This document shows positions 1 through 64,000 of a stretch of DNA of 64,000 nt, piece by piece. The stretch lies in NCBI GenBank assembly GCA_021772975.1, contig JAJFKY010000020.1, positions 193,559 to 257,558 on the forward strand. The letters run 5' to 3'. The notes below the pieces were generated by a model. The model saw nothing but the letters and a program-made list of their open reading frames with translations. It searched no databases and was not told the DNA's origin. The stretch is from Gammaproteobacteria bacterium (GTDB lineage Bacteria > Pseudomonadota > Gammaproteobacteria > Xanthomonadales > Wenzhouxiangellaceae). Position 1 is the first letter of the stretch. The number at the start of each line of letters is the position of its first letter. The translations under genes and the position numbers were made by a program.

Positions 1-2385
1 ATTCAGGACCCGCGTGAACGGCCCATGGAGCAAGCCCAGGCGGCTGATCAGGCGCAGGCGGAGTTTGTCCATCCGCAGTCGGACTTTATGAGTTATTTGA
101 AGCTATGGGTGGCTTTTCATCAACAGAAGCAGGATAACGGCAGCTCCGCATTACGCCGCTGGTGCGAACGGCATTTTTTATCCTGGGTGCGGATGCGTGA
201 ATGGCTGGACCTGCATCGTCAGCTGCAGCAGCATGCGCGCGAGCTGGGCTGGAAAACCCAGGCGGTTGCAGCAGACTGGGACGCCGGTTATCAGGCCGGT
301 ATCCATCAGGGATTATTGAGTGGCATGTTGAGCATGGTCGGTCTGCGCGACGATGCTGACAGCCCCGCGGGCAAGGGCAAAAAAGCCGTACCGAAAAGTT
401 ATCTGGGTGCGCGTGCCCGGCGCTTTCATGTTTTTCCCGGCTCGGCGCTGGTCAAAAGCAGCCCGCGTTGGCTGATGGCGGCTGAACTGGTGGAGACCAG
501 CAAGGTCTTTGCCCGGGTCTGTGCAGCCATCAAGCCGGAGTGGTTGGAACAGCAGGCAGCGCATGTTTTAAAGCATCGCTATTTTGATCCATTCTGGGAT
601 GCTCAAACCGGCCAGGTGCTCGGCTACGTGCAGTCGACGCTGTACGGGTTGCCGGTGGTCGAACGCCGCAAGGTGCACTACGCCCCGCACGATCCGGCCA
701 CCGCGCATCAATTGTTTATCGAACATGCGCTGGTCAATGGCGAGGTCAATATCCCAGCCGCCAGAATACCGCCATTCATGGCCAAAAATCAGGCACTGGT
801 GGAAAGTCTGCAGACGGCCGAGCATAAACGCCGCCGGCATGATGTATTGGAGCGGGTACAGGCCCGGATTCAGTTTTTTGCCGGACAGGTGCCACAGACA
901 GTCAATGCGGTGAAGGATTTTTTGTCGTGGCATGCCAGTCTGAAAAACACCGATCAGTTGCTCTATCCCCGCTCGGTATTGTTGCGCGATGAAGCATTGC
1001 TGGATGAGCAAACCGCCTATCCGGATGAGTGGGTTTGTCAGGGGCAGATTTTTGCGCTGAGCTACCAGTTTGATCCCGCCAAAGCTGACGACGGTGTCAC
1101 GCTGCAGGTGCCGTTGATGCATTTGAACATGGTGGATGCCAACCAATTGTCCTGGCTGGTGCCGGGTTTGCTGGAAGAGCGTCTGGCGGCGCTGATCAAC
1201 ACCCTGCCCAAACCACAACGACGAGCATTTTCACCTGCCAGGCATTTTGCCCGCGCGGTGTTGGAACGTCTGCAATGGCCGGATGCCCTGGCTGGAGAGG
1301 CTTTTCCGCCCATTACCCGGTTGCTGGCTGAGCAACTGACGGGTATTACCGGGAATCAAGCCAACCAGTTGGATTGGGACGAAAGCGCCTTGCCGCCACA
1401 TTTGCGCATGCATATCCAATTGCTGGACGAGCAGGGCAAACCGGTTGCCAGCAGCCGTGATCTGGAGGCCTTACGTGAACAGTTTGGTGGCAAGGCGCGG
1501 CGGGTATTTATGCGTGAGCAGGGCAGCGCGTTTGAACGTAACGGCATGACACAGTGGGAGGTGGGCGATCTCAGCGCTACCGTTAGCACGCCGTCCGGCG
1601 TTAAAGCGTGGCCGGCCTTGACCGATCAAGGTGATAGCTGCGGCCTGCGGTTGTTTGATAATCCCCACGACGCCTGGCTGAGTCATCAGGCTGGCCTGCT
1701 GGTGTTGGTGCGCCTGGCGCTGCAGCAAAAAATAAACTATATCCATAAAAATCATGGCTTTACCCGCGATATGCAATTGCAGTCTCAAAAACTGGACGGC
1801 TGGCAGGCGGTGCGTGATGACCTGCTGCATGCGGTTTTGAGCAGCTTGCTGTCTGAGCACGATATCTATACCCAGGGACAATACGATGATCTGCTGGAAC
1901 AACTGCAACCGGCTTTGTTGCCCGCCTGGCAGCAGCGCGTCAAGCTATTACAACCCGTGCTGGCCAGTTATCACCAGGCTAATTTGCTGCTGGGCGGCGC
2001 ATTGCAAAAACACTATCCAAAGGCCTGGCTGGATGCGCGCGGGCAACTGGATGACCTGGTTTATCCAGGCGTATTTCGTGATCTTGGCTGGCATGCCCTG
2101 CAGCATTATCCGCGCTATCTGCAGGCGCTGGTAGAGCGCCTGGAACGCCTGGCACTGGACCCGCACAAGGACCGTGAGCGCCAGCAACTGGTAGCGCCAT
2201 ACTGGCAGCGTTACCTGCAATATCTGGAGCAGGGGGGCGAGTATGGCGAGGCAATGGACAGCTATCGCTGGTTGCTGGAAGAATACCGGGTGTCGTTGTT
2301 CGCGCAGCAGCTTGGCACCCGCAGCAAAGTATCGCCGCAGCGTCTGGAGAAGGCCTGGAGTCAGGTGCTGGACGCCGCTAAATAG
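1..2385 (+). CDS. hrpA: ATP-dependent RNA helicase HrpA, C-terminal part (5' end outside window)
   Basis: Frame 1 is open from the first base and reads IQDPRERP before the first methionine at base 25, so the gene enters from the left and that methionine is not its start. What is visible is the C-terminal half of a DEAH-box RNA helicase of the HrpA type (about 1300 residues in E. coli). The part present matches the helicase-associated region and the long DUF3418 tail, including FPGSALVKSSPRW, MAAELVETSKVFARV, LSYQFDPAKADDGVTLQVPL, and a C-terminus ending in FAQQLGT. The DEAH ATPase motifs lie upstream and are not visible. HrpA acts on structured RNA and on stalled ribosomes. relA follows after about 15 bases, so the two may be co-transcribed. 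Confidence 0.93.
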   Translation: MQDPRERPMEQAQAADQAQAEFVHPQSDFMSYLKLWVAFHQQKQDNGSSALRRWCERHFLSWVRMREWLDLHRQLQQHARELGWKTQAVAADWDAGYQAGIHQGLLSGMLSMVGLRDDADSPAGKGKKAVPKSYLGARARRFHVFPGSALVKSSPRWLMAAELVETSKVFARVCAAIKPEWLEQQAAHVLKHRYFDPFWDAQTGQVLGYVQSTLYGLPVVERRKVHYAPHDPATAHQLFIEHALVNGEVNIPAARIPPFMAKNQALVESLQTAEHKRRRHDVLERVQARIQFFAGQVPQTVNAVKDFLSWHASLKNTDQLLYPRSVLLRDEALLDEQTAYPDEWVCQGQIFALSYQFDPAKADDGVTLQVPLMHLNMVDANQLSWLVPGLLEERLAALINTLPKPQRRAFSPARHFARAVLERLQWPDALAGEAFPPITRLLAEQLTGITGNQANQLDWDESALPPHLRMHIQLLDEQGKPVASSRDLEALREQFGGKARRVFMREQGSAFERNGMTQWEVGDLSATVSTPSGVKAWPALTDQGDSCGLRLFDNPHDAWLSHQAGLLVLVRLALQQKINYIHKNHGFTRDMQLQSQKLDGWQAVRDDLLHAVLSSLLSEHDIYTQGQYDDLLEQLQPALLPAWQQRVKLLQPVLASYHQANLLLGGALQKHYPKAWLDARGQLDDLVYPGVFRDLGWHALQHYPRYLQALVERLERLALDPHKDRERQQLVAPYWQRYLQYLEQGGEYGEAMDSYRWLLEEYRVSLFAQQLGTRSKVSPQRLEKAWSQVLDAAK

Positions 2386-2400
2386 TAAACTAACTTGTCC

Positions 2401-4524
2401 ATGTCAGCATTACCGAAAAATATTCGCGCCTGGTTGCAGGACTATCAACAGCGCTATGGCTGTGATACCGAACAGTGCGAGCGGGCGCTGGATGAAGTGT
2501 TATCGGCCCAGGCGGAAAGCCCCGCGGACATGCTTGAGCGGCTGGAACTGCTGAGTCTGCTGTCGGCCGACGAGACCACCGTATGCTGCGCCGTGCTGTC
2601 GCCGCTGCTAAAGGATGAAGCAGCTGATTTCAGTGCTTTCCCGGAACCCGTCCGGCAGCAGTTGCAGCAATTGCTCAAGCTGCAGGCTTATGAAGCCGAA
2701 GTGGAAGCAGACACCGCCCAGCGGGCGGAGAGCCTGCGCCGTCTGTTACTGGCGCTGGCGCACGATGTGCGGGTGGTGCTGGTGGCGTTGGTTAACCAGT
2801 TATTGGATTTACGCCGGGCCGCTGATCAGGATCAGGCCAGCCGCCGCAAACTGGCCGAAGAAACCCGGCTGATCCATGCGCCGCTGGCCAATCGGTTGGG
2901 CATCTGGCAGCTTAAATGGGAGCTGGAAGATATCGCTTTCCGCTTTGCCGAGCCGGACATCTATAGCAAAATTTCCCGGCTGATTGCCGAACGCCGCAGT
3001 GAACGTGAGGCATTTATCAGGCAGTTTATCGCTGATCTGAATGAACATCTGCAGGCGGTTGGTATTCAGGCTCAGGTCAGCGGTCGACCCAAACATATCT
3101 ACAGCATCTGGCGCAAAATGCAGCGTAAGAACCTGGGTTTTGATGAGTTGTTTGATATCCGTGCGGTGCGGGTACTGGTGAATGAAGTGCACGACTGCTA
3201 CACCGTGCTGGGTCTGGCGCACATGCACTGGACACCGGTGCCGGGTGAGTTTGATGATTATATCCGGATGCCCAAGGGCAATAATTATCAGTCGCTGCAT
3301 ACCGCGGTAGCCGATGCGCAGGGCCGGGTGGTGGAAGTTCAGATTCGCACGCACCAAATGCACGAGCACGCCGAGCTGGGGGTGGCCGCACACTGGCGTT
3401 ACAAGGAAGGCGGCCCCGGTGACGAAAGCTTCGAGCGCAAGATTCTGGTCATGCGCCAGCTGCTGGAGGCTGGTGAGGATGCGCTGGATGATCAAAGCCT
3501 GCTGGACAGTTTCCACAACCTGACCACCGATGACCGGGTGTATGTGCTGACCCCGCGCGGCGAAGTGATGGATATGGCCAAAGGCTCGACCGTGCTGGAT
3601 TTTGCCTATCAGGTGCACACCAACATCGGGCATCGCTGCCGTGGCGCCAAGGTCAACGGCCGTATCGTGCCGTTGACGCATACCCTGGAAACCGGCGAGC
3701 GGGTTGAAATCCTGACCGGTAAGCAGGCTCGGCCCAGCCGTGACTGGCTGCAGAAGCAGTACCTGCACAATGCGCGTTCGCGGAATAAACTGCGGCAGTG
3801 GTTCCGACAGGCCGATTATGATCAGAATCTGCGCGCCGGCAAAGAATCGCTGGAGGCCGAACTGGCGCGCACCGGCATGGATTGCAAGGATCTGCCCGCG
3901 GTACTGGGGCAGTTCCATGCCAGGGACGTGGATGCGCTGATGGCGATGATCGGCGCGGGAGAATTTACCACGGTCCAGGTGGCCGGCGCGTTGGCCCGGC
4001 ATACCGGCAGCCTGCAGGGCCAGCCGAATATCCTGGTTCGCCGGCGCGCTGCGGCGCCACGTAAAAACAAAAGTAATGACATCCATATTGAAGGCGTCGG
4101 TAATCTGCTCTATCAGCTGGCAAAATGCTGCCAGCCATTGCCCGGTGATCCGATCAGCGGTTATATCACCCAGACCCGTGGCGTCAGTATTCATCGTCAG
4201 GATTGTCCCAGTATGTTGCGGTTGGCCCAGCAGTCACCCGCCCGGATCATGCAGGTCAACTGGGGTAACCAGAGCAGCAGCGAATACCGCATCAAGGTCC
4301 AGATTCTGGCCTATGATCGTAAAACCCTGCTCAAGGATATTTCCGCGGTTATTGCCAGTGAGGATTTATCGGTGGCTGAAATGCATACCAGTGATGGCAG
4401 TGATGATGGCGTGCGGCAGTTACAGCTGACCTTGCGGGTGCGCGAATATTCGCAGCTCAGTGAACTGCTAAGCAAGCTGCAGGCTATCCCGAATATCATT
4501 AAAGCCAGGCGGATCAAGAGCTGA
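2401..4524 (+). CDS. relA: RelA, monofunctional (p)ppGpp synthetase
   Basis: Ribosome-associated GTP/GDP pyrophosphokinase that makes (p)ppGpp during amino-acid starvation. The N-terminal pseudo-hydrolase region lacks a clear HD motif. The synthetase domain contains GRPKHIYSIWRKM, FDELFDIRAVRV and EFDDYI at about residue 283. EFDDYI is the acidic ExDD signature of RelA, as opposed to the basic RxKD of bifunctional SpoT enzymes. A TGS domain begins near residue 380 (VYVLTPRGEVMDMAKGSTVLDFAY), followed by a cysteine-containing region (AKCCQPLPGDPISGY) and a C-terminal ACT domain over the last 75 or so residues. I chose the ATG at 2401; a TTG two codons upstream (2395) is also possible and neither has a strong ribosome binding site. 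The ExDD form implies a separate SpoT elsewhere in the genome. Confidence 0.95.
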   Translation: MSALPKNIRAWLQDYQQRYGCDTEQCERALDEVLSAQAESPADMLERLELLSLLSADETTVCCAVLSPLLKDEAADFSAFPEPVRQQLQQLLKLQAYEAEVEADTAQRAESLRRLLLALAHDVRVVLVALVNQLLDLRRAADQDQASRRKLAEETRLIHAPLANRLGIWQLKWELEDIAFRFAEPDIYSKISRLIAERRSEREAFIRQFIADLNEHLQAVGIQAQVSGRPKHIYSIWRKMQRKNLGFDELFDIRAVRVLVNEVHDCYTVLGLAHMHWTPVPGEFDDYIRMPKGNNYQSLHTAVADAQGRVVEVQIRTHQMHEHAELGVAAHWRYKEGGPGDESFERKILVMRQLLEAGEDALDDQSLLDSFHNLTTDDRVYVLTPRGEVMDMAKGSTVLDFAYQVHTNIGHRCRGAKVNGRIVPLTHTLETGERVEILTGKQARPSRDWLQKQYLHNARSRNKLRQWFRQADYDQNLRAGKESLEAELARTGMDCKDLPAVLGQFHARDVDALMAMIGAGEFTTVQVAGALARHTGSLQGQPNILVRRRAAAPRKNKSNDIHIEGVGNLLYQLAKCCQPLPGDPISGYITQTRGVSIHRQDCPSMLRLAQQSPARIMQVNWGNQSSSEYRIKVQILAYDRKTLLKDISAVIASEDLSVAEMHTSDGSDDGVRQLQLTLRVREYSQLSELLSKLQAIPNIIKARRIKS

Positions 4525-4614
4525 TGCCGGTGTTGACGCATAAGGAGATTGGCATCCGGCATTGATGTCCGTTTTCAGCTAGTTTTTTATCTGGCAGAGG
4601 ACTAGCATGAAGCC

Positions 4615-6099
4615 ATGTCAGAACCTTTACTTAATCCTGAGACCTGCCAGCAGGCCCGTTTGTCCCGTGATCGGCGATTTGATGGGATGTTTTTTACCGG
4701 GGTATTAACCACCGGCATATTCTGCCGGCCGATTTGTCCGGCACCAGCGCCAAAACCTGCTAACGTGCGTTATTTTCGTACCGCCGCCGCCGCGTTCCAG
4801 GCGGGTTTACGGCCCTGCCTACGCTGCCGCCCCGAAGCCGCGCCTGGCTCACTGGCCTGGAACAGCGTGGAGCCTTTACTGCGGGCGGCGGTGCAGATGC
4901 TCGACAGCGGCTATCTGCAATTACACTCCGTCACCGACCTGTCGGACCGGCTGGGTATCAGCAGCCGCCATCTGCGCCGGCTGTTTCAGCAATATCTGGG
5001 GACCACGCCACTGGCCTACGCGCGCATGCAGCAAACCCTGTTTGCCAAGCAGTTACTGACCGAAAGCCAGTTACCGGTCACTGCTATCGCGATGGCGGCT
5101 GCTTTTGGCAGCATCCGGCGGTTTAATGATCATTTCAAAAATGTCTATGGCCGCAGTCCACGTGAGCTGCGTAAACACCTCAAGCAGCCCGCGGCTGATC
5201 GTCAAGTTGACGGGCAAGCAGGCGGGCAGGCAGAGGGCTGCGAGCTGTATCTGGCCTATCGTCAGCCATATGATTTTAACGGGTTGCTGAATTTTTACGC
5301 GCAGCGGGCAGTACCGGCTATCGAGCAGGTCACAGCTAACTATTACGCGCGGACCTTCGAATACCGGCAGACCAAAGGCTGGTTTAAGGTTACTGATGCA
5401 CCGCGCCGGCAGGCTTTGAAAATAAACCTGTATTGCAATCGTTATGATCAACTGCAGCCGGTGATACAGAAAATTCGTCAGATGCTGGATACTGACACAG
5501 ACCCTCTTACTATTCAGGCGCAGCTTGGTCAGGATGTGGCATTACAGTCAATGCTGAACAGGCACCCCGGTTTACGCATCCCCGGCTGCTGGTCGCTGGA
5601 TGAAGCCTGCGCACGTGCCATATTGGGCCAGCGGGTTAGCGTAACCGCCTCAATTGCGATGCTAGCGCGGCTGGCCAATGAATATGGTCAGGCCCTGCCG
5701 GCAGAATTAAGTCAAGCCAGCAGTCATGGCCTGACACAATTATTTCCGAGTTTAGCCAGACTGGCCGCAGTTGACGCCAAACAAATACGCATGGGTGGCA
5801 TCCAGGCCAGCACGCTTGGCCGCTTGGCGGATCAGGAATTTACCTCTCACATCACCGCCAGCGAGTTGTATCAGCAGTTAACTGAGGTCAAAGGCATTGG
5901 TGACTGGACAGCGCAATATGTATTGCTGCGCGGACTCAGTTTTCCGGATGCCTGGCTGGCCGGTGATGTGGTTGTTCAGCAACAGTTAGCCCATCTGGAT
6001 GTGCGCGATCAGCAAGCAGTTGTCGCAGCCTGGCGGCCCTGGCGGGGCTACGCGTTATTACATCTATGGCAGGCGGCCGCGGAGTCAAAACATGTCTAA
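4615..6099 (+). CDS. Ada N-domain / AraC / AlkA fusion: DNA-3-methyladenine glycosylase 2
   Basis: A three-part alkylation-repair protein. Residues 1-80 are an Ada-type methylphosphotriester domain with four zinc cysteines (C37, C41, C68, C71) in GIFCRPIC and CLRC. Residues about 85-185 are an AraC-type helix-turn-helix region (LSDRLGISSRHLRRLFQQYLG, FGSIRRFNDHFKNVYGRSPRELR). The remainder is an AlkA-like N-domain plus HhH-GPD glycosylase (VKGIGDWTAQYVLLRGLSFPDAW) with the likely catalytic aspartate at D451. It lacks Ada's C-terminal methyltransferase domain, which the overlapping next gene supplies. The family couples alkylation sensing through a zinc-bound cysteine to transcription and to base excision, so self-regulation of this two-gene unit is likely but inferred. 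The start is the first ATG after the 90-base gap from relA. Confidence 0.93.
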   Translation: MSEPLLNPETCQQARLSRDRRFDGMFFTGVLTTGIFCRPICPAPAPKPANVRYFRTAAAAFQAGLRPCLRCRPEAAPGSLAWNSVEPLLRAAVQMLDSGYLQLHSVTDLSDRLGISSRHLRRLFQQYLGTTPLAYARMQQTLFAKQLLTESQLPVTAIAMAAAFGSIRRFNDHFKNVYGRSPRELRKHLKQPAADRQVDGQAGGQAEGCELYLAYRQPYDFNGLLNFYAQRAVPAIEQVTANYYARTFEYRQTKGWFKVTDAPRRQALKINLYCNRYDQLQPVIQKIRQMLDTDTDPLTIQAQLGQDVALQSMLNRHPGLRIPGCWSLDEACARAILGQRVSVTASIAMLARLANEYGQALPAELSQASSHGLTQLFPSLARLAAVDAKQIRMGGIQASTLGRLADQEFTSHITASELYQQLTEVKGIGDWTAQYVLLRGLSFPDAWLAGDVVVQQQLAHLDVRDQQAVVAAWRPWRGYALLHLWQAAAESKHV

Positions 6100-6589
6100 A
6101 TCAGAAGCAAAAACCCTGCACAGCCTGGTGCTGTCATCACCCATCGGTAAGCTGACCCTGATCGCCGATCATCAGTCGCTGCGCGAAATCCGCTTCGGTC
6201 ACGACGACTGCGCCACCGTGCCGCACAGCAACCCGGTGCTTGACCAGGCCAGCCAGCAGCTACAGGAATATTTTGCCGGCCGGCGACAGCATTTTGATCT
6301 ACCGCTGCAGCCCCGCGGCACGGCTTTTCAACAACAGGTCTGGAAGCAGTTATTAACGGTTGATTTCGGTGAACTGGCCAGCTACCAGGATATCGCCACC
6401 GCTATCGGCAATCCCAAAGCGGTACGTGCCGTCGGTGCCGCCAATGGTCGCAACCCGATCCCGATCGTAATTCCCTGTCATCGCATTATTGGCAGCAATG
6501 GCAAGTTGACCGGTTATGCGGGTGGGTTGGGGATTAAGGAGAAATTGTTGCGATTGGAGAATGCGGGAGCAAAGGGGAGTTTATTATAA
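6092..6589 (+). CDS. ogt: Methylated-DNA-[protein]-cysteine S-methyltransferase
   Basis: Suicide repair enzyme that removes O6-alkyl groups from guanine by transferring them to its own cysteine. The active-site motif IPIVIPCHRIIGSNGKLTGY is present, with the acceptor cysteine at about residue 129. The helix-turn-helix/arginine-finger region (YQDIATAIGNPKAVRAVGAANGRNP) is typical. The frame is open further upstream, but the ATG at 6092 (MSKSEAKTLHSLVL) gives the usual length of 165 residues and overlaps the previous stop by 8 bases, the sign of translational coupling. Together the two proteins hold every activity of E. coli Ada plus AlkA, split differently. Confidence 0.95.
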   Translation: MSKSEAKTLHSLVLSSPIGKLTLIADHQSLREIRFGHDDCATVPHSNPVLDQASQQLQEYFAGRRQHFDLPLQPRGTAFQQQVWKQLLTVDFGELASYQDIATAIGNPKAVRAVGAANGRNPIPIVIPCHRIIGSNGKLTGYAGGLGIKEKLLRLENAGAKGSLL

Positions 6590-6640
6590 AATTTATTATT
6601 AGGTATGATGCAGCGTGAAGCTATATTAGTGGAAAGTTAA

Positions 6641-7408
6641 TTAACCTAAATTATCATTGTGGGATTTTCGTATAATAGCCTGTGCTCTTTCAAGCATTTC
6701 TGGTATTTCAGAGTTTAGAACAAGTTCATCTTTTTTAGGGTTGCGTGGTGGGCATTTGTTATCAAACAGATCGCCGAGTAGTTTGTTCTGCAGTTCTACT
6801 TGGATATCATAAAGATAGGCTGTAATGTCATAGGCGGCCTCAATGTATGCTTCAGATTTCTTGTTGAGTGCTTCGTAAATGACGTTTTCAGGTATGTTTT
6901 CTTTATTGGAATTGTTGTTTTGATCTATTGGGTCTAAAGTTATTTTCAAAATATCCAATAATAGTAAATATTTTTCAGTATATTCTCGAAGCGCAATTAT
7001 GAAAATCTCTCGAAATATGGGCAAATATTTTGACGCAATTTCATACTGCTCGATTGAGCTAGCAATGTCCCATAACTTTTTATTTATTTTTTTGAATTCT
7101 TTATGAAATTCTTCTAATCTAAAATTAGATTTAAATTCTTTTGCGTGATTGGTTCGATTGGATTTTTTTTGCTCTAGATAGTAAATCTCCAGTCTTAATG
7201 ATTCCGCGTGTCCGGTAGGTGAGCTTCCTTTGATATTGGTTGTTATGTCCTGGTAGATGCTAACCCTTAAGCTGTCTGCATTGTTCTCTTTTTGCAGTTT
7301 TCTTTGCTCACGTAGCTGGGTTATTCCGGCCCATATGGCTCCGGCGAAACCCAATAGTTGAATTAATTGACTATATCCAAAAGAGGGGTCAAAGATAAAG
7401 TATTTCAT
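6641..7408 (-). CDS. AT-rich orphan protein with N-terminal membrane segment
   Basis: I do not recognise this 255-residue protein. It begins with a hydrophobic stretch (about residues 15-32, LIQLLGFAGAIWAGITQL) that could be a single membrane anchor. The long charged remainder, rich in Lys, Glu, Asn and Ile, looks mostly helical (LREQRKLQKEN, KEFKKINKKLWDIASSIEQYE). The topology resembles small anchored accessory proteins with a cytoplasmic coiled domain, but no catalytic motif stands out. The DNA is conspicuously more AT-rich than both neighbours and the codon use shifts to AAA, AAT and ATT. This suggests horizontal acquisition between ogt and the DUF2461 gene. No transposase or att site is visible beside it. 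Confidence 0.7.
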   Translation of the reverse strand: MKYFIFDPSFGYSQLIQLLGFAGAIWAGITQLREQRKLQKENNADSLRVSIYQDITTNIKGSSPTGHAESLRLEIYYLEQKKSNRTNHAKEFKSNFRLEEFHKEFKKINKKLWDIASSIEQYEIASKYLPIFREIFIIALREYTEKYLLLLDILKITLDPIDQNNNSNKENIPENVIYEALNKKSEAYIEAAYDITAYLYDIQVELQNKLLGDLFDNKCPPRNPKKDELVLNSEIPEMLERAQAIIRKSHNDNLG

Positions 7409-7495
7409 TCGTTTATGTTTTGATTATGCAAAAGATGAAGCATAAATATTTTAGCTGTGCCCTATGTTAAGGCAGTAGCTCGTGAATTCAAAGTA

Positions 7496-8176
7496 TTAAA
7501 ACTCCAAATCTAACGCAGCACACAAATAATCCACCATCGGCGCGGCGATTTTGCAGTGCTGGATAAAGGTCTTGTTAAAATCATCCGCCAGCACCTGTTG
7601 ATTGGTCAGTTGGGTGGAGACGACAAAATCCTTGCGCTTCAGGTCTTCAATCAGCGGGTCGTCTTTGGGGAAACCGCGCGGCGGGCGTTTCAGGCTGTCG
7701 CCGCCGAAGTTGAAGGTTTCCCGGAATTTCTTTTTGTTCTTGAACAGCTGCCAGCTGCGCGGGTTATTATGAATAAACTCGCGGATGCCGTTCATCACCG
7801 GCGCCGGCGGGTGCCAGATGCCGCAGCCCATAAAATTATGTCCCGGCTGGATATGCAGATAAAAAGTGGGCGCGGTCTGGGTGCCACTGTCCAGATGTTT
7901 GAAGCGTGCACCGGCCCAGGGTTTGTAAGGGGTTTTGTCCTTGGAAAAGCGGACATCCCGGTAAATCCGGAACAGCGATCCGCCATTGGTGCGGTCATCG
8001 CCGTAATAATGCGGACTGATTTTTTTCAGGTCTTTATCGACCGCACGGATAAATGCCAGAAACGGATCGCGGACGTGCTCGATATAGCGGTGTTTGTTTG
8101 CTTCAAACCAGGGGCGCTCGTTGTGGGCGTTAAGTTCCTTGAAGAACTGGAAGGTTTTCCGGGTGAAATAGGCCAT
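7496..8176 (-). CDS. DUF2461 (TIGR02453) family protein
   Basis: A 226-residue protein of the conserved, uncharacterised DUF2461 family. Family hallmarks are the opening FTRKTFQFFKELNAHNERPWFEANKHRY and the central GGSLFRIYRDVRFSKDKTPYKPWAGARF, followed by a YLHIQPGHNFMGCGIWHP segment. Length matches the family norm of about 220-230. No function is established and the neighbours give none. GC content is back to the genomic level, unlike the preceding AT-rich gene. Confidence 0.87.
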   Translation of the reverse strand: MAYFTRKTFQFFKELNAHNERPWFEANKHRYIEHVRDPFLAFIRAVDKDLKKISPHYYGDDRTNGGSLFRIYRDVRFSKDKTPYKPWAGARFKHLDSGTQTAPTFYLHIQPGHNFMGCGIWHPPAPVMNGIREFIHNNPRSWQLFKNKKKFRETFNFGGDSLKRPPRGFPKDDPLIEDLKRKDFVVSTQLTNQQVLADDFNKTFIQHCKIAAPMVDYLCAALDLEF

Positions 8177-8724
8177 TTGTATATGATTTGGTTGTTTGAG
8201 TTAGTTTGCCATGGGGGTTGTGGGGGCGCAATTGCAGTGGCGAAACCCTTCTGCGCCGAAGTCTACAAATAGCATGAGGAGATTCCTCGTCGCTACGCTC
8301 TGTCGGAATGACAAAAATATCATGAGACGTATAAAAGCGTGGAGAGACTCTTCACCGCGTTCACAATGACAGTCTTTACTGAGGCTGCAACCATTGAAAG
8401 TGCCCAACACCCATGAATAACCCATACATGTCATCCTGAGCGCCAGCGAAGGATCTCCTCAATCTATCCGTCGATTTACAATCGGAGAAGATTCTTGAGC
8501 TGCGTTCAGAATGACAGATAAGAGTGGGGCAGGCTGGATCAAGACCCAGCGTGCAGGTCTACAGCAATGACCGTAACACAAGTGATCATTAGCGATATTC
8601 GCCGGCCAGCATGCGCAGGTATCAATGGCAAAATATTAAGCTGCGGATGTTGCCACTATTCGCCCCAACGACCGCGAATATGCTCTACATTCACGCATAT
8701 TGGTGTTAAACTACGCGATTGGCT
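8177..8724. other. Gene-free interval with dispersed repeat elements
   Basis: About 550 bases between the DUF2461 gene and tRNA-Pro hold no convincing gene. Several copies of a short element ending in GAATGACA or CAATGACA occur at about 8277-8313, 8339-8371 and 8429-8516. Short open frames here translate to strings such as CHCERGEESLHAF, a typical artefact of this repeat type. The promoter of tRNA-Pro is presumably at the right end, but I could not define it with confidence. Confidence 0.6.
8429..8516. repeat. Imperfect inverted-repeat element with TGTCAT.CTGA ends
   Basis: The left end begins TGTCATCCTGAGCG and the right end closes with TTCAGAATGACA, so the termini are inverted copies of each other with one mismatch in the first eleven or so bases. 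Between them lie the GGATCTCCTC and GGAGAAGATTC segments, which are also partly complementary. It is about 88 bases long. Related single-arm sequences lie just upstream. Such elements are non-coding, MITE- or REP-like dispersed repeats in many bacteria; mobility cannot be shown from one locus. Confidence 0.6.
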
Positions 8725-8801
8725 CGGAGCGTGGCGCAGTTTGGTAGCGCACCACACTGGGGGTGTGGGGGTCGGAGGTTCGAATCCTCTCGCTCCGACC
8801 A
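8725..8801 (+). tRNA. tRNA-Pro (anticodon GGG)
   Basis: A 77-base cloverleaf can be folded by hand. The acceptor stem CGGAGCG pairs with CGCTCCG, the D-arm is GCGC...GCGC, and the anticodon stem CCACA/TGTGG encloses the loop CTGGGGG with anticodon GGG. The T-arm GGAGG-TTCGAAT-CCTCT is followed by ACCA, so the CCA end is encoded. It reads CCC and CCU proline codons. It stands alone, about 90 bases upstream of folE2. Confidence 0.97.
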
Positions 8802-8891
8802 TTCGAATATCTTCCATGATGACTAGAAAAATCCCTTTTTGCCCTATATTTAATAGCATTCTCAGCTATTCACGCGCGGACTAATATAATC

Positions 8892-9857
8892 TTGAGCAGC
8901 AAAGCCAACACCATTCCCATCATGCCGGATATCGCCAATGAAGTCAGCGCCAAAGTGGCTGGCAGTTTGGATTGGGTCGGGATGAATGAAGTCGAGATGC
9001 CGGTACGCATTGAAACAGCGTCTGGCGATACCATTCACTGCCCGGCGCGGATTACCGCGTTTGTTAATTTGATCAAGCCGGATGTGCAGGGCATTCATAT
9101 GTCCCGGCTGTACCTGCAGCTGGATCAGATGCTGGCGCACGAAAGCGTCAACCCGGCTACCTTAAAGAAACTGGTGCAGTCATTTCTGGCCTCGCACGAA
9201 GGTTTGAGCGACCGCGCCATGGTGCGGATCGAGTTTGATTATCTGGTGCGGCGCAAGGCTTTGGTCAGTGACAATTCCGGCTGGCGGCGTTATCCGGTCA
9301 GTGTTATTGGCCAGATGAAAGGCGAATCATTTTGTGTCGAAATGGCGCTGCAGGTGCTGTATTCGAGCACCTGTCCATGCTCGGCGGCGCTGGCACGGCA
9401 GTTGATCCAGCAACAGTTCGAGCATGATTTCGCGCAGCAAAAAAGTGTCAGCCGCGAAACTGTCAGTCAATGGCTGCGCAGTGAACAGGGCATTATGGCT
9501 ACTCCCCATAGTCAGCGCAGTGCCGCGGATATGCGGGTACGCCTGGTCGATGATCTGGCGGCCTTCCCACTGATCGATCTGGTTGATCTGGCCGAAGACG
9601 CTCTACAGACTCCCGTGCAGACAGCGGTCAAGCGTGAGGATGAGCAGGCTTTCGCCCGCCTCAACGGGCAGAATCTGATGTTTTGCGAAGACGCCGGCCG
9701 CCGCATCAAGCAGGCGCTGGAGAGTGACGATCGGATTACCGACTTCTGGGCCCGCTGCCAGCATTTTGAAAGCCTGCATCCGCACAATGCTGTTTCGGTG
9801 GTAACCAAAGGCGTGCCCGGTGGGTTTGCGCCGATTGACCGTTGTCACCGGCACTGA
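8892..9857 (+). CDS. folE2: GTP cyclohydrolase FolE2 (type IB)
   Basis: Converts GTP to 7,8-dihydroneopterin triphosphate, the first step of folate (and queuosine precursor) synthesis. The protein shows the FolE2 pattern: LDWVGMNEVEMPV near the N-terminus, a central RIEFDYLVRRKALVSDNSGWRRYPV, the STCPCSAALA metal-site cysteine, and TPHSQRS. FolE2 can work with metals other than zinc and in several proteobacteria is expressed under zinc limitation through Zur. A zur gene lies 10 kb away, but I see no clear Zur box in the short region upstream. The listed start is a TTG at 8892; an ATG at 8922 (MPDIANEVS) would shorten it by ten residues and is equally plausible. Confidence 0.94.
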   Translation: MSSKANTIPIMPDIANEVSAKVAGSLDWVGMNEVEMPVRIETASGDTIHCPARITAFVNLIKPDVQGIHMSRLYLQLDQMLAHESVNPATLKKLVQSFLASHEGLSDRAMVRIEFDYLVRRKALVSDNSGWRRYPVSVIGQMKGESFCVEMALQVLYSSTCPCSAALARQLIQQQFEHDFAQQKSVSRETVSQWLRSEQGIMATPHSQRSAADMRVRLVDDLAAFPLIDLVDLAEDALQTPVQTAVKREDEQAFARLNGQNLMFCEDAGRRIKQALESDDRITDFWARCQHFESLHPHNAVSVVTKGVPGGFAPIDRCHRH

Positions 9858-9897
9858 CTGACAGGTCAGTGCGTCTGGCCGGGGTCAGCGCAGCGGG

Positions 9898-10782
9898 TCA
9901 GTTGAGTTCACTGCGCTGCATGCCGATCTGTAACCAGCCGAGGTTAATGCCGATACGTGCTGCGGTGGTGCTGGCCCAGGCATAGGCAACCTGTTTGCCG
10001 CTGTCGTTGTCGATAACCGCCAGCCGCAACACTTCGGGCTGATCACTGCGATATATGATCCGGGCCAGTTCCACCCGGTAACCCAGGCTGCGATCAGCGT
10101 TATCAAACAGTTCAACGCTGTCGCCCTGATTATGCAATGCAAACGGCTGCGCCAGCAGCCATTCACCACTGTCCTTATCCTGTCGTCCGGCCCAGCCCTG
10201 GTAATTCAGCTGACGGTGAAATTCCAGGCGGGTGTCGTTAGCCAATACGTTGCCGGTATCCAGGTTGTACAGACGTTCGCCCAACTCAATGGTTTCGGGA
10301 TTAAGTAAAAACTCTTTAAGCAGTCCGATCGGCTGATTATCACGATTGGGCAGCCGGCACTTCTGCTGCTCGGTAGAGCCGCTGATACCGGCGCGGGCAG
10401 GGCGCAGGATCAAGCGGCAGCTGGGTCCGGTATTGCCGTTGATCAAGGGCGCAAACTCCAGCTGCAGTTCGGCCTTGGGGGTGCGGGTGAATTGCCAGAT
10501 AAACTCCCGCAGCGGAACCGCGGAATCGCTGGCGCGTTGCGCCACCAGGAACTGCCCCGGCACATCCCGGCGGCTGATATCCAGTTGTAACAGGGGAATA
10601 TCGTTGTCTTGCCGGTGCTGGGAGAAATTGCTGTATTGACCGGGCAGGCTGGTGCCCAACCGACTGATCACGTCATCCACCGACTGATTGAGCCCGTTAT
10701 CAGTGGGCGGCTGGCGGCCTGCGCAACCGCCTAATACAGTGACCAACAGAGCCAGTGTGAGTAGCGCCTTACGCATCATCAT
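9898..10782 (-). CDS. Lipoprotein, possibly a divergent CpcT/CpeT-family member
   Basis: A 294-residue protein with a lipoprotein signal (LLTLALLVTVLGGCAGR, lipidation cysteine near residue 20). The body carries a pattern loosely like the CpcT/CpeT beta-barrel fold: a CRLILRPARAGISG...QQKCRLP segment followed by TIELGERLYNLDTGNVLANDTRLEFHRQL. The assignment is tentative and rests on resemblance to the clearer family member at 19905-20540. Its start overlaps the stop of the upstream M23 peptidase gene by 4 bases, so the two are almost certainly one transcript. An envelope role is likely; no biochemical function is claimed. Confidence 0.8.
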   Translation of the reverse strand: MMMRKALLTLALLVTVLGGCAGRQPPTDNGLNQSVDDVISRLGTSLPGQYSNFSQHRQDNDIPLLQLDISRRDVPGQFLVAQRASDSAVPLREFIWQFTRTPKAELQLEFAPLINGNTGPSCRLILRPARAGISGSTEQQKCRLPNRDNQPIGLLKEFLLNPETIELGERLYNLDTGNVLANDTRLEFHRQLNYQGWAGRQDKDSGEWLLAQPFALHNQGDSVELFDNADRSLGYRVELARIIYRSDQPEVLRLAVIDNDSGKQVAYAWASTTAARIGINLGWLQIGMQRSELN

Positions 10783-11624
10783 GGGCTGGCCGGCTGCCAG
10801 TTATCCGGTTCCAGCAGCAGCATCGGATCAATACGTTGCCCGCGCCAGTTCATACGCCAGTCCAGGTGTGGTCCGCTGGCACGCCCGGTGGCGCCGATAG
10901 CACCGACATGCTGGCCTTGTTCAAGTTGCTGGCCGACCTGCACATCCACCGCGCTTAAATGCAGGAAGGTGGAGGATACGCCATGGCCATGATCGATAAT
11001 GACCGTGCCGCCGGAATAATATAAATCCGGCTCGGCCAGGGTCACGATACCGGCCGCCGGAGCGTTGATCGGGGTGCCTTCCGGGGCGGCAATATCCAGG
11101 CCGTAGTGGGGCCGCCTGGGCTCGCCGTTGAGGATTCGCTGACTACCATAAACACCACTGATACGGCCGCTGGCGGGCATGCTAAAGGTTTGCCGCCAAT
11201 CGCTGCGTGCATCCCGCCGTTGCCGGGCCGCGGCCACCAGGCCGGCCTCCCTGCTGATACGTGCGGAGACTTCCGGTGGTGGAGTTACCGTGGCCGGCGG
11301 CAGACCATCGACTCGTTCGATGGCGTAGGTACGGGCTTGCGGGTTAAGCACCCGTTCAATGGTTGGTTGTTGCGGAATACGCACGCTGAGCAGCTGTTGC
11401 CGGTCGGCATCGCGATCAAATCCCACCACAAAAAAACCATCGTCGTCGAGTGGCAGCCGTTCACCATCCAGGCTGACCAGGGCGTTGGCCGCGGTTTGCC
11501 CAACCAGCAGGCCACCCTGAACCATGGGGCCGGACAGGCTCAGGCCGGTGGTGTCAGGTTCTGACTGAGCAGCGGCGTTCAGCGCCAGTGTCAGGCAGAC
11601 AAGGGATAAACTGATTCTGAGCAT
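10779..11624 (-). CDS. M23 (LytM-type) peptidase, exported
   Basis: Exported zinc peptidase of the LytM family with a signal peptide (ISLSLVCLTLALNAAAQS). An N-terminal Ig-like region of about 100 residues precedes the peptidase domain (about 150-280). The domain carries HYGLDIA (the HxxxD zinc site), DHGHGVSSTFLHLS, and SGPHLDWRMNW where most LytM enzymes have HLH. The second histidine of the usual HxH pair is thus aspartate. I recall the same HLDWR variant in related gammaproteobacterial proteins, so the domain may still bind metal, but activity cannot be assumed. It may cut peptidoglycan cross-links or act as an activator. Coupled by a 4-base overlap to the downstream lipoprotein gene. Confidence 0.92.
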   Translation of the reverse strand: MLRISLSLVCLTLALNAAAQSEPDTTGLSLSGPMVQGGLLVGQTAANALVSLDGERLPLDDDGFFVVGFDRDADRQQLLSVRIPQQPTIERVLNPQARTYAIERVDGLPPATVTPPPEVSARISREAGLVAAARQRRDARSDWRQTFSMPASGRISGVYGSQRILNGEPRRPHYGLDIAAPEGTPINAPAAGIVTLAEPDLYYSGGTVIIDHGHGVSSTFLHLSAVDVQVGQQLEQGQHVGAIGATGRASGPHLDWRMNWRGQRIDPMLLLEPDNWQPASP

Positions 11625-11663
11625 GGCATTACCGGTTTAAGGATCGCCGCTAGTGTCGGTAGT

Positions 11664-13262
11664 TTACGGCCGGGGCGCAAGCAGCAACACCTGCCCGGGT
11701 TGCAGGATTGTACCGGCCGGCAATTGATTCCAGTTGCGCAGCGACTCCACACTGATCTGATTGCGGCGGGCTATGCGCCACAATGAATCGCCCGGTTGAA
11801 CCCGGTAGCGTTGCTTGCCGCCAGGCTTGACCGGTGCCAGCACCACCAGACTCTGGCCGGCGCGGATCCGATCCGGACTGCGCAGATTATTCCAGCGTTG
11901 CAGATTGGTGACGCTGACATTGTATTGCCGGGCGATGGTCGATAAGGATTCCCCACGGCGGATGCGATGGCTGGTGCGGTTGGCCGGCAGCAGCCCCTGC
12001 TGCAGCTTCTGCAACTCCGCCAGAGCCTCGGCATAGCCTGGAAAGCGGTTGTAGCTGGCGGTGCCGGTGCGCAGTATCTGGCCCGGCATGATGACATCAC
12101 TACGCAGCCGGTTGTGCTCACGCAGTAACGCCAATGTGGTGTTGTGCTGACGGGCCAGGGAGCCCAGGGTATCGCCGGATTTAACCGTGATGGTCTGCCA
12201 TTCGGGCGCACTGGCCGCCGGTTGTTCGGTGCTGGTGAAGGCCTGCAGAAAATCATCTGCCTTGCCGGCCGGCAGAATCAGACGGTGCGGTCCATCGGGT
12301 GGCGTAGTCCAGCGGTTCAGACCGGGGTTGAGGGCATACACTTCAGTGATCGGTAAGTCAGTCAATTGTGCGGCGTAGACGATATCCACGGGCTGTTCCA
12401 GGTTGACCGCGGTAATCAACGGCATGTCGGGAATCGCCGGCAGCTTGAGTTGATAGCGCTCCGGATTACGCAGCAGGCAGCTGAGGCCGTGCAGTTTGGG
12501 TGCAAAGCCCTTGGTTTCGCGCGGTAGCTTCAGATCAGTGGCGCGCAGACTGCGCATATTGCCACCATGCCGGGCCACGGCGCGGCTGACCCGCCCGGCC
12601 CCGGCATTATAGCCGGCCAGGGCCAGTCGCCAGTTGTCATCGAACTTTTTAAACAGGACCTGCAGATAATCCAGTGCTGCCCGGGTAGCCGCGTACATAT
12701 CGCGGCGGCCGTCGTACCAGGTATTGATTTTCAGTCCGTAATCGCGTGCCGTGGGCGCGGTAAACTGCCAGCCGCCGACGGCTGCGGCGGAAGAAAATGC
12801 AAACGTGTCGTAGGCGCTTTCCACAATCGGCAACAGCGCCATTTCATAGGGCAGTTCACGGGTTTCTATCTGATTGAGAATGTCATACAGCCAGGGGCGC
12901 GCACGCAGCATGACGCGCTGCATATAATCGCCGTGGTTACCGTACCATTCCTGCCAGGTATAGGCGGTACTGCCGGGTTCGCAATCCGGTAGACTGAATC
13001 CCCCCACCAGCCGGTCCCAGATGACCGGAATCGGTTGTTGTGCGGGCGGCGACGGAGGGCCTACGAACGGCTGCTCGCTGAACAGTTCGCGATTGGCCTG
13101 TTCGATCATGTCGTAGGCGTCATCACTGTCCGGACCAGTTGACTTGACTGCCGTACTGGCGAGTACTGGCGCAGCGGGCTGGGGTTGTTCGGGAGCGGGC
13201 GTCAGCGCGGAGCAACCCGCCAGTGCGATGAGCACCAGCAGCAGTGTGATCATTCTGAGCAT
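11664..13262 (-). CDS. mltD: Membrane-bound lytic murein transglycosylase D with three LysM domains
   Basis: Cleaves the glycan strand of peptidoglycan, forming 1,6-anhydro-muramyl ends. I chose the ATG at 13262 because it gives a clean lipoprotein signal (MLRMITLLLVLIALAGC); the frame stays open 15 codons further up. The SLT domain contains ALLPIVESAYDTFAFS, with E148 the likely catalytic acid, then GGWQFTAPTARDYGL and LALAGYNAGAGRV. Three LysM repeats follow near the C-terminus, each with a GDTL/GESL/GDSL core, for glycan binding. The neighbours gloB, the yafS-like gene, rnhA and dnaQ form the usual gammaproteobacterial cluster. Confidence 0.95.
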   Translation of the reverse strand: MLRMITLLLVLIALAGCSALTPAPEQPQPAAPVLASTAVKSTGPDSDDAYDMIEQANRELFSEQPFVGPPSPPAQQPIPVIWDRLVGGFSLPDCEPGSTAYTWQEWYGNHGDYMQRVMLRARPWLYDILNQIETRELPYEMALLPIVESAYDTFAFSSAAAVGGWQFTAPTARDYGLKINTWYDGRRDMYAATRAALDYLQVLFKKFDDNWRLALAGYNAGAGRVSRAVARHGGNMRSLRATDLKLPRETKGFAPKLHGLSCLLRNPERYQLKLPAIPDMPLITAVNLEQPVDIVYAAQLTDLPITEVYALNPGLNRWTTPPDGPHRLILPAGKADDFLQAFTSTEQPAASAPEWQTITVKSGDTLGSLARQHNTTLALLREHNRLRSDVIMPGQILRTGTASYNRFPGYAEALAELQKLQQGLLPANRTSHRIRRGESLSTIARQYNVSVTNLQRWNNLRSPDRIRAGQSLVVLAPVKPGGKQRYRVQPGDSLWRIARRNQISVESLRNWNQLPAGTILQPGQVLLLAPRP

Positions 13263-13386
13263 ACAAAAATTCGCTGGGGTAAACCTGTGATTTAATCTGC
13301 CATGCATAGTGTTATTGTTCTAAAGTGGATCAGTGCAAAGCAGGCTTGCACCGGTTACTGGCCAGGTGGCTGTCTGATGACGCCAT

Positions 13387-14247
13387 TCAGGCGGCGTCTT
13401 TCCAGCTTCTAATGACCGCTAAAACCTCATGCGGTTCCGGATCGCCGGCTGACCGCCAGCTGACCGCCTGGCCGGTCGCGCGCAACCGTTGCCGGGCGGC
13501 CTGAATAACGCTGGCCTGCCGGCTGCGTAAAAACGGATTGTAGCTTAGCTCATTTGCCAGGCTGACGGGAAGTGTCATGCGCGCCTGGGCGCGCAGTTCA
13601 GAGACCTGTTGGTAGCGTTGCTGCAGATCAGTATTATCCGGCTCGACCTGCAGGGCAAAGCGGCAATTGGACAGGGTGTACTCGTGCGCACAGCAGACCA
13701 GCAGCCCGGCGGGCAAGGCGGCCAGTTTGTCCAATGAGTCCTGCATCTGGGCCGGCGTGCCCTCAAACAGCCGGCCACAGCCGGCACTGAACAGGGTATC
13801 GCCGCAAAACAGCCAGTCCTGATTCACGAACGCAATATGGCTGCGGGTATGGCCCGGAATCTCCAGGACCTGAAAATCGATCTGCCAGGGCAGCCCCCAG
13901 TCCGTCAGGCTGACGCGGTCGCCCTCGTTGACCGTGCGGGTCACCTGAGGAATGCGGGAATCCAGCGGACCGATGACCGGCAGCGGCGCCTGTTCCGGGT
14001 TGCCCGCCGCATGGCTGGCGAGCAACGCGTCCACGCCACCGATATGATCAGCATGATGATGGGTCAGCAGGATTCCGGCCAGACGGGTGCCGCTGCGACG
14101 CAGGAACTCGCTGACCGGAGCAGCCTGTCCAGGATCGATGACCACGCAATACTGATGATCATAAAGCGTCCAGATGTAGTTATCGCTAAACGCTGGTAAA
14201 GCTGTCAGGGCGGGGATGCTGGATGCTGAAATCGTGCTTTGTGGCAT
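13387..14247 (-). CDS. gloB: Hydroxyacylglutathione hydrolase (glyoxalase II)
   Basis: Hydrolyses S-D-lactoylglutathione to D-lactate and glutathione, the second step of methylglyoxal detoxification. The metallo-beta-lactamase fold is clear: FSDNYIWTLYD, the metal motif ILLTHHHADHIGG, IPGHTRSHIAFVNQDWLFCGDTLFSAGCGR, and CAHEYTLSNCRFA. The C-terminal region (NPFLRSR) fits the glutathione-binding domain. It is slightly longer than the usual 250-260 residues because of a serine-rich N-terminal run, so a start a few codons downstream cannot be excluded. Divergent from the methyltransferase gene, which begins 36 bases away. Confidence 0.95.
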   Translation of the reverse strand: MPQSTISASSIPALTALPAFSDNYIWTLYDHQYCVVIDPGQAAPVSEFLRRSGTRLAGILLTHHHADHIGGVDALLASHAAGNPEQAPLPVIGPLDSRIPQVTRTVNEGDRVSLTDWGLPWQIDFQVLEIPGHTRSHIAFVNQDWLFCGDTLFSAGCGRLFEGTPAQMQDSLDKLAALPAGLLVCCAHEYTLSNCRFALQVEPDNTDLQQRYQQVSELRAQARMTLPVSLANELSYNPFLRSRQASVIQAARQRLRATGQAVSWRSAGDPEPHEVLAVIRSWKDAA

Positions 14248-14283
14248 GCTGGTTTGTTACTCATTAACTGATATCCTGCCTAC

Positions 14284-14955
14284 ATGCTACCAAAGTGGTT
14301 CACGCAGCAAAACCAGACTCAGCCCAGCCGCATACCCCCGACTGGACTGTGGGGTTCCACGCCACTCGGACGCAGCGTGCTGGCGGTGGAGCAGCAATTG
14401 TTACAGCGGCATCTGAGCGGGCATGAGCAGGACACCGTAGTGGAACTGGCGCCGCTGGAAATGGCGCCCGCGGAGGTGTCGCAGACGCTCAGCCTGCGCG
14501 CCGCGATCAGCACCTGGCAGACGCCCTTGCTGGCCAGCCTGGAAACACTGCCGCTACTCAGCCGTAGTGTGGATATCATGCTGTGGCGCTATCTGGGGCT
14601 GGAATGGCGTGCCCGGCGCCGTCTGCTGGCTGATGTGGCGCGGGTACTGGTGCCTGGAGGTAAGCTGATCACGGTTGCACTCAATCCGCTTGATGCCCGG
14701 GTATGGCATCTGGCCGGTATGAGCAATGTCAGCTTGCAGGTTGCCGGCGGGGTGACTACCATTGCCCGCACGCTGGGGATGCAACTGGCCGACAATAGCT
14801 GGCACGGTCCCGGCTGGTGGCGTTTTCGGCCGTTACAGGTAAGCGTGTTGCACAAAGCAACACTGGGTGGCGCGAGTCCGCGGTACACGCCTGCGGCGCG
14901 CCGCGGAACGGCACAGCCGGCTATTGCATTGAGCAGGGCATCACGGACAGGGTGA
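14284..14955 (+). CDS. SAM-dependent methyltransferase-like protein (YafS type)
   Basis: A 223-residue protein in the position of yafS, between gloB and rnhA. Visible methyltransferase features are LPLLSRSVDIMLWRYLGLEW followed by RRRLLADVARVLVPGGKLITVALNPLDARVW, the second half of a class I Rossmann methyltransferase. Motif I is weak: where a glycine-rich loop is expected the sequence reads TVVELAPLEMAPAEV. This is also true of many members of the family. The C-terminal 30 residues are low-complexity and rich in Arg and Ala. The substrate is unknown. Confidence 0.82.
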   Translation: MLPKWFTQQNQTQPSRIPPTGLWGSTPLGRSVLAVEQQLLQRHLSGHEQDTVVELAPLEMAPAEVSQTLSLRAAISTWQTPLLASLETLPLLSRSVDIMLWRYLGLEWRARRRLLADVARVLVPGGKLITVALNPLDARVWHLAGMSNVSLQVAGGVTTIARTLGMQLADNSWHGPGWWRFRPLQVSVLHKATLGGASPRYTPAARRGTAQPAIALSRASRTG

Positions 14956-14988
14956 TGGGGGCAAACTTCAGACCAATATTTGAGATGA

Positions 14989-15426
14989 ATGAAAAAACAG
15001 GTTGAGTTGTATACCGATGGCGCGTGTAGCGGTAATCCTGGCCCGGGGGGTTGGGGGGTACTGATGCGGTTTGGACGCCAGCAGCGGGAATTGTCCGGCG
15101 GCGAGCGTCAAACCACCAATAACCGGATGGAAATGATGGCGGCTATTGCCGGCCTGCAGGCGCTTAAAGAACCCTGCCGGGTTGATCTGTATACCGATTC
15201 CAAGTATCTGCTGCAGGGCGTGACCGAGTGGCTGGCGGGCTGGAAAGCTCGCGGTTGGCGAACCGCCGCTAATAAACCGGTTAAAAACACCGACTTGTGG
15301 CAGCAACTCGATGCACTGCTGGATACCAGTCAACATGAGATCCACTGGCACTGGGTGCGTGGCCACAGCGGGCATCCGGAAAATGAACACGCCGATCAAC
15401 TGGCCAGAGCGGCTATTCCGCACTGA
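14989..15426 (+). CDS. rnhA: Ribonuclease HI
   Basis: Cuts the RNA strand of RNA-DNA hybrids, removing R-loops and primers. The acidic catalytic residues sit at the E. coli positions: D10 in [18 protein letters not shown]48 in [10 protein letters not shown]70 in LYTDSKYL. The [19 protein letters not shown] segment gives the histidine and final aspartate. Length (145) is normal. dnaQ follows after about 20 bases on the same strand, the common arrangement in Gammaproteobacteria. Confidence 0.97.
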
Positions 15427-15447
15427 CATCACACAGGTCATCAAGCT

Positions 15448-16143
15448 ATGCGCCAAATTGTACTGGATACCGAAACCACCGGCCTGGAACCTCAGGACGG
15501 TCACCGCATTATCGAAATCGGCGCGCTGGAACTGATTGAGCGCCGCCCGACCGGCAACAGTTTTCACCGCTACCTCAACCCCGAGCGTGAAGTGGAGGAG
15601 GGCGCGTTGCAAGTGCATGGTCTAAGCAATGAGTTTCTGCAGGACAAACAGCGGTTCGGGGAAATCAGCCGGGAATTGCTGGATTTTATTGAAGGCGCGG
15701 AATTGATCATTCACAACGCACCGTTTGATATCGGTTTTATCGATCATGAGCTGAAACTGTGCAACCAGGAACTGGGCAAGGTGGAGGACTATGCCAGTAT
15801 CCTGGATACCCTGAGCCTGGCGCGTGAGCTGCATCCCGGGCAACGCAACAGCCTGGACGCACTGTGCCGCCGCTATGAAGTAGATAACAGTAACCGCAAG
15901 CTGCACGGCGCCCTGCTGGATGCGGAATTACTGCTGGATGTTTATCTGTTAATGACCGGCGGGCAGTCGGCACTCGATCTGAACCTTAAACGTACCGTCA
16001 TCCAGGGCGGTGATGACGCGGATAATCCGGTCCGGCAGGTTGCCGCGGTAACGGTGCCCACGCATGAACTGGAACTGCATGCCCAGCGCATCGCCGCGAT
16101 CCAGCAAGGTTGTGAATCGGGTGCGCTGTGGAAGCTTGATTAG
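15448..16143 (+). CDS. dnaQ: DNA polymerase III epsilon subunit (3'-5' proofreading exonuclease)
   Basis: Proofreading subunit of the replicative polymerase. Exonuclease motif I is VLDTETTGLEP (D7, E9), motif II is IIHNAPFDIGFIDHEL, and motif III is LHGALLDAELLLDVYLLM. The C-terminal tail, needed to bind the polymerase alpha subunit in E. coli, is present and ends SGALWKLD. Length 231 is slightly shorter than the E. coli 243. It lies directly downstream of rnhA and converges on mltF. Confidence 0.96.
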   Translation: MRQIVLDTETTGLEPQDGHRIIEIGALELIERRPTGNSFHRYLNPEREVEEGALQVHGLSNEFLQDKQRFGEISRELLDFIEGAELIIHNAPFDIGFIDHELKLCNQELGKVEDYASILDTLSLARELHPGQRNSLDALCRRYEVDNSNRKLHGALLDAELLLDVYLLMTGGQSALDLNLKRTVIQGGDDADNPVRQVAAVTVPTHELELHAQRIAAIQQGCESGALWKLD

Positions 16144-16196
16144 CCTGCCTGCTATCCGCCCGAGCTGATTCTGAAAGCCAGTTGGGACAACTCAGC

Positions 16197-17678
16197 TCAG
16201 GTGTCAGCCCGGGTATCCGGGCTCCAGGCCACCAGCGGGTGATTGCGGGTATCCATCCAGGTCAGGATGTCGTAATAAGCCCGGATATTGTCCACGTAAC
16301 GTACCGCCATCGAGCCACGGGCATAGCCATATTTAAGCGTTTCGTAATGCGGCTGACGCGATAACAGCGGCAGATGCTCGCGTACCTCATCCCATCGATC
16401 CGGGTTGCCACCATGCCGCTCGGTTAATATCCGCGCGTCTTCCAGGTGCCCATAACCAATGTTATAAGCCGCCAGCGCCATCCATATGCGGTCCGGTTCA
16501 GGTATCCGCTGAGGCAGGTTGGCGATGATCGAACTCAGATAGCGGCTGCCGCCATCGATGCTCTGGGCGGGGTCGCGGCGGTCATCCACGTTCAACTCAT
16601 CAGCGGTCGAGCGGGTCAGCATCATGATCCCGCGCACGCCGGTGGGTGAAACGGCGTCAGGATTCCAGTGCGACTCCTGATAGCCTACCGCCGCCAGCAG
16701 ACGCCAGTCCATCTCATTGTTGTTGGCGGCCAGTTCAAACAGGCCGCGTAATTCTGGCAGGCGGTCGCGGATGCGATCCTGGAAAACAATGGTGTTGACC
16801 ACGTTATAAGTGTTATCGGCGGTGGTATATTTGGTGCGCAGATCGGCTAACAGACCGCTTTCTTCCAGATGATGAAAGTACACCCGCGCCTGCTGCGCCA
16901 GGGAATCATCGTCGCCGCCACGAAATACCCAGGCAAGCTGATCAGGCTGGGGAAACTCAAAAGCAGCCTCTACATGCGGATAAAACGGTTGATTCAAAAT
17001 CAGATCGGTGGAGTCGATGATGCTGTAATCGAGCTCGCCGGAGCTGACCATCTGCAGCAGATCTTCAATACCAGCCCGGTCCAGTTCCAGCCAGCTCAGT
17101 TGTGGCGTCACCGCCTGCTGCGCCTGCAGCTGTTCGATATAGCTGGAACCGGCGCTGATACCAACGGTGCCGGTGGCCAGTTCCGCCAGCGATGCCGGCC
17201 GCCGGCCGCCACGCCGGTAAACCACCGTGGGCCTGGTCTGCTGATATGCCGGGCCGAACCGGTAAGCCTGCTGGCGGGTGGGGGTCACGGTGACACCGGC
17301 TGCGACCAGGTCACCTTTGCGTCTGGTCAGTGCCGGCAGCAATTCGGTAATATCATTAAACAGCTTGATCTGTAAATCCACCCCTAGGTATTCGGCAAAG
17401 CCCTGCATCAGTTCGTAATCAAGCCCGGCCGGGCCATTCACGCCTTCATAATAGGTACTGGCGCTGTTGCGGGTCAGCATAATCAATTCACCGCGGGCGG
17501 CAATCCGCTCAAGATCGTTCGGCGTGTTGCGCGAAAACAGCCAGGGGATGCCGGTCAGCAGCACCAATGCCAGGCCGGCAGTCAGTCCCAGGCGCAGATA
17601 AAACCTGCCTGGACGACGTCGTACCGAGTTGGGTGAGTCCTGCATATTGTCAGACGCTTGCCTGCTTCCTGCCATCAT
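16197..17678 (-). CDS. mltF: Membrane-bound lytic murein transglycosylase F
   Basis: Periplasmic, membrane-attached enzyme with two domains. After a membrane segment at about residues 28-46 (LGLTAGLALVLLTGIPWLF) comes a solute-binding-like domain (GELIMLTRNSASTYYEGVNGPAGLDYELMQGFAEYLG). The SLT catalytic domain starts near residue 300 (LLAAVGYQESHWNPDAVSPTGVRGIMMLT), with the glutamate of YQESHW as the likely catalytic acid, and continues with ALAAYNIGYGHLEDA. Length is about that of E. coli MltF. GGAG lies just upstream of the paired ATG codons; a later ATG at 17645 is possible. A second lytic transglycosylase in this window besides MltD. Confidence 0.94.
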   Translation of the reverse strand: MMAGSRQASDNMQDSPNSVRRRPGRFYLRLGLTAGLALVLLTGIPWLFSRNTPNDLERIAARGELIMLTRNSASTYYEGVNGPAGLDYELMQGFAEYLGVDLQIKLFNDITELLPALTRRKGDLVAAGVTVTPTRQQAYRFGPAYQQTRPTVVYRRGGRRPASLAELATGTVGISAGSSYIEQLQAQQAVTPQLSWLELDRAGIEDLLQMVSSGELDYSIIDSTDLILNQPFYPHVEAAFEFPQPDQLAWVFRGGDDDSLAQQARVYFHHLEESGLLADLRTKYTTADNTYNVVNTIVFQDRIRDRLPELRGLFELAANNNEMDWRLLAAVGYQESHWNPDAVSPTGVRGIMMLTRSTADELNVDDRRDPAQSIDGGSRYLSSIIANLPQRIPEPDRIWMALAAYNIGYGHLEDARILTERHGGNPDRWDEVREHLPLLSRQPHYETLKYGYARGSMAVRYVDNIRAYYDILTWMDTRNHPLVAWSPDTRADT

Positions 17679-17847
17679 ACTCCAAAAGTGCTACAGCGGA
17701 TTTTCCAAAGTTATTCTGACCCTGCCGGCCGGCACAGGTTCTGACTGAGCCTGGCAGATCGATCCGATGGCGCTCAAAACAGCCTGTATCCGCGCCCAGC
17801 TGGCAATACCGGCCAGCTGCGATTAGCGACTAATTGATGCGCTGCTC

Positions 17848-17870
17848 TGTTAAAATTAACGATTTTAACA
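17848..17870. promoter_or_regulatory. Perfect inverted repeat in the gltX leader
   Basis: TGTTAAAAT, a five-base spacer TAACG, then ATTTTAACA: a perfect 9-base inverted repeat ending 11 bases before the gltX ATG and abutting its ribosome binding site. It could be an operator or a small AU-rich hairpin near the translation start. The TAAAAT half also resembles a -10 box. The role is unknown. Confidence 0.45.
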
Positions 17871-17881
17871 GGTGATACTTA

Positions 17882-19285
17882 ATGGCCAAGGTGCGTACCC
17901 GTTTTGCCCCCAGTCCGACCGGTTATCTGCATATCGGCGGTGCCCGCACGGCGTTGTTCAGCTGGTTATATGCCCGTCATCATGCCGGCGAATTTGTGCT
18001 CCGGATTGAAGATACCGACCGGGTACGCTCTACCAAGCCGGCTGAACAGGCCATTCTGGATGGCATGGAATGGCTGGGTCTGAGCTGGGATGAGGGGCCT
18101 TTCCGCCAGTCTGAGCGGCTGGTCCGTTATCAGGAAGTGATCCAGCAATTGCTGGATCAACAGCAGGCTTATTACTGTCATTGCAGTCGTCAGCGGTTGG
18201 ACAGCCTGCGCCAGCAGGCCATGGATGAGAAGCGAAAACCGCGTTATGACGGACATTGCCGCAAACTGGGCCTGGGTCCGGCTGACGATGCAGTGATCCG
18301 TTTTGCCAATCCGCTCAGTGGCAGCGTGGCATTTAACGACCTGACGCGCGGACCGGTGATTACCGAAAACAGTGAGTTGGATGACCTGGTGATTTGCCGC
18401 CCGGATGGTTCTCCAACCTATAATTTCTGTGTGGTGGTGGATGATCTGGATATGCGCATCACGCATGTGATCCGCGGCGATGATCACATCAACAATACGC
18501 CACGGCAGGTCAATATTTATCATGCGCTGGGCGCTGAACCGCCGCAGTTCGGGCACGTGCCGATGATTCTGGGCAAGGATGGTTCACCGCTGTCCAAACG
18601 GCACGGCGCGGTCAGTGTGATTGAATACCGCACGCTGGGTTATCTGCGCGAAGCGGTGTTAAACCAGCTGGTGCGGCTGGGCTGGTCGCATGGTGACCAG
18701 GAGATGTTTTCACTGGCCGACATGATCAACCTGTTTGACCTGGACGGGGTCAACAAAAAAGCCTCGGTGTTTGATACCGATAAGCTGGACTGGCTGAATC
18801 AGCATTACCTGAAAACACTGCCACTGGCGGCTGTCAGCGAACAGGCCGCATGGCACTGGCGGCAGGCCGGCATTGATCCCGCCGATGCCGATGCAGTGCT
18901 GGATGTGCAGCGTGAACGGATTGGCAATCTGCGTGATCTGGTGGAGCAAAGCCGGCCATTTTTTCAGGATTTTGATGATTACGACCCGAACCAGGCCAAG
19001 AAGCATCTGCGGCGGGTGGCGATACCGGTACTGCAGGCCCTGATGGAGCAACTGAAGTCAATTGACGACTGGCAACCGGAGGCCTTGTCAGCCGCGGTGC
19101 ATGCGGTGATGGAGCAACTGGAAGTCGGAATGGGTAAAGTCGGACAGCCCTTGCGGGTGGCATTGATGGGCCATGGTGCATCACCATCCATCGATACCAC
19201 CTTATGGTTGATGGGGCAGGCGCGCAGCCTGGTCCGGATTGAACGTGCGATAGCCTGGATAGAGGCCAACCGGAGCGCTGAATAA
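17882..19285 (+). CDS. gltX: Glutamate--tRNA ligase
   Basis: Charges tRNA-Glu with glutamate. The class I signatures are FAPSPTGYLHIGGARTAL (HIGH motif) and GSPLSKRHGAVSV (KMSKS-type motif). A short cysteine/histidine zinc-like region (YYCHCSRQRL...DGHC) lies near residue 100. The C-terminal anticodon-binding domain is complete and total length 467 is typical. The start follows a GGTGATACTT leader directly behind a perfect inverted repeat. Confidence 0.97.
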   Translation: MAKVRTRFAPSPTGYLHIGGARTALFSWLYARHHAGEFVLRIEDTDRVRSTKPAEQAILDGMEWLGLSWDEGPFRQSERLVRYQEVIQQLLDQQQAYYCHCSRQRLDSLRQQAMDEKRKPRYDGHCRKLGLGPADDAVIRFANPLSGSVAFNDLTRGPVITENSELDDLVICRPDGSPTYNFCVVVDDLDMRITHVIRGDDHINNTPRQVNIYHALGAEPPQFGHVPMILGKDGSPLSKRHGAVSVIEYRTLGYLREAVLNQLVRLGWSHGDQEMFSLADMINLFDLDGVNKKASVFDTDKLDWLNQHYLKTLPLAAVSEQAAWHWRQAGIDPADADAVLDVQRERIGNLRDLVEQSRPFFQDFDDYDPNQAKKHLRRVAIPVLQALMEQLKSIDDWQPEALSAAVHAVMEQLEVGMGKVGQPLRVALMGHGASPSIDTTLWLMGQARSLVRIERAIAWIEANRSAE

Positions 19286-19421
19286 GCGGCGATCAGGCGG
19301 TTGTGTAGCCATCACACCGCTGACTGTTGAGGTTTTCTTAGCCAGTCTGTCAGCGCCGGATAGCTGGAGTCCCGGTTTGCGCGTGCACAATCCTTAGCGT
19401 GATAAATGCTAAAATGACGTT

Positions 19422-19865
19422 ATGTCAGTGGCATCAGTCATCAGTGAAGTTGAGCAGGTCTGCTCGCAACGGGAATTGCGGCTGACGCCCATACGGCGCC
19501 GGGTGCTGGAGCTGATTCTGTCCGCCGAGGGTCCGGTCAAGGCTTATGATCTGCTCGATACGCTCAGCCTTGAAGATAACCAGAACAAGCGGCGCACAGC
19601 ACCTCCCACGGTCTACCGGGCGCTGGATTTCCTGCTCGATAATCACTTTATCCACCGCCTGGAAACGCTCAATGCGTTTGTTTCCTGTATGCATCCCGAA
19701 AAAGCCCATAACGGTCAGTTTCTGATCTGCCAGGAATGCGATACCGTGATCGAAGTACCGGGTAAAACGCTGTCCGGGGAAGTGCTGGAGGCTGCCCGCG
19801 AACGCGGTTTCGCGGCCGATAAGCAGGTGGTGGAAGTGTATGGCAGATGCCATAGCTGCCAGTAA
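19422..19865 (+). CDS. zur: Zinc uptake regulator Zur (Fur family)
   Basis: Fur-family repressor that senses zinc. The winged-helix region RELRLTPIRRRVLELIL ... PPTVYRALDFLLDNHFIHRLETLNAFVSC is much closer to Zur than to Fur. The structural zinc site is formed by CQEC and the C-terminal CHSC. The protein is 147 residues and ends right after the second CxxC, so it lacks the histidine-rich tail of E. coli Zur. No zinc transporter genes are adjacent. folE2, a frequent Zur target, is present elsewhere in the window. Confidence 0.92.
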   Translation: MSVASVISEVEQVCSQRELRLTPIRRRVLELILSAEGPVKAYDLLDTLSLEDNQNKRRTAPPTVYRALDFLLDNHFIHRLETLNAFVSCMHPEKAHNGQFLICQECDTVIEVPGKTLSGEVLEAARERGFAADKQVVEVYGRCHSCQ

Positions 19866-19904
19866 GCGGCCCACCCACTATAAACTCGATTGGACTGATC
19901 CGCT

Positions 19905-20540
19905 ATGCAACATCAATTCCGGTTAATGAGCCTGGTGCTGGCGGTCGCACTGGCCGGCAGCGGCTGTGATGGTAAACCGCATCACAGCGACAACGGGCTG
20001 GAAGTGCTGGCTGACTGGTTGAGCGGGGTGATGGATTCCAGCGCTCAGGCTGAGCAGGATGAGCAATATTTCAATATCCGCCTGGCCGCAACCCCCATCT
20101 GGCCTGATCGGGAAGACGGCATCTGGCTGTATCTGGAACAGGCCAGTGCCACTGACCTGCGGCACCCTTACCGTCAGCGGATATACCATCTGCATGAATC
20201 CGAGCGAGGTCAATTTGTATCTGACGTGTATACCTTGCCCGATCCTGACACCGCTATCGGCAGTTGGCGCAATCCGGACGTGCTGGAAGAATATGGCCCG
20301 GACGATTTACAGTTGCGTGCCGGCTGCAGTGTTTATCTGCGGCGTGAAGATGCGCTGCACTTTGCCGGCGCCACCCGTGGGCGTGAATGTTCAAGTGATC
20401 TGAACGGCGCTGACTATGCTACCTCCGAAGTGGTGGTGACCGCACAGGGCATTGATTCCTGGGATCGAGGCTTCAATGCGCAGGGTGAGCAGGTCTGGGG
20501 CGCGCTCAACGGGCCCTATCAGTTTCGGCGCAAATCTTAA
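19905..20540 (+). CDS. CpcT/CpeT-family lipoprotein
   Basis: A 211-residue protein with a lipoprotein-type signal (LVLAVALAGSGCDG). The mature part shows the CpcT/CpeT chromophore-lyase family pattern: LADWLSGVMDSSAQAEQDEQY, PIWPDREDGIWLYLEQA, PYRQRIYHL, LRAGCSVYLRRE, FAGATRGRECSSDLNGADYATSEV and WDRGFNAQGEQVWGALNGPYQF. In cyanobacteria these proteins attach bilins to phycobiliproteins. No phycobiliprotein gene is here and the organism appears non-photosynthetic, so ligand and role are unknown. A lipid-anchored small-molecule-binding barrel is a reasonable guess. It sits between zur and the cytochrome bd genes on the same strand. Confidence 0.87.
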   Translation: MQHQFRLMSLVLAVALAGSGCDGKPHHSDNGLEVLADWLSGVMDSSAQAEQDEQYFNIRLAATPIWPDREDGIWLYLEQASATDLRHPYRQRIYHLHESERGQFVSDVYTLPDPDTAIGSWRNPDVLEEYGPDDLQLRAGCSVYLRREDALHFAGATRGRECSSDLNGADYATSEVVVTAQGIDSWDRGFNAQGEQVWGALNGPYQFRRKS

Positions 20541-20628
20541 GCAGGCCGATCCTTAGCGCTTGCTTTTCAGCAGGGCTGCCATCACTTTACTGACGGGGTA
20601 AACCAGACAGTCACCAGGAGTGTCAGCC

Positions 20629-22065
20629 ATGGAATTTGATCCGGTCATGCTAGCGCGCTTGCAGTTTGCATTTACGATCTCTTTTCACATCATTTTCCCC
20701 GCTTTTACCATCGGTCTGTCAGCTTATATTGCTGTGCTGCTGGGCATGTGGATGAGAACCGGGCAGGAACGCTATCAGAAGCTGGCCAGATTCTGGACCA
20801 AAATATTTGCCGTCTCATTCGCCATGGGGGTGGTTTCGGGGATCGTGCTGTCCTATCAGTTCGGCACCAACTGGAGTGAATTTTCCCGGATACTGGGCAA
20901 TGTGCTGGGGCCGTTAATCGGCTACGAGGTATTGACCGCATTCTTCCTGGAGGCAACCTTTCTCGGGGTATTGCTGTTTGGCTGGGGCAGGGTGCCACGC
21001 TGGTTGCATCTGGTGGCCGCGCTGGCTGTGGCGTTCGGCACCATGCTGTCCGCGTTCTGGATATTATCGGCCAACAGCTGGATGCATACCCCGGCCGGTT
21101 TTGAAATGCGCGCAGGCATTGCCTACCCGGTTGACTGGTTCAAGATAATCTTTAACCCCAGTTTTCCTTATCGCTTTGTGCACATGCTGCTGGCTGCCTA
21201 TATGACCACCGCGGTGGTGGTGCTGGCGGTCGCGGCGCGTTACCGGATGGCGGATAAATTCCCCCGCCAGTCGCCCACCATGCTGAAAATGGCGATGGGT
21301 ATGATCATCGTGCTGGCGCCGTTGCAACTGGTGGTGGGTGATCTGCATGGCTTGAACACCGCCGACTATCAGCCTGCCAAGCTAGCGGCGATGGAGGCTC
21401 ACTGGGACTCTGCTGAACCGGCGCCGCTGTTATTGTTTGCCTGGCCTGATCAGGATGCGCAAACCAATCATGCTGAAATTGGTATCCCCAAACTGGCCAG
21501 CCTGATTATTACCCATGATCGGGAAGGGTTATTTCCTGGCTTAAAGGATTTTGATGTAACTGAGCAGCCGCCCGTGCTGCCGGTGTTTTTTGCCTTTCGA
21601 ATCATGGTCGGTATCGGTTTGCTGCTGATAGGGATTGGCATCACGGGGGCGTATTTGTGGTGGCGTGGTAAGTTGCTCAGCGCACGCTGGTTTATACGCC
21701 CGCTGCAGCATGTCTGGCCATTGGGTTTTATTGCCATTCTGGCTGGCTGGATGACCACCGAGATAGGCCGGCAGCCGTGGTTGGCTTATCAATTGCTGCG
21801 GACCAGCGATGCGGTATCGCCAGTGCCCGCCAACAGTATTCTGGTGTCATTGGCGTTGTTTGTCCTGGTCTACGGCGTGGTATTCAGTGCCGGTATTTAT
21901 TATATCAACCGGTTGATCCATAAAGGACCTGAACCGGAGGTGCTGACAGCGCCGCAGATGCCCACTGCAAGGCGACCGCTATCGGCTGCTGAGTCCGGCG
22001 GTTTTGATAGTCTGGGCCAGACGCAGCCGGACAGCGGCCAAGCCGGGGAGTATCGCCATGATTGA
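20629..22065 (+). CDS. cioA: Cytochrome bd-type quinol oxidase subunit I (CIO type)
   Basis: Catalytic subunit of a bd-type terminal oxidase that reduces oxygen with quinol. Multiple membrane segments and the family residues are visible: H20 (FTISFHIIFPAFTIG), a histidine in FPYRFVHMLLA, and the quinol-site motif TEIGRQPW. The periplasmic Q-loop is short, which places it with the cyanide-insensitive CioA group rather than long-loop E. coli CydA. The ATG at 20629 is preferred because AGGAG lies 8 bases upstream; a GTG at 20620 overlaps that ribosome binding site. The stop overlaps subunit II by 8 bases. Confidence 0.95.
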   Translation: MEFDPVMLARLQFAFTISFHIIFPAFTIGLSAYIAVLLGMWMRTGQERYQKLARFWTKIFAVSFAMGVVSGIVLSYQFGTNWSEFSRILGNVLGPLIGYEVLTAFFLEATFLGVLLFGWGRVPRWLHLVAALAVAFGTMLSAFWILSANSWMHTPAGFEMRAGIAYPVDWFKIIFNPSFPYRFVHMLLAAYMTTAVVVLAVAARYRMADKFPRQSPTMLKMAMGMIIVLAPLQLVVGDLHGLNTADYQPAKLAAMEAHWDSAEPAPLLLFAWPDQDAQTNHAEIGIPKLASLIITHDREGLFPGLKDFDVTEQPPVLPVFFAFRIMVGIGLLLIGIGITGAYLWWRGKLLSARWFIRPLQHVWPLGFIAILAGWMTTEIGRQPWLAYQLLRTSDAVSPVPANSILVSLALFVLVYGVVFSAGIYYINRLIHKGPEPEVLTAPQMPTARRPLSAAESGGFDSLGQTQPDSGQAGEYRHD

Positions 22066-23062
22066 CGCATTGCCATTGATCTGGGGCATTGTGATTGCCG
22101 TTGCGGTGGTGGTGTATACCATCCTGGATGGCTTTGACCTGGGGGTTGGCATTTTGTTTGGCGTAGCCCGGGCGGAAGCAGACCGGGACCTGATGATGAA
22201 CACGGTGGCGCCATTCTGGGACGGCAATGAGACCTGGTTGATACTGGGGGGCGGTGGTTTGCTGGTGGCTTTTCCACTGGCCTATTCGATCATTATGCCG
22301 GCTTTATATATACCGGTGATCGTGATGCTGCTGGCGTTAATTTTTCGCGGCGTGGCGTTTGAGTTTCGCTATGTTGCCAAACCGCATCATCATTGGTGGG
22401 ACAAGGCATTTTTATGCGGCTCCCTGACCGCGGCATTCGCGCAAGGCGTTATTCTGGGTGGCGTGCTGCAGGGTATTACCGTGGTGGATGACCGCTATGC
22501 CGGTGGTCTGTATGACTGGCTGACGCCGTTCAGCCTGTTCTGTGGTCTGGGTGTGGTGGTTGGCTACGCGATGCTGGGCGCCTGTTGGTTGAATATGAAA
22601 ACAGAGGGTGAGTTGCAACAGAAAATGCGCCGTCTGGCTTTGTGGCTGCTGCCCGGCATGCTGCTGTTTATTGCCGGCGTCAGTATCTGGACACCATTGG
22701 CTTTTCCAGTGATTGCCGAGAAATGGTTTTCACTGCCGAATTTCTATTTTCTATGGCCGGTGCCGACCTTGACCGGTTTACTGGCATTCAGTATTTACCG
22801 CGCGCTGCGCAAGCAGTATTCAATATGGCCTTTTTTAGGCACAGCGGCATTATTTGTACTTAGCTTTATCGGTCTGGCGTTCAGCCTGCTGCCACTGATC
22901 GTGCCGCCGGATATTACTGTCTACCAGGCCGCCGCGGCGCGCGAATCCCAGTTGTTCAGCATTATCGGCGTGTTGATCATGCTGCCGGTGATTCTGATTT
23001 ATACCGGGTTTATCTATTATCTGTTTCGCGGCAAAGTGACCGCGCAAAGCGGTTATCATTGA
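22058..23062 (+). CDS. cioB: Cytochrome bd-type quinol oxidase subunit II (CIO type)
   Basis: Partner of the preceding subunit; stabilises the hemes of the bd oxidase. The opening MIDALPLIWGIVIAVAVVVYTILDGFDLGVGILF and the APFWDGNETWLILGGGGLLVAFPLAYS motif are diagnostic. Roughly eight membrane segments are visible. The frame is open upstream, but the ATG at 22058 overlaps the end of cioA by 8 bases and gives the usual 334 residues. I see no CydX-like small gene after it; the next gene starts 23 bases downstream. Confidence 0.96.
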   Translation: MIDALPLIWGIVIAVAVVVYTILDGFDLGVGILFGVARAEADRDLMMNTVAPFWDGNETWLILGGGGLLVAFPLAYSIIMPALYIPVIVMLLALIFRGVAFEFRYVAKPHHHWWDKAFLCGSLTAAFAQGVILGGVLQGITVVDDRYAGGLYDWLTPFSLFCGLGVVVGYAMLGACWLNMKTEGELQQKMRRLALWLLPGMLLFIAGVSIWTPLAFPVIAEKWFSLPNFYFLWPVPTLTGLLAFSIYRALRKQYSIWPFLGTAALFVLSFIGLAFSLLPLIVPPDITVYQAAAARESQLFSIIGVLIMLPVILIYTGFIYYLFRGKVTAQSGYH

Positions 23063-23085
23063 GCGGTCAGTTACAGGATATTGCC

Positions 23086-24162
23086 ATGTCAGATTCTATG
23101 CCACCGTTACGTGAGGTACGTCAGGAAGACGGCTTTGATATTGCCGCGGTCGATGCCGAGCTCAAAAAACATATTGATGATTTGCACGGTGTGCCAGGTC
23201 TGCGGCAGTTTACTTCCGGTGCATCCAACCTGACTTATCTATTGAGCTACCCATCGCGGGAGCTGGTGCTGCGCAAACCGCCGGCCGGCAGCAAGCCCAA
23301 ATCCGGTCATTCAATGTGGCGTGAATACACCGTGATCAAAGCGCTGCAACCGGTTTATCCCGCGGTCCCCTATGTGTTGTATTACGCCAGCCACGAAGAC
23401 TCGGTGATCGGCGCTGAGTTTTATGTCATGAAACGGGTTCCGGGTTTATATTTGAGCACCGAAATTCCGGAGCAGTGGGGCTGGACCTTGGAGCACACCC
23501 GGCTATTCTGTCATGCTTTCTGGGATAAGTTGATCGAGTTGCACCAGATTGACTATCAGGCGGTTGGCCTGCAAGATTTTGGCAAACCGCAGGGTTATAT
23601 CGAACGTCAGATTAAAGGCTGGAATCAGCGCTATGCCGACGCGCTGACCGCTGACGCTGAATCGTTCGAGGATGTTCGCGACTGGCTGGATGCCAACCGT
23701 CCGGAGCAGGAAAGCGCGCACAGCATATTGCATGGTGATTTTCGAATCGATAATTTAATCCTGGCCGATGATCAGATGCGCTCGGTCAAAGCCGTGCTCG
23801 ACTGGGAAATTTCGGCCCTGGGTGATCCGCTCATGGACCTGGGCGCAGCCCTGGTTTACTGGATTGAACCGCATGATCCGGAAGCGCTTAAAGTATTGAA
23901 AAAACAGCCTTCTGATGCACCGGGAATGTTTACCCGCCGTGAAGTGGTGCAATATTATGCGGAACGGACCGGGCGTAAAATAGACGATTTCACTTTTTTC
24001 TATGCTTATGGAATCTTCCGTCTGGCGGTGATTGCCCAGCAGATTTATTACCGCTATTACCACCAGCAGACCACCAACAAAGCTTTTGCAATGTACGGAC
24101 CGGGCGCCAAAGCGCTGGGGCATTATGCAAGGCAGATTATCAAGCAGGGGATGGAGATTTAG
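23086..24162 (+). CDS. APH-fold phosphotransferase (ACAD10/11 kinase-domain type)
   Basis: Aminoglycoside-phosphotransferase-fold kinase of the group fused to acyl-CoA dehydrogenase in animal ACAD10/11. Motifs: FTSGASNLTYLL and LVLRKPPAGSKPKSGHSMWREYTVIKAL for nucleotide binding, SILHGDFRIDNLIL for the catalytic aspartate, and VLDWEISALGDPLMDLGAAL for metal. In related bacterial systems (LvaA with LvaC in levulinic-acid catabolism) the kinase phosphorylates the 4-hydroxyl of 4-hydroxyacyl-CoA. That role is inferred here. The ATG at 23086 has AGGA upstream; a TTG at 23059 is possible. A same-strand acyl-CoA dehydrogenase follows 1.1 kb later, beyond a repeat-rich insert. Confidence 0.9.
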   Translation: MSDSMPPLREVRQEDGFDIAAVDAELKKHIDDLHGVPGLRQFTSGASNLTYLLSYPSRELVLRKPPAGSKPKSGHSMWREYTVIKALQPVYPAVPYVLYYASHEDSVIGAEFYVMKRVPGLYLSTEIPEQWGWTLEHTRLFCHAFWDKLIELHQIDYQAVGLQDFGKPQGYIERQIKGWNQRYADALTADAESFEDVRDWLDANRPEQESAHSILHGDFRIDNLILADDQMRSVKAVLDWEISALGDPLMDLGAALVYWIEPHDPEALKVLKKQPSDAPGMFTRREVVQYYAERTGRKIDDFTFFYAYGIFRLAVIAQQIYYRYYHQQTTNKAFAMYGPGAKALGHYARQIIKQGMEI

Positions 24163-24189
24163 CTGCATTGCTAGATGGTTTGCAGATGG

Positions 24190-24209
24190 ATTCCCGCCTG
24201 CGCGGGAAT
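24190..24209. repeat. dRS3-like palindromic repeat, copy 1
   Basis: A 20-base unit of the form ATTCCC-N8-GGGAAT with core GCCTGCGC, embedded in a longer GATGGATTCC...GGGAATGACG context. The same consensus defines the Neisseria dRS3 repeat. It lies just downstream of the kinase gene. Confidence 0.85.
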
Positions 24210-24344
24210 GACGATAAAACTGACGCGTATCGCAGTAAAGCCGATGGGTATGAGGTTAAAGCTGGATAGGGTTAACCACCTGGGTGCTGATCATTAACCA
24301 TATCAATGGTTGGTAATGTCAACCCAGAAAAACACAACATTGTC

Positions 24345-24364
24345 ATTCCCGCGCAGGCGGGAAT
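24345..24364. repeat. dRS3-like palindromic repeat, copy 2 (inverted orientation)
   Basis: Same unit as at 24190 but in opposite orientation (GTCATTCCC...GGGAATCCATC). It sits 30 bases upstream of the GIY-YIG start codon and pairs as an inverted repeat with the copy just after that gene. Confidence 0.85.
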
Positions 24365-24394
24365 CCATCCATACTTAACGGGGCGACTGAAATA

Positions 24395-24682
24395 ATGAAG
24401 CAACCCTTTGTATACATTCTGTCTAATCAGCCGAATGGGACTTTGTATATTGGCGTAACCAGTAATCTGATTCAGAGGGTGTGGCAGCATAAGCAAAAAC
24501 TGGTGGCAGGGTTTACCACGAAATACGATCTTAACAGGTTGGTCTACTACGAGCAGCATGCTGATATGGAAAATGCCATTTTGCGTGAGAAGCAACTGAA
24601 AAAATGGAACCGGGACTGGAAAATACGCTTGATAGAGGAAATGAATCCTACATGGGATGATTTATATCAGCAGATACTATAA
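24395..24682 (+). CDS. GIY-YIG family single-domain nuclease-like protein
   Basis: A 95-residue protein with the GIY-YIG fold: FVYILSNQPNGTLYIGVTSNLIQRVWQHK holds the two paired motif segments and the catalytic arginine region, and MENAILREKQLKKWNRDWKIRLIEE supplies the conserved glutamate helix. It belongs to the small stand-alone group (UPF0213/YhbQ-like) with no DNA-targeting domain. A dRS3-like repeat lies 30 bases before the start, and an inverted copy begins about 2 bases after the stop, so the gene is tightly bracketed by inverted palindromes. This suggests the gene and its flanking repeats move or evolve together, a possibility rather than a demonstrated system. Confidence 0.93.
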   Translation: MKQPFVYILSNQPNGTLYIGVTSNLIQRVWQHKQKLVAGFTTKYDLNRLVYYEQHADMENAILREKQLKKWNRDWKIRLIEEMNPTWDDLYQQIL

Positions 24683-24688
24683 AGATGG

Positions 24689-24708
24689 ATTCCCGCCTGC
24701 GCGGGAAT
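24689..24708. repeat. dRS3-like palindromic repeat, copy 3
   Basis: Same orientation as copy 1. The surrounding GATGGATTCC context begins almost at the stop codon of the GIY-YIG gene, forming with copy 2 a pair of inverted repeats around that gene. It also marks the left edge of the tandem duplication that follows. Confidence 0.85.
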
Positions 24709-24833
24709 GACGGTTTTGCCCAGCACGATAAGTAAATTGGTTCTAGTCCAGGGTAAATTGAGGCTTGCACGAACAGTGTAAACATTTTACCAAATGCAAC
24801 AGCAAAAATAGCTGTTATCATTCCCGTCTATTC

Positions 24834-24917
24834 TACCGTCGTTCTCATCGGCTTTACTGTGATACGCGTCTGCTCTACCGCCATTCTCATCGGTTTTACT
24901 GTCATATCCGTCAGCTT
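24834..24917. repeat. 42-base imperfect tandem repeat, two units
   Basis: Units 24834-24875 and 24876-24917 share TACCG..., ATTCTCATCGG (GTTCTCATCGG in unit 1) and TTTACTGT. A third partial unit starts at 24918 and runs into the dRS3-like core at 24925. The matching stretch in the second copy of the larger duplication has only one unit. Confidence 0.8.
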
Positions 24918-24924
24918 TACCGTC

Positions 24925-24944
24925 ATTCCCGCGCAGGCGGGAAT
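24925..24944. repeat. dRS3-like palindromic repeat, copy 4 (inverted orientation)
   Basis: ATTCCC-N8-GGGAAT with core GCGCAGGC, near the right end of the first copy of the tandem duplication, followed by CCATCTTTATAACC. Confidence 0.85.
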
Positions 24945-25177
24945 CCATCTTTATAACCGCCTCACCACAATCGCAAATGCCATAATCTACCTGCGCGTGA
25001 ATGACGGTTTTACCGAGTGCGATAAGTAAATTGGCTCTAGTTCGGGGTAAATTGAGACTAGTACGAACGATGTAAACAGTTTACCAAACCCAACAGTATA
25101 AAATAGCTGTTGTCATTCCCGTCAGCTCTACCGTTATTCTCATCAATTTTACTGTCATATCCGTCAGCTTTAACGTC

Positions 25178-25197
25178 ATTCCCGCGCAGGCGGGAAT
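25178..25197. repeat. dRS3-like palindromic repeat, copy 5 (inverted orientation)
   Basis: Same core and orientation as copy 4 and at the equivalent position in the second tandem copy. It is about 100 bases upstream of the acyl-CoA dehydrogenase start. Confidence 0.85.
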
Positions 25198-25300
25198 CCA
25201 TCTTTATAACCACATCTTCACAGTCACAAATGCCATAACCTAACCAGTGGCACAATTATGCTAACCTCTTTGTTATGAACAAAACCTATTTATTCAAGCC

Positions 25301-26518
25301 ATGAACCTCGGTATCTCCGCATCAGCCGCACAACTGCTGAAACAAGTCCGGCAGATGATCAGTAACGACATCCTGCCGGTTGAAGCTGAGTACTTCAGCG
25401 AAGTCGGCAGGAGCGGTAATCGCTGGCGGCATACTCAGCGCCAGACGGAGATTCTTGAAAGCCTGAAAGCCCGCGCCCGTGAGCTGAACTTGTGGAACCT
25501 GTGGTTGAGCGATGCCGAGCAGGGCGCAGGCTTATCGACGGTTGATTATGCCTATCTGGCCGAGGCCATGGGCTGGTCGCGGCTGGCTTCGGAAGTGTTT
25601 AACTGCTCCGCGCCGGATACCGGCAATATGGAAGTACTGCTGCGCTATGGGTCCGAGCAACAGCAGCGGCAATGGCTGCCCGGGTTACTGAGTGGTCAAA
25701 GCCGCTCCGCGTTCTGTATGTCCGAGCCGGACGTGGCCTCCTCCGATGCCACCAATATCGCCATGCCGGCCAGGCTGGCAGGTGATGAGTGGGTCCTGGA
25801 TGGTGAAAAGCACTGGATTTCAGGTGCGGGTGATGAGCGTTGCCAGATTTACATTGTGATGGTGAAAACCGATCCGGATGCGGACCGGCATAGTCAGCAC
25901 TCCATGCTGCTGGTGCCGGCCGCTACGCCGGGCATTGAAATTCTGCGGCCGATGCTGGTATTCGGACATGATGATGCCCCACATGGGCATATGCATCTGC
26001 GTTTCAGCAATGTACGGGTGCCGAAAGATCACCTGATTCTGGCGCGTGGCAAAGGCTTTGCGATCGCCCAGGGCAGGCTGGGTCCGGGTCGTATTCATCA
26101 TTGTATGCGTGCCCTGGGGCAGGCTGAACATGCGCTGAAACTGATGTGTGAACGTGCTAGAAACCAGACCGCGTTTGGTCGGCCGCTGGTCAAGCTGGGC
26201 GCTAACAGCAATATCATCGCCGATTGCCGTATGCAAATTGAAATGACCCGGCTGCTGTGTCTTAAAGCCGCCTGGATGATGGATCAGGGCGATCTGAAGG
26301 CAGCCGCACCCTGGATATCAATGATCAAAGTCCAGGCACCGCAAACGGCACTGAAGGTGGTGGATGAGGCGATTCAGATGTATGGCGGGCTGGGCTTAAC
26401 ACCGGATACCCCATTGGCTGATATGTACACCTGGATCCGCACCCTGCGGTTTGCTGACGGGCCGGACGCGGTGCATAAGATGGTGGTGGCCAGGACGGAG
26501 TTAAATCATCAGCCATAG
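25301..26518 (+). CDS. Acyl-CoA dehydrogenase (ACAD10/11-like)
   Basis: FAD-dependent acyl-CoA dehydrogenase of 405 residues. Visible family segments: FCMSEPDVASSDATNIAMPARLAGDEWVLDGEKHWISGA (FAD and substrate loop), FSNVRVPKDHLIL, GRIHHCMRALGQAEHALKLMCERARNQTAFGRPL, and the C-terminal VDEAIQMYGGLGLTPDTPLADMYTWIRTLRFADGPDAVHK. This is the subfamily of the ACAD10/11 dehydrogenase domain, and the matching kinase lies upstream on the same strand. In that scheme the phospho-acyl-CoA is converted by elimination and isomerisation to a normal beta-oxidation intermediate. The exact substrate is inferred. No strong ribosome binding site is seen before the ATG. Confidence 0.93.
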   Translation: MNLGISASAAQLLKQVRQMISNDILPVEAEYFSEVGRSGNRWRHTQRQTEILESLKARARELNLWNLWLSDAEQGAGLSTVDYAYLAEAMGWSRLASEVFNCSAPDTGNMEVLLRYGSEQQQRQWLPGLLSGQSRSAFCMSEPDVASSDATNIAMPARLAGDEWVLDGEKHWISGAGDERCQIYIVMVKTDPDADRHSQHSMLLVPAATPGIEILRPMLVFGHDDAPHGHMHLRFSNVRVPKDHLILARGKGFAIAQGRLGPGRIHHCMRALGQAEHALKLMCERARNQTAFGRPLVKLGANSNIIADCRMQIEMTRLLCLKAAWMMDQGDLKAAAPWISMIKVQAPQTALKVVDEAIQMYGGLGLTPDTPLADMYTWIRTLRFADGPDAVHKMVVARTELNHQP

Positions 26519-26569
26519 TTTATGCTCAGCGTAGACGATTGATTCAAGCGATTTTATAGGGAGTATTTT

Positions 26570-27298
26570 ATGCGTGGTAACTATCTGAATATGTTCTGGG
26601 TATCGATCTTGTTTGCCTGGCTATTGCTGTACTCACCTGAGGGCAGCTCACAACAGGCTCTGGTATGCGCCGATAATAATTACGCACTGTGTTCACACGC
26701 CAACTGCGAGTGTCTGGGCGAGGATGGTTCGCCGGGTGCCTGCGAAGAGTATCAGGGCACTGACGCCGGCTGGGCAAGCTGTAAGTGCCCGCTGGTTAAA
26801 ACCGGCAACAGCGGTGACGAGATTGCCTATAACGCCAATTTCGCCACGCTTGACTGCGCGGAGCGTGAACAGCCCGGCGCAGCCGGCACCGCCTTCCCGG
26901 GGTTCGTCCAGCAGACCACGCCCAAGGTCTATTCAACCTATTCTTTCGGCGACAGCCTGCCGGGCAAGCTATATGGCACGCTTAACGACGCCAAACTGAT
27001 TATCTGTGATCAGCCGGAGTTGATGACGCTGTGTCTGGATATGCCATGCACTTATGACGAACAGGGTGTGGCGACCTGTTATTGCCAGAATGTGTCAGTC
27101 AGCAAATGTCCATCCGGTGGATGGAACACTTTGGGGGCGAAATGCGATCAGGGCAGGTGCGATCCGGGTGATGACCGTGTCTGGTCAGCGGCCTGCATTG
27201 GTCAGACATTGGATGGTATCGCTTCCAACACGATTTATATCCGCCAGTATCTGGACGCTGAGTTCAGCGATATTCCAGCCTATTGCGCGGCTTTGTAA
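26570..27298 (+). CDS. Cysteine-rich secreted protein of unknown function
   Basis: I do not recognise this 242-residue protein. It opens with an export signal (MFWVSILFAWLLLYSPEGSSQQA) and has 18 cysteines spread over the mature part, an even number consistent with extensive disulfides in the periplasm or outside the cell. Clusters such as CSHANCECLGEDG, CKCP, CYCQN and CDQGRCDPG recall small cysteine-knot or EGF-like spacing, without a firm match. GGGAG sits a few bases before the ATG. The next gene is a universal stress gene with its own FNR-type promoter. Confidence 0.8.
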   Translation: MRGNYLNMFWVSILFAWLLLYSPEGSSQQALVCADNNYALCSHANCECLGEDGSPGACEEYQGTDAGWASCKCPLVKTGNSGDEIAYNANFATLDCAEREQPGAAGTAFPGFVQQTTPKVYSTYSFGDSLPGKLYGTLNDAKLIICDQPELMTLCLDMPCTYDEQGVATCYCQNVSVSKCPSGGWNTLGAKCDQGRCDPGDDRVWSAACIGQTLDGIASNTIYIRQYLDAEFSDIPAYCAAL

Positions 27299-27310
27299 GT
27301 ACCGGTTTTT

Positions 27311-27324
27311 TTGATCTCGATCAA
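27311..27324 (+). promoter_or_regulatory. FNR/Anr box upstream of the universal stress gene
   Basis: TTGATCTCGATCAA is a perfect match to the TTGAT-N4-ATCAA consensus bound by FNR/Anr under low oxygen. Its centre is at 27317.5. A -10-like TATTCT at 27346-27351 would place the transcript start near 27359, that is about -41.5 from the box centre, the standard class II activation geometry. Confidence 0.82.
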
Positions 27325-27345
27325 TCGATGGCGATGGCGCGCAGT

Positions 27346-27351
27346 TATTCT
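27346..27351 (+). promoter_or_regulatory. Putative -10 element of the FNR-dependent promoter
   Basis: TATTCT, placed as expected for a class II FNR promoter with the box at 27311-27324. There is no good -35 hexamer, which is normal when the activator overlaps that position. Confidence 0.55.
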
Positions 27352-27386
27352 AAGGGTGAGGTTCTACGCACAGGAGTTGATTGACG

Positions 27387-27824
27387 ATGAGCATTCTTAC
27401 CCCGAATACCGTGCTGGTGCCGGTTGATTTTTCCGAGAGTTCGATCCAGGCGCTAGATCATGCGCTGCAGCTGGTCAGCCAGCCCGGCGATGTTTATGTG
27501 CTGCATGTGCTGGAGGCACTGACGGCTATGGAGCCGGGAATTGTCTGGACCCAGTTGCCGGATGAGCAGCGCGAAGATAAGGTCATGCAGGCGCTGCGGC
27601 AGCGGCTGGATGCGGATAAGTACGCTGGCGTCAGGCTGGTGGTTGAATTTGGTAACCCCGGGCATTGCGTGGCCGATTATGCGGAAAAAATATCGGCGGA
27701 TTTGATTGTCATCGCTTCGCACGGCCGGACTGGTATACCGCGTTTGATGCTGGGCTCGGTGGCTGAGCGGGTTATCCGTCTGGCGCAGTGCCCGGTGCTG
27801 GTGGTTAAGAGCAAACCCGGATAG
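27387..27824 (+). CDS. Universal stress protein, UspA family
   Basis: A single-domain Usp protein of about 145 residues. VLVPVDFSESSIQALDHAL is the N-terminal strand and loop, and the ATP-binding signature is IVIASHGRTGIPRLMLGSVAERVIRLAQCPVLVVK (G-2x-G-9x-G-S pattern). It is likely a cytoplasmic ATP-binding stress protein. The ATG at 27387 is preferred because GGAG lies 10 bases before it; a TTG at 27381 is too close. The FNR box upstream suggests induction at low oxygen, as for Anr-controlled usp genes in Pseudomonas. Confidence 0.93.
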   Translation: MSILTPNTVLVPVDFSESSIQALDHALQLVSQPGDVYVLHVLEALTAMEPGIVWTQLPDEQREDKVMQALRQRLDADKYAGVRLVVEFGNPGHCVADYAEKISADLIVIASHGRTGIPRLMLGSVAERVIRLAQCPVLVVKSKPG

Positions 27825-27980
27825 CCAGTATGACGGCCTATCGGCCGATCGGTTGCCGCGTAAATTGCCAGGTAAATTGCCCGTAGATTAACTGCGTGAT
27901 GCTGTTGTGGTTAATGCTGAGTGATTGCATCAGCTGTCGAAGCGGTTAAGCTGGGTATGTTTGATACCGTGAGTGTTGCG

Positions 27981-28577
27981 ATGCAAACCAAGAAAACCGT
28001 TGATGACTATCTGCAGGCTCATCCTGAGTGGCAGGCTGAGTTGAGTCTGTTGCGTGCTACGGTCAAGGCCAGCGGGCTTGAGGAAACCATTAAGTGGGGT
28101 GCGCCGACTTATACCCTGAAGGGAAAAAATGTGGTTGGTCTGGGAGCTTACAAGGCCTATATCGGGCTGTGGTTTTTTCAAGGTGCTTTGCTGCAGGATA
28201 AGCACCACAGGCTGGTTAATGCCCAGGAGGGCAAAACCAAGGCCCTGCGGCAATGGCGATTTAATTCGCTGGATGAAATTGATGCCGGACTGGTCAGTGA
28301 ATACCTTCAGGAAGCAATTGCCAACCAGGCAGCCGGCAAGCAGATCAAGCCGGCCAGAAATGTCAGGCTGGTGATGCCGTCGGAGTTAACGGCAGCCCTG
28401 GCCAGCGATGCCCGGTTAAAACAGGCTTTTGCATCGCTGACACCCGGTAAACAACGCGAATATGCTGACTATATCAGTGACGCCAAACGCGACGCCACCA
28501 AGGTAGCCCGGCTGGAAAAGATTACGCCAATGATATTGGCCGGTGCTGGTTTATACGATAAATATAAAAACTGCTGA
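27981..28577 (+). CDS. YdeI/OmpD-associated (DUF1801-type) family protein
   Basis: About 198 residues. The N-terminal part (MQTKKTVDDYLQAHPEWQAELSLLRATVKASGLEETIKWGAPTYTLKGKNVVGL) is the DUF1801 fold, an iron-chaperone-like fold of uncertain role. The C-terminal part (PSELTAALASDARLKQAFASLTPGKQREYADYISDAKRDATKVARLEKITPMILAG) is the YdeI helical domain. The frame is open to a GTG at 27921 with another ATG at 27957; I take the ATG at 27981 because family members begin close to it. No molecular function is known. Confidence 0.87.
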   Translation: MQTKKTVDDYLQAHPEWQAELSLLRATVKASGLEETIKWGAPTYTLKGKNVVGLGAYKAYIGLWFFQGALLQDKHHRLVNAQEGKTKALRQWRFNSLDEIDAGLVSEYLQEAIANQAAGKQIKPARNVRLVMPSELTAALASDARLKQAFASLTPGKQREYADYISDAKRDATKVARLEKITPMILAGAGLYDKYKNC

Positions 28578-28723
28578 TGCTGGCCTGGCCAGGGTTGACC
28601 TGACCAGCGGTATGGTATGCCACTGGCGTTGCCGTCAACCGGATTTCAGCTTTAAAAATTCTTCGCGCAGCCTTTGGCTGCCACTGACAGCTAATCCATG
28701 CAGGCTTGTGTCGCACGCATTGA

Positions 28724-29404
28724 TTAGCTGATCAATGCATACGGGCCGCCCCGCTGCAAGGCTTTTTGATAGGCGGGACGGGCATGGATACGTGCCAGAA
28801 AGTCAGCCAGTTTTGGGTAGCCATTCAGACCATTGCGGGCCGCGGCGCCTTCCAGCGGAAAACTGAGCATCACATCGGCGGCACTGAACTGCTCACCGGC
28901 AAACCAGTCGGATTTTTCCAGTTCGGCCTCCATAAATGACAGGCTTTCGCTGATTCTGGGATCAATAAATTGACGCATGACACCTGCAGCTATCAACGCC
29001 GCAACGGGTCTCAGTGGTAATGGCATCGGTGGCTTGGATAGCCGTGAAAAAATTAACTTCAGCAGCAGCACCGGCATGATACTGCCTTCCGCATAATGCA
29101 GCCAGTAAGTGTAGCGCAGGCGCTCATCGCTGCCGGCGGCAGGCGCCAGCCGGCCATCCGCGCAACGTTCAACCAGGTATTCAACAATGGCGCCGGTTTC
29201 AGCGATGGTATGCCTGCCGCTGCCGGTTTTGTCAACGATAACCGGCGATTTTCCGAGTGGATGTATTTTTTTTAATTCAGGTGGCGCCAGCATGGTTTTC
29301 TTATCCCGCTGATAGCGTTTGATCCGGTATTCCAGGCCAAGCTCCTCGAGCAGCCATAGCACTCGCTGGGAGCGTGAATTTTCAAGATGGTGAATGGTTA
29401 GCAT
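28724..29404 (-). CDS. Glutathione S-transferase
   Basis: Cytosolic GST of about 226 residues. The thioredoxin-like N-terminal domain has LTIHHLENSRSQRVLWLLEELGLEYRI with serine as the likely active residue, the HPLGKSPVIVD cis-proline segment and the TIAETGAIVEYLVERC glutathione-binding helix. The helical C-terminal domain has WFAGEQFSAADVMLSFPLEGAA. The ATG at 29404 is preferred over a TTG at 29416. The substrate is unknown and there is no operon partner. Confidence 0.93.
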   Translation of the reverse strand: MLTIHHLENSRSQRVLWLLEELGLEYRIKRYQRDKKTMLAPPELKKIHPLGKSPVIVDKTGSGRHTIAETGAIVEYLVERCADGRLAPAAGSDERLRYTYWLHYAEGSIMPVLLLKLIFSRLSKPPMPLPLRPVAALIAAGVMRQFIDPRISESLSFMEAELEKSDWFAGEQFSAADVMLSFPLEGAAARNGLNGYPKLADFLARIHARPAYQKALQRGGPYALIS

Positions 29405-29632
29405 AATGGTTCTCAATGAGCGCTAATGGTTGAATCAGTTTGTAACAGGCTGTTGCATTTGATCGCCGAAAAATAAGCATGATCGCTATCAAGCATTACC
29501 AGGCCTATGGTGTCACCTCGTCTCAGCTATAGCTTAGCAGCCACGAAGCTAATGCAGGAAAGGACATTAACAAGCATAGCAATTTATGACGTTAATCTAT
29601 TATACTTTTAAGCCCGGGTGGGGCGCTAAGCC

Positions 29633-30421
29633 ATGATGTCAATTCCCCTCTATCAGGTTGATGCTTTTGCCGAGCAGCCGTTTGCCGGTAACCCCGCCGC
29701 GGTGTGCGTGCTGACGGAATGGCTCGACGATCAGGTTCTGCAAAATATCGCAGCTGAAAACAACCTGTCTGAAACCGCTTATATCGTGCCGGCCGTGTCA
29801 GATTACGAACTGCGATGGTTCACACCTGATACCGAAGTGGATTTGTGTGGTCATGCGACCCTGGCCAGCGCCCTGGTGATCTTTGAATATCTTGCTACCG
29901 ATCTGCAGAGCGTTCGGTTTGTTACAGCGAGCGGGGTTTTAACGGTCAGCAAAACCGAAGATGGGCTTTTGGCTATGGACTTTCCCAGCCGCGAAGCTGA
30001 CAGCATCGAGTTATTGCCGGTGGTTGAGCAGGCACTGGGCGCCAGGCCCGATGAAGTGCTTTTGGCCCGGGATTTGCTGGCGGTATTTGAGCATGAACAG
30101 CAGATAATGGCTTTGCGGCCGGATTTTGAACTGGTCAGGCAAATACCTGACGCGCTGGGCGTGATTGTCACTGCGCCGGGCCTGACAACCGATTTTGTGT
30201 CGCGCTTTTTCGCGCCTTTGGCGGGCGTGCCGGAAGACCCGGTTACCGGTTCCGCGCATTGCACGCTGATTCCATACTGGGCAAAGCGTCTGGGCAAAGC
30301 CAGCCTGCATGCCTGGCAAGGGCTGGAACGGGGTGGTGAGTTGTTTTGTGAGTATCGCGGCCCGCGGGTTTTGATCAGTGGCCATGCGGTGGTCTATCTG
30401 ACCGGATATATCAGTATCTAA
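29633..30421 (+). CDS. PhzF-family isomerase-like protein
   Basis: A 262-residue member of the phenazine-biosynthesis PhzF family, two-fold pseudo-symmetric proteins of the diaminopimelate-epimerase fold. Key segments: YQVDAFAEQPFAGNPAAVCVL, AENNLSETAYIV with the catalytic glutamate, DTEVDLCGHATLASALV, and AGVPEDPVTGSAHCTLIPYWAKRLGK. The absence of any other phz gene argues against phenazine synthesis. It is most likely a stand-alone isomerase of unknown substrate. Two adjacent ATG codons make the start ambiguous by one residue. Confidence 0.92.
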   Translation: MMSIPLYQVDAFAEQPFAGNPAAVCVLTEWLDDQVLQNIAAENNLSETAYIVPAVSDYELRWFTPDTEVDLCGHATLASALVIFEYLATDLQSVRFVTASGVLTVSKTEDGLLAMDFPSREADSIELLPVVEQALGARPDEVLLARDLLAVFEHEQQIMALRPDFELVRQIPDALGVIVTAPGLTTDFVSRFFAPLAGVPEDPVTGSAHCTLIPYWAKRLGKASLHAWQGLERGGELFCEYRGPRVLISGHAVVYLTGYISI

Positions 30422-30701
30422 GGCCGCTGGCCAAGCTGCGTTCCGGCCGGATCAATCAGCTTGAATCTGAAGCCCGCGGGTACTCGAAAGTTCTGCAGGA
30501 GCGATTCTACCGATTCTGCTCCGTGCAGCGTTGGCGACAACCAATCGGGGATAAAACCACAACAATGATTGGGTGTATGAAAGAATATTAAACGCATAAG
30601 TTTCTATCTAATTCAGTCGTTAGTCCGCAGGGGATAAACCATAGCAACTCCCCGCGTGCTTATGCGGTTATGAATAATCAATGATTTGAGGAGAAAATCT
30701 G

Positions 30702-32420
30702 GTGAGAAATCCAATCTCGGGATTCGTTTTGACTGCATTATCAGCAGTCCTGTTGGGCGCTTGCAGCGTGCAGACCGGCCCAGACGGGGGTTCCGCACCG
30801 GCGGAATATGACCGCACAACGCCTAATCAGCAACCTGTTAGGCAGGATTTTATTACCCCGCGTGTCGTCACGGTGGCTGATCTGCCGGTGGCCGATCAGG
30901 CCAGCGCGCCACAGCCTGTGCCCAGATCCGGAGTAGCGCGTCCGGACGGAATCATACCCGAGGCACAAGCCGCACAGCTGCGCGCCGCTGCAGCCAATCT
31001 GCCACCCAATCCCAATATCCAGGTGCTGGCGAGTCCGGAGGTTGATGCTGGCATTGGAACCAACGTGCCTGAAATTCTGAATGGTTTTGATGCCACTGAA
31101 TTCTTTAACAGCACGCCGCCCGATAATGAATTCACGGTTGGTCTGAACTTCGTTATCGGTGTGACCAACGGAACCTTTGAAATCCTCGATAAGGCCGGCG
31201 TTTCGCAGTCCGGCGCGATTGATTACGACGTATTCTTTGCCTCCGATCCGGCCTGTGCCGCCGGCACTTTTGATCCTAATGCCTATTACGATGAAGAAGA
31301 GCAACGCTACATCGTGGGTACCGCTGGCGCCGGCGTGTATTGTTTCGCCGTCAGTCAGAGTGAAGACCTCACTGGCGGCGGGGTATTTAATCTGTATTCA
31401 TTCAGCACTGTACAGGACGGCACCGATTTCTTTGATTTCCCGCATCTTGGAGTCGGCAACGAAGCATTGTTCATGGGCGCCAATATGTTCCGGGGCGGCT
31501 TTGACCGGGCCGATGTATGGGCGATTGATAAATTTGCCGCCTATGCCGGTGATCCGTTGCCTGTGCCGGTTCGACGGACACTCGATGGCACCGCCGATAC
31601 GCCACAGCCGATGACGATTCATGGCGCCGCGCAGGGCACTTTGCCGGAAGACAACGTACATTATCTGATTACCGACTTTAATTTCAACGGCGATACTTTT
31701 TCGGTCTATGCCTGGGATGACCCGTTTGGTGACAATATTCTAACCAATACCGGTGCATTTGACCTGGCCGCGTTTACCGGCGTAAGTGCCGGTTTTCCCG
31801 TGGATCAGCCACAGCTGGGTGGCGATGATCTGCAGGGTAACGATTTTCGCCCTCAGGATGCCGAATACCGCAACGGTTTCTTGTGGATGGCGCACAATCT
31901 ATCCTGTAATCCCGGCGCCGGTACAGTTAACTGTGTCCGCTGGGCACAAATTGATCCCAATGATGGCGCCGGTCCTATTGTGCTGCAATCCAGTGTGATT
32001 GCGGTGGATGGTGAGTTTCTGTCATTTCCGGATGTGGGCGTGAATCATTGTGACGACATGACGATTGGTTTTACCCGCACCAGTACCACCACTTTCCCAG
32101 GCGCTTATATCGCCGGCCGGCTGGGTGATGACCCGCTTAACGAGATTCGTCCCATTCAGGAAGTCCGCGCCGGTCAGGCGCCCTACCGCTCGTTCGAAGC
32201 GGTGCCGCCGCGTCGCTGGGGTGACTACAGCGAGGCCACCAGTGATCCGGACGGTATTCGTACCTGGTTTCTGGGCGAATATTCCTCTGACTCAATTGCA
32301 GGTTCTACCAACTGGGCAACCTGGGTCGGTGAGTTCAGCACTGATTGTGATGGTGGTACGGTGCTCGCGGAAGAGTTCTTCGAGGACGGTTTTGAGGCAT
32401 TGCCAGTTATATTGCGCTAA
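30702..32420 (+). CDS. Large secreted lipoprotein of unknown function with DGFE-type C-terminal tail
   Basis: A 572-residue protein starting at a GTG with GAGGAG upstream. It has a clear lipoprotein signal (GFVLTALSAVLLGACSV), then a low-complexity proline/alanine linker, then a large aspartate- and aromatic-rich body that looks like an extracellular beta-propeller or beta-sandwich (YNPN/DDP-type repeats, NGFLWMAHNLSCNPGAG, PRRWGDYSEATSDPDG). The last residues read EEFFEDGFEALPVILR. An F-x-DGFE motif at the extreme C-terminus recurs in secreted proteins of Xanthomonadales-type bacteria and may be a sorting or processing tag. I do not know the function. A strong hairpin terminator follows. Confidence 0.85.
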   Translation: MRNPISGFVLTALSAVLLGACSVQTGPDGGSAPAEYDRTTPNQQPVRQDFITPRVVTVADLPVADQASAPQPVPRSGVARPDGIIPEAQAAQLRAAAANLPPNPNIQVLASPEVDAGIGTNVPEILNGFDATEFFNSTPPDNEFTVGLNFVIGVTNGTFEILDKAGVSQSGAIDYDVFFASDPACAAGTFDPNAYYDEEEQRYIVGTAGAGVYCFAVSQSEDLTGGGVFNLYSFSTVQDGTDFFDFPHLGVGNEALFMGANMFRGGFDRADVWAIDKFAAYAGDPLPVPVRRTLDGTADTPQPMTIHGAAQGTLPEDNVHYLITDFNFNGDTFSVYAWDDPFGDNILTNTGAFDLAAFTGVSAGFPVDQPQLGGDDLQGNDFRPQDAEYRNGFLWMAHNLSCNPGAGTVNCVRWAQIDPNDGAGPIVLQSSVIAVDGEFLSFPDVGVNHCDDMTIGFTRTSTTTFPGAYIAGRLGDDPLNEIRPIQEVRAGQAPYRSFEAVPPRRWGDYSEATSDPDGIRTWFLGEYSSDSIAGSTNWATWVGEFSTDCDGGTVLAEEFFEDGFEALPVILR

Positions 32421-32446
32421 ACCCGGACTGAAGATTGACGAGCATT

Positions 32447-32480
32447 CCGGGCCGGCAGCATTGCCGGCCCGGATTTTGTT
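32447..32480 (+). terminator. Rho-independent terminator after the DGFE lipoprotein gene
   Basis: CCGGGCCGGCA (32447-32457), loop GCAT, TGCCGGCCCGG (32462-32472): a perfect 11-base stem followed by ATTTTGTTT. It lies 26 bases after the stop codon. Confidence 0.85.
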
Positions 32481-32539
32481 TGCTGAAGCGACTGTTTTTC
32501 AATACAGATTAAAAACAGCTTCTATTAGCCGTTGCAGGG

Positions 32540-33313
32540 TTAATCAACCTCGCTGACGGCAAATTCCTGATCGAGCTTTTCTATAGCGTCGCGCGGGGTT
32601 GATTCGGCGGCCTTGCGATAGGCATCATTGGCTTCATCAATACGCTTATCGCCGTACAGCACATAGATACCATTGCCGTATTCAATCTGCGTGATCGGCG
32701 CATCCGGGTTAAGCTCAAGGGCGCGTTCCAGGTGCTCAATCGCCTTATCTTCACTGGCGCCGTAAGTCATCTTACCGACCAGTTTGCCCACTTTGTCAAT
32801 GATCTCGGCGTGATACAGGCCCAGTGCGAGGTGTGCCTCGGCATGCTCGGGATTGAGCCTGGCGCAGCCTTTCAGGCTGGCGCCGATTTTTCCGCCCAGC
32901 CCCTGGCTGAGGGCTTTGGCTACCGAAATGCTCTGTGCGAACCGGCCCAGCGCGAAAGCATGCAGATAATGCGCATTGGGGTCATCCGGGTATTGTTCCA
33001 GCGCCTGTTCGGCAATATCTACGGCTTGCTGGTAGATACCCTGCTGAGCGCTTTCATCTTCCTCAATGTGATCGGCGTAGATGACCAGCGCCTTGCAATG
33101 CGGGGCAAATGCCGCCAGACCCTGTTCAGCGGCGGCCTGCACGGCGGCATCAAAACGGCCGGCATGATAATGCTGCCAGGCGGTTTGGATAGCCTGGTCG
33201 TCCGGCCAGGATTCGCCATCGCCGCGATGCAGTTTGGGCCAGTGCTGCCGCAATTGCTCCAGGCTGTAGTCGAAATCGGAATTATCGTGAGGATAGGGTT
33301 GCCAGTCGCGCAT
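32540..33313 (-). CDS. TPR-repeat protein
   Basis: A 257-residue soluble protein built mostly of tetratricopeptide-like helices: AIQTAWQHYHAGRFDAAVQAAAEQGLAAF, DIAEQALEQYPDDPNAHYLHAFALGRFAQ, RLNPEHAEAHLALGLYHAEI and KAIEHLERALELNPDAPITQIEYGNGI. No signal peptide is seen. TPR proteins are scaffolds; the partner is not indicated by neighbours. Confidence 0.85.
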   Translation of the reverse strand: MRDWQPYPHDNSDFDYSLEQLRQHWPKLHRGDGESWPDDQAIQTAWQHYHAGRFDAAVQAAAEQGLAAFAPHCKALVIYADHIEEDESAQQGIYQQAVDIAEQALEQYPDDPNAHYLHAFALGRFAQSISVAKALSQGLGGKIGASLKGCARLNPEHAEAHLALGLYHAEIIDKVGKLVGKMTYGASEDKAIEHLERALELNPDAPITQIEYGNGIYVLYGDKRIDEANDAYRKAAESTPRDAIEKLDQEFAVSEVD

Positions 33314-33420
33314 AACGGTGTTCCTGAAAATCGTTGAGTTTTAGTGTGCATACTCTAATTTCCGATTATATCCTGTTCACTATTCAGGTATCACCTACAC
33401 ATTGAGCAGGAGTTTTTGAA

Positions 33421-33936
33421 ATGGCTAAGAAGAAAGCAGTAAAGAAGTCCACAGACAGCAAAAAGAATATTTTAGGCGGCGTTGATCCATTGGTTGAGTA
33501 TGGTCGCGATGTATGGCTGGCCGGGCTGGGCGCATTTTCCATGGCACAGCAGGAAGGCGGCAAAATTGGCGGCAAAGTGGTAGAAAAAGGCAGCAAGCTG
33601 TTTGATCAACTGGTCAAAGAAGGCAGCAAGCTGGAACAAACTACCCGCAAGAGCGTTGGTAATGCCAGTGATGATATCCGTGGTGGTATCGAAAGCCGGG
33701 TTGACCGGGTGCGTAAAACCGCGGCCAGCAACTGGGACAAACTGGAAAACGTTTTTGAAGAGCGCGTCGCGCGTGCATTAAGTCGTCTGGGTATCCCGAC
33801 TGCTGATGAAATCCAGGAGCTGATCAATCAGGTTAATGAACTGAATCGTGAAGTTCGCGCGCTGAACAAAAAGCAGGCGGCTGCCCCCAAAGCAAGCAAA
33901 AAGACTGCTAAAAAAGTAACCAAGAAGGCTGCTTAA
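33421..33936 (+). CDS. Phasin-family (PhaF/PhaI-like) granule-associated protein
   Basis: A 171-residue protein with the poly(3-hydroxyalkanoate) granule-associated pattern. It has a lysine-rich start (MAKKKAVKKS), then VDPLVEYGRDVWLAGLGAFSMAQQEGGKI typical of phasins, a long amphipathic helical middle, FEERVARALSRLGIPTADEIQELINQVNELNREV as a coiled-coil segment, and a short KKTAKKVTKKAA tail like the AAKP/KK tail of PhaF. It likely coats storage granules and may contact DNA. An AGGAG ribosome binding site precedes the ATG and a terminator follows. No PHA synthase is in the window. Confidence 0.9.
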   Translation: MAKKKAVKKSTDSKKNILGGVDPLVEYGRDVWLAGLGAFSMAQQEGGKIGGKVVEKGSKLFDQLVKEGSKLEQTTRKSVGNASDDIRGGIESRVDRVRKTAASNWDKLENVFEERVARALSRLGIPTADEIQELINQVNELNREVRALNKKQAAAPKASKKTAKKVTKKAA

Positions 33937-34004
33937 TCGAGTTTACATTGTATCCATGAATGTCTCCCCCGAAGGCAACATTTCCCCGAGTGTTGCCCGA
34001 CTTG

Positions 34005-34035
34005 AGCCCGGACGCCATGTCCGGGCTTTTTTTTT
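34005..34035 (+). terminator. Rho-independent terminator after the phasin gene
   Basis: AGCCCGGAC (34005-34013), loop GCCAT, GTCCGGGCT (34019-34027), then a run of T. This is a perfect 9-base stem and a canonical terminator about 70 bases after the phasin stop. Confidence 0.93.
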
Positions 34036-34069
34036 GCCGGATAAAACCATCCGCTGTGACTGGCTTAGT

Positions 34070-34207
34070 TCAAAGGTTGGTCATACCGGTGATGCCGATA
34101 ATGATCAGGTAAAAGGCGACGATATAGTTTAAAAGTCTCGGAAATACCAGAATTCCGATACCCGCGATTAACGATAGCAAAGGTGTCAGGCCGAAATGAA
34201 TGGTCAT
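34070..34207 (-). CDS. Small membrane protein, DUF3096 family
   Basis: A 45-residue protein starting MTIHFGLTPLLSLIAGIG. Two hydrophobic segments, LLSLIAGIGILVF and LNYIVAFYLIIIGITGM, flank a conserved PRLLNYIVAFYLI centre, matching the tiny DUF3096 inner-membrane family. GGGAG lies about 8 bases before the ATG. Function is unknown; relatives are often found beside stress or envelope genes. It stands between the phasin terminator and the large VWA protein gene. Confidence 0.85.
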   Translation of the reverse strand: MTIHFGLTPLLSLIAGIGILVFPRLLNYIVAFYLIIIGITGMTNL

Positions 34208-34304
34208 GCTACAACTCCCACTGATTAGATTGATTGGCGAGACCCAGTTTATGCTGATTGCTTATGTGGCGCAAAGTTAACAACCCGCTGAGCCCAATAT
34301 AACA

Positions 34305-37300
34305 TCAGCCCCGGCGCCAGCAAGTGCAATACCAGATCCACAACAGTAGCAGCAATGCCAGCAGCAACAGCACACGCAGCAGCAGGCAGGGCAGACAGCT
34401 GTCAGGCTTATCCGGAGTGGACTCGGGCTGCATTAAAGTGAGGTAGCGGGTGGCTTCCCGCGGAACCAGTTCACCGCGTTCGTTATAGCCGGTTGATTGG
34501 AAATAGAACTTATAGACACCCGGCTGGCCGGTCTGGATAAACCGGTTACTCCAGGTACCATCTGCAGCGCTGGCATCGGCATCGCTTCCATCATCTCGCA
34601 AACTGACCGCCGCAGTCGTTCCGTCGGGCGCGGTGACGGTAACCTGAACCTGCCCTTCCACAGCCGGCCAGCCACGATCACTCAACGCAGCGGTTAGGGT
34701 CACCGCCGCACCGGGTAAATAATGCGCGGGTAAAATCTGTACCTTGAGTTTGTAGTTGGAGGCCACGGCGGCAGCAAAGCCAATCGGCACCAGGCCTTGT
34801 TGTGGGTTGATATAAGTGCTGTGCTGGATGTCAGAATCAGCCAGAGCCTCTTTAATGGCGCTGCGGTCCCAGCGACCATTCGGCGTCAGCCGCAGTAACC
34901 AGTCACCCACGTAAGTGTTGGCTTGTGCCAGGTCCGGAAAAACCACGCGGTAAATTTTATAGGTATGCCGGCTTTTTTCTTGAATGGGAACCCCACCAAT
35001 GGCCATGCCCGGCACAATGACATCACCGCCCGGGCTGACGAACTCCAGATCATAAAAAGTTCGTAATACCGGATCATCCAGTACCAGGAAGTTAGCGCTG
35101 CGGTCAGATGAAGTGATAGTGGCAGTGTCAATGATAATGGGATCAGGGTTCAGCAGATTGGCGACATGGGTTGGATCAACCACCAGGTCCATACCGGCGG
35201 CATTTGAGAATATTTTGAAATAGAAGGTTTCCAGTTCAAACAGGTTCTCGCCACTGAGGCTGCCGGCAACCTGATGATAGCCGGCGCTGCCCATATTGGT
35301 GATGTTTTGCAGTTTGCTCGGCTCAATATCAAAGCCAAGTCCGATACTGTACATCTGCAGTTGATTATTGCCCGATCGGATGCCACCGATAACATCGTTG
35401 ATAAACGGAGATTCGTTCTCTTTGCCATCAGTCAAAACCACCATAACCTGCTTGCGATCATTTATAGCGGTTCCGATAGTGCTGGCGGCAGCTTGCATGG
35501 CGCCGCCGATGCCGGTGCGGCCCTCGGGTTTTAATCTGGCCAGATCGGTTAGTGCGGCATTGCTCAATTGCGAGGATTCAATCGCGTTTTTACCAGCCTC
35601 GGTAATCAGGTCAAAATTCAGATAGGTGCTGTTTTGTGCATTGTATTTCACCATGCCCAGCTTATCGCCGGTACCGCTTGCACCGATATCCTCACGCAGC
35701 AGATCGGTATACAGCATGGCTGCATCACGCATGGCCTGTATTTTGATCCTGTCACCGGCCGGGTCACGCATGCTGCCGCTGCGATCCAGGACCAGTGCGG
35801 TATCTATCGGTATGGGAGTGACTCCGCTGCCGGTCAGAGTGATATCCTGGTTCGGCGTACTGGGATCATTGCTGCTGACCCGCATTTGAATGGTATGGGT
35901 GCCAACCGCCTGAGGCTCATACACTTGTGCCAGGATCAGCGGATCATCACCCGGGTTGATAATGATTGAACCACTGTTGTTGAGTTCGCTCCAATGGGTT
36001 CGATTGGGGTCATTGGCGGGCGTTGTGGTAGTCACCGTTACGGTCAATGCCGCATCGCCGTCATTGTGAATGGCCAGTGCTTTTTTAAAGGCAAAACCAA
36101 GTTCCACGTTGTTATAGTCAAGCACCGTGTTAACTCTCAGCACGGGTGTCGGGTTGGCGTTGCAGAGGGTTTGTAAACTGCTGACATGCGCAGCATAGGC
36201 CGGATCGCCCGGGTTGCCGGTCGGCATGGTGCGAGCCACTGCATTGTTCAGTATGGCTGCGCAGTACTGATTAACCGGTGGTACACCAGGTATAGGCGGG
36301 GCATTCAATTTGGTGGATATTTTTGGGAAGCGTCCCGCGCCGCCGGTCTTGCTGTGACAAGTGGTGCATTTGCCGGGTCCGGTGGAACTGCCGAGAATAT
36401 TGGTTGGGCCGGCATTCTGCGGCCAGCTTGGATGCACCAGCGGGTCGTACCAATCGTCCGGCATGATACTCAGGCTGAGTGGAGTGCCGGGGTGTATCAC
36501 AAACGAGTTCTCACCGGCATGGCAGTTGGTACAGACGCCGCCCTGACCACCCAGTAATTCAGCACCACCGGCGAAATCGGTTAATGCAAGGCTGCTTCCC
36601 AGCGGAATATCGAAGGAGCGGTCGTTGCGCTGGTTGTCCCAAAAGCAGGCCTTGCTGGTGGCCTTGCCCATGCAAATGATGCCCAGTAATTCTATGTCGC
36701 TGCCCTGGCCATTTTCTTTAACCCGCGGTAACGCTATACAAGCACCTTCGGGCGCTGTGCTGATATAGGTAAACACACGTGCTTCAGTGCGTCTTTCAGG
36801 TGGTGTGCCGGCTGGACCATTGCCGATAAACTCCTGGGCGTCAGTCAGCGAACCTTGTGATTGCCAGCGGCTGTCCCCCCAGTCGGGTGGAATCGGAACA
36901 CCGGAGGCTGCGCATTCGTCAATATAATTCTGACCGCTTAGCATGGTGGAAAAACCGCGGACGTCAGGGTCTACGCTGCGTTGACTTGCGCCTTGCTCAA
37001 TCAATTGCCGCAATTGCTCATGCACCACAAATGGCTTGCCCGCCTCAGGCCCACTCAGTTGATCTTGCAGATAACCCTGCAGCAAATGGTTTTTACCCTG
37101 CAGGATATGGGCATGGTCCGGGTTGACTTCTTTGATCAGCCAGTCAAGCAGTGCCGCATTGGCGATCAGTTTGTTTTGTCTGTCCCACTGTTTGCCAGCC
37201 AGCAGGCTGCTCTGACGCTGGTCAAACTGCGCTTTTTTCTCATCATCGGCAGCCGCGTAGAGTTCATCCAGATAATACTTCTGGGTCTGCTCTATAAACT

Positions 37301-37457
37301 CTGCCGTCACACCGATTTCATTCCCATCCCGGTCAAACATTGCACCATGTCCGATAAAGGCGATTGGTTCCTCAGCACCTGCAGGGTCAGCCGCGAAAAT
37401 GATCAAGATGAGAATCAAACTGATTATCCGGCCAGCGTTGTGGCTATATTTATTCAT
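34305..37457 (-). CDS. Large exported protein with c-type heme motifs, Hydin-like domain and VWA domain
   Basis: About 1050 residues. The ATG at 37457 has AGGA upstream and gives a signal peptide (IISLILILIIFAADPAGAEE). The N-terminal part is helical. Two CxxCH heme-c sites follow, CTNCHAG near residue 309 and CTTCHSK near residue 363. Next is an Ig-like 'choice-of-anchor D' (ASPM-SPD2-Hydin) segment (LAIHNDGDAALTVTVTT), then a von Willebrand A domain starting near residue 556 with a MIDAS DRSGSMRDPAG and later a VLTDGKENESPF segment. A further beta-rich region and a C-terminal membrane helix (LLLRVLLLLALLLLLWIW) with a short cysteine/basic tail end the protein. It may be a cell-surface redox or adhesion protein; function is not known. 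Confidence 0.88.
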   Translation of the reverse strand: MNKYSHNAGRIISLILILIIFAADPAGAEEPIAFIGHGAMFDRDGNEIGVTAEFIEQTQKYYLDELYAAADDEKKAQFDQRQSSLLAGKQWDRQNKLIANAALLDWLIKEVNPDHAHILQGKNHLLQGYLQDQLSGPEAGKPFVVHEQLRQLIEQGASQRSVDPDVRGFSTMLSGQNYIDECAASGVPIPPDWGDSRWQSQGSLTDAQEFIGNGPAGTPPERRTEARVFTYISTAPEGACIALPRVKENGQGSDIELLGIICMGKATSKACFWDNQRNDRSFDIPLGSSLALTDFAGGAELLGGQGGVCTNCHAGENSFVIHPGTPLSLSIMPDDWYDPLVHPSWPQNAGPTNILGSSTGPGKCTTCHSKTGGAGRFPKISTKLNAPPIPGVPPVNQYCAAILNNAVARTMPTGNPGDPAYAAHVSSLQTLCNANPTPVLRVNTVLDYNNVELGFAFKKALAIHNDGDAALTVTVTTTTPANDPNRTHWSELNNSGSIIINPGDDPLILAQVYEPQAVGTHTIQMRVSSNDPSTPNQDITLTGSGVTPIPIDTALVLDRSGSMRDPAGDRIKIQAMRDAAMLYTDLLREDIGASGTGDKLGMVKYNAQNSTYLNFDLITEAGKNAIESSQLSNAALTDLARLKPEGRTGIGGAMQAAASTIGTAINDRKQVMVVLTDGKENESPFINDVIGGIRSGNNQLQMYSIGLGFDIEPSKLQNITNMGSAGYHQVAGSLSGENLFELETFYFKIFSNAAGMDLVVDPTHVANLLNPDPIIIDTATITSSDRSANFLVLDDPVLRTFYDLEFVSPGGDVIVPGMAIGGVPIQEKSRHTYKIYRVVFPDLAQANTYVGDWLLRLTPNGRWDRSAIKEALADSDIQHSTYINPQQGLVPIGFAAAVASNYKLKVQILPAHYLPGAAVTLTAALSDRGWPAVEGQVQVTVTAPDGTTAAVSLRDDGSDADASAADGTWSNRFIQTGQPGVYKFYFQSTGYNERGELVPREATRYLTLMQPESTPDKPDSCLPCLLLRVLLLLALLLLLWIWYCTCWRRG

Positions 37458-37724
37458 CACGGCATCCTTTTTGTTATTGGTTATGAAGCAACGGATTTGG
37501 ATGCTTAGGCGACGCTCAAGGTATGCTCGCAACAAACAGGCTGGCTTGCGGCCTTAAAACAGGGGGCTGGAGATTTGAGTTGTCAGCTTTTAACTTGCGG
37601 GCCGGTTGTGTGGGCGGGTTTACCCTCAGATGAATGGCAATGGTGCGGGCGCGGCTGCCGGGCGTTATTTTCAGCTCATCCGAATGACTGGTTGTGCCGG
37701 AATGTCAGGCTGGTGCAGCAGATA

Positions 37725-38351
37725 TTACTGCAGATACAGCTTGGCCAATCGTTCAATTTGCTCGCGTTCGTGATCATTCAGATACCCCGCTACCTGACTG
37801 ATCACCTGCCACACCGCGAGATTTGGATTCTGTGCCAGCGGATCGGGTGTGATCGCGCTGAAGCCCAGCCAGCAATTGAGGGTCAGCAGAATATTACGGG
37901 TCAGAGTAGCGCGTTGCAGGGGGTTGGCTGTCAGCAGGCCGTTCTCGGCCAGCTGGTTGATCAGTTGTTGCGTGGTTTGCTGTTGCAGTTCCAGCAGCGC
38001 CTGGTAGCGCCTTTTCAAAGCCGGATAACTGCCGCATAACTCGTTTAAATCCCGGTACCAGAAGCGGTGTTCGATTTGCCGCTCGAAAATAAGATGCAGA
38101 TACAGCCAGATATCTTCGGCGTCCGGCAGGCGGCTGTCGGGCAGTACATTGATGTCCAGCATGGCCTGCTCGTACAGGCTGAACAGCTCACTGACAATCT
38201 CCTCCCGGCTGTCAAAATGGTAATACAGATTGCCGGGACTGATATCCAGCTCATCGGCAATGTGATTGGTGCTGACATTGCCGGCGCCATGTGCATTGAA
38301 CAAAGCCAGCGCCATCTCAAGAATCCGCTGACGGGTGTTACGCTTGCTCAA
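37725..38351 (-). CDS. TetR-family transcriptional regulator
   Basis: A 208-residue repressor-type protein. The N-terminal helix-turn-helix is typical: TRQRILEMALALFNAHGAGNVSTNHIADELDISPGNLYYHFDSREEIVSEL. The C-terminal ligand-binding half is helical with no diagnostic motif. It lies immediately before the acyl-CoA-binding protein and near the fatty acyl-CoA reductase, so control of lipid genes is plausible but unproven. Confidence 0.93.
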   Translation of the reverse strand: MSKRNTRQRILEMALALFNAHGAGNVSTNHIADELDISPGNLYYHFDSREEIVSELFSLYEQAMLDINVLPDSRLPDAEDIWLYLHLIFERQIEHRFWYRDLNELCGSYPALKRRYQALLELQQQTTQQLINQLAENGLLTANPLQRATLTRNILLTLNCWLGFSAITPDPLAQNPNLAVWQVISQVAGYLNDHEREQIERLAKLYLQ

Positions 38352-38371
38352 TGGGTTGTCAGATGAGGATT

Positions 38372-38629
38372 TCAGCCCTGCAGGCGCTGTACCAGATCAA
38401 TGTACCGTTGCCTGGCTTGATCCTGCTCGGTGCCTTTGAGCTTGGCCCAGGCATCGTACTTGGCGGCGGCTACAAAATCGAACAGACCTGGCCGGCTGCC
38501 ACTGACATCGCCTTCGCTGCCTTGTTTATAGAGCGCGTAGAGCTCCAGCATAGTGTCGTTATCAGGCCGTTCAGGCAACGATTTCGCAGCTTTGGTAGCC
38601 GCTTGAAATTGTTCTTTCAGATCGCTCAT
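38372..38629 (-). CDS. Acyl-CoA-binding protein
   Basis: An 85-residue ACBP-fold protein: FQAATKAAKSLPERPDNDTMLELYALYKQGSEGDVSGSRPGLFDFVAAAKYDAWAKLKG carries the conserved YALYKQ, GD and KYDAW segments that bind long-chain acyl-CoA. ACBPs are common in eukaryotes and patchy in bacteria. It lies about 20 bases upstream of the TetR gene on the same strand and 255 bases from the divergent fatty acyl-CoA reductase gene, consistent with acyl-CoA handling. Confidence 0.94.
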   Translation of the reverse strand: MSDLKEQFQAATKAAKSLPERPDNDTMLELYALYKQGSEGDVSGSRPGLFDFVAAAKYDAWAKLKGTEQDQARQRYIDLVQRLQG

Positions 38630-38884
38630 GGTCGGGTTCTCTGTTTATGGTTACGGTGTCAGTATGCCAGATTAGCGGCATAGCTCAATTGCTTGGCGTG
38701 CCGCGACACTCCGAGGTTCTGATAAAGCCCGGCTATGCTGTCGCCAGACCGGAGTTTGGTGGCTAAGGCCGGCGGGTGGTTTTTGCCCGGGCTAGTTTTT
38801 CCATACAGATTTCTTACAATGGTGGTATAACAACACTCATTTACTATCAGGCCGCGCCCCCTGGCGCCGGCACAGGAGCGAGGC

Positions 38885-40876
38885 ATGACCTATTTTGTTA
38901 CTGGCGGCACCGGTTTTATCGGACGCAATCTGATTGATCAGCTGATCAAGCGCAAAGGCACTGTGTATGTGCTGGTGCGGCGCGGATCCAGCAAAAAGTT
39001 CAAGGCTTTGAGTGAGCGCTGGGGCGCGGAGGCCAAGCGGGTGGTGGCGGTCAACGGTGACCTGACCAAGAAAAACCTGGGTGTTCCGCCGGCCCAGTTG
39101 GAAACGCTGAAGGGTAAAATCAAACATGTCTTTCACCTGGCGGCGGTCTATGATCTCAGCGCAGATCTGGCCAGCCAGGAGGCGGCTAATCTGGATGGCA
39201 CCCGGCATGCAATGCAGTTTGCCGATCAGGTCAATGCCAAGTGTTTCCATCACACCAGCTCGATTGCCGCGGCCGGCCTGTATCGAGGGGTATTCCGGGA
39301 AGATATGTTCGAGGAAGCGGAAAACCTGGATCACCCGTACTTCCGTACCAAGCATGACTCGGAAGGCATGGTGCGTAAAGACTGTCCGGTGCCGTATCGG
39401 ATTTATCGCCCGGCGATTGTGGTCGGGCACTCGGAAACCGGTGAAATCGATAAAATCGATGGGCCTTACTACTTCTTCAAAATGATCCAGAAAATGCGCA
39501 AGATGCTGCCGCCCTGGATGCCCACGCTGGGGCTGGAAGGTGGCCGCATGAACATGGTGCCGGTCGATTATGTGGCCAAGGCAATGGATCATATTGCCCA
39601 TCAGCCGGGTTTGAACGGTAAGTGCTTTCATCTGACCGATCCCAAGCCGCGCCGTATCGGCGAAGTGCTGAATATCTTCGCGAATGCCGGTCATGCACCC
39701 CAGATGACCATGCGTATCGATTCGCGCATTTTTAATTTTGTACCGCAGGTGGTCAAGCAGGGCCTTAACATGCTGCCGCCGGTGCGTCGGATTACCGGGC
39801 ATGTCCTCAAAGAACTGGGTATTCCCCGTGATGTGCTGGGGATGATCAATTATCCGACCCGCTTCGACAGCCGGGAAACCGAGGCGGCTTTGAAAGGCTC
39901 GGACATCGTGCTACCCCGGCTGGATAAATACGCCTGGGTGCTGTGGGATTACTGGGAACGGCATCTGGACCCGGATCTGTTTATTGACCGCAGCCTGCGT
40001 GGACATGTGACCGGCAAGACCGTGATGATCACCGGCGGTTCCTCAGGTATCGGCAAAGCCGCTGCGCAGATGATGGCCAGAGCCGGTGCCAAGGTGCTGG
40101 TAGTGGCACGCGGCGCGGAAGCATTGGCGGAGACCGTCAAGGAAATCAAAGACGAGGGTGGTGATGCATTGGCTTACCGTGCTGATCTGTCGGATATAGA
40201 CGATTGCGACAGACTGGTTGCCAAGGTACTGGAGGACCATGGTCACGTGGATGTGCTGGTCAATAACGCCGGCCGCTCGATCCGCCGCTCACTGGCCCTG
40301 TCATATGATCGTTTCCATGATTTTACCCGCACCATGCAACTGAATTATTTCGGCAGTCTGAAGTTGATTCTGGGCCTGTTGCCGATCATGGAAAAACGCC
40401 GCAGTGGTCAGATCATCAATATTTCATCGATCGGGGTGCTGAGTAATGCGCCGCGGTTCTCAGCCTATGTAGCTTCCAAGGCTGCGCTGGATGCCTTCTC
40501 GCGTTGCGCGGCCGCGGAATTTAATGACACCGGGGTGGCATTTACCACCATCAATATGCCACTGGTGCGTACGCCGATGATAGCGCCGACCAAAATGTAC
40601 GATAACGTCCCGACCATATCACCTGATGAAGCCGCCGAAATGGTGCGCAATGCGGTGATCTACCGGCCGCAGCGGATTGCTACCCGGTTGGGCATTTTCT
40701 CACAGGTGCTGCATATGCTGGCGCCGAAAGTATCCGAGATCGTGATGAATTCCGCCTTCCGGATGTTCCCTGACTCAGCTGCGGCCAAAGGCATGTCGGG
40801 CCGCAAAGAGCGCGAAAGTGAGCCATCCCAGGAACAAATCGCATTTGCTTCGATTATGCGTGGTATTCATTGGTAG
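38885..40876 (+). CDS. Fatty acyl-CoA reductase (alcohol-forming, Marinobacter FAR type)
   Basis: A 663-residue two-domain NAD(P)H enzyme that reduces fatty acyl-CoA to fatty alcohol, the first step in wax ester synthesis. Domain 1 (1-360) is an extended SDR: YFVTGGTGFIGRNLIDQL, HVFHLAAVYDLSADL, HHTSSIAAAGLYRG, YFRTKHDSE, IVVGHSETGEIDKIDGPYYF. Domain 2 (380-660) is a classical SDR: MITGGSSGIGKAAAQM, VLVNNAGRSIRRSLALSYDRFHDF, NISSIGVLSNAPRFSAYVASKAALDAFSR. The C-terminus (FASIMRGIHW) and overall layout closely match the enzyme known from Marinobacter. Length is as expected. A wax synthase is not in the window. Confidence 0.9.
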   Translation: MTYFVTGGTGFIGRNLIDQLIKRKGTVYVLVRRGSSKKFKALSERWGAEAKRVVAVNGDLTKKNLGVPPAQLETLKGKIKHVFHLAAVYDLSADLASQEAANLDGTRHAMQFADQVNAKCFHHTSSIAAAGLYRGVFREDMFEEAENLDHPYFRTKHDSEGMVRKDCPVPYRIYRPAIVVGHSETGEIDKIDGPYYFFKMIQKMRKMLPPWMPTLGLEGGRMNMVPVDYVAKAMDHIAHQPGLNGKCFHLTDPKPRRIGEVLNIFANAGHAPQMTMRIDSRIFNFVPQVVKQGLNMLPPVRRITGHVLKELGIPRDVLGMINYPTRFDSRETEAALKGSDIVLPRLDKYAWVLWDYWERHLDPDLFIDRSLRGHVTGKTVMITGGSSGIGKAAAQMMARAGAKVLVVARGAEALAETVKEIKDEGGDALAYRADLSDIDDCDRLVAKVLEDHGHVDVLVNNAGRSIRRSLALSYDRFHDFTRTMQLNYFGSLKLILGLLPIMEKRRSGQIINISSIGVLSNAPRFSAYVASKAALDAFSRCAAAEFNDTGVAFTTINMPLVRTPMIAPTKMYDNVPTISPDEAAEMVRNAVIYRPQRIATRLGIFSQVLHMLAPKVSEIVMNSAFRMFPDSAAAKGMSGRKERESEPSQEQIAFASIMRGIHW

Positions 40877-40898
40877 TACCACGTTAAATACCTCAATG

Positions 40899-40960
40899 CT
40901 AGCCCGCAAGCGGGCTCCTACAGTCCGACATTTAGTGTAGGAACCCGCTTGCGGGCGATA
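40899..40960. repeat. REP-like inverted repeat (stem-loop)
   Basis: CTAGCCCGCAAGCGGGCTCCTAC and TGTAGGAACCCGCTTGCGGGCGATA face each other across a spacer of about 14 bases, so the region can fold into a long hairpin. The element lies in the gap after the acyl-CoA reductase gene. Closely related arms occur at 55155-55309. Confidence 0.8.
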
Positions 40961-40980
40961 GCCTCAGCGACGAAAAGCAT

Positions 40981-42699
40981 ATGGTAAGCCGCGATATCTT
41001 ACTAATTGGGGTACTGCTGTTTAGTTTGTCTGCCTGCGCCATCTGGGAGGGCGCAAAATTAATTGTCCAGGGCGATAATATTGATCTGCGCGAGAGCGCC
41101 GATGAGATTGAGTCCAGAGAGGCCAAACCGGAAATAGCCGACTATCCGGATATTTTGCTGATAGCCATGGATGGTGTTGACCGCTACCTGCTGTATGAGA
41201 TGCTGAAGGCAGGCGAATTACCTGAATTGGCTGCGCTGCTGGGCGGTGCCGCGGATGATTATCCGCACGCGCATTTTGACCAGCGTTTACTGTCTACCAT
41301 TCCATCCTCTACCAGTATTGCCTGGGCGACCATGCTGACCGGAGTACAACCTGGCGTGCATGGCGTGATCGGCAATGAATGGTTTGAGCGGGACACCGGC
41401 AAGTTTGCCGCGCCCACGCCGGTTACGGTTGAAAAGCTCACGCCCATACTGCGTATTTATACCGAAGGCTACGCCAACGATTTATTGCGTGCCCCAACGG
41501 TGTATGAACAGATGCGCGCGCTTGAGTCGGCGGTAACCGTGGTGGTGGCGATGCATCATTTTTATGAGGGTGCGGACGAATTGATCGTGGCTGACCGCAC
41601 CGCGCTGGCGGAAGCATTAACCACGCTGATCGGCGATGAGGTGGCTGGTTTGCTGAGTGATGATCAGTCGCTGGGCTTATTTGGCGAGATTGATGAGGAA
41701 GTGTTGGAAAACGTCACTGAAATCATCAATGACAATAAAATTCCCGATGTGCTGACCTTGTATCTGCCGGGCATTGATCACTTTGCGCATATTTCAAAGC
41801 TTGGTCCGGATGCCGCCCGCCGGCGATATTTGCAGGAAGAAGTGGATCCACGCTTTAAGCCGTTGCGGACGGCACTGGAGGCTGCTGGCGCATTGGATAA
41901 CCGTTATGTGGTGATCAGCTCGGATCATGGTCATACCCAGGTGCTGAATGATGATCGCCACGCCCTGTCAATCGAGGGCGCAGGTGAACCGCCGGCATTG
42001 CTGGCCGCAGGTGGCTACAGCGTGCGGCCCTTCAGCATTGCAGTGCCTGAAGATAGTTATTTCGACACCGTGCTCGCTTATCAGGGTGCATTGGCTTATG
42101 TCTATGTGGCCAATGCATCAGGCTGTCAGCCCGAGTTGACATGCAACTGGAGTCTGCCTGCCAGGCAAAGCGATATTTACCCACTGGCGGAATTGTTTTA
42201 CCGTAATAATCTTGACGGCAAGCTGGTGCCGGAACTAAAGGGAACGCTGGATATGCTGCTGGTGCGTAATGTGGCGGCCAGCACTGATGCGGCGCAGGCA
42301 TTCGAAGTTTATCTGGGCGATGAGCAGACCCAGTCGATAGCGGATTATTTAAGCGCCAACCCCAGCGACAATTATATAGAACTGGTCGAGCGGTTGAATG
42401 CCCTGACGGCAGGTCAGTATGCCCGATACCTTGGCGATGTAATTCTAATCGCCAACAACGGGAATAAAGATCAACCCTCTGAACGCTACTATTTTTCCGA
42501 AGAATATTTTTCCTGGCACGGCAGTCCATCCAAGCAGGATGGCCAGGTGCCATTAATTATTGCGCACCGGGATAAATCCAGCGCTGAGCTGGCAGCGCTG
42601 GCTGATAGCGTGCTAGTAGCGGATCACAGTGTCGCAGCTGTCAGTAAACTGCTGATACAGCTGCGTTATGGTGAGCAAGCTCAGGCGAAGCAGGAATAA
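40981..42699 (+). CDS. Alkaline-phosphatase-fold phosphodiesterase lipoprotein
   Basis: A 572-residue lipoprotein (signal ILLIGVLLFSLSACAIW) of the type I phosphodiesterase/nucleotide pyrophosphatase superfamily. Metal and nucleophile region: DILLIAMDGVDRYLLYEM then STIPSSTSIAWATMLTGVQPGVHGVIGNEWF, where the nucleophile would be Thr/Ser in the TSIAW region. The second metal half is YLPGIDHFAHISKLGPD and VISSDHGHTQV. The substrate is not known; candidates are phosphodiesters on lipids or nucleotides outside the cytoplasm. It follows the acyl-CoA reductase after a REP-like hairpin. Confidence 0.88.
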   Translation: MVSRDILLIGVLLFSLSACAIWEGAKLIVQGDNIDLRESADEIESREAKPEIADYPDILLIAMDGVDRYLLYEMLKAGELPELAALLGGAADDYPHAHFDQRLLSTIPSSTSIAWATMLTGVQPGVHGVIGNEWFERDTGKFAAPTPVTVEKLTPILRIYTEGYANDLLRAPTVYEQMRALESAVTVVVAMHHFYEGADELIVADRTALAEALTTLIGDEVAGLLSDDQSLGLFGEIDEEVLENVTEIINDNKIPDVLTLYLPGIDHFAHISKLGPDAARRRYLQEEVDPRFKPLRTALEAAGALDNRYVVISSDHGHTQVLNDDRHALSIEGAGEPPALLAAGGYSVRPFSIAVPEDSYFDTVLAYQGALAYVYVANASGCQPELTCNWSLPARQSDIYPLAELFYRNNLDGKLVPELKGTLDMLLVRNVAASTDAAQAFEVYLGDEQTQSIADYLSANPSDNYIELVERLNALTAGQYARYLGDVILIANNGNKDQPSERYYFSEEYFSWHGSPSKQDGQVPLIIAHRDKSSAELAALADSVLVADHSVAAVSKLLIQLRYGEQAQAKQE

Positions 42700-42991
42700 G
42701 CCCGCTCAGCTGTAGTCTTAAGCCGACCATAGCCTGCTTTTTTCATATTGCACAGGATTAAAGTTCGTCGCAATTGTCTGTTAATGTGCCGCGGAAAATG
42801 ATTTCTCCCGTTGGTTGAAATGACGGCTCAGGTGGAATCGACAGCTTGCTTTGAAATAACAGCTCAAGCCGAAATGTCGGGCTGTTTTTGCGCCAACGAC
42901 TTAGCTGTGAAATAGCGGGTTACTGCCAATAACCCGATCAGTGTAGTGGTGCGCGGTCATCTCGAAAGCATTGATAGATCGATCTTTTCCG
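42700..42991. other. Intergenic gap
   Basis: About 290 bases between the phosphodiesterase gene and the end of sufE. I see no gene, tRNA or strong hairpin here; only short open frames of no interest. Confidence 0.4.
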
Positions 42992-43411
42992 CTACGCGGA
43001 TACCGCTTCGGCATGCTGGTAGATGGCTTGCAGCATCGACGCCAGGCCATTGCTGCGGGTGGCGGATAAATGATCTTTCAGCCCCAGTTGCTCCACAAAC
43101 CAGGGCCGGGAGCTGGCGATTTCCTGCCGGGTCCGGCCGGAGTAGATGCGTAATAATAAGGCAATCAGTCCGGACACAATCAGCGCATCGCTGATGGCCC
43201 GGAAGGTCAGCCTGTCACCATCACGGTCAGCTACCAGCCATACCTGGGACTGGCAACCATGCAGCTTGTTGGTTTCGGTTTTTTCTTCATCAGGTAAATC
43301 GGTCAGCGATTTGCCGCAATCGATTATATATTGGTAGCGCTCGGTCCAGTCGCCGAGGAAGGCAAATTCGTCAACTATATCCTGTTGCGCTTGATCAATC
43401 ACAGTAGTCAT
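42992..43411 (-). CDS. sufE: SufE-family Fe-S assembly sulfur acceptor
   Basis: A 139-residue SufE-type protein that accepts sulfur from a cysteine desulfurase. Active site cysteine is C53 in NKLHGCQSQVWLVAD, the family motif. The remainder (ISDALIVSGLIALLLRIYSGRTRQEI) is the standard fold. No suf or csd genes are adjacent; it lies next to cysS on the same strand, so it may serve a desulfurase encoded elsewhere (SufS or CsdA). Confidence 0.94.
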   Translation of the reverse strand: MTTVIDQAQQDIVDEFAFLGDWTERYQYIIDCGKSLTDLPDEEKTETNKLHGCQSQVWLVADRDGDRLTFRAISDALIVSGLIALLLRIYSGRTRQEIASSRPWFVEQLGLKDHLSATRSNGLASMLQAIYQHAEAVSA

Positions 43412-43438
43412 AACCGTTAGATGGTGTCGTTGAGGTGG

Positions 43439-44809
43439 TTATTCCACCCGCCAGGTGGTGCCTGTCGGACCATCTTCAATGATGACCCCCATATCCGTTA
43501 GCGCATCGCGCAATCGATCAGCCCGGGCGAAATCTTTAGCGCCGCGGGCGGCGTTGCGATCAGCAATCAACTGGTCGATTTTATCGGCATCGACGTCGGA
43601 TTTCTGGGCGCTGAACCAGGCTGCCGGTGATTGTTTGAGAATACCCAGCAGTTCGCCACTGGCTTTGATCTGGCCGGTTAACAGCTGACGCCGCTGATCA
43701 TCCTGAGCATTGGCCAGCTGTTTGGCCAGGGTGTTCAATTCCGCCAGTGCCTTGGGGGTGCACAGATCATCATTCAGAGCGTCGATAATAGCGGCGGGCA
43801 CCTCGCCGGACGGGGTATTCTCAGCGGCATGGTCGCGCAGGGTGACATACAACCGGTCCAGGGTTTTGCGGGCCTGCTGCAAAGCCTGTTCGCACCAATC
43901 CAGCGGCTGCCGATACTGCGCGGAGAGCAATACATAGCGCAATACTTCACCGGGCCAGGTCTGCAACAGTTCATGTACGGTCACCACGTTGCCCAGCGAC
44001 TTGCTCATCTTGCGGCTGTCCATCTGCAGAAAGCCATTGTGCAGCCAATAGCGTGCAAAGTGGGTTTCACCATGCGCACAGCAGCTCTGCGCCACTTCGT
44101 TTTCATGGTGTGGAAATACCAGATCCTGTCCGCCGCCATGAATATCGATCACTTTACCCAGGTGTTTGGCGGCCATGGCTGAGCATTCGATATGCCAGCC
44201 GGGCCGACCATAGCCCCACGGGCTGTCCCAGCCGGGCAGCTCGCCGGTGGATGGTTTCCACAACACGAAATCACCGGGGTGACGTTTGTAGGGCGCGACA
44301 TCCACCCGTGCGCCGGCCAGCATCTCGCGCATGTCCCGGCGTGACAGTTGACCATAGGCGGGAAAGGACTCGACGCTGAACAGCACGTGCTGTTCGGCCT
44401 GGTAAGCATTGCCGGTGGTGATCAGCTGCTCAATCATGGCGATGATTTCCGGCATATGCTCGGTGGCCTTGGGAGCAATGGTCGGCGGGTTGACGCCCAG
44501 TGCGGCCATGTCTTCCAGATAAGCCCGGGTAAAGCGCTCGCTGATCACACTGATCGGAACCTGCTGTTGGGCCGCGGCGGTGTTGATCTTGTCATCCACA
44601 TCGGTGATGTTGCGAGCGTAAACCACTTCGGGGTAATGCCGCTCCAGGACCCGCCGCCACAGGTCGAATATGACTGCCGGCCGGGCATTACCGATATGCG
44701 CGTAGTTGTAAACCGTCGGTCCGCATACGTACATCACCACCCGATCTGGATTAATCGGTACGAAGGTTTCTTTTTTCCGGGTTAAGGTGTTGTAGACTGC
44801 TACGCTCAT
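43439..44809 (-). CDS. cysS: Cysteine--tRNA ligase
   Basis: Charges tRNA-Cys. Class I signatures: [23 protein letters not shown] contains the zinc-binding cysteine and the HIGH motif, and [20 protein letters not shown] is the KMSKS motif. [13 protein letters not shown] and [23 protein letters not shown] are further conserved blocks. Length is normal (about 456). The ATG at 44809 is preferred over the GTG at 44815. It is head-to-head with pepQ; the two start codons are about 44 bases apart, implying a shared divergent promoter region. Confidence 0.97.
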
Positions 44810-44852
44810 GACCACTATAAATTCAAATCAATCGAAAATTGTACAGGCAAAC

Positions 44853-46193
44853 ATGAGCAATAACGACCCAATCAGCACAATTGACTTTTCCCTTTATCCT
44901 GCCCACCTGCAGCGTTGTCTAAGTCGTCTGGAGCAGGCGCTGGAAGCACAGCGTCTGGACCGGCTGTTGATTCATTCCGGTGAGCCGGCATTGTGTTTTC
45001 TGGATGACCGTTACAGCCCGTATGTGGTCAATCCGCAGTATGCCTGGTGGACGCCGCATCATGCGCCGCATTGCGGGTTATTGCTGGAGCCGGGCAGGCA
45101 GCCGGTGCTGTACAACTATCAGCCGGTGGATTACTGGCATGCCGCGCCACCCCGGCCGGAGAGCTGGTGGGCGGATCATTTCGAACTGCGCGATGTGACT
45201 GATCCTAATGATTGGCTGGATGATCTGACCGATCAATCCGGGCTGGCGGTGATCGGTGATGCCCCGGTGCTGGCGCAAAAATTTCCCAATGCGGCGCTTA
45301 ATCCAGGCGCACTGTTACATCAGCTGCACGTGGCCCGCACGGTTAAAACGCCCTGGGAGCAGGGCTGTCTGGCGGCCGCCAATCATCGTGCGGTGCGCGG
45401 GCATCTGGCGGTGGCTGAAGCATTTGTGCCGGGCACCTCGGAGTTTGAATTGCAGCTGGCGTATCTGCGCGCCACCGGTCACTCCGATAACGGCACGCCG
45501 TACAGCAATATCATCGCGCTTAACGAGCATGCCGCGGTGCTGCATTTTACCGAGCTCAGCCGCAGTGTGCCGCTGGAGTTACGCTCGCTGGTGATAGATG
45601 CCGGCGCTGAAGTATTTGGTTATGCGTCAGACATTACCCGCACCTATACTACTCAGCAGGCTGGCCCGTTTGCCGATCTGATCAAAGGCGTGGACGGGTT
45701 GCAGACGGAATTGGCTGGCGCGGTCAGGGCCGGAGTGGATTATCGTGATCTGCATCTGCAGGCCCATCAGCTGGTGGCGGCATTGCTGCAGGCGCAGGGC
45801 ATCGTGGACATGGAACCTGAAGCACAGCTTGAAGCCGGCTTGAGCAGTGCATTTCTGCCGCACGGACTGGGACATTATCTGGGCCTCCAGGTGCATGATG
45901 TGGCCGGTCTGGTGGATGATGATGGCGAGCCGATTCCTCGCCCGGACGGGCATCCCTACCTGCGTCTGACCCGTCATCTGGAAGCGGGCAATGTATTAAC
46001 CATTGAACCGGGTGTTTATTTTATTGAGCAACTGCTGGCGCCGCTGCGCTCAGGTCCATACAGCCAGCATATTAACTGGTCACTGATTGACAGCTTAAAG
46101 CCCTATGGCGGCATTCGTATTGAAGACGACGTGCTGGTGACCGACGACCAGCCACGCAACCTGAGCCGTGAGGCTTTTGCGGCCGCGGCATAG
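44853..46193 (+). CDS. pepQ: Xaa-Pro dipeptidase (PepQ)
   Basis: Cytoplasmic dipeptidase releasing the N-terminal residue from X-Pro dipeptides. Metal-binding residues are in DAGAEVFGYASDITRTY, HGLGHYLGLQVHDVAG, LTIEPGVYFIEQLLAP and GGIRIEDDVLV. The N-terminal part matches PepQ (LLIHSGEPALCFLDDRY, VNPQYAWW, NYQPVDYWH). I chose the ATG at 44853 because PepQ normally starts about there and AGG lies a few bases upstream; the frame is open to an earlier ATG at 44808, which would overlap the cysS start codon. Confidence 0.95.
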   Translation: MSNNDPISTIDFSLYPAHLQRCLSRLEQALEAQRLDRLLIHSGEPALCFLDDRYSPYVVNPQYAWWTPHHAPHCGLLLEPGRQPVLYNYQPVDYWHAAPPRPESWWADHFELRDVTDPNDWLDDLTDQSGLAVIGDAPVLAQKFPNAALNPGALLHQLHVARTVKTPWEQGCLAAANHRAVRGHLAVAEAFVPGTSEFELQLAYLRATGHSDNGTPYSNIIALNEHAAVLHFTELSRSVPLELRSLVIDAGAEVFGYASDITRTYTTQQAGPFADLIKGVDGLQTELAGAVRAGVDYRDLHLQAHQLVAALLQAQGIVDMEPEAQLEAGLSSAFLPHGLGHYLGLQVHDVAGLVDDDGEPIPRPDGHPYLRLTRHLEAGNVLTIEPGVYFIEQLLAPLRSGPYSQHINWSLIDSLKPYGGIRIEDDVLVTDDQPRNLSREAFAAAA

Positions 46194-46229
46194 CGCAGCT
46201 ACCGATCAAGCGCGGCAGCCCGCACGGCT

Positions 46230-46871
46230 TCAGTCCGATGATTCTGGGCCGATAATTTCACGCAAGGCATCATCCGGTGCCTGCGGAATGCTGTCGTGGC
46301 TCCAGATAGTGTGGTTGGACTCCAGATGCGTGCGTTTTTCCGGTGCGGCCAGTTGCTGCAGAGCGGGCATCACCTGGGCGCTGTTTAAGGTTTCCATCAC
46401 AAAACGATCCAGATCAGCGGCATACGGTTGTCCCAGCAGATTGCGGATATTGCGGTTGGCCGGTCCGAGATTCTCTGGAAACAGGTACTTGCCGGTCAGC
46501 ATGCGGTAATGATCCGACACCATCTGCAGTGAACCCAGGGTACAGTAGGCGTCATCAATCAGGCCGACCACACCGATACTGTCCGGAATCACGTCATCGT
46601 CACGTTGCCAGTAGCTGGTGACCGCATCCAGGATCACCTGCATGGGCTGCTCCAGGCCCACCTGGGTGGCCGCGGTCCAGGCAACTTGAATGATATAAGG
46701 CACCTGGCAGATGTAGTCGAGTACAAACTGCGCCGCGCTGGACAGGCTGTTTTCAGCCGGTGTCTGGTTGTTACGCGCCGCTACCGCAACCATCAACTCG
46801 ATAATGTCCTCCAGGGCATGATCGGCTTTACAGTTGCTTTCAATCTGACTCTGGATAGTGGTGCAGATCAT
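46230..46871 (-). CDS. Hypothetical protein with a YkvA/DUF1232-like segment
   Basis: A 213-residue protein that I do not recognise with confidence. The central DDDVIPDSIGVVGLIDDAYCTLGSLQMVSDHY resembles the DUF1232/YkvA signature, a family of small membrane-related proteins. The N-terminal half (LVAVAARNNQTPAENSLSSAAQFVLDYICQVPYIIQVAWTAATQ) is helical. No catalytic motif is visible. It is convergent with pepQ. Confidence 0.7.
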   Translation of the reverse strand: MICTTIQSQIESNCKADHALEDIIELMVAVAARNNQTPAENSLSSAAQFVLDYICQVPYIIQVAWTAATQVGLEQPMQVILDAVTSYWQRDDDVIPDSIGVVGLIDDAYCTLGSLQMVSDHYRMLTGKYLFPENLGPANRNIRNLLGQPYAADLDRFVMETLNSAQVMPALQQLAAPEKRTHLESNHTIWSHDSIPQAPDDALREIIGPESSD

Positions 46872-47040
46872 TGCACAGCGCTGCGTGGCAGGGTGGCAAG
46901 ACCGGGTAACAAGTCAGGCACGCGTAAGCATGGCCGCAGTTGCCGGTCACTTAACTGGTGGTCAATCAACTGGCTGGGCAAACAGAGCCCGCAGCGGTTT
47001 GGAGAAAATTGTGGCATGTCACTTATTGAATAGCATTACA

Positions 47041-47117
47041 TGGTCGGGGTGAGAGGATTCGAACCTCCGGCCCCTGCCTCCCGAAGGCAGTGCTCTACCA
47101 GGCTGAGCTACACCCCG
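47041..47117 (-). tRNA. tRNA-Pro (anticodon CGG)
   Basis: Read on the minus strand the acceptor stem CGGGGTG pairs with CACCCCG and ends ACCA. The anticodon stem CTGCC/GGCAG encloses the loop TTCGGGA, giving anticodon CGG, as in the E. coli CGG proline tRNA. The T-arm is GGAGG-TTCGAAT-CCTCT. It reads CCG proline codons. It is the second proline tRNA in this window and stands alone. Confidence 0.97.
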
Positions 47118-47294
47118 TAACTCAAGTTGCTTGAATAAGCCGGCGGCACCAGACTCATCGCAGGCTCCTAATCAGCATATGCTAAGAGATTGAGCCTGGC
47201 GCGACAAGCATTACCTGCCCGGTGTTTACATTTATCCGGCTGGCGGGGCATGATGCGCGCTTATCCGGCAACGTAACCGAAAGGAATCTTAAAA

Positions 47295-47492
47295 ATGAGC
47301 GTGATAGCGGTTACGTTATTCGGGCTGTTGGCCGGCGGGACGTCGCAGGCCTGGCGTAGCGAGGCAGTGCAGCCATACCTGCTGAGCGGGAGCAGGGCAT
47401 ATTTAGCTGCCCGGGCAGTGTTGATTGCGGGTCATCTGGCGGCTGTTAACAGCGTGTGGCTGGTACGGCCACCAACCGCGGCGCAGGGATAA
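47295..47492 (+). CDS. Possible small membrane protein before the EamA transporter
   Basis: A 65-residue open frame, MSVIAVTLFGLLAGGTSQAW..., with AAGGAA about 8 bases before its ATG and an end only 10 bases before the EamA start. It has a hydrophobic N-terminus and another hydrophobic segment near residue 40 (AARAVLIAGHLAAVNSVWLV). I know no family for it. The good ribosome binding site and tight linkage support it, but a frame of this length can occur by chance in GC-rich DNA. Confidence 0.4.
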   Translation: MSVIAVTLFGLLAGGTSQAWRSEAVQPYLLSGSRAYLAARAVLIAGHLAAVNSVWLVRPPTAAQG

Positions 47493-47502
47493 ACCGGCCA
47501 GC

Positions 47503-48384
47503 ATGGGATTGGGCGAATTCTATTCGATCACCTGTGCGGTGATCTGGGCGCTGGCGGTGGTGCTGTTCAAACGCAGTGGCGAAAGTCTGGCGCCGAATGA
47601 CCTGAACCTGTTCAAGAACGTCCTGACTTTCTGCCTTCTGCTGCCGATTGTGCTGTTCATCGAAGGCTGGGTTCCGCAGACCATTTCCGGGTGGCAATGG
47701 AGCATCCTGCTGGTCAGCGGGGTGATCGGTATCGGTCTGGCGGACAGCTTCTATTTCAAAGCCTTGAACACGCTGGGTGCCAGCCGGATGGGTATTGTCG
47801 CCAGCCTCTACAGTCCGTTTGTGATTCTATTGTCGGTGCTGTTCCTGGGCGAGTTTCTGGTGCTGTGGCAGTATCTGGGCTTCGTGCTGGTATTGTCGGG
47901 TGTGCTGCTGGTCAGTTACCGTCGTCGTAGACAGCAGCTTGATGAGCAGCATGTCCGGATTGGCGTGATCTTCGGAGCCCTCGCGGTGTTCCTGAACGCG
48001 GCCGGGGTGGTGATGGTTAAACCGGTGTTGGAGCAGGTGCCGTTTTTGTGGGCGGTCTGGGTGAGAATTCTGGCGGGTGCGCTGGCGCTGCTGGTCATGC
48101 TGCGGTTGCGTGGCCGTTTGCGAGGTCTGGGGCAGCGCCTGCGGGCGCATCACGCCTGGCCCAATACGGTGATCGCCAGTTTGCTGGGCGGCATGATTTC
48201 AATGATGCTGTGGCTGGCGGGTTATAAATACACGGATGCCTCAACCGCCTCGGTGTTAAACGAAACCGCCTCGGTGTTCATCGTATTGTTTGCCTGGCTG
48301 ATTTTGCACGAGGAACTGAATCGCAGAAAGATCGCCGGGGTTATGCTGACTTTTTGCGGCGTTATTCTGATGATCCGGTTTTAA
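47503..48384 (+). CDS. EamA/DMT-family transporter
   Basis: A 293-residue inner-membrane protein with about ten hydrophobic segments in two repeated EamA halves. Family traits: FYSITCAVIWALAVVLFKRSGE at the start of half 1, SFYFKALNTLGASRMGIVASLYSPFVILLSVLFLGE, and in half 2 TDASTASVLNETASVFIVLFAWLILHEELNRRKIAGVMLTFCGVILM. Such proteins export small metabolites; the substrate is unknown. The ATG at 47503 begins the first membrane segment; the frame is open further upstream but that stretch overlaps the preceding small frame. Confidence 0.92.
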   Translation: MGLGEFYSITCAVIWALAVVLFKRSGESLAPNDLNLFKNVLTFCLLLPIVLFIEGWVPQTISGWQWSILLVSGVIGIGLADSFYFKALNTLGASRMGIVASLYSPFVILLSVLFLGEFLVLWQYLGFVLVLSGVLLVSYRRRRQQLDEQHVRIGVIFGALAVFLNAAGVVMVKPVLEQVPFLWAVWVRILAGALALLVMLRLRGRLRGLGQRLRAHHAWPNTVIASLLGGMISMMLWLAGYKYTDASTASVLNETASVFIVLFAWLILHEELNRRKIAGVMLTFCGVILMIRF

Positions 48385-48445
48385 GCCGAGCTGCTCCGGC
48401 AGCTGCCCGGGTGGTTGCCATTTTGCAGGCTAAGCGCTTGCATCA

Positions 48446-48472
48446 AAAAACACCTGGGTGTACGATGTTTTT
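48446..48472. promoter_or_regulatory. Candidate BlaI-type operator upstream of the blaI/M56 operon
   Basis: AAAAACACC (48446-48454) and GATGTTTTT (48464-48472) are inverted copies with one mismatch, and the inner ACACCTGGGTGT is itself a perfect small palindrome. It lies about 33 bases before the blaI-type start codon, the usual place for self-repression. This is not the textbook staphylococcal TACA/TGTA operator, so assignment is tentative. Confidence 0.5.
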
Positions 48473-48504
48473 CGTGACAAAACGGAATACACATAGATAC
48501 CATC

Positions 48505-48918
48505 ATGACTCAGTTGACATCGAATAAAGCTAAGCGACGGATCGCCCGGCCTACCGCTGGTGAACTGGCCATTTTACGAGTGCTGTGGGAACGTAGCGAA
48601 TGCACGGTTCGAGACGTCCACGAACAGCTCAATCCAAATGGCGGCAACAGTTACACCACAACATTGAAACTGATGCAGATCATGCATCAGAAGGGGTTGG
48701 TAGAGCGCAATGACAGCCAGCGCGCGCATATCTACAAACCCTGTTGCTCCCGTAAGGATGAACAACAGGCCTTTGTATCGGAACTGGCCAATCGCTTGTT
48801 CAATGGTTCCGCCACGCGCCTGGCGCTGCAGGCACTGGGCCAGACCGGTGATGTCAATCCGGAAGAGCTGGCGGAAATAAAGCAACTCATCGAAAAGCTG
48901 GAAAAATCGTCGGAATAG
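48505..48918 (+). CDS. BlaI/MecI/CopY-family transcriptional regulator
   Basis: A 137-residue winged-helix repressor. ARPTAGELAILRVLWERSECTVRDVHEQLNPNGGNSYTTTLKLMQIMHQKGLVERNDSQRAHIYKP is the family DNA-binding region, and the C-terminal half (DEEQQAFVSEL-like, NGSATRLALQAL) is the dimerisation part. In the well-known pairs an M56 sensor-peptidase controls the repressor. Here the M56 gene starts 4 bases after this stop, so the pairing is clear. A palindromic operator candidate lies just upstream. Confidence 0.95.
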   Translation: MTQLTSNKAKRRIARPTAGELAILRVLWERSECTVRDVHEQLNPNGGNSYTTTLKLMQIMHQKGLVERNDSQRAHIYKPCCSRKDEQQAFVSELANRLFNGSATRLALQALGQTGDVNPEELAEIKQLIEKLEKSSE

Positions 48919-48922
48919 ACCT

Positions 48923-50719
48923 GTGACCACAACAACGTTAATGAACACGCTCGGCTGGACTTTAATTCATTTTGTCTGGCAGGGAATGTTGATTGGCTTG
49001 TTATTGGCGGTTGCGCTGCTGGCGGGCAGGCATTATCGCGGCATGCAGGCGTCACGCTATCGCTATGGCGTAGCCCTGGCGGCACTGCTGCTGGTAGTGC
49101 TGGCGCCGCTGGCAACGTTTCTCTGGCTGTGGCTGGAAACACCGCAGAAAATCATCCAGCCGGCCAATATCAATCTGGTCCTGGCCAGCCTGTCAGATGG
49201 TCCCGGGGTATTGCAGAGTATGCGCGACACCTGGCTGAGCTATTTGTTGATTGGCTGGTTTGCCGGGGTTGCCTGGGGCAGTTCACGGTTGCTGATTTCA
49301 TGGCTAAGCCTGTACATGGTGCGGCATACCGGCATCCAGCCCACTCCTTTATGGCTGCAGGAAGAATTCCGCCGTTTACGTCAGGAATGCCGTATCCATC
49401 GTTCAATCAATCTGCTGATATCCAACGTGGTGCGGGTACCGCTGACCGCCGGCTGGATTCAGCCCGTTATTCTGTTACCGGCCTCAGCGCTGACCGGACT
49501 GCAACCGGAACAAATCCGCTTGATACTGCGGCATGAGCTGGCGCACATTCAGCGTTATGATTACCTGGTCAACTGGTTGCAGAACCTGGTCATGGTAATG
49601 CTGTTCTATCACCCTGTGGTGCACTGGATCATCCGGGTACTGAATGACGAACGTGAGTTGTGCTGTGATCATGCCGCCATCCGAGACCGCTGCCGACCGG
49701 TGGATTACGCCAAAATCCTGGTCAAACTGCAGGAAGCCAGCGTACCACAACCAGCATTGGCGGCGATTGGCAAAGGTGGCCTGTACCGCCGGGTAGAGCG
49801 TTTGCTTAACAGCGAGGCGGAGAATATTGCCGCGCAGCATGATACCTCGCGTTCGTTTGCCTGGGTGTTTACCGTCATGCTGAGTGTTCTGCTCACCTCT
49901 GTAGGGATGCTCAGCAGTCCCAGCGGGCATGCCTCTTACCGCGATGTTCCGGGTATTCCGATTATCCACCCGCTCAGTGATCTGCCGGCCATCGTTGAAC
50001 TGCGTACCGAGCAGCGGGAACAGTTGATCCGCTATCACCAGCAAACCAATTTTGCGACTTTCCAATGGCCCAGTGCACTGGCGCCTGTGCCCAAGCAGAG
50101 CGCGGAGGTCAGTGCAGCCGAATCGAGCCGTACCACTCAACCCAGTATTCCGCTGTCCGAACTGCACCGTCAGATCATGCAGCAGGTGAAACAGCAGTTG
50201 CCGGACGACAGTGTTGTCCCCACGGCGGGTGTGCTGGTGGATCAGGCGCCGGTGGCGGATGCTGGCGTGGCGCAGAATATTGAGCCGGTGAATGTCAGCA
50301 CCGAACTGCCAAGTCTGTCTGAGCTGCTGGCTAAGGACGATAACAAATACTCGATTCCGGAACCTTACATTAAGGTAAAACCCGATTACCCGCGCCGTCT
50401 CAGCGGGCTGTTTGAGCATGAAGTTGTGGATATTGCCTACAGTATCAATCAGCACGGTCAACCTGTTGACCTGGTGGTTTTAAGCAGCCATGCGCACAAC
50501 GATTTCAGTGATGCCGCCATCAAGGCATTGTCACAATGGCGTTTCGATCCGGTCAGCCCGGCCATTCAGAAATTGCGTATCAGCCAGCGGTTTAATTTCA
50601 TGCAGGCGCAGACCAGTCTGGAAACCAAATGCAGCACCACCGGCGGCCGGTTATGCCCCAAGGTGGGCAAATTGATGCATCGCATTCAAGTTAACCGTCC
50701 CAACATTGCCGACACCTGA
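48923..50719 (+). CDS. M56 (BlaR1-type) metallopeptidase with C-terminal TonB-like domain
   Basis: A 598-residue inner-membrane protein. Membrane segments at both ends of the N-terminal half flank the zinc-peptidase motif HELAHIQRYDYLVNWLQN and downstream NDERELCCDHAAI. Instead of a penicillin-binding sensor domain like BlaR1, the C-terminal part is a long linker followed by a TonB-C-type domain (YPRRLSGLFEHEVVDIAYSINQHGQPVDLVVLSSHAHNDFSDAAIKALSQWRFDPV). Start is a GTG 4 bases after the blaI-type gene. It likely senses an envelope signal and relieves repression by the partner; the signal is unknown. Confidence 0.92.
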   Translation: MTTTTLMNTLGWTLIHFVWQGMLIGLLLAVALLAGRHYRGMQASRYRYGVALAALLLVVLAPLATFLWLWLETPQKIIQPANINLVLASLSDGPGVLQSMRDTWLSYLLIGWFAGVAWGSSRLLISWLSLYMVRHTGIQPTPLWLQEEFRRLRQECRIHRSINLLISNVVRVPLTAGWIQPVILLPASALTGLQPEQIRLILRHELAHIQRYDYLVNWLQNLVMVMLFYHPVVHWIIRVLNDERELCCDHAAIRDRCRPVDYAKILVKLQEASVPQPALAAIGKGGLYRRVERLLNSEAENIAAQHDTSRSFAWVFTVMLSVLLTSVGMLSSPSGHASYRDVPGIPIIHPLSDLPAIVELRTEQREQLIRYHQQTNFATFQWPSALAPVPKQSAEVSAAESSRTTQPSIPLSELHRQIMQQVKQQLPDDSVVPTAGVLVDQAPVADAGVAQNIEPVNVSTELPSLSELLAKDDNKYSIPEPYIKVKPDYPRRLSGLFEHEVVDIAYSINQHGQPVDLVVLSSHAHNDFSDAAIKALSQWRFDPVSPAIQKLRISQRFNFMQAQTSLETKCSTTGGRLCPKVGKLMHRIQVNRPNIADT

Positions 50720-50820
50720 AAGCTTCTAGATTCACCCGTTCGGCTTGCTCAAGGGTTGCGGGCTGGCGGCTATCCGGCGCAGTGATTACACTACAGGGCC
50801 ATGGAAGATAAGGCAGCGTT

Positions 50821-52185
50821 TTGGATTCGATTACCACTCAGGTCTATCCGGCCGGCATACTAAATACACTTTCCCGCCACGAAGTCGAGCGCCTTACCGA
50901 CGCCAGTCATGGCGATCTCTATGAGCGTCTGAGGTTGTGCATGCTGGCGGTGATGAACAGTGATAAACCCAGTGATGATGCTGATCATGTGATGGCGATG
51001 TTCGATGAATTCCGGCTCGACGTGGTGCCGGTTAACCGGGGCATCCGTCTGGATATTCATAATGCTCCCGCCAGTGCTTTTGTGGATGAAAAAATTATCC
51101 AGGGCATCAGAGAACTGATGTCCGCGGTGCTGCGTGATTTGATTTATTATCACACCGAAATCGAAGGTAATGCCAATGTTGATCTGATCAACAGCGCTGG
51201 CATCACCAATGCGGTGTTTGAGATTTTGCGCAACGCCCAGGCTTTTCGTCCGCAAACCGATCCGAACCTGGTGGTCTGCTGGGGTGGGCACTCGATTTCT
51301 GAAGCCGAATACGACTATAGCAAAAAGGTCGGTTATCAAATGGGTCTGCGCGGTCTGAATATCTGCACCGGCTGTGGCGCCGGCGCCATGAAAGGCCCGA
51401 TGAAGGGCGCTACTATCGCGCATGCGAAGCAGCGCCTCAGCCCGGGCCGTTATATGGGCATATCCGAGCCCGGCATCATTGCGGTGGAGTCGCCCAATCC
51501 GATTGTCAATGAACTGATCATCATGCCGGATATCGAGAAGCGTCTGGAAGCCTTCGTGCGCACCGGGCATGGTATCGTGGTGTTTCCCGGCGGGGTTGGC
51601 ACCGCGGAGGAAATTTTCTTTCTGCTGGGGGTGTTGCTCAGTCCGGCCAATCAGGCGATGCCATATCCCATGGTTCTGACCGGTCCGACCTCGGCGCGTG
51701 CTTATTTTGAACAGATCGATGCTTTTCTGAAGTTCACTATCGGACCACAGGCCAGCGCCAAATATCAGATTATTATCGACGATCCCGTCAGCGTCGCACG
51801 GGAGATGTCACACGGTATTCAGAAGGTCAGAGAGTATCGGATTGAAAATAATGATGCCTTTTATTTCAATTGGTTATTGGAAATTCCGCATACTTTGCAA
51901 CAGCGTTTCAAACCCACACACGCCAATATGAACAGTCTGAATCTGCGTCTGGATCAGCCCAAGCATCAGCTGATCACCGATTTGCGCAGAGCTTTTTCCG
52001 GTATCGTTTCGGGCAACGTCAAACCCGATGGCGTGGCCGCTATCCGCAGGCAGGGACCGTTCCAGATTCGCGGTGATCAGGACTTGATGAACTCACTGGA
52101 TGATTTACTGCAGGCCTTTACCCGGCAGGGCAGAATGAAACTGCCGGGCAGTCATTATGAACCCTGTTATCAGGTAGTGGCTTGA
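50821..52185 (+). CDS. ppnN: Pyrimidine/purine nucleotide 5'-monophosphate nucleosidase PpnN
   Basis: Cleaves the N-glycosidic bond of nucleoside monophosphates and is known to bind (p)ppGpp in E. coli. Close match to E. coli YgdH/PpnN along its length: VVCWGGHSISEAEYDYSKKVGYQMGLRGLNICTGCGAGAMKGPMKGA, FPGGVGTAEEIFFLLGVLLSPANQ, and the C-terminal RRAFSGIVSGNVK and KLPGSHYEPCYQV. Length 454 equals the family. The start is a TTG with AAGG upstream; there is no better ATG nearby. Note relA in the same window, whose product regulates this enzyme in E. coli. Confidence 0.95.
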   Translation: MDSITTQVYPAGILNTLSRHEVERLTDASHGDLYERLRLCMLAVMNSDKPSDDADHVMAMFDEFRLDVVPVNRGIRLDIHNAPASAFVDEKIIQGIRELMSAVLRDLIYYHTEIEGNANVDLINSAGITNAVFEILRNAQAFRPQTDPNLVVCWGGHSISEAEYDYSKKVGYQMGLRGLNICTGCGAGAMKGPMKGATIAHAKQRLSPGRYMGISEPGIIAVESPNPIVNELIIMPDIEKRLEAFVRTGHGIVVFPGGVGTAEEIFFLLGVLLSPANQAMPYPMVLTGPTSARAYFEQIDAFLKFTIGPQASAKYQIIIDDPVSVAREMSHGIQKVREYRIENNDAFYFNWLLEIPHTLQQRFKPTHANMNSLNLRLDQPKHQLITDLRRAFSGIVSGNVKPDGVAAIRRQGPFQIRGDQDLMNSLDDLLQAFTRQGRMKLPGSHYEPCYQVVA

Positions 52186-52210
52186 GCGACTGCCATCCAG
52201 ACAGGCACGG

Positions 52211-53011
52211 TCAATAGCGTCCTTCCCCGGATGGACGCTGCAGGTTGGCGGTACCGATCAGCCTGGTGAAATACCGGATCGGCAGGCCTTTGGTGTACTT
52301 CACTCCGCGCGCATCGACGATACCGTCAAGCTGTGCCGCCAGGGCAGCTTTGCGGCCGGGCGTCATTTCCGGGCTGCCGGCGAACGCGTTGGGGTCGTTG
52401 AAGTTTAATTCCGTCACCCAGCTGGACTGTTCCGCGCTCAGCTTGACCTGCTCATCCAACGGGTAGCGCAGGGCGTAGCGGTGCTTATCGGTGACCAGCA
52501 CACTGAGTTTGCAGGTCAACGGGTTACCGCGAAAATCTCCGTCCGGATGCCGGGATAAAAACACCAGAAAGCGTGCGCCATCCTGGCCGGGGAAAGTGGT
52601 CGGGAAATAACACTGGTTCGAATGCAGGCCTGAGTCGCGCACCCGGATACGGTCTGCCTCGGCAGCTGATTTATAAGCAATCAAAATGCTCAGATCAGCA
52701 TAGCCATCGACCGGAAAACCGCGCCGGTATTTATAGTTGGTAAACTCCACTTTCGCAATCGCCACCAGGTCGGAAGTGGCCGCCAGTTCCGAGATCAGGA
52801 TGGCGGGCGCTGCCGAGCTATTGTCCTGCTCCAGGGCAGGGCTGTCAGCCTGTGCGGTTGCCGTCGCTGCGGTAACCGGTGTCTGGGTGCCTACCTGTTG
52901 CGCGGTTGTCAAACCGGAGAAACTGAGCAGCGCCATTAGGTACAAGCCGCAGACCGGGTTGCGCAAGAGCTGGATAAATCTGCTAATGTTGGGTGTTTTC
53001 AATCGTTTCAT
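52211..53011 (-). CDS. Exported hypothetical protein
   Basis: A protein of about 266 residues from the ATG at 53011 (the frame continues 16 codons upstream). It has a signal segment (LYLMALLSFSGLTTAQ), an alanine/threonine-rich linker, and a mature domain with ISELAATSDLVAIAKVEFTNYKYRRGFPVDGYADLSILIAYKS ... FLVFLSRHPDGDFRGNPLTCKLSVLVTD. I do not recognise the family. It is convergent with ppnN and divergent from the M2 peptidase. Confidence 0.8.
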   Translation of the reverse strand: MKRLKTPNISRFIQLLRNPVCGLYLMALLSFSGLTTAQQVGTQTPVTAATATAQADSPALEQDNSSAAPAILISELAATSDLVAIAKVEFTNYKYRRGFPVDGYADLSILIAYKSAAEADRIRVRDSGLHSNQCYFPTTFPGQDGARFLVFLSRHPDGDFRGNPLTCKLSVLVTDKHRYALRYPLDEQVKLSAEQSSWVTELNFNDPNAFAGSPEMTPGRKAALAAQLDGIVDARGVKYTKGLPIRYFTRLIGTANLQRPSGEGRY

Positions 53012-53085
53012 ATCGTCATTCAGTATCGGGTCAGGTGAAAGTCGGCCTTTGAATACCATCGATCAGACAATAATCGGGAGCTATT

Positions 53086-54981
53086 ATGCATCGGATTCAT
53101 CGTATCATTTTACCGTCAGTTATTTTGCTCGGCGCAGTATGTTTAAACGCCTGCCAGCAGCAAGCTGCTCCGCCGCCCGCCAGCAATGACGGCAGCGCCG
53201 CGAGCGCCACTCAGGCGGAAGCCGCCAGCACAGACTCACCCTCATTGACCGCGGAAGATGCCCGTCAGTTCGTGGCCGATGCCGAGGCCCAGATGGAGAA
53301 GCTGAGTATCGTTGGCGCCCGGACTTATTGGATTTACCAGACCTATATCAATCAGGATACCCAGGCACTGGCTGCCAAGGTCAGTGAAGAAGGCACTTCG
53401 CTGGCGGTGCAACTGGCCGGCAAGGCGGCTGAATTCCGGGATGTCGAGGTTGATGCTGATCTGCGCCGTAAACTGGACATCCTGGGCCGGGGTATTGTCC
53501 TGCCGGCGCCGGCTGACCCGGAGAAAAATGCCGAACTGGCCGACATTACCACCAAACTGGATGGCATGTATGGCACCGGTGAATACTGCGGCACTGACGC
53601 CGACGGCCAGGAGCAGTGCCAGGTGCTGGGTGATCTGGAAGAAACTCTGAAAACCTCGCGTGATCCTGCTGCATTACTGGACGCATGGCAGGGCTGGCGC
53701 ACCATTTCGCCGCCCATGAAAGAATTGTATGCGCGCGAAGTCGAATTGGCCAATGAAGGCGCCCGGAACCTGGGCTTTGCGGATGTTTCCGAGCTGTGGC
53801 GTTCTAATTATGACATGCAGCCGGATGCCTTCAGCGCGGAAATGGATCGCTTATGGGGTCAGGTGAAGCCGCTGTATGAAGCCTTGCACTGCCATGTGCG
53901 CAGCGAATTGAATGCCGAGTACGGAGAGGATGTAGCGCCGGCTCAGGGGCCGATTCCGGCGCACCTGCTGGGCAATATGTGGGCTCAGCAATGGGGCAAT
54001 ATCTACGACCTGACGGCGCCGGATATCGAAGCCGAAGACGTGGATGTGGAAGCACTGCTGATCGCGCAGGATTACGACGAAATCAAAATGGTGGAAACCG
54101 GTGAAGCGTTTTTCAGTTCACTCGGTTTCGCACCGCTGCCGGATACTTTCTGGGAACGCTCGCAGTTCACCAAACCGCGCGACCGTGAAGTGGTGTGTCA
54201 TGCCTCGGCCTGGGATATCGATAACCAGGACGATATCCGCATCAAGATGTGTATCAAGATCAATGAGGATGACTTCCGCACCATCCATCATGAGCTGGGC
54301 CATAACTATTACCAGCGGGCCTATAAAGAGCAGCCGTTTTTGTATTTAGGCAGCGCCAATGACGGTTTCCATGAAGCGGTCGGCGATACCATCGCATTAT
54401 CCATTACCCCGGAATATCTGCAGCAGATCGGTCTGCTGGATAACGTCCCGGATGCTTCCGGCGATATCGGTCTGCTGCTGCGTCAGGCGCTGGACAAGGT
54501 TGCGTTTCTGCCGTTTGGACTGCTGGTGGACCAGTGGCGCTGGCGGGTGTTCAGTGGTGAAGTCGGTCCGGAAGGCTATAACGATCTGTGGTGGCAGTTG
54601 CGGGAACAGTATCAGGGCATCACCGCCCCGGTTGAGCGGCCCGCCGACGCTTTTGATCCCGGCGCCAAATACCATGTGCCCGGCAATACGCCCTATGCGC
54701 GTTATTTCCTGGCGCATATTCTACAATTCCAGTTTCATCGCGCGCTGTGTGAAATCGCCGGCAATACCGCGCCGATTCATCGCTGCAGCATTTACGGCAG
54801 CAAAGAGGCCGGTGCTCGGCTGAACGCCATGCTGGAAATGGGTCTATCCAAACCCTGGCCCGATGCGCTGGAAACCGTGACCGGCAGCCGGGACATGGAT
54901 GCCACCGCGATTCTGGATTACTTCGCGCCGTTAAAGACCTGGCTGGATGAGCAGAATGAAGGTCGGCAGTGTGGGTGGTGA
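53086..54981 (+). CDS. M2-family peptidyl-dipeptidase (ACE-like) lipoprotein
   Basis: A 631-residue lipid-anchored (signal ILLGAVCLNACQQQ) zinc dipeptidase of the angiotensin-converting-enzyme family. The zinc signature is TIHHELGHNYYQRAY, with the downstream glutamate in GFHEAVGDTIALSI. Other family blocks: QLREQYQGITAPVER, YFLAHILQFQFHRAL, MLEMGLSKPWPDALE. It removes dipeptides from the C-terminus of peptides in the periplasm or outside the cell. A Thr/Ser/Ala-rich linker follows the lipid cysteine. Such lipoproteins are frequent in Xanthomonadales-like gammaproteobacteria. Confidence 0.95.
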   Translation: MHRIHRIILPSVILLGAVCLNACQQQAAPPPASNDGSAASATQAEAASTDSPSLTAEDARQFVADAEAQMEKLSIVGARTYWIYQTYINQDTQALAAKVSEEGTSLAVQLAGKAAEFRDVEVDADLRRKLDILGRGIVLPAPADPEKNAELADITTKLDGMYGTGEYCGTDADGQEQCQVLGDLEETLKTSRDPAALLDAWQGWRTISPPMKELYAREVELANEGARNLGFADVSELWRSNYDMQPDAFSAEMDRLWGQVKPLYEALHCHVRSELNAEYGEDVAPAQGPIPAHLLGNMWAQQWGNIYDLTAPDIEAEDVDVEALLIAQDYDEIKMVETGEAFFSSLGFAPLPDTFWERSQFTKPRDREVVCHASAWDIDNQDDIRIKMCIKINEDDFRTIHHELGHNYYQRAYKEQPFLYLGSANDGFHEAVGDTIALSITPEYLQQIGLLDNVPDASGDIGLLLRQALDKVAFLPFGLLVDQWRWRVFSGEVGPEGYNDLWWQLREQYQGITAPVERPADAFDPGAKYHVPGNTPYARYFLAHILQFQFHRALCEIAGNTAPIHRCSIYGSKEAGARLNAMLEMGLSKPWPDALETVTGSRDMDATAILDYFAPLKTWLDEQNEGRQCGW

Positions 54982-55363
54982 GTCACTAGATAACAATAGT
55001 TGGCACTGTTTTAGCGGTTGGTAGTCGCTTTGTAGCGCGCTGGGTGTGCGCTGGCTCTTGTCATTGGCGGGAGCCAGCGGTCAGTCGGGTTGTTTAGGTG
55101 AGGTCCAGGTGACAGGTTACCTTTAACAGTGATTAGTGCCGGGGTTTACTGTCACGGTCGCCCGCAAGCGGGCTCTTACAATCATAGGGCTTTGCGGGCG
55201 TGCGCCGCGTATTCACAGGGTTCCCTGAGAGTCAAACTGTAAACTTATGTTTGCGTAGAATATCGGTTGTTACTATAGGGTTTTGTATGAGCCCGCTTGC
55301 GGGCGACCGCCTGGTTAAGCTGCCAACCTGAACCTGCGTAGTCTACGGATGCACTCGTTCTGC
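54982..55363. other. Intergenic region with REP-like inverted pair
   Basis: About 380 bases between the M2 peptidase and srkA, with no gene. Besides the long inverted pair at 55155-55309 it contains a GCGGGCG fragment near 55194. The rest looks featureless. Confidence 0.55.
55155..55309. repeat. REP-like inverted repeat pair
   Basis: Arms CGGTCGCCCGCAAGCGGGCT (55155-) and its near-exact reverse complement ending at 55309 (one mismatch over 26 bases), about 100 bases apart. The arms are clearly the same family as those at 40899-40960. The GCCCGCAAGCGGGC core is itself palindromic. Confidence 0.8.
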
Positions 55364-56548
55364 TTATACACTCAGCGGCGCTTCATCAATCAGCGCCGCC
55401 TGCTCACGTAAATCCAACACCTGTTGCTCCCAATAGTTCATGGTGTTAAACCAGGGAAAAGCCATTGGAAACGCGGGGTCGTGCCAGCGTCTTGCCAGCC
55501 AGGCGGTGTAGTGGATCATTCTCAGGGTGCGCAATGCCTGCAGCAGATGCAGTTCACGCGGATCGAACGCCCGGAATTGTTCGTAGCCTTCCATAATAAT
55601 CGATAACTGACCACTCATCTCAGCCCGGTCACCCGACAGCAGCATCCACAAGTCCTGGATCGCGGGGCCGGTCTGGCAGTCGTCGAGATCGACAAAGTGC
55701 GGGCCAGAATCGGTCCACAGAATATTGCTGGGATGACAGTCGCCATGCAGCCGGATACGCTGATATTGGCCGCAACGCTGGTAGGCGTTGGTTATCTGCT
55801 TGAGCAAGTCTTCGGTCAGCCCGGCAAAAACATCTTCCAGATGCCCTGGTAACCAACCGTTATTCAACAGGTATTCGCGTGGTTCGGTGCCAAATCGCTG
55901 AATGGTCAATTCCAGCCTGTCGGTAAATGGGCGGCTCGCGCCGACCGCATGGATTCGTCCCAGAAAACGTCCCAGCCATTCCAGCGTATCGTCGTTGTCC
56001 AGTTCCGGTGTGCGTCCACCGCGCCGTGGGAATAGCGCGAAGCGGAAGCCGGCATGCTCCAGTAAAGTCCGGCCATCAAAAACCAGCGGCGCGACCATGG
56101 GTATTTCGGCAGCTTCCAGTTCCAGCGCAAAAGCATGTTCTTCCAGAATCATCGCATCGCTCCAGCGTCCGGGCCGGTAGAATTTGGCAATGATCGGCGG
56201 TTGCTCGTCAATGCCTACCTGATAGACCCGGTTCTCATAACTGTTGAGCGCCAGCAGGCGGCCATCACACAGGTAGCCATAGTGCTCAATGGCGTTGATA
56301 ACCGTGTTGGGGTCCAGGCCTGCGTAGGGTGGTGGCAGGGTATTGTCTTCGCCGGTTTCACCGGAGTCCTCGCTGCTGTTCAGTCTGCCAGCGGTATCGC
56401 CGTCGACTCTGATATTGCCGATCGAGTCCTCGGGATGCTCTTCCAACTCATCGAAGTCTGCTGCGTGATCATTGGCAAAAGCATTGCCAGAGGAGATTTT
56501 GTTGCCGATATCGTCGGCGGGAACGGGCTTGTCGGATCGGTTGCTCAT
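55364..56548 (-). CDS. srkA: Stress response serine/threonine kinase SrkA-like, with long acidic N-terminal extension
   Basis: SrkA/YihE family protein kinase with an APH-like fold. Kinase body: LLALNSYENRVYQVGIDEQPPIIAKFYRPGRWSDAMILEEHAFALELEAAEIPMV, RIRLHGDCHPSNILWTDSGPHFVDLDDCQTGPAIQDLWMLL, which hold the catalytic and metal-binding residues. It is preceded by about 75 acidic, apparently disordered residues not present in E. coli SrkA (about 328 residues). The ATG at 56548 is taken; a GTG at 56584 is possible. Divergent from pyrG, starting about 80 bases away. Confidence 0.92.
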   Translation of the reverse strand: MSNRSDKPVPADDIGNKISSGNAFANDHAADFDELEEHPEDSIGNIRVDGDTAGRLNSSEDSGETGEDNTLPPPYAGLDPNTVINAIEHYGYLCDGRLLALNSYENRVYQVGIDEQPPIIAKFYRPGRWSDAMILEEHAFALELEAAEIPMVAPLVFDGRTLLEHAGFRFALFPRRGGRTPELDNDDTLEWLGRFLGRIHAVGASRPFTDRLELTIQRFGTEPREYLLNNGWLPGHLEDVFAGLTEDLLKQITNAYQRCGQYQRIRLHGDCHPSNILWTDSGPHFVDLDDCQTGPAIQDLWMLLSGDRAEMSGQLSIIMEGYEQFRAFDPRELHLLQALRTLRMIHYTAWLARRWHDPAFPMAFPWFNTMNYWEQQVLDLREQAALIDEAPLSV

Positions 56549-56599
56549 ACCTGATTCTACATTGTCATAGCCCTGTACACTCACCCTGGGTTACACTAG

Positions 56600-58276
<1,677 letters not shown>

Positions 58277-58292
58277 CGATAACTGAACGATC

Positions 58293-59129
58293 ATGAGCAT
58301 GCAGCTGGCTGGCCGTGAGGTAGGTAACGATCTGCCGCTGTTTCTGATTGCCGGGCCGTGCGTGATTGAATCCGAACAACTGGCGTTGGATACTGCCGGC
58401 AGGCTGCAGGAGATCGGCCGGCAATTAGGCCTGCACTGTATTTACAAGTCCAGTTTCGATAAGGCCAACCGCACCTCCGGAAACAGCTTCCGCGGCCCGG
58501 GCCAGACACGTGGTCTGCAGATTCTGGAGCAGGTCAAACGGCAGCTCGGTATTCCGGTGCTGACCGATGTCCACGAGGACACCGACATCGAAGCAGTGGC
58601 CGCGGTGGTCGACGTGCTGCAGACACCGGCCATGTTGTGTCGGCAGACCAATTTTATCCAGCGGGTGGCGGCGGCCGGTAAACCGGTCAATATCAAAAAA
58701 GGGCAGTTTTTGTCACCACCTGAAATGCAGCACGTGGTGGCCAAGGCGCAGGCTACCGGTAATCAGCAGATCATGGTTTGTGAGCGCGGTTTCAGTTTCG
58801 GTTATAACAATCTGGTGGCGGACATGCGCAGCTTGCCGGTATTGCGCGCCACCGGTTGTCCGGTGGTGTTTGATGCCACCCATGCTGTGCAATTGCCTGG
58901 CGGTCAGGGTGATCGCTCCGGTGGCCAGCGCGAACATGTGCCGGTGCTGGCGCGAGCAGCTGTCGCTGCAGGGGTGAGTGGCCTGTTCATGGAGACTCAT
59001 CCGAATCCTGCCGAAGCGCTCAGCGATGGACCCAATGCCTGGCCGCTCGGTCGCATGGAAGAACTACTGGAAACCCTGCTGGAGCTTGACCGAGTGGTCA
59101 AAACCAGGCCGTTAGCTGAGCTGGTGTAA
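58293..59129 (+). CDS. kdsA: 2-dehydro-3-deoxyphosphooctonate aldolase (KDO-8-phosphate synthase)
   Basis: Condenses phosphoenolpyruvate with arabinose 5-phosphate to give KDO-8-phosphate for lipopolysaccharide core. Motifs: [38 protein letters not shown] with asparagine at the metal-site position, which marks the metal-independent class, and [65 protein letters not shown]. Starts 17 bases after pyrG. Indicates a Gram-negative cell with LPS. Confidence 0.97.
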
Positions 59130-59287
59130 GCGCAATTTGGTGCTGTCAGCTGGCAGCAACTGTCGATATCTAAGCCTGTTTAACAGCCCCTGATTGACAA
59201 GCGATCGGTTGTCTTATTGATCTGAGCTAACACCTTACTTAATAATAGTTTTAATATTGCATCGTAACTTGCTGTTTTAAAGGATAG

Positions 59288-60589
<1,302 letters not shown>

Positions 60590-60597
60590 GAATAACA

Positions 60598-60867
60598 GTG
60601 AAGCGGCTGCAACTGGTTCTGGTTACCCTGCTGGTGTTACTGCAGTATCAGTTGTGGCTAGGTGAAAACAACCGGTTTGATACCCGCCAAATGGAGAAGA
60701 CTCTAGTTCAGCAGCAAGCCGCTCTAGCCGCCGACAGAGCGCGAAATGATCGTTTACGGGCCGAAGTAATCGATCTGCAGAACGGTCTGGAGGCGCACGA
60801 AGAGCTGGCTCGTAGTGAGCTTGGCTATATTCGTAAAGACGAAATTTTCTTTCGTGTTATCGAATGA
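60598..60867 (+). CDS. ftsB: Cell division protein FtsB
   Basis: Bitopic septum protein of 89 residues that forms the FtsQLB complex. A single membrane segment (LQLVLVTLLVLLQYQLWLG) is followed by a coiled coil (LVQQQAALAADRARNDRLRAEVIDLQNGLEAHEELARSELGYIRKDEIFF) with the family ARxELGYI motif. Start is a GTG 8 bases after eno. Its 3' end overlaps the likely start of ispD. Confidence 0.95.
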   Translation: MKRLQLVLVTLLVLLQYQLWLGENNRFDTRQMEKTLVQQQAALAADRARNDRLRAEVIDLQNGLEAHEELARSELGYIRKDEIFFRVIE

Positions 60868-61648
60868 TTCATTAACCCCGGTAAACGGGGAACTCTGGGC
60901 ACTGGTGCCGGCCGCTGGCAGTGGATCGCGTATGGCCAGTGATGGACGGAAACAATACATGCTGCTCAACGGCCTGCCCATGCTGGTGCAGACGCTTCAA
61001 CGGCTCGCCAGCCATCCTCGGGTTAGCGGAATAGTAGTGGTCATTAGTGCCGATGATCAAGGTTTTGGGTCCCTCGATCTGACAAGCATTGAGCGCGAAC
61101 TTGAATACCCGTTAGCCACGGTGGTTGGTGGTCAGACACGTAGCGAATCAGTCGCCAGGGGTGTTGAAAAAATTCTTGGTCTGGTTAATGCAGATCTGCC
61201 AGCGGTGCCCTGGGTGCTGGTCCACGATGCCGCGCGCCCCTGCGTGCGCCACAGTGATATCGATTCTTTACTAGATCAGATTGATGATCAGGGCGGGTTG
61301 TTGAGTGTTGAAGTAACTGACACCCTCTGGCAGCGGGATGAACAGCAGCGCTGTCTGCAGACACTGCCGCGCGAAAAACTGCATCGGGCAATGACTCCTC
61401 AGTTGTTTCCCCTGGTCGCGCTCCAAACAGCGCTCGCCGCCTGCCATGAGCAGAATTTTCAGCCTACGGATGAGGCTGAAGCCATGCGTCATGTCGGTTT
61501 TCGACCGCGTCTGGTGGCGGGCTCAGCGGACAACATTAAGGTGACGCGGGCCGGAGATATACAATTGGCAGAGTTTTTCCTGCAGCACCAGACCGGTGCT
61601 CAGGCGTCAGCTCACGTGTCCTCCGCTGTTAAGGCGGGACGCCATTAA
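60854..61648 (+). CDS. ispD: 2-C-methyl-D-erythritol 4-phosphate cytidylyltransferase
   Basis: Third enzyme of the MEP isoprenoid pathway, transferring CMP to methylerythritol phosphate. Family blocks: ALVPAAGSGSRMASDGRKQYMLLNGLPML, VVGGQTRSESVARGVE, WVLVHDAARPCVR, TDTLW and MTPQLFPL, TDEAEAMRHVG. There is no ATG close to the expected start; the best candidate is GTG at 60854 inside the end of ftsB, overlapping it by 14 bases. An earlier GTG at 60815 exists. Length about 264 is a little longer than usual due to a short C-terminal tail. Confidence 0.95.
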   Translation: MLSNDSLTPVNGELWALVPAAGSGSRMASDGRKQYMLLNGLPMLVQTLQRLASHPRVSGIVVVISADDQGFGSLDLTSIERELEYPLATVVGGQTRSESVARGVEKILGLVNADLPAVPWVLVHDAARPCVRHSDIDSLLDQIDDQGGLLSVEVTDTLWQRDEQQRCLQTLPREKLHRAMTPQLFPLVALQTALAACHEQNFQPTDEAEAMRHVGFRPRLVAGSADNIKVTRAGDIQLAEFFLQHQTGAQASAHVSSAVKAGRH

Positions 61649-62151
61649 TGCTGCGCATTGGCCAGGGTTACGATCTGCACCGGCTGGCTCCGGGTGAAGG
61701 CCTGATACTTGGTGGGGTAGAGCTTGAGTCTCCCCTGGGCACCATAGCTCATTCCGATGGTGACGTTCTGTTGCACGCCCTTTGCGATGCGTTGCTGGGA
61801 GCCGTTGCGCTGGGGGATATTGGTCGCCATTTTCCTGATTCCGACCCGGCTTATCGCGGAATATCCAGCCGGGAATTATTGCGTCGGGTGGTTGAACTGG
61901 TAGAAACCACCGGTTTTAGTGTCAATAATATTGATGCGACTATCGTGGCGGAGGCCCCCAGGCTAATGCCTTATGTCGATCAGATGTGCAAAAAAATAGC
62001 CGGCGATTGCCGGTTGCAGGTCAGCGCGGTGAACGTAAAAGCGACGACCACAGAGCAGCTCGGTCCAGAAGGTCGCCAGGAGGCGATATCCGCCCAGGTG
62101 GTGGTGCTGGTGGAGTCCATTGATTTATCGATTGGGGTGCCCAGACGATGA
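61648..62151 (+). CDS. ispF: 2-C-methyl-D-erythritol 2,4-cyclodiphosphate synthase
   Basis: Fifth enzyme of the MEP pathway. Zinc ligands and active site: GQGYDLHRL (D9, H11), AHSDGDVLLHALCDALLGA with H-S-D-G, DIGRHFPDSDPAYRG, and the C-terminal KATTTEQLGPEGRQEAISAQVVVLV. Length 167 is normal. Its ATG shares the last base of the ispD stop codon (TAATG), translational coupling. Confidence 0.97.
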   Translation: MLRIGQGYDLHRLAPGEGLILGGVELESPLGTIAHSDGDVLLHALCDALLGAVALGDIGRHFPDSDPAYRGISSRELLRRVVELVETTGFSVNNIDATIVAEAPRLMPYVDQMCKKIAGDCRLQVSAVNVKATTTEQLGPEGRQEAISAQVVVLVESIDLSIGVPRR

Positions 62152-63236
62152 CCAGGGTTTGTTTTCCGGGGCTAAGGCAGCTGGGGTTGGTTTTTGCAAC
62201 TATTGCCTGTGCGTTAGTCGCCATGCCTGCCGCGCATGCGACCGGAGTGGTGCTTCAATATCATCGAATTGCTGATTCTGGCCCGGCTATAACGCGCACC
62301 GGGCCGGTTGAATTTGCAGCTCATCTGACGCTGATTGAGCGGCTGGGATTTCCGGTGAAGTCATTGCAAAAGATACTTGCAACCGAGTGCGAGGAGTCAT
62401 CTGGGTCGGCTATCGCTATTACCTTCGATGATGCGCACCGAACAGTTTATGAGCAGGCCTGGCCACTACTCCGGGATCGAGGCTGGCCGTTTGTAGTGTT
62501 TGTTAATACTGCGGCCGTGGACGCTGGCCACGGTGCAGTGATGAACTGGCAACAGTTACGAGAGCTGGTACAGGCCGGGGCGATTATCGGCAATCATGGC
62601 GTGGATCATCAACATATGATTCGCCAGCCAACGGATATGGGTGTTGAGCAGTGGCAGCAGTGGCGACGCCAGCAGGTGGTGCAGGCCCAGCAGCGAATCG
62701 ACGCCGAGGTGGGTCCGCAACCAAAAATTTTCGCCTATCCCTATGGCGAATATGATCTTGCCACTGCCGCGATTCTGGCAGAGCTGGATTATTCCGCCTT
62801 TGGTCAGCAGTCTGGTGCATTTGGCTGCGAAAGCTCAATGCAGGCGCTGCCGAGGTTTCCAGTGTCCGGCCCCTATGCTAATCCTGAGTCGGTGGAGTTA
62901 AAACTGGCGTCATTGCCCTTTCCCACCAATGGAATGCTGATTGAGCCGGTTCAGGTTCCTGGTACCACTCGGCCACAACTGCTGCTAAAACTGAACCCCG
63001 CTACCGACAATGGGTTTGAGCCGTCAGCGGTGCAGTGTTATGCCACGGGCCAGGGGGCCATAGACACTGCCTGGGATGCCGATCAGTCTATGCTTGTGGT
63101 GCGAGCTAACGAAACACTTCCAGTGGGCAGGTCGCGCTACAACTGCACTGCTCTTAACACTCTCGAACAACGCTATCACTGGTTCTCCCAGCCCTGGTTT
63201 ATTCCCGGTGCCGATGGGCGATGGCCAGCCGAGTAA
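62148..63236 (+). CDS. Exported polysaccharide deacetylase-family protein
   Basis: A 362-residue protein with a signal peptide (LGLVFATIACALVAMPAAHA). The NodB-type domain shows VVLQYHRI, ITFDDAHRTVYEQAWPLLRDRGWPFVVFVNTAAVD (first catalytic Asp-Asp), IIGNHGVDHQHM (metal histidines) and FAYPYGEYDLATAAILAELDYSAFG. It would remove acetyl groups from a polysaccharide or peptidoglycan in the periplasm. It overlaps the ispF stop by 4 bases. Its 3' end overlaps the convergent Bax-like gene by about 60 bases. Confidence 0.9.
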   Translation: MTRVCFPGLRQLGLVFATIACALVAMPAAHATGVVLQYHRIADSGPAITRTGPVEFAAHLTLIERLGFPVKSLQKILATECEESSGSAIAITFDDAHRTVYEQAWPLLRDRGWPFVVFVNTAAVDAGHGAVMNWQQLRELVQAGAIIGNHGVDHQHMIRQPTDMGVEQWQQWRRQQVVQAQQRIDAEVGPQPKIFAYPYGEYDLATAAILAELDYSAFGQQSGAFGCESSMQALPRFPVSGPYANPESVELKLASLPFPTNGMLIEPVQVPGTTRPQLLLKLNPATDNGFEPSAVQCYATGQGAIDTAWDADQSMLVVRANETLPVGRSRYNCTALNTLEQRYHWFSQPWFIPGADGRWPAE

Positions 63237-64000
63237 TTTCTTGCTGAGCGTACTTTTGTTGTCAACAAGAGTTGGTCCAGTGAGGCCAGGTTGTTAGCCC
63301 GAATAATCTGCCGCAGCGATTTCACGTAGGCGGCCCCGCGCGCGGAGTATTTTTTTAGTCCGGCCGCGAGGATTTCACCGGATAGCGGAAGGCTTTGCTG
63401 CCTTAGTTGTAGCCGCATATCGCGTAATGGCTGATACGCAGGATGGCTGTTAAGGTTTAGAAAATAAGCTGTAACCGACGCCTGCCAGGACGGGTAGCTG
63501 GCCACTTCATGGCTCATGCCTTCTGGTCGCTGCAGCGGAACCAGGCCACAGCCAGAGGTGAAACACCATTGCCCGAAGAGGTTATTACCCTTGCGTGCGA
63601 AACGGGACTTTCCCCAGGCTGATTCTGTAGCGGCCTGCGCTAGTGCAAGGGAAGGTGGCAGTACATCTACTCTCGCAAGCAACTCATTGATCAGCGTCCG
63701 CTCGTCGTCAGAGTCGGTGCGCACTCGATATTTTTTGCGGAGGCGCTCCAACTGTCGCCGTTGACTGGTAGTTAGTTTTTTGCCCTGTTGCAGATGGGCA
63801 AGCATTTTCAACACGGCAGCCCGCGATTGCAGAGTCAGGTTGTTCTGCCGCTCCACCAGCGGTATCAGCCGATCAAAGAACTGGTTTTTTTTCACACTAA
63901 CTGGTCGAGGGTCTGCCGGGGGAGCCGCTACGGCTGGCGTAGTCTCCGGCTGAGCAATATCAGCCTCGGCCCCGGGGGCTACTGTCGTCACCGGTGGGGC
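63176..64000 (-). CDS. Bax-like glucosaminidase-domain protein (5' end outside window)
   Basis: The frame is open to the last base of the window; a GTG at 63991 is unlikely to be the true start because family members have an upstream membrane anchor or signal. The visible part has a proline/alanine-rich stretch, then the Bax region: LARVDVLPPSLALAQAATESAWGKSRFARKGNNLFGQWCF ... ASYPSWQASVTAYFLNLNSHPAYQPLRDMR, the glucosaminidase (mannosyl-glycoprotein endo-beta-N-acetylglucosaminidase) family. The glutamate in ATESAWG is the likely catalytic residue. Expected to act on peptidoglycan in the periplasm. Confidence 0.88.
   Translation of the reverse strand, partial: APPVTTVAPGAEADIAQPETTPAVAAPPADPRPVSVKKNQFFDRLIPLVERQNNLTLQSRAAVLKMLAHLQQGKKLTTSQRRQLERLRKKYRVRTDSDDERTLINELLARVDVLPPSLALAQAATESAWGKSRFARKGNNLFGQWCFTSGCGLVPLQRPEGMSHEVASYPSWQASVTAYFLNLNSHPAYQPLRDMRLQLRQQSLPLSGEILAAGLKKYSARGAAYVKSLRQIIRANNLASLDQLLLTTKVRSARNYSAGHRPSAPGINQGWENQ

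Follow-up and report, generated by a model that had tools for sequence, protein, structure and literature searches.

A GIY-YIG nuclease gene between inverted CGTC palindromes in an insert that parts an ACAD11-type kinase and acyl-CoA dehydrogenase

An ACAD11-type enzyme pair and its neighbours

In the 64,000-nucleotide stretch of gammaproteobacterial DNA analysed here (the window), genes for an ACAD11-type kinase and an acyl-CoA dehydrogenase (ACAD) lie on the same strand ~1.1 kb apart, as an earlier note had read them; the gap measures 1138 bp (24163-25300). The features of the locus are as follows.

20620-22065, + strand: cydA, cytochrome bd oxidase subunit I, syntenic left neighbour (Pfam PF01654, 545 bits; 84% identical and order kept in congener G001)
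22004-23062, + strand: cydB, subunit II, syntenic left neighbour (Pfam PF02322, 317 bits; 79% in G001)
23086-24162, + strand: APH-fold kinase of the LvaA / ACAD11 kinase-domain type (ATG 23086, stop 24162; Pfam APH, 142 bits)
24184-25203, no strand: whole insert, ~1.02 kb, absent from the congener; CGTC palindrome array with GIY-YIG gene
24185-24213, - strand: CGTC-tagged palindrome (REP), copy 1
24341-24712, no strand: bracketed unit of palindrome, GIY-YIG gene and inverted palindrome, 372 bp
24341-24369, + strand: CGTC-type palindrome, copy 2, bracketing the GIY-YIG gene on the left; its tag points outward and reads TGTC, its CCA tail points inward
24395-24682, + strand: GIY-YIG nuclease of 95 aa, candidate for the enzyme dedicated to the CGTC palindromes (Pfam PF01541, 59.9 bits)
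24684-24712, - strand: CGTC-tagged palindrome, copy 3, bracketing the GIY-YIG gene on the right
24696-24989, no strand: first of two tandem copies of a non-coding unit (direct repeats D2/D3, 84-88% identity)
24921-24949, + strand: CGTC-tagged palindrome, copy 4
24990-25242, no strand: non-coding unit, second tandem copy, starting with a degraded half palindrome (24990-25008)
25174-25202, + strand: CGTC-tagged palindrome, copy 5, with which the insert ends on the right
25204-25300, + strand: leader that the ACAD gene has kept, homologous to intergenic DNA of G001
25301-26518, + strand: ACAD of the ACAD11/LvaC subgroup, 405 aa, with ACAD N-terminal, middle and C-terminal domains

The cydB frame as listed probably starts too early. 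The earlier note had everything between the two enzyme genes consist of palindromes and the GIY-YIG gene; this is slightly too broad, as ~21 bp downstream of the kinase stop and ~98 bp upstream of the ACAD start are not repeat.

Compared with the PDB, the kinase matches ACAD11 (8v3v, E 9e-43; 8v3u, E 1.2e-41) and 9o56 (E 3e-75), and the dehydrogenase likewise matches ACAD11 (8v3u, E 1.8e-116; 2wbi, E 8.8e-113) and 4hr3 (E 3.6e-123). The catalytic motif of the kinase, HGDFRIDN, aligns with HGDFKLDN of ACAD11 (pattern HGDxxxDN), while the HCMR motif, upstream Arg and catalytic Asp of the dehydrogenase were recognised by motif match to mouse ACAD11, with GRLGPGRIHHCMR identical and ADGPD conserved, and not residue number by residue number. 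The kinase and ACAD motifs that passages of PMC12440821 name as important for 4-hydroxyacyl-CoA processing, where D220 and N225 are given as catalytic kinase residues, are retained in both proteins of the window.

The pair resembles mammalian ACAD11 and ACAD10, and LvaA/LvaC of Pseudomonas putida, in joining an APH-fold kinase to an HCMR-subgroup ACAD with conserved catalytic motifs, and the kinase gene lies upstream as the kinase does in the fusion. It differs from the mammalian proteins, which are fused in one polypeptide, in being two separate ORFs, and from the P. putida system in its surroundings, since the neighbours looked at (cydA, cydB, an ORF that matches nothing in Pfam, and Usp) include no lva genes. 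By homology and conserved motifs, the genes would be a bacterial two-protein form of ACAD11, the kinase phosphorylating the 4-hydroxyl of a 4-hydroxyacyl-CoA and the ACAD-fold enzyme removing that phosphate by elimination, so that a 2-enoyl-CoA is formed for beta-oxidation, a chemistry that is plausible for this pair. The substrate range of APH-fold kinases is wide, and this, together with neighbours unlike those of the lva operon, would suit action on another hydroxyacyl-CoA or an unrelated alcohol. We consider such a different substrate unlikely in view of the matches of HGDxxxDN, GRLGPGRIHHCMR and ADGPD to ACAD11, and of the statement in PMC11342911 that each ACAD10 half can be replaced in vitro by bacterial orthologues.

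Arrival of the insert after divergence from a congener

Only one congener (G001; ACAD 79% and kinase 83% identical) was present among the 61 genomes searched, and its pair stands in conserved synteny; the 118-bp gap between its kinase and ACAD genes contains no repeat and no GIY-YIG match. Since gene order is shared and the congener's 118 bp hold no insert, the pair was adjacent before it was split, as the earlier note had supposed when it suggested looking for an insert-free version in relatives. In another genome (G004) the two genes are 50 bp apart. Of the 47 tabulated ACAD matches, 37 share their contig with a kinase match, on the same strand in all 37 cases, and 29 of the 37 pairs (the window's own counted) fall within 1.3 kb; the opposing possibility, that the two genes were never adjacent in relatives, is therefore contradicted. 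The right-hand non-repeat stretch aligns with congener intergenic DNA at a score of 38, as against a mean of 21.2 (sd 4.3, maximum 37) in 200 shuffles. The comparison shows that the CGTC-REP array with its GIY-YIG gene entered ~20 bp past the kinase stop once the lineages of the window and the congener had separated, and that it drove the two genes apart. The split pair, apparently the bacterial two-protein counterpart of a mammalian enzyme characterised only recently, is the secondary point here; the insert, handled in the earlier note as an incidental spacer, is the more novel part of the locus.

The insert ends in ~80-nt inverted repeats (24184-24264 and 25123-25203, 81% complementary) and comprises five good palindrome copies, one degraded half copy and a tandem duplication of ~250-290 bp, making it an array and not a clean single element. 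Its similarity to seven other palindrome regions is confined to 23-36 nt. The palindrome, CGTC-ATTCCCGC-GCAG-GCGGGAAT-CCATC, agrees in tag, stem, loop, tail, extragenic position and multiple copies with the CGTC-1 REP in the 2013 survey by Di Nocera et al. (PMC3733652), a repeat with a CGTC/TGTC tag, an 8-bp stem that starts with AT, a 4-nt loop and a CCA tail that lies outside genes in many copies; the CGTC class is there said to include dRS3 of Neisseria and RPE-4 and RPE-6 of Rickettsia conorii. It is dispersed and multicopy in its own genome, where the pattern occurs 19 times at no more than 2 mismatches; chance origin is excluded because the same pattern read backwards occurs 0 times. The window and many homologues differ from that account of CGTC-1 REPs in having a GIY-YIG gene inside an inverted pair.

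The 95-aa protein encoded by this gene is modelled by AlphaFold2 at a mean pLDDT of 95.7, and its GIY-YIG domain residues are conserved over 36 homologues. The nearest solved structures are the UPF0213 proteins 1zg2 and 1ywl by sequence, and 1zg2, Slx1 and 1ywl by fold.

Palindromes beside GIY-YIG homologues

REPs are common repeats in bacteria. Around the GIY-YIG gene they were scored in 80 homologues, the top ones among 571, picked without regard to repeats. A CGTC palindrome lies within 200 bp upstream in 47/80, downstream in 49/80 and on both sides in 35/80, with the tag of the nearest copy outward in 39 of the 47 upstream and 38 of the 49 downstream cases. Such palindromes occupy 94/154 of the 200-bp windows adjoining the homologues, and then 14/148 at 200 bp, 5/148 at 400, 0/145 at 600, 0/141 at 1000, 4/138 at 1500, 3/131 at 2000 and 3/127 at 2500, with 4/3160 in Markov resamples. 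Inverted exact matches of at least 20 nt link the two flanks in 17/76 homologues (2.2% of mispaired flanks) and direct exact matches in 14/76 (0.5% mispaired), both orientations appearing because palindromes give both. Neither a palindrome nor a 14-nt inverted match within 150 bp was found in 12 of the 76 usable homologues. Some homologues have other, partly longer, palindromes.

The association is specific to one GIY-YIG subfamily. In a census of 60 genomes, a strict palindrome accompanies 9/23 members of this subfamily (the other 14 lacking one), 1/37 other small GIY-YIG genes (those with under 60 bits on the family profile, which differ in not being bracketed by CGTC palindromes) and 0/27 of UvrC type; inverted matches of at least 14 nt occur in 11/23, 2/37 and 0/27 respectively. 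In multi-copy genomes the stems differ between GIY-YIG copies, and 11/18 copies have an inverted match of at least 14 nt between their own flanks, as against 7/306 mispaired. Protein divergence correlates with stem divergence (r = 0.34, reached by 0/2000 permutations). The core architecture of CGTC palindrome, 95-aa GIY-YIG gene and inverted CGTC palindrome recurs across bacteria, and in 28 bracketed named loci the unit has a median length of 377 bp (range 352-612; 372 bp in the window).

Among 398 genomes, the nuclease is found in 34 of the 72 with ATTCCCGC palindromes versus 69 of the 326 without (Fisher p = 2e-5, kinship ignored), a match being taken at E 1e-15 with at most 12 candidates scored per genome. 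At that setting 38 of the 72 gave no nuclease match, including palindrome-rich genomes (G221, 75 copies; G096, 69; G112, 32), and the ATTCCCGC stem is absent from 69 of the 103 nuclease genomes. The nuclease occurs in 5/9 genomes with at least 20 ATTCCCGC copies (p = 0.054) and, among the 61 relatives alone, in 3/7 palindrome genomes versus 12/54 others.

In genus g137, the one genus where dispersed copies with fixed ends were demonstrated, the unit behaves as a discrete element. Comparison of 20 dispersed copies in 12 genomes shows it to end at the CGTC tag: all have CGTC/GACG ends, and the majority-base frequency is 0.95 inside and ~0.5 outside. The copies contain the gene region and palindromes with common ends, 18/20 keeping an open frame of at least 90 aa; no short direct target duplication was seen by eye next to the 20. 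One g137 site, resolved in 29 loci, holds the element in 6, a solo palindrome in 4 and neither in 19, and the same three states (filled, solo palindrome, neither) occur on Sphingobium plasmids, where a solo palindrome with the CGTC tag at both ends was found in 2 of the 4 gene-free plasmids read.

A candidate enzyme for CGTC REPs

From these comparisons we infer that the CGTC/GIY-YIG element is mobile, and we propose the GIY-YIG subfamily as the dedicated enzyme of CGTC REPs. The putative nuclease would cut the palindrome cognate to it, probably once this has been extruded into a hairpin or cruciform, like its structural relative Slx1; repair or replication would then copy palindromes, plus the nuclease gene, into new sites, and scattered gene-free palindromes would be non-autonomous products. 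We lean towards the view that this stand-alone subfamily serves the CGTC REPs and that gene plus inverted palindromes form a new class of minimal mobile element (~350-600 bp), moving by nuclease action on hairpins or cruciforms with no transposase, in many phyla. That the locus as a whole combines a two-protein ACAD11 form, a later CGTC-REP/GIY-YIG insertion and nuclease-driven palindrome spread appears likely. The unit recalls REPtrons (RAYT plus GTAG REPs) in having a small gene between inverted tagged palindromes, with gene-free palindromes scattered in the genome, and differs from them in that they pair an HUH/Y1 transposase with a GTAG tag whereas a GIY-YIG nuclease is paired here with a CGTC tag. 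In the 2013 survey, GTAG-class REPs have RAYTs and CGTC REPs apparently no dedicated transposase or other enzyme (PMC3733652). With a nuclease bracketed by its own palindromes, the question of the missing CGTC enzyme becomes a simple cutting assay; if the proposal is true, GIY-YIG nucleases join the enzymes driving mobile DNA outside introns.

The tie between GTAG-class REPs and RAYTs (PMC3733652) also lends itself to another account, by which a RAYT or other Y1/HUH transposase moves CGTC REPs, with the GIY-YIG protein either assisting or taking advantage of the hairpins. In the window's own genome a transposase gene of the IS200-like (Y1) kind does lie ~2 kb away from a cluster of CGTC palindromes (Pfam Y1_Tnp, 30 bits), but no palindromes flank this gene, and for the CGTC-positive species named in the same survey that paper reports no tyrosine transposase gene flanked by CGTC sequences; we find this account improbable. 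Still harder to credit is that the gene is a passenger, sharing 'safe' sites and not function with palindromes in REP-rich intergenic regions that tolerate insertions. Such a view could draw on the own genome, with one such nuclease gene, palindromes on five contigs and some clusters lacking a nuclease gene nearby; it sits poorly with brackets that are oriented outward and matched to each other (also within multi-copy genomes), with an association confined to one subfamily, and with g137 copies that carry gene region and palindromes together between common ends.

GIY-YIG homing endonucleases are a known class, and the gene may, less probably than under our proposal though as the strongest of its competitors, simply home: it would cut solo palindromes in element-free alleles and be copied in by recombination with flanking palindrome halves, spreading no palindromes. 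Like freestanding or intron-borne homing endonucleases it has the GIY-YIG catalytic domain and might be copied by repair at a cut site; it differs in having no intron (an Rfam gathering scan of the window matched two tRNAs only and no group I intron), a single 95-aa domain and palindromic ends of its own. The solo palindromes at filled-element sites in Sphingobium and g137 are as expected of a homing target, but excision can yield the same pattern, most of the g137 loci lack even a solo palindrome, and palindromes far outnumber GIY-YIG genes in some genomes (490 in G148, 251 in G108). The idea of insertion into the tip of older palindromes suits no more than a subset: scores of at least 20 for such entry were reached by 7/20 g137 copies (12.6% mispaired) and by 1/27 named loci (1.1% mispaired).

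Separation of the kinase and acyl-CoA dehydrogenase genes

The kinase begins at 23086 and the acyl-CoA dehydrogenase (ACAD) ends at 26518, both on the forward strand and just as the earlier note had placed them, with a gap of 1138 bp between the two genes. Besides a GIY-YIG gene, this gap contains a non-coding unit in tandem repeat and a 28-nt palindrome (GTCATTCCCGCGCAGGCGGGAATCCATC or its complement), of which there are five good copies and, in addition, one degraded half. The description of everything between the pair as repeats and the GIY-YIG gene is accurate for most of the gap, but not for about 120 bp of non-repeat sequence.

Features of the kinase-ACAD locus
23086 (ATG) to 24162, + strand, kinase gene, Pfam APH
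24184-24264 and 25123-25203, inverted repeats at the ends of the insert, 81% complementary
24395-24682, between kinase and ACAD, GIY-YIG gene (Pfam), 95 aa
25301-26518, + strand, ACAD gene, Pfam acyl-CoA dehydrogenase N-terminal, middle and C-terminal domains

The enzyme pair is of a known kind. Among solved structures, the ACAD matches ACAD11 (8v3u at 1.8e-116, 2wbi at 8.8e-113) as well as the putative acyl-CoA dehydrogenase 4hr3, and the kinase matches 9o56, 3dxp and ACAD11; we take 8v3u to be the mouse ACAD11 protein. PMC12440821, on which this assignment also draws, names mouse ACAD11 residues D220 and N225 in the kinase and R626, R631, H634, R637 and D753 in the ACAD domain. Compared at the level of motifs rather than residue number by residue number, the window kinase reads HGDFRIDN where ACAD11 has HGDFKLDN, and in the ACAD alignment GRLGPGRIHHCMR is identical and ADGPD is conserved. 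Because these motifs are conserved and bacterial orthologues of each half are reported to substitute for the ACAD10 halves in vitro (PMC11342911), the window pair likely has a role in 4-hydroxyacyl-CoA processing.

Searches with both proteins in the window's own genome and 60 relatives gave an ACAD match at 1e-60 in 45 of the 61 genomes and a kinase match at 1e-25 in 46. Of the 48 ACAD matches, 47 were tabulated (the one omitted is a second, partial match in relative G040); 37 of these share their contig with a kinase match, invariably on the same strand (37/37), eight have the kinase on another contig, and for two none was found. The same-contig pairs lie within 1.3 kb of each other in 29 cases, counting the window's own (1141 bp between matches), and 3.7-6.6 kb apart in eight. 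The kinase-then-ACAD order of the mammalian fusion occurs in four of the 37 (the window, G001, G004 and G039), the ACAD coming first in 33.

In G001, the only congener among the 61 genomes searched, the kinase and ACAD matches are 118 bp apart, and the gap contains neither a palindrome nor a GIY-YIG match; cydA, cydB, kinase, ACAD, the next ORF and a Usp gene follow in the same order as in the window. The window DNA directly to the right of the insert aligns with the G001 gap over a stretch that starts at roughly base 19 past the kinase stop and runs up to the ACAD start (score 38; mean 21.2, SD 4.3 and maximum 37 in 200 shuffles). Because the G001 gap is short, insert-free, syntenic and alignable with the window's right flank, we infer that the two genes were once adjacent and were parted by an insertion some 20 bp downstream of the kinase stop. 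This bears out the earlier note, which had read the repeat/GIY-YIG unit as splitting an ancestral adjacent pair. Alternatively, the insert may have been lost from G001 instead of gained in the window, which is less simple because the window palindrome, up to one mismatch, has no match in the G001 genome. If the insert was gained in the window, it may have landed in a hairpin of the kind predicted in G001 after the kinase stop, where the insert lies in the window (L249 5224-5262, i.e. G001:C44:140223-140261; -14.4 kcal/mol, RNA fold energy alone).

The reading of the whole 1-kb insert as a single dispersed element was rejected, since its similarity to seven further palindrome regions in this genome is confined to the palindrome (23-36 nt). 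Four terminator-like hits fall in the gap, three of them palindromes and one within the GIY-YIG gene. Sigma-70-like promoters numbered 0 in the gap against 2.7 expected in shuffles, so the promoter scan is uninformative on ACAD transcription. Elsewhere in the window, 34305-37535 (- strand) encodes a protein of 1076 aa that has a von Willebrand factor A domain and, below the cut-off, a weak HYDIN/VesB-like Ig hit, and 48923-50719 (+ strand) encodes a fusion of a BlaR1-type M56 peptidase with a TonB C-terminal domain.

Palindromes flanking one GIY-YIG subfamily

The window GIY-YIG gene is bracketed by two inverted CGTC-1-type palindromes with tags outward, forming a unit of 372 bp. The window palindrome fits the CGTC-1 family as described in PMC3733652: a CGTC or TGTC tag, an 8-bp stem beginning AT, a loop of four and a CCA tail. 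A profile (A1) of ten family members, scanned over genome contigs, found at least 571 relatives, the best 80 of which were kept regardless of repeats; their record titles span many phyla. The bracketing of these genes is specific, oriented and matched. In these best 80 of at least 571, a detector that requires GTC and a stem of 7 or more finds a palindrome within 200 bp on the upstream side of 47 genes, on the downstream side of 49 and on both sides of 35. By 200-bp window, the same best 80 have a palindrome in 94/154 adjoining windows, in 14/148, 5/148 and 0/145 at 200, 400 and 600 bp, and in 0/141, 4/138, 3/131 and 3/127 at 1000, 1500, 2000 and 2500 bp; Markov resamples of their flanks gave 4/3160. 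Across all 64 trinucleotide tags, GTC ties at the top with its shifted reading TCA (96 each, upstream plus downstream), followed by the tail-side readings GGA (84) and TGG (81) and then by 18, the median of the 63 non-GTC tags being 2.

The tag faces outward in 39 of the 47 nearest upstream copies and 38 of the 49 nearest downstream copies, and the same 8-nt stem stands on both sides in 20/35 loci versus 340/1190 between loci. Among 76 usable loci, 17 have an exact inverted match of at least 20 nt between their flanks (2.2% of mispaired flanks), and 14 an exact direct match of that length (0.5% mispaired); direct matches occur too because palindromes match either way. Within 150 bp, twelve of the 76 lack both a palindrome and an inverted match of 14 nt. 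Across 28 loci the bracketed unit measures 352-612 bp, with a median of 377 bp.

As controls, we examined 89 Pfam GIY-YIG hits from 60 genomes of the phylum, comprising 24, among them the window's own, with a family-profile score of at least 60 bits, 38 other small proteins and 27 long UvrC-type proteins; the census rows left out are mostly further UvrC-type or partial hits. Where flanks were usable, a strict palindrome on either side accompanies 9/23 family genes, 1/37 other small genes and 0/27 UvrC-type genes, and an inverted match of at least 14 nt accompanies 11/23, 2/37 and 0/27 respectively. The palindrome association is particular to this subfamily and does not extend to GIY-YIG genes in general. 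In 18 copies read from four multi-copy genomes, own flanks share an inverted match of at least 14 nt in 11/18 cases versus 7/306 for mispaired flanks, and of at least 20 nt in 6/18 versus 3/306. The matched stems differ among copies (e.g. loci L222, L223, L231 and L234), and 4/18 copies have no own-flank match of 8 nt.

For the 78 palindrome-bearing family members, identity of the protein correlates with that of the stem (r = 0.34, reached by 0 of 2000 permutations), a correlation to which kinship may contribute. Across 398 genomes of the phylum, with at most 12 candidates scored per genome, the gene was detected in 103, the ATTCCCGC palindrome in 72 and both in 34 (Fisher p = 2e-5, kinship ignored); genomes with at least 20 palindrome copies have the gene in 5/9 cases (p = 0.054). 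Counter to co-occurrence, 38 palindrome genomes have no detected gene under the same limit of 12 candidates, and 69 gene-bearing genomes have no ATTCCCGC stem, the gene being found with other stems as well. The 61 relatives (gene in 3/7 palindrome genomes versus 12/54 others) are too sparse to tell.

A discrete element and the states of its sites

In genus g137 (81 genomes searched) an element lies between genes for Ku and LigD (Pfam), and a 1.9-kb query gave full-length matches, flank-only matches and many dispersed matches to one 513-bp core. The dispersed copies have common ends: the first 20 of at least 27 dispersed matches were read, from 12 genomes, and all 20 have the left end TCGTCA and the right end TGACGA. 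Majority-base sharing is 0.95 over the 60 nt inward of the tag; outward of it the values are 0.52 on the left and 0.49 on the right. Two of the 20 copies were mis-anchored at one end in this count. An open frame of at least 90 aa surrounds the YIG motif in 18/20 copies, two of the 18 being apparently frameshifted at one end.

A single site occurs in alternate states. Thirty ku-ligD loci, which are top-scoring hits and not a random sample, comprise six with the GIY-YIG element, four with one palindrome bearing a CGTC tag at both ends, 19 with neither, and one in which the left anchor is missing. Sphingobium megaplasmids offer a second such site, between fnrL and a response regulator gene. Seven Sphingobium plasmids have the gene, and in the three representatives aligned (TomMM7A, TomTYG46 and, with its copy interrupted by a 1-nt gap, TomTYG73) it is flanked by CGTCACCCCGGG palindromes in inverted orientation. 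At this site TomTYG64 and TomTYG74 carry a double-tagged solo palindrome, and TomTYG72 and TomTYG65 have no palindrome and no gene there. A double-tagged solo palindrome is also present in the window's genome (L246 3367-3392). Solo palindromes may be either targets (homing) or footprints (excision). In Shinella the element is present or absent, but with a larger indel, and matches to the Rhizobium CIAT894 and K1/93 sites gave no clean empty sites.

That insertion takes place in the tip of a pre-existing palindrome was rejected as a general rule: 7/20 g137 copies score at least 20 (mispaired 12.6%) but 1/27 named loci do so. The window insert's own outer flanks have a complementary match of 5 bp only. 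Some g137 copies (L387, L394, L399 and L403) lie at the centre of an older palindrome, with outer flanks complementary over many bases; the sequences of g137 copies inside older palindromes suggest nested insertion into hairpins.

The GIY-YIG protein, its proposed action and its carriers

The insert between kinase and ACAD is more than a spacer. AlphaFold2 models its GIY-YIG protein as a confident single domain (mean pLDDT 95.7), the nearest folds of which are UPF0213 (1zg2) and Slx1, with every Foldseek E-value at or above 0.001. Y7, Y18, G20, T22, H32, E65 and N84 do not vary across 36 homologues, and R28 hardly does. A hairpin or cruciform is proposed as the substrate because the fold relative Slx1 processes branched DNA (per PDB titles); the protein would cut the CGTC palindrome in one of these forms, after which repair or replication would spread the palindrome.

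The layout of the GIY-YIG element is like that of the RAYT REPtron, but the enzyme differs. On a bold reading, the GIY-YIG element with its CGTC palindromes would be a new class of element. Among the openly licensed PMC papers listed, none links this nuclease to REPs, and an earlier report may exist elsewhere. In the window's own genome, a Y1/IS200-like (RAYT-like) transposase gene (L245 840-1334; G000:C20:115839-116333) lies some 2 kb away from a pair of CGTC palindromes and is not itself bracketed by them.

None of 50,697 phage records matched the nuclease at E 1e-5. Within a plasmid collection it occurs in 33/72,556 records, several of them megaplasmids or records >2 Mb, which disfavours the family as a plasmid specialty. 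On Planktothrix agardhii plasmid p1 (L255), a family member has an MmeI-type restriction gene on one side and a DISARM drmA gene on the other.
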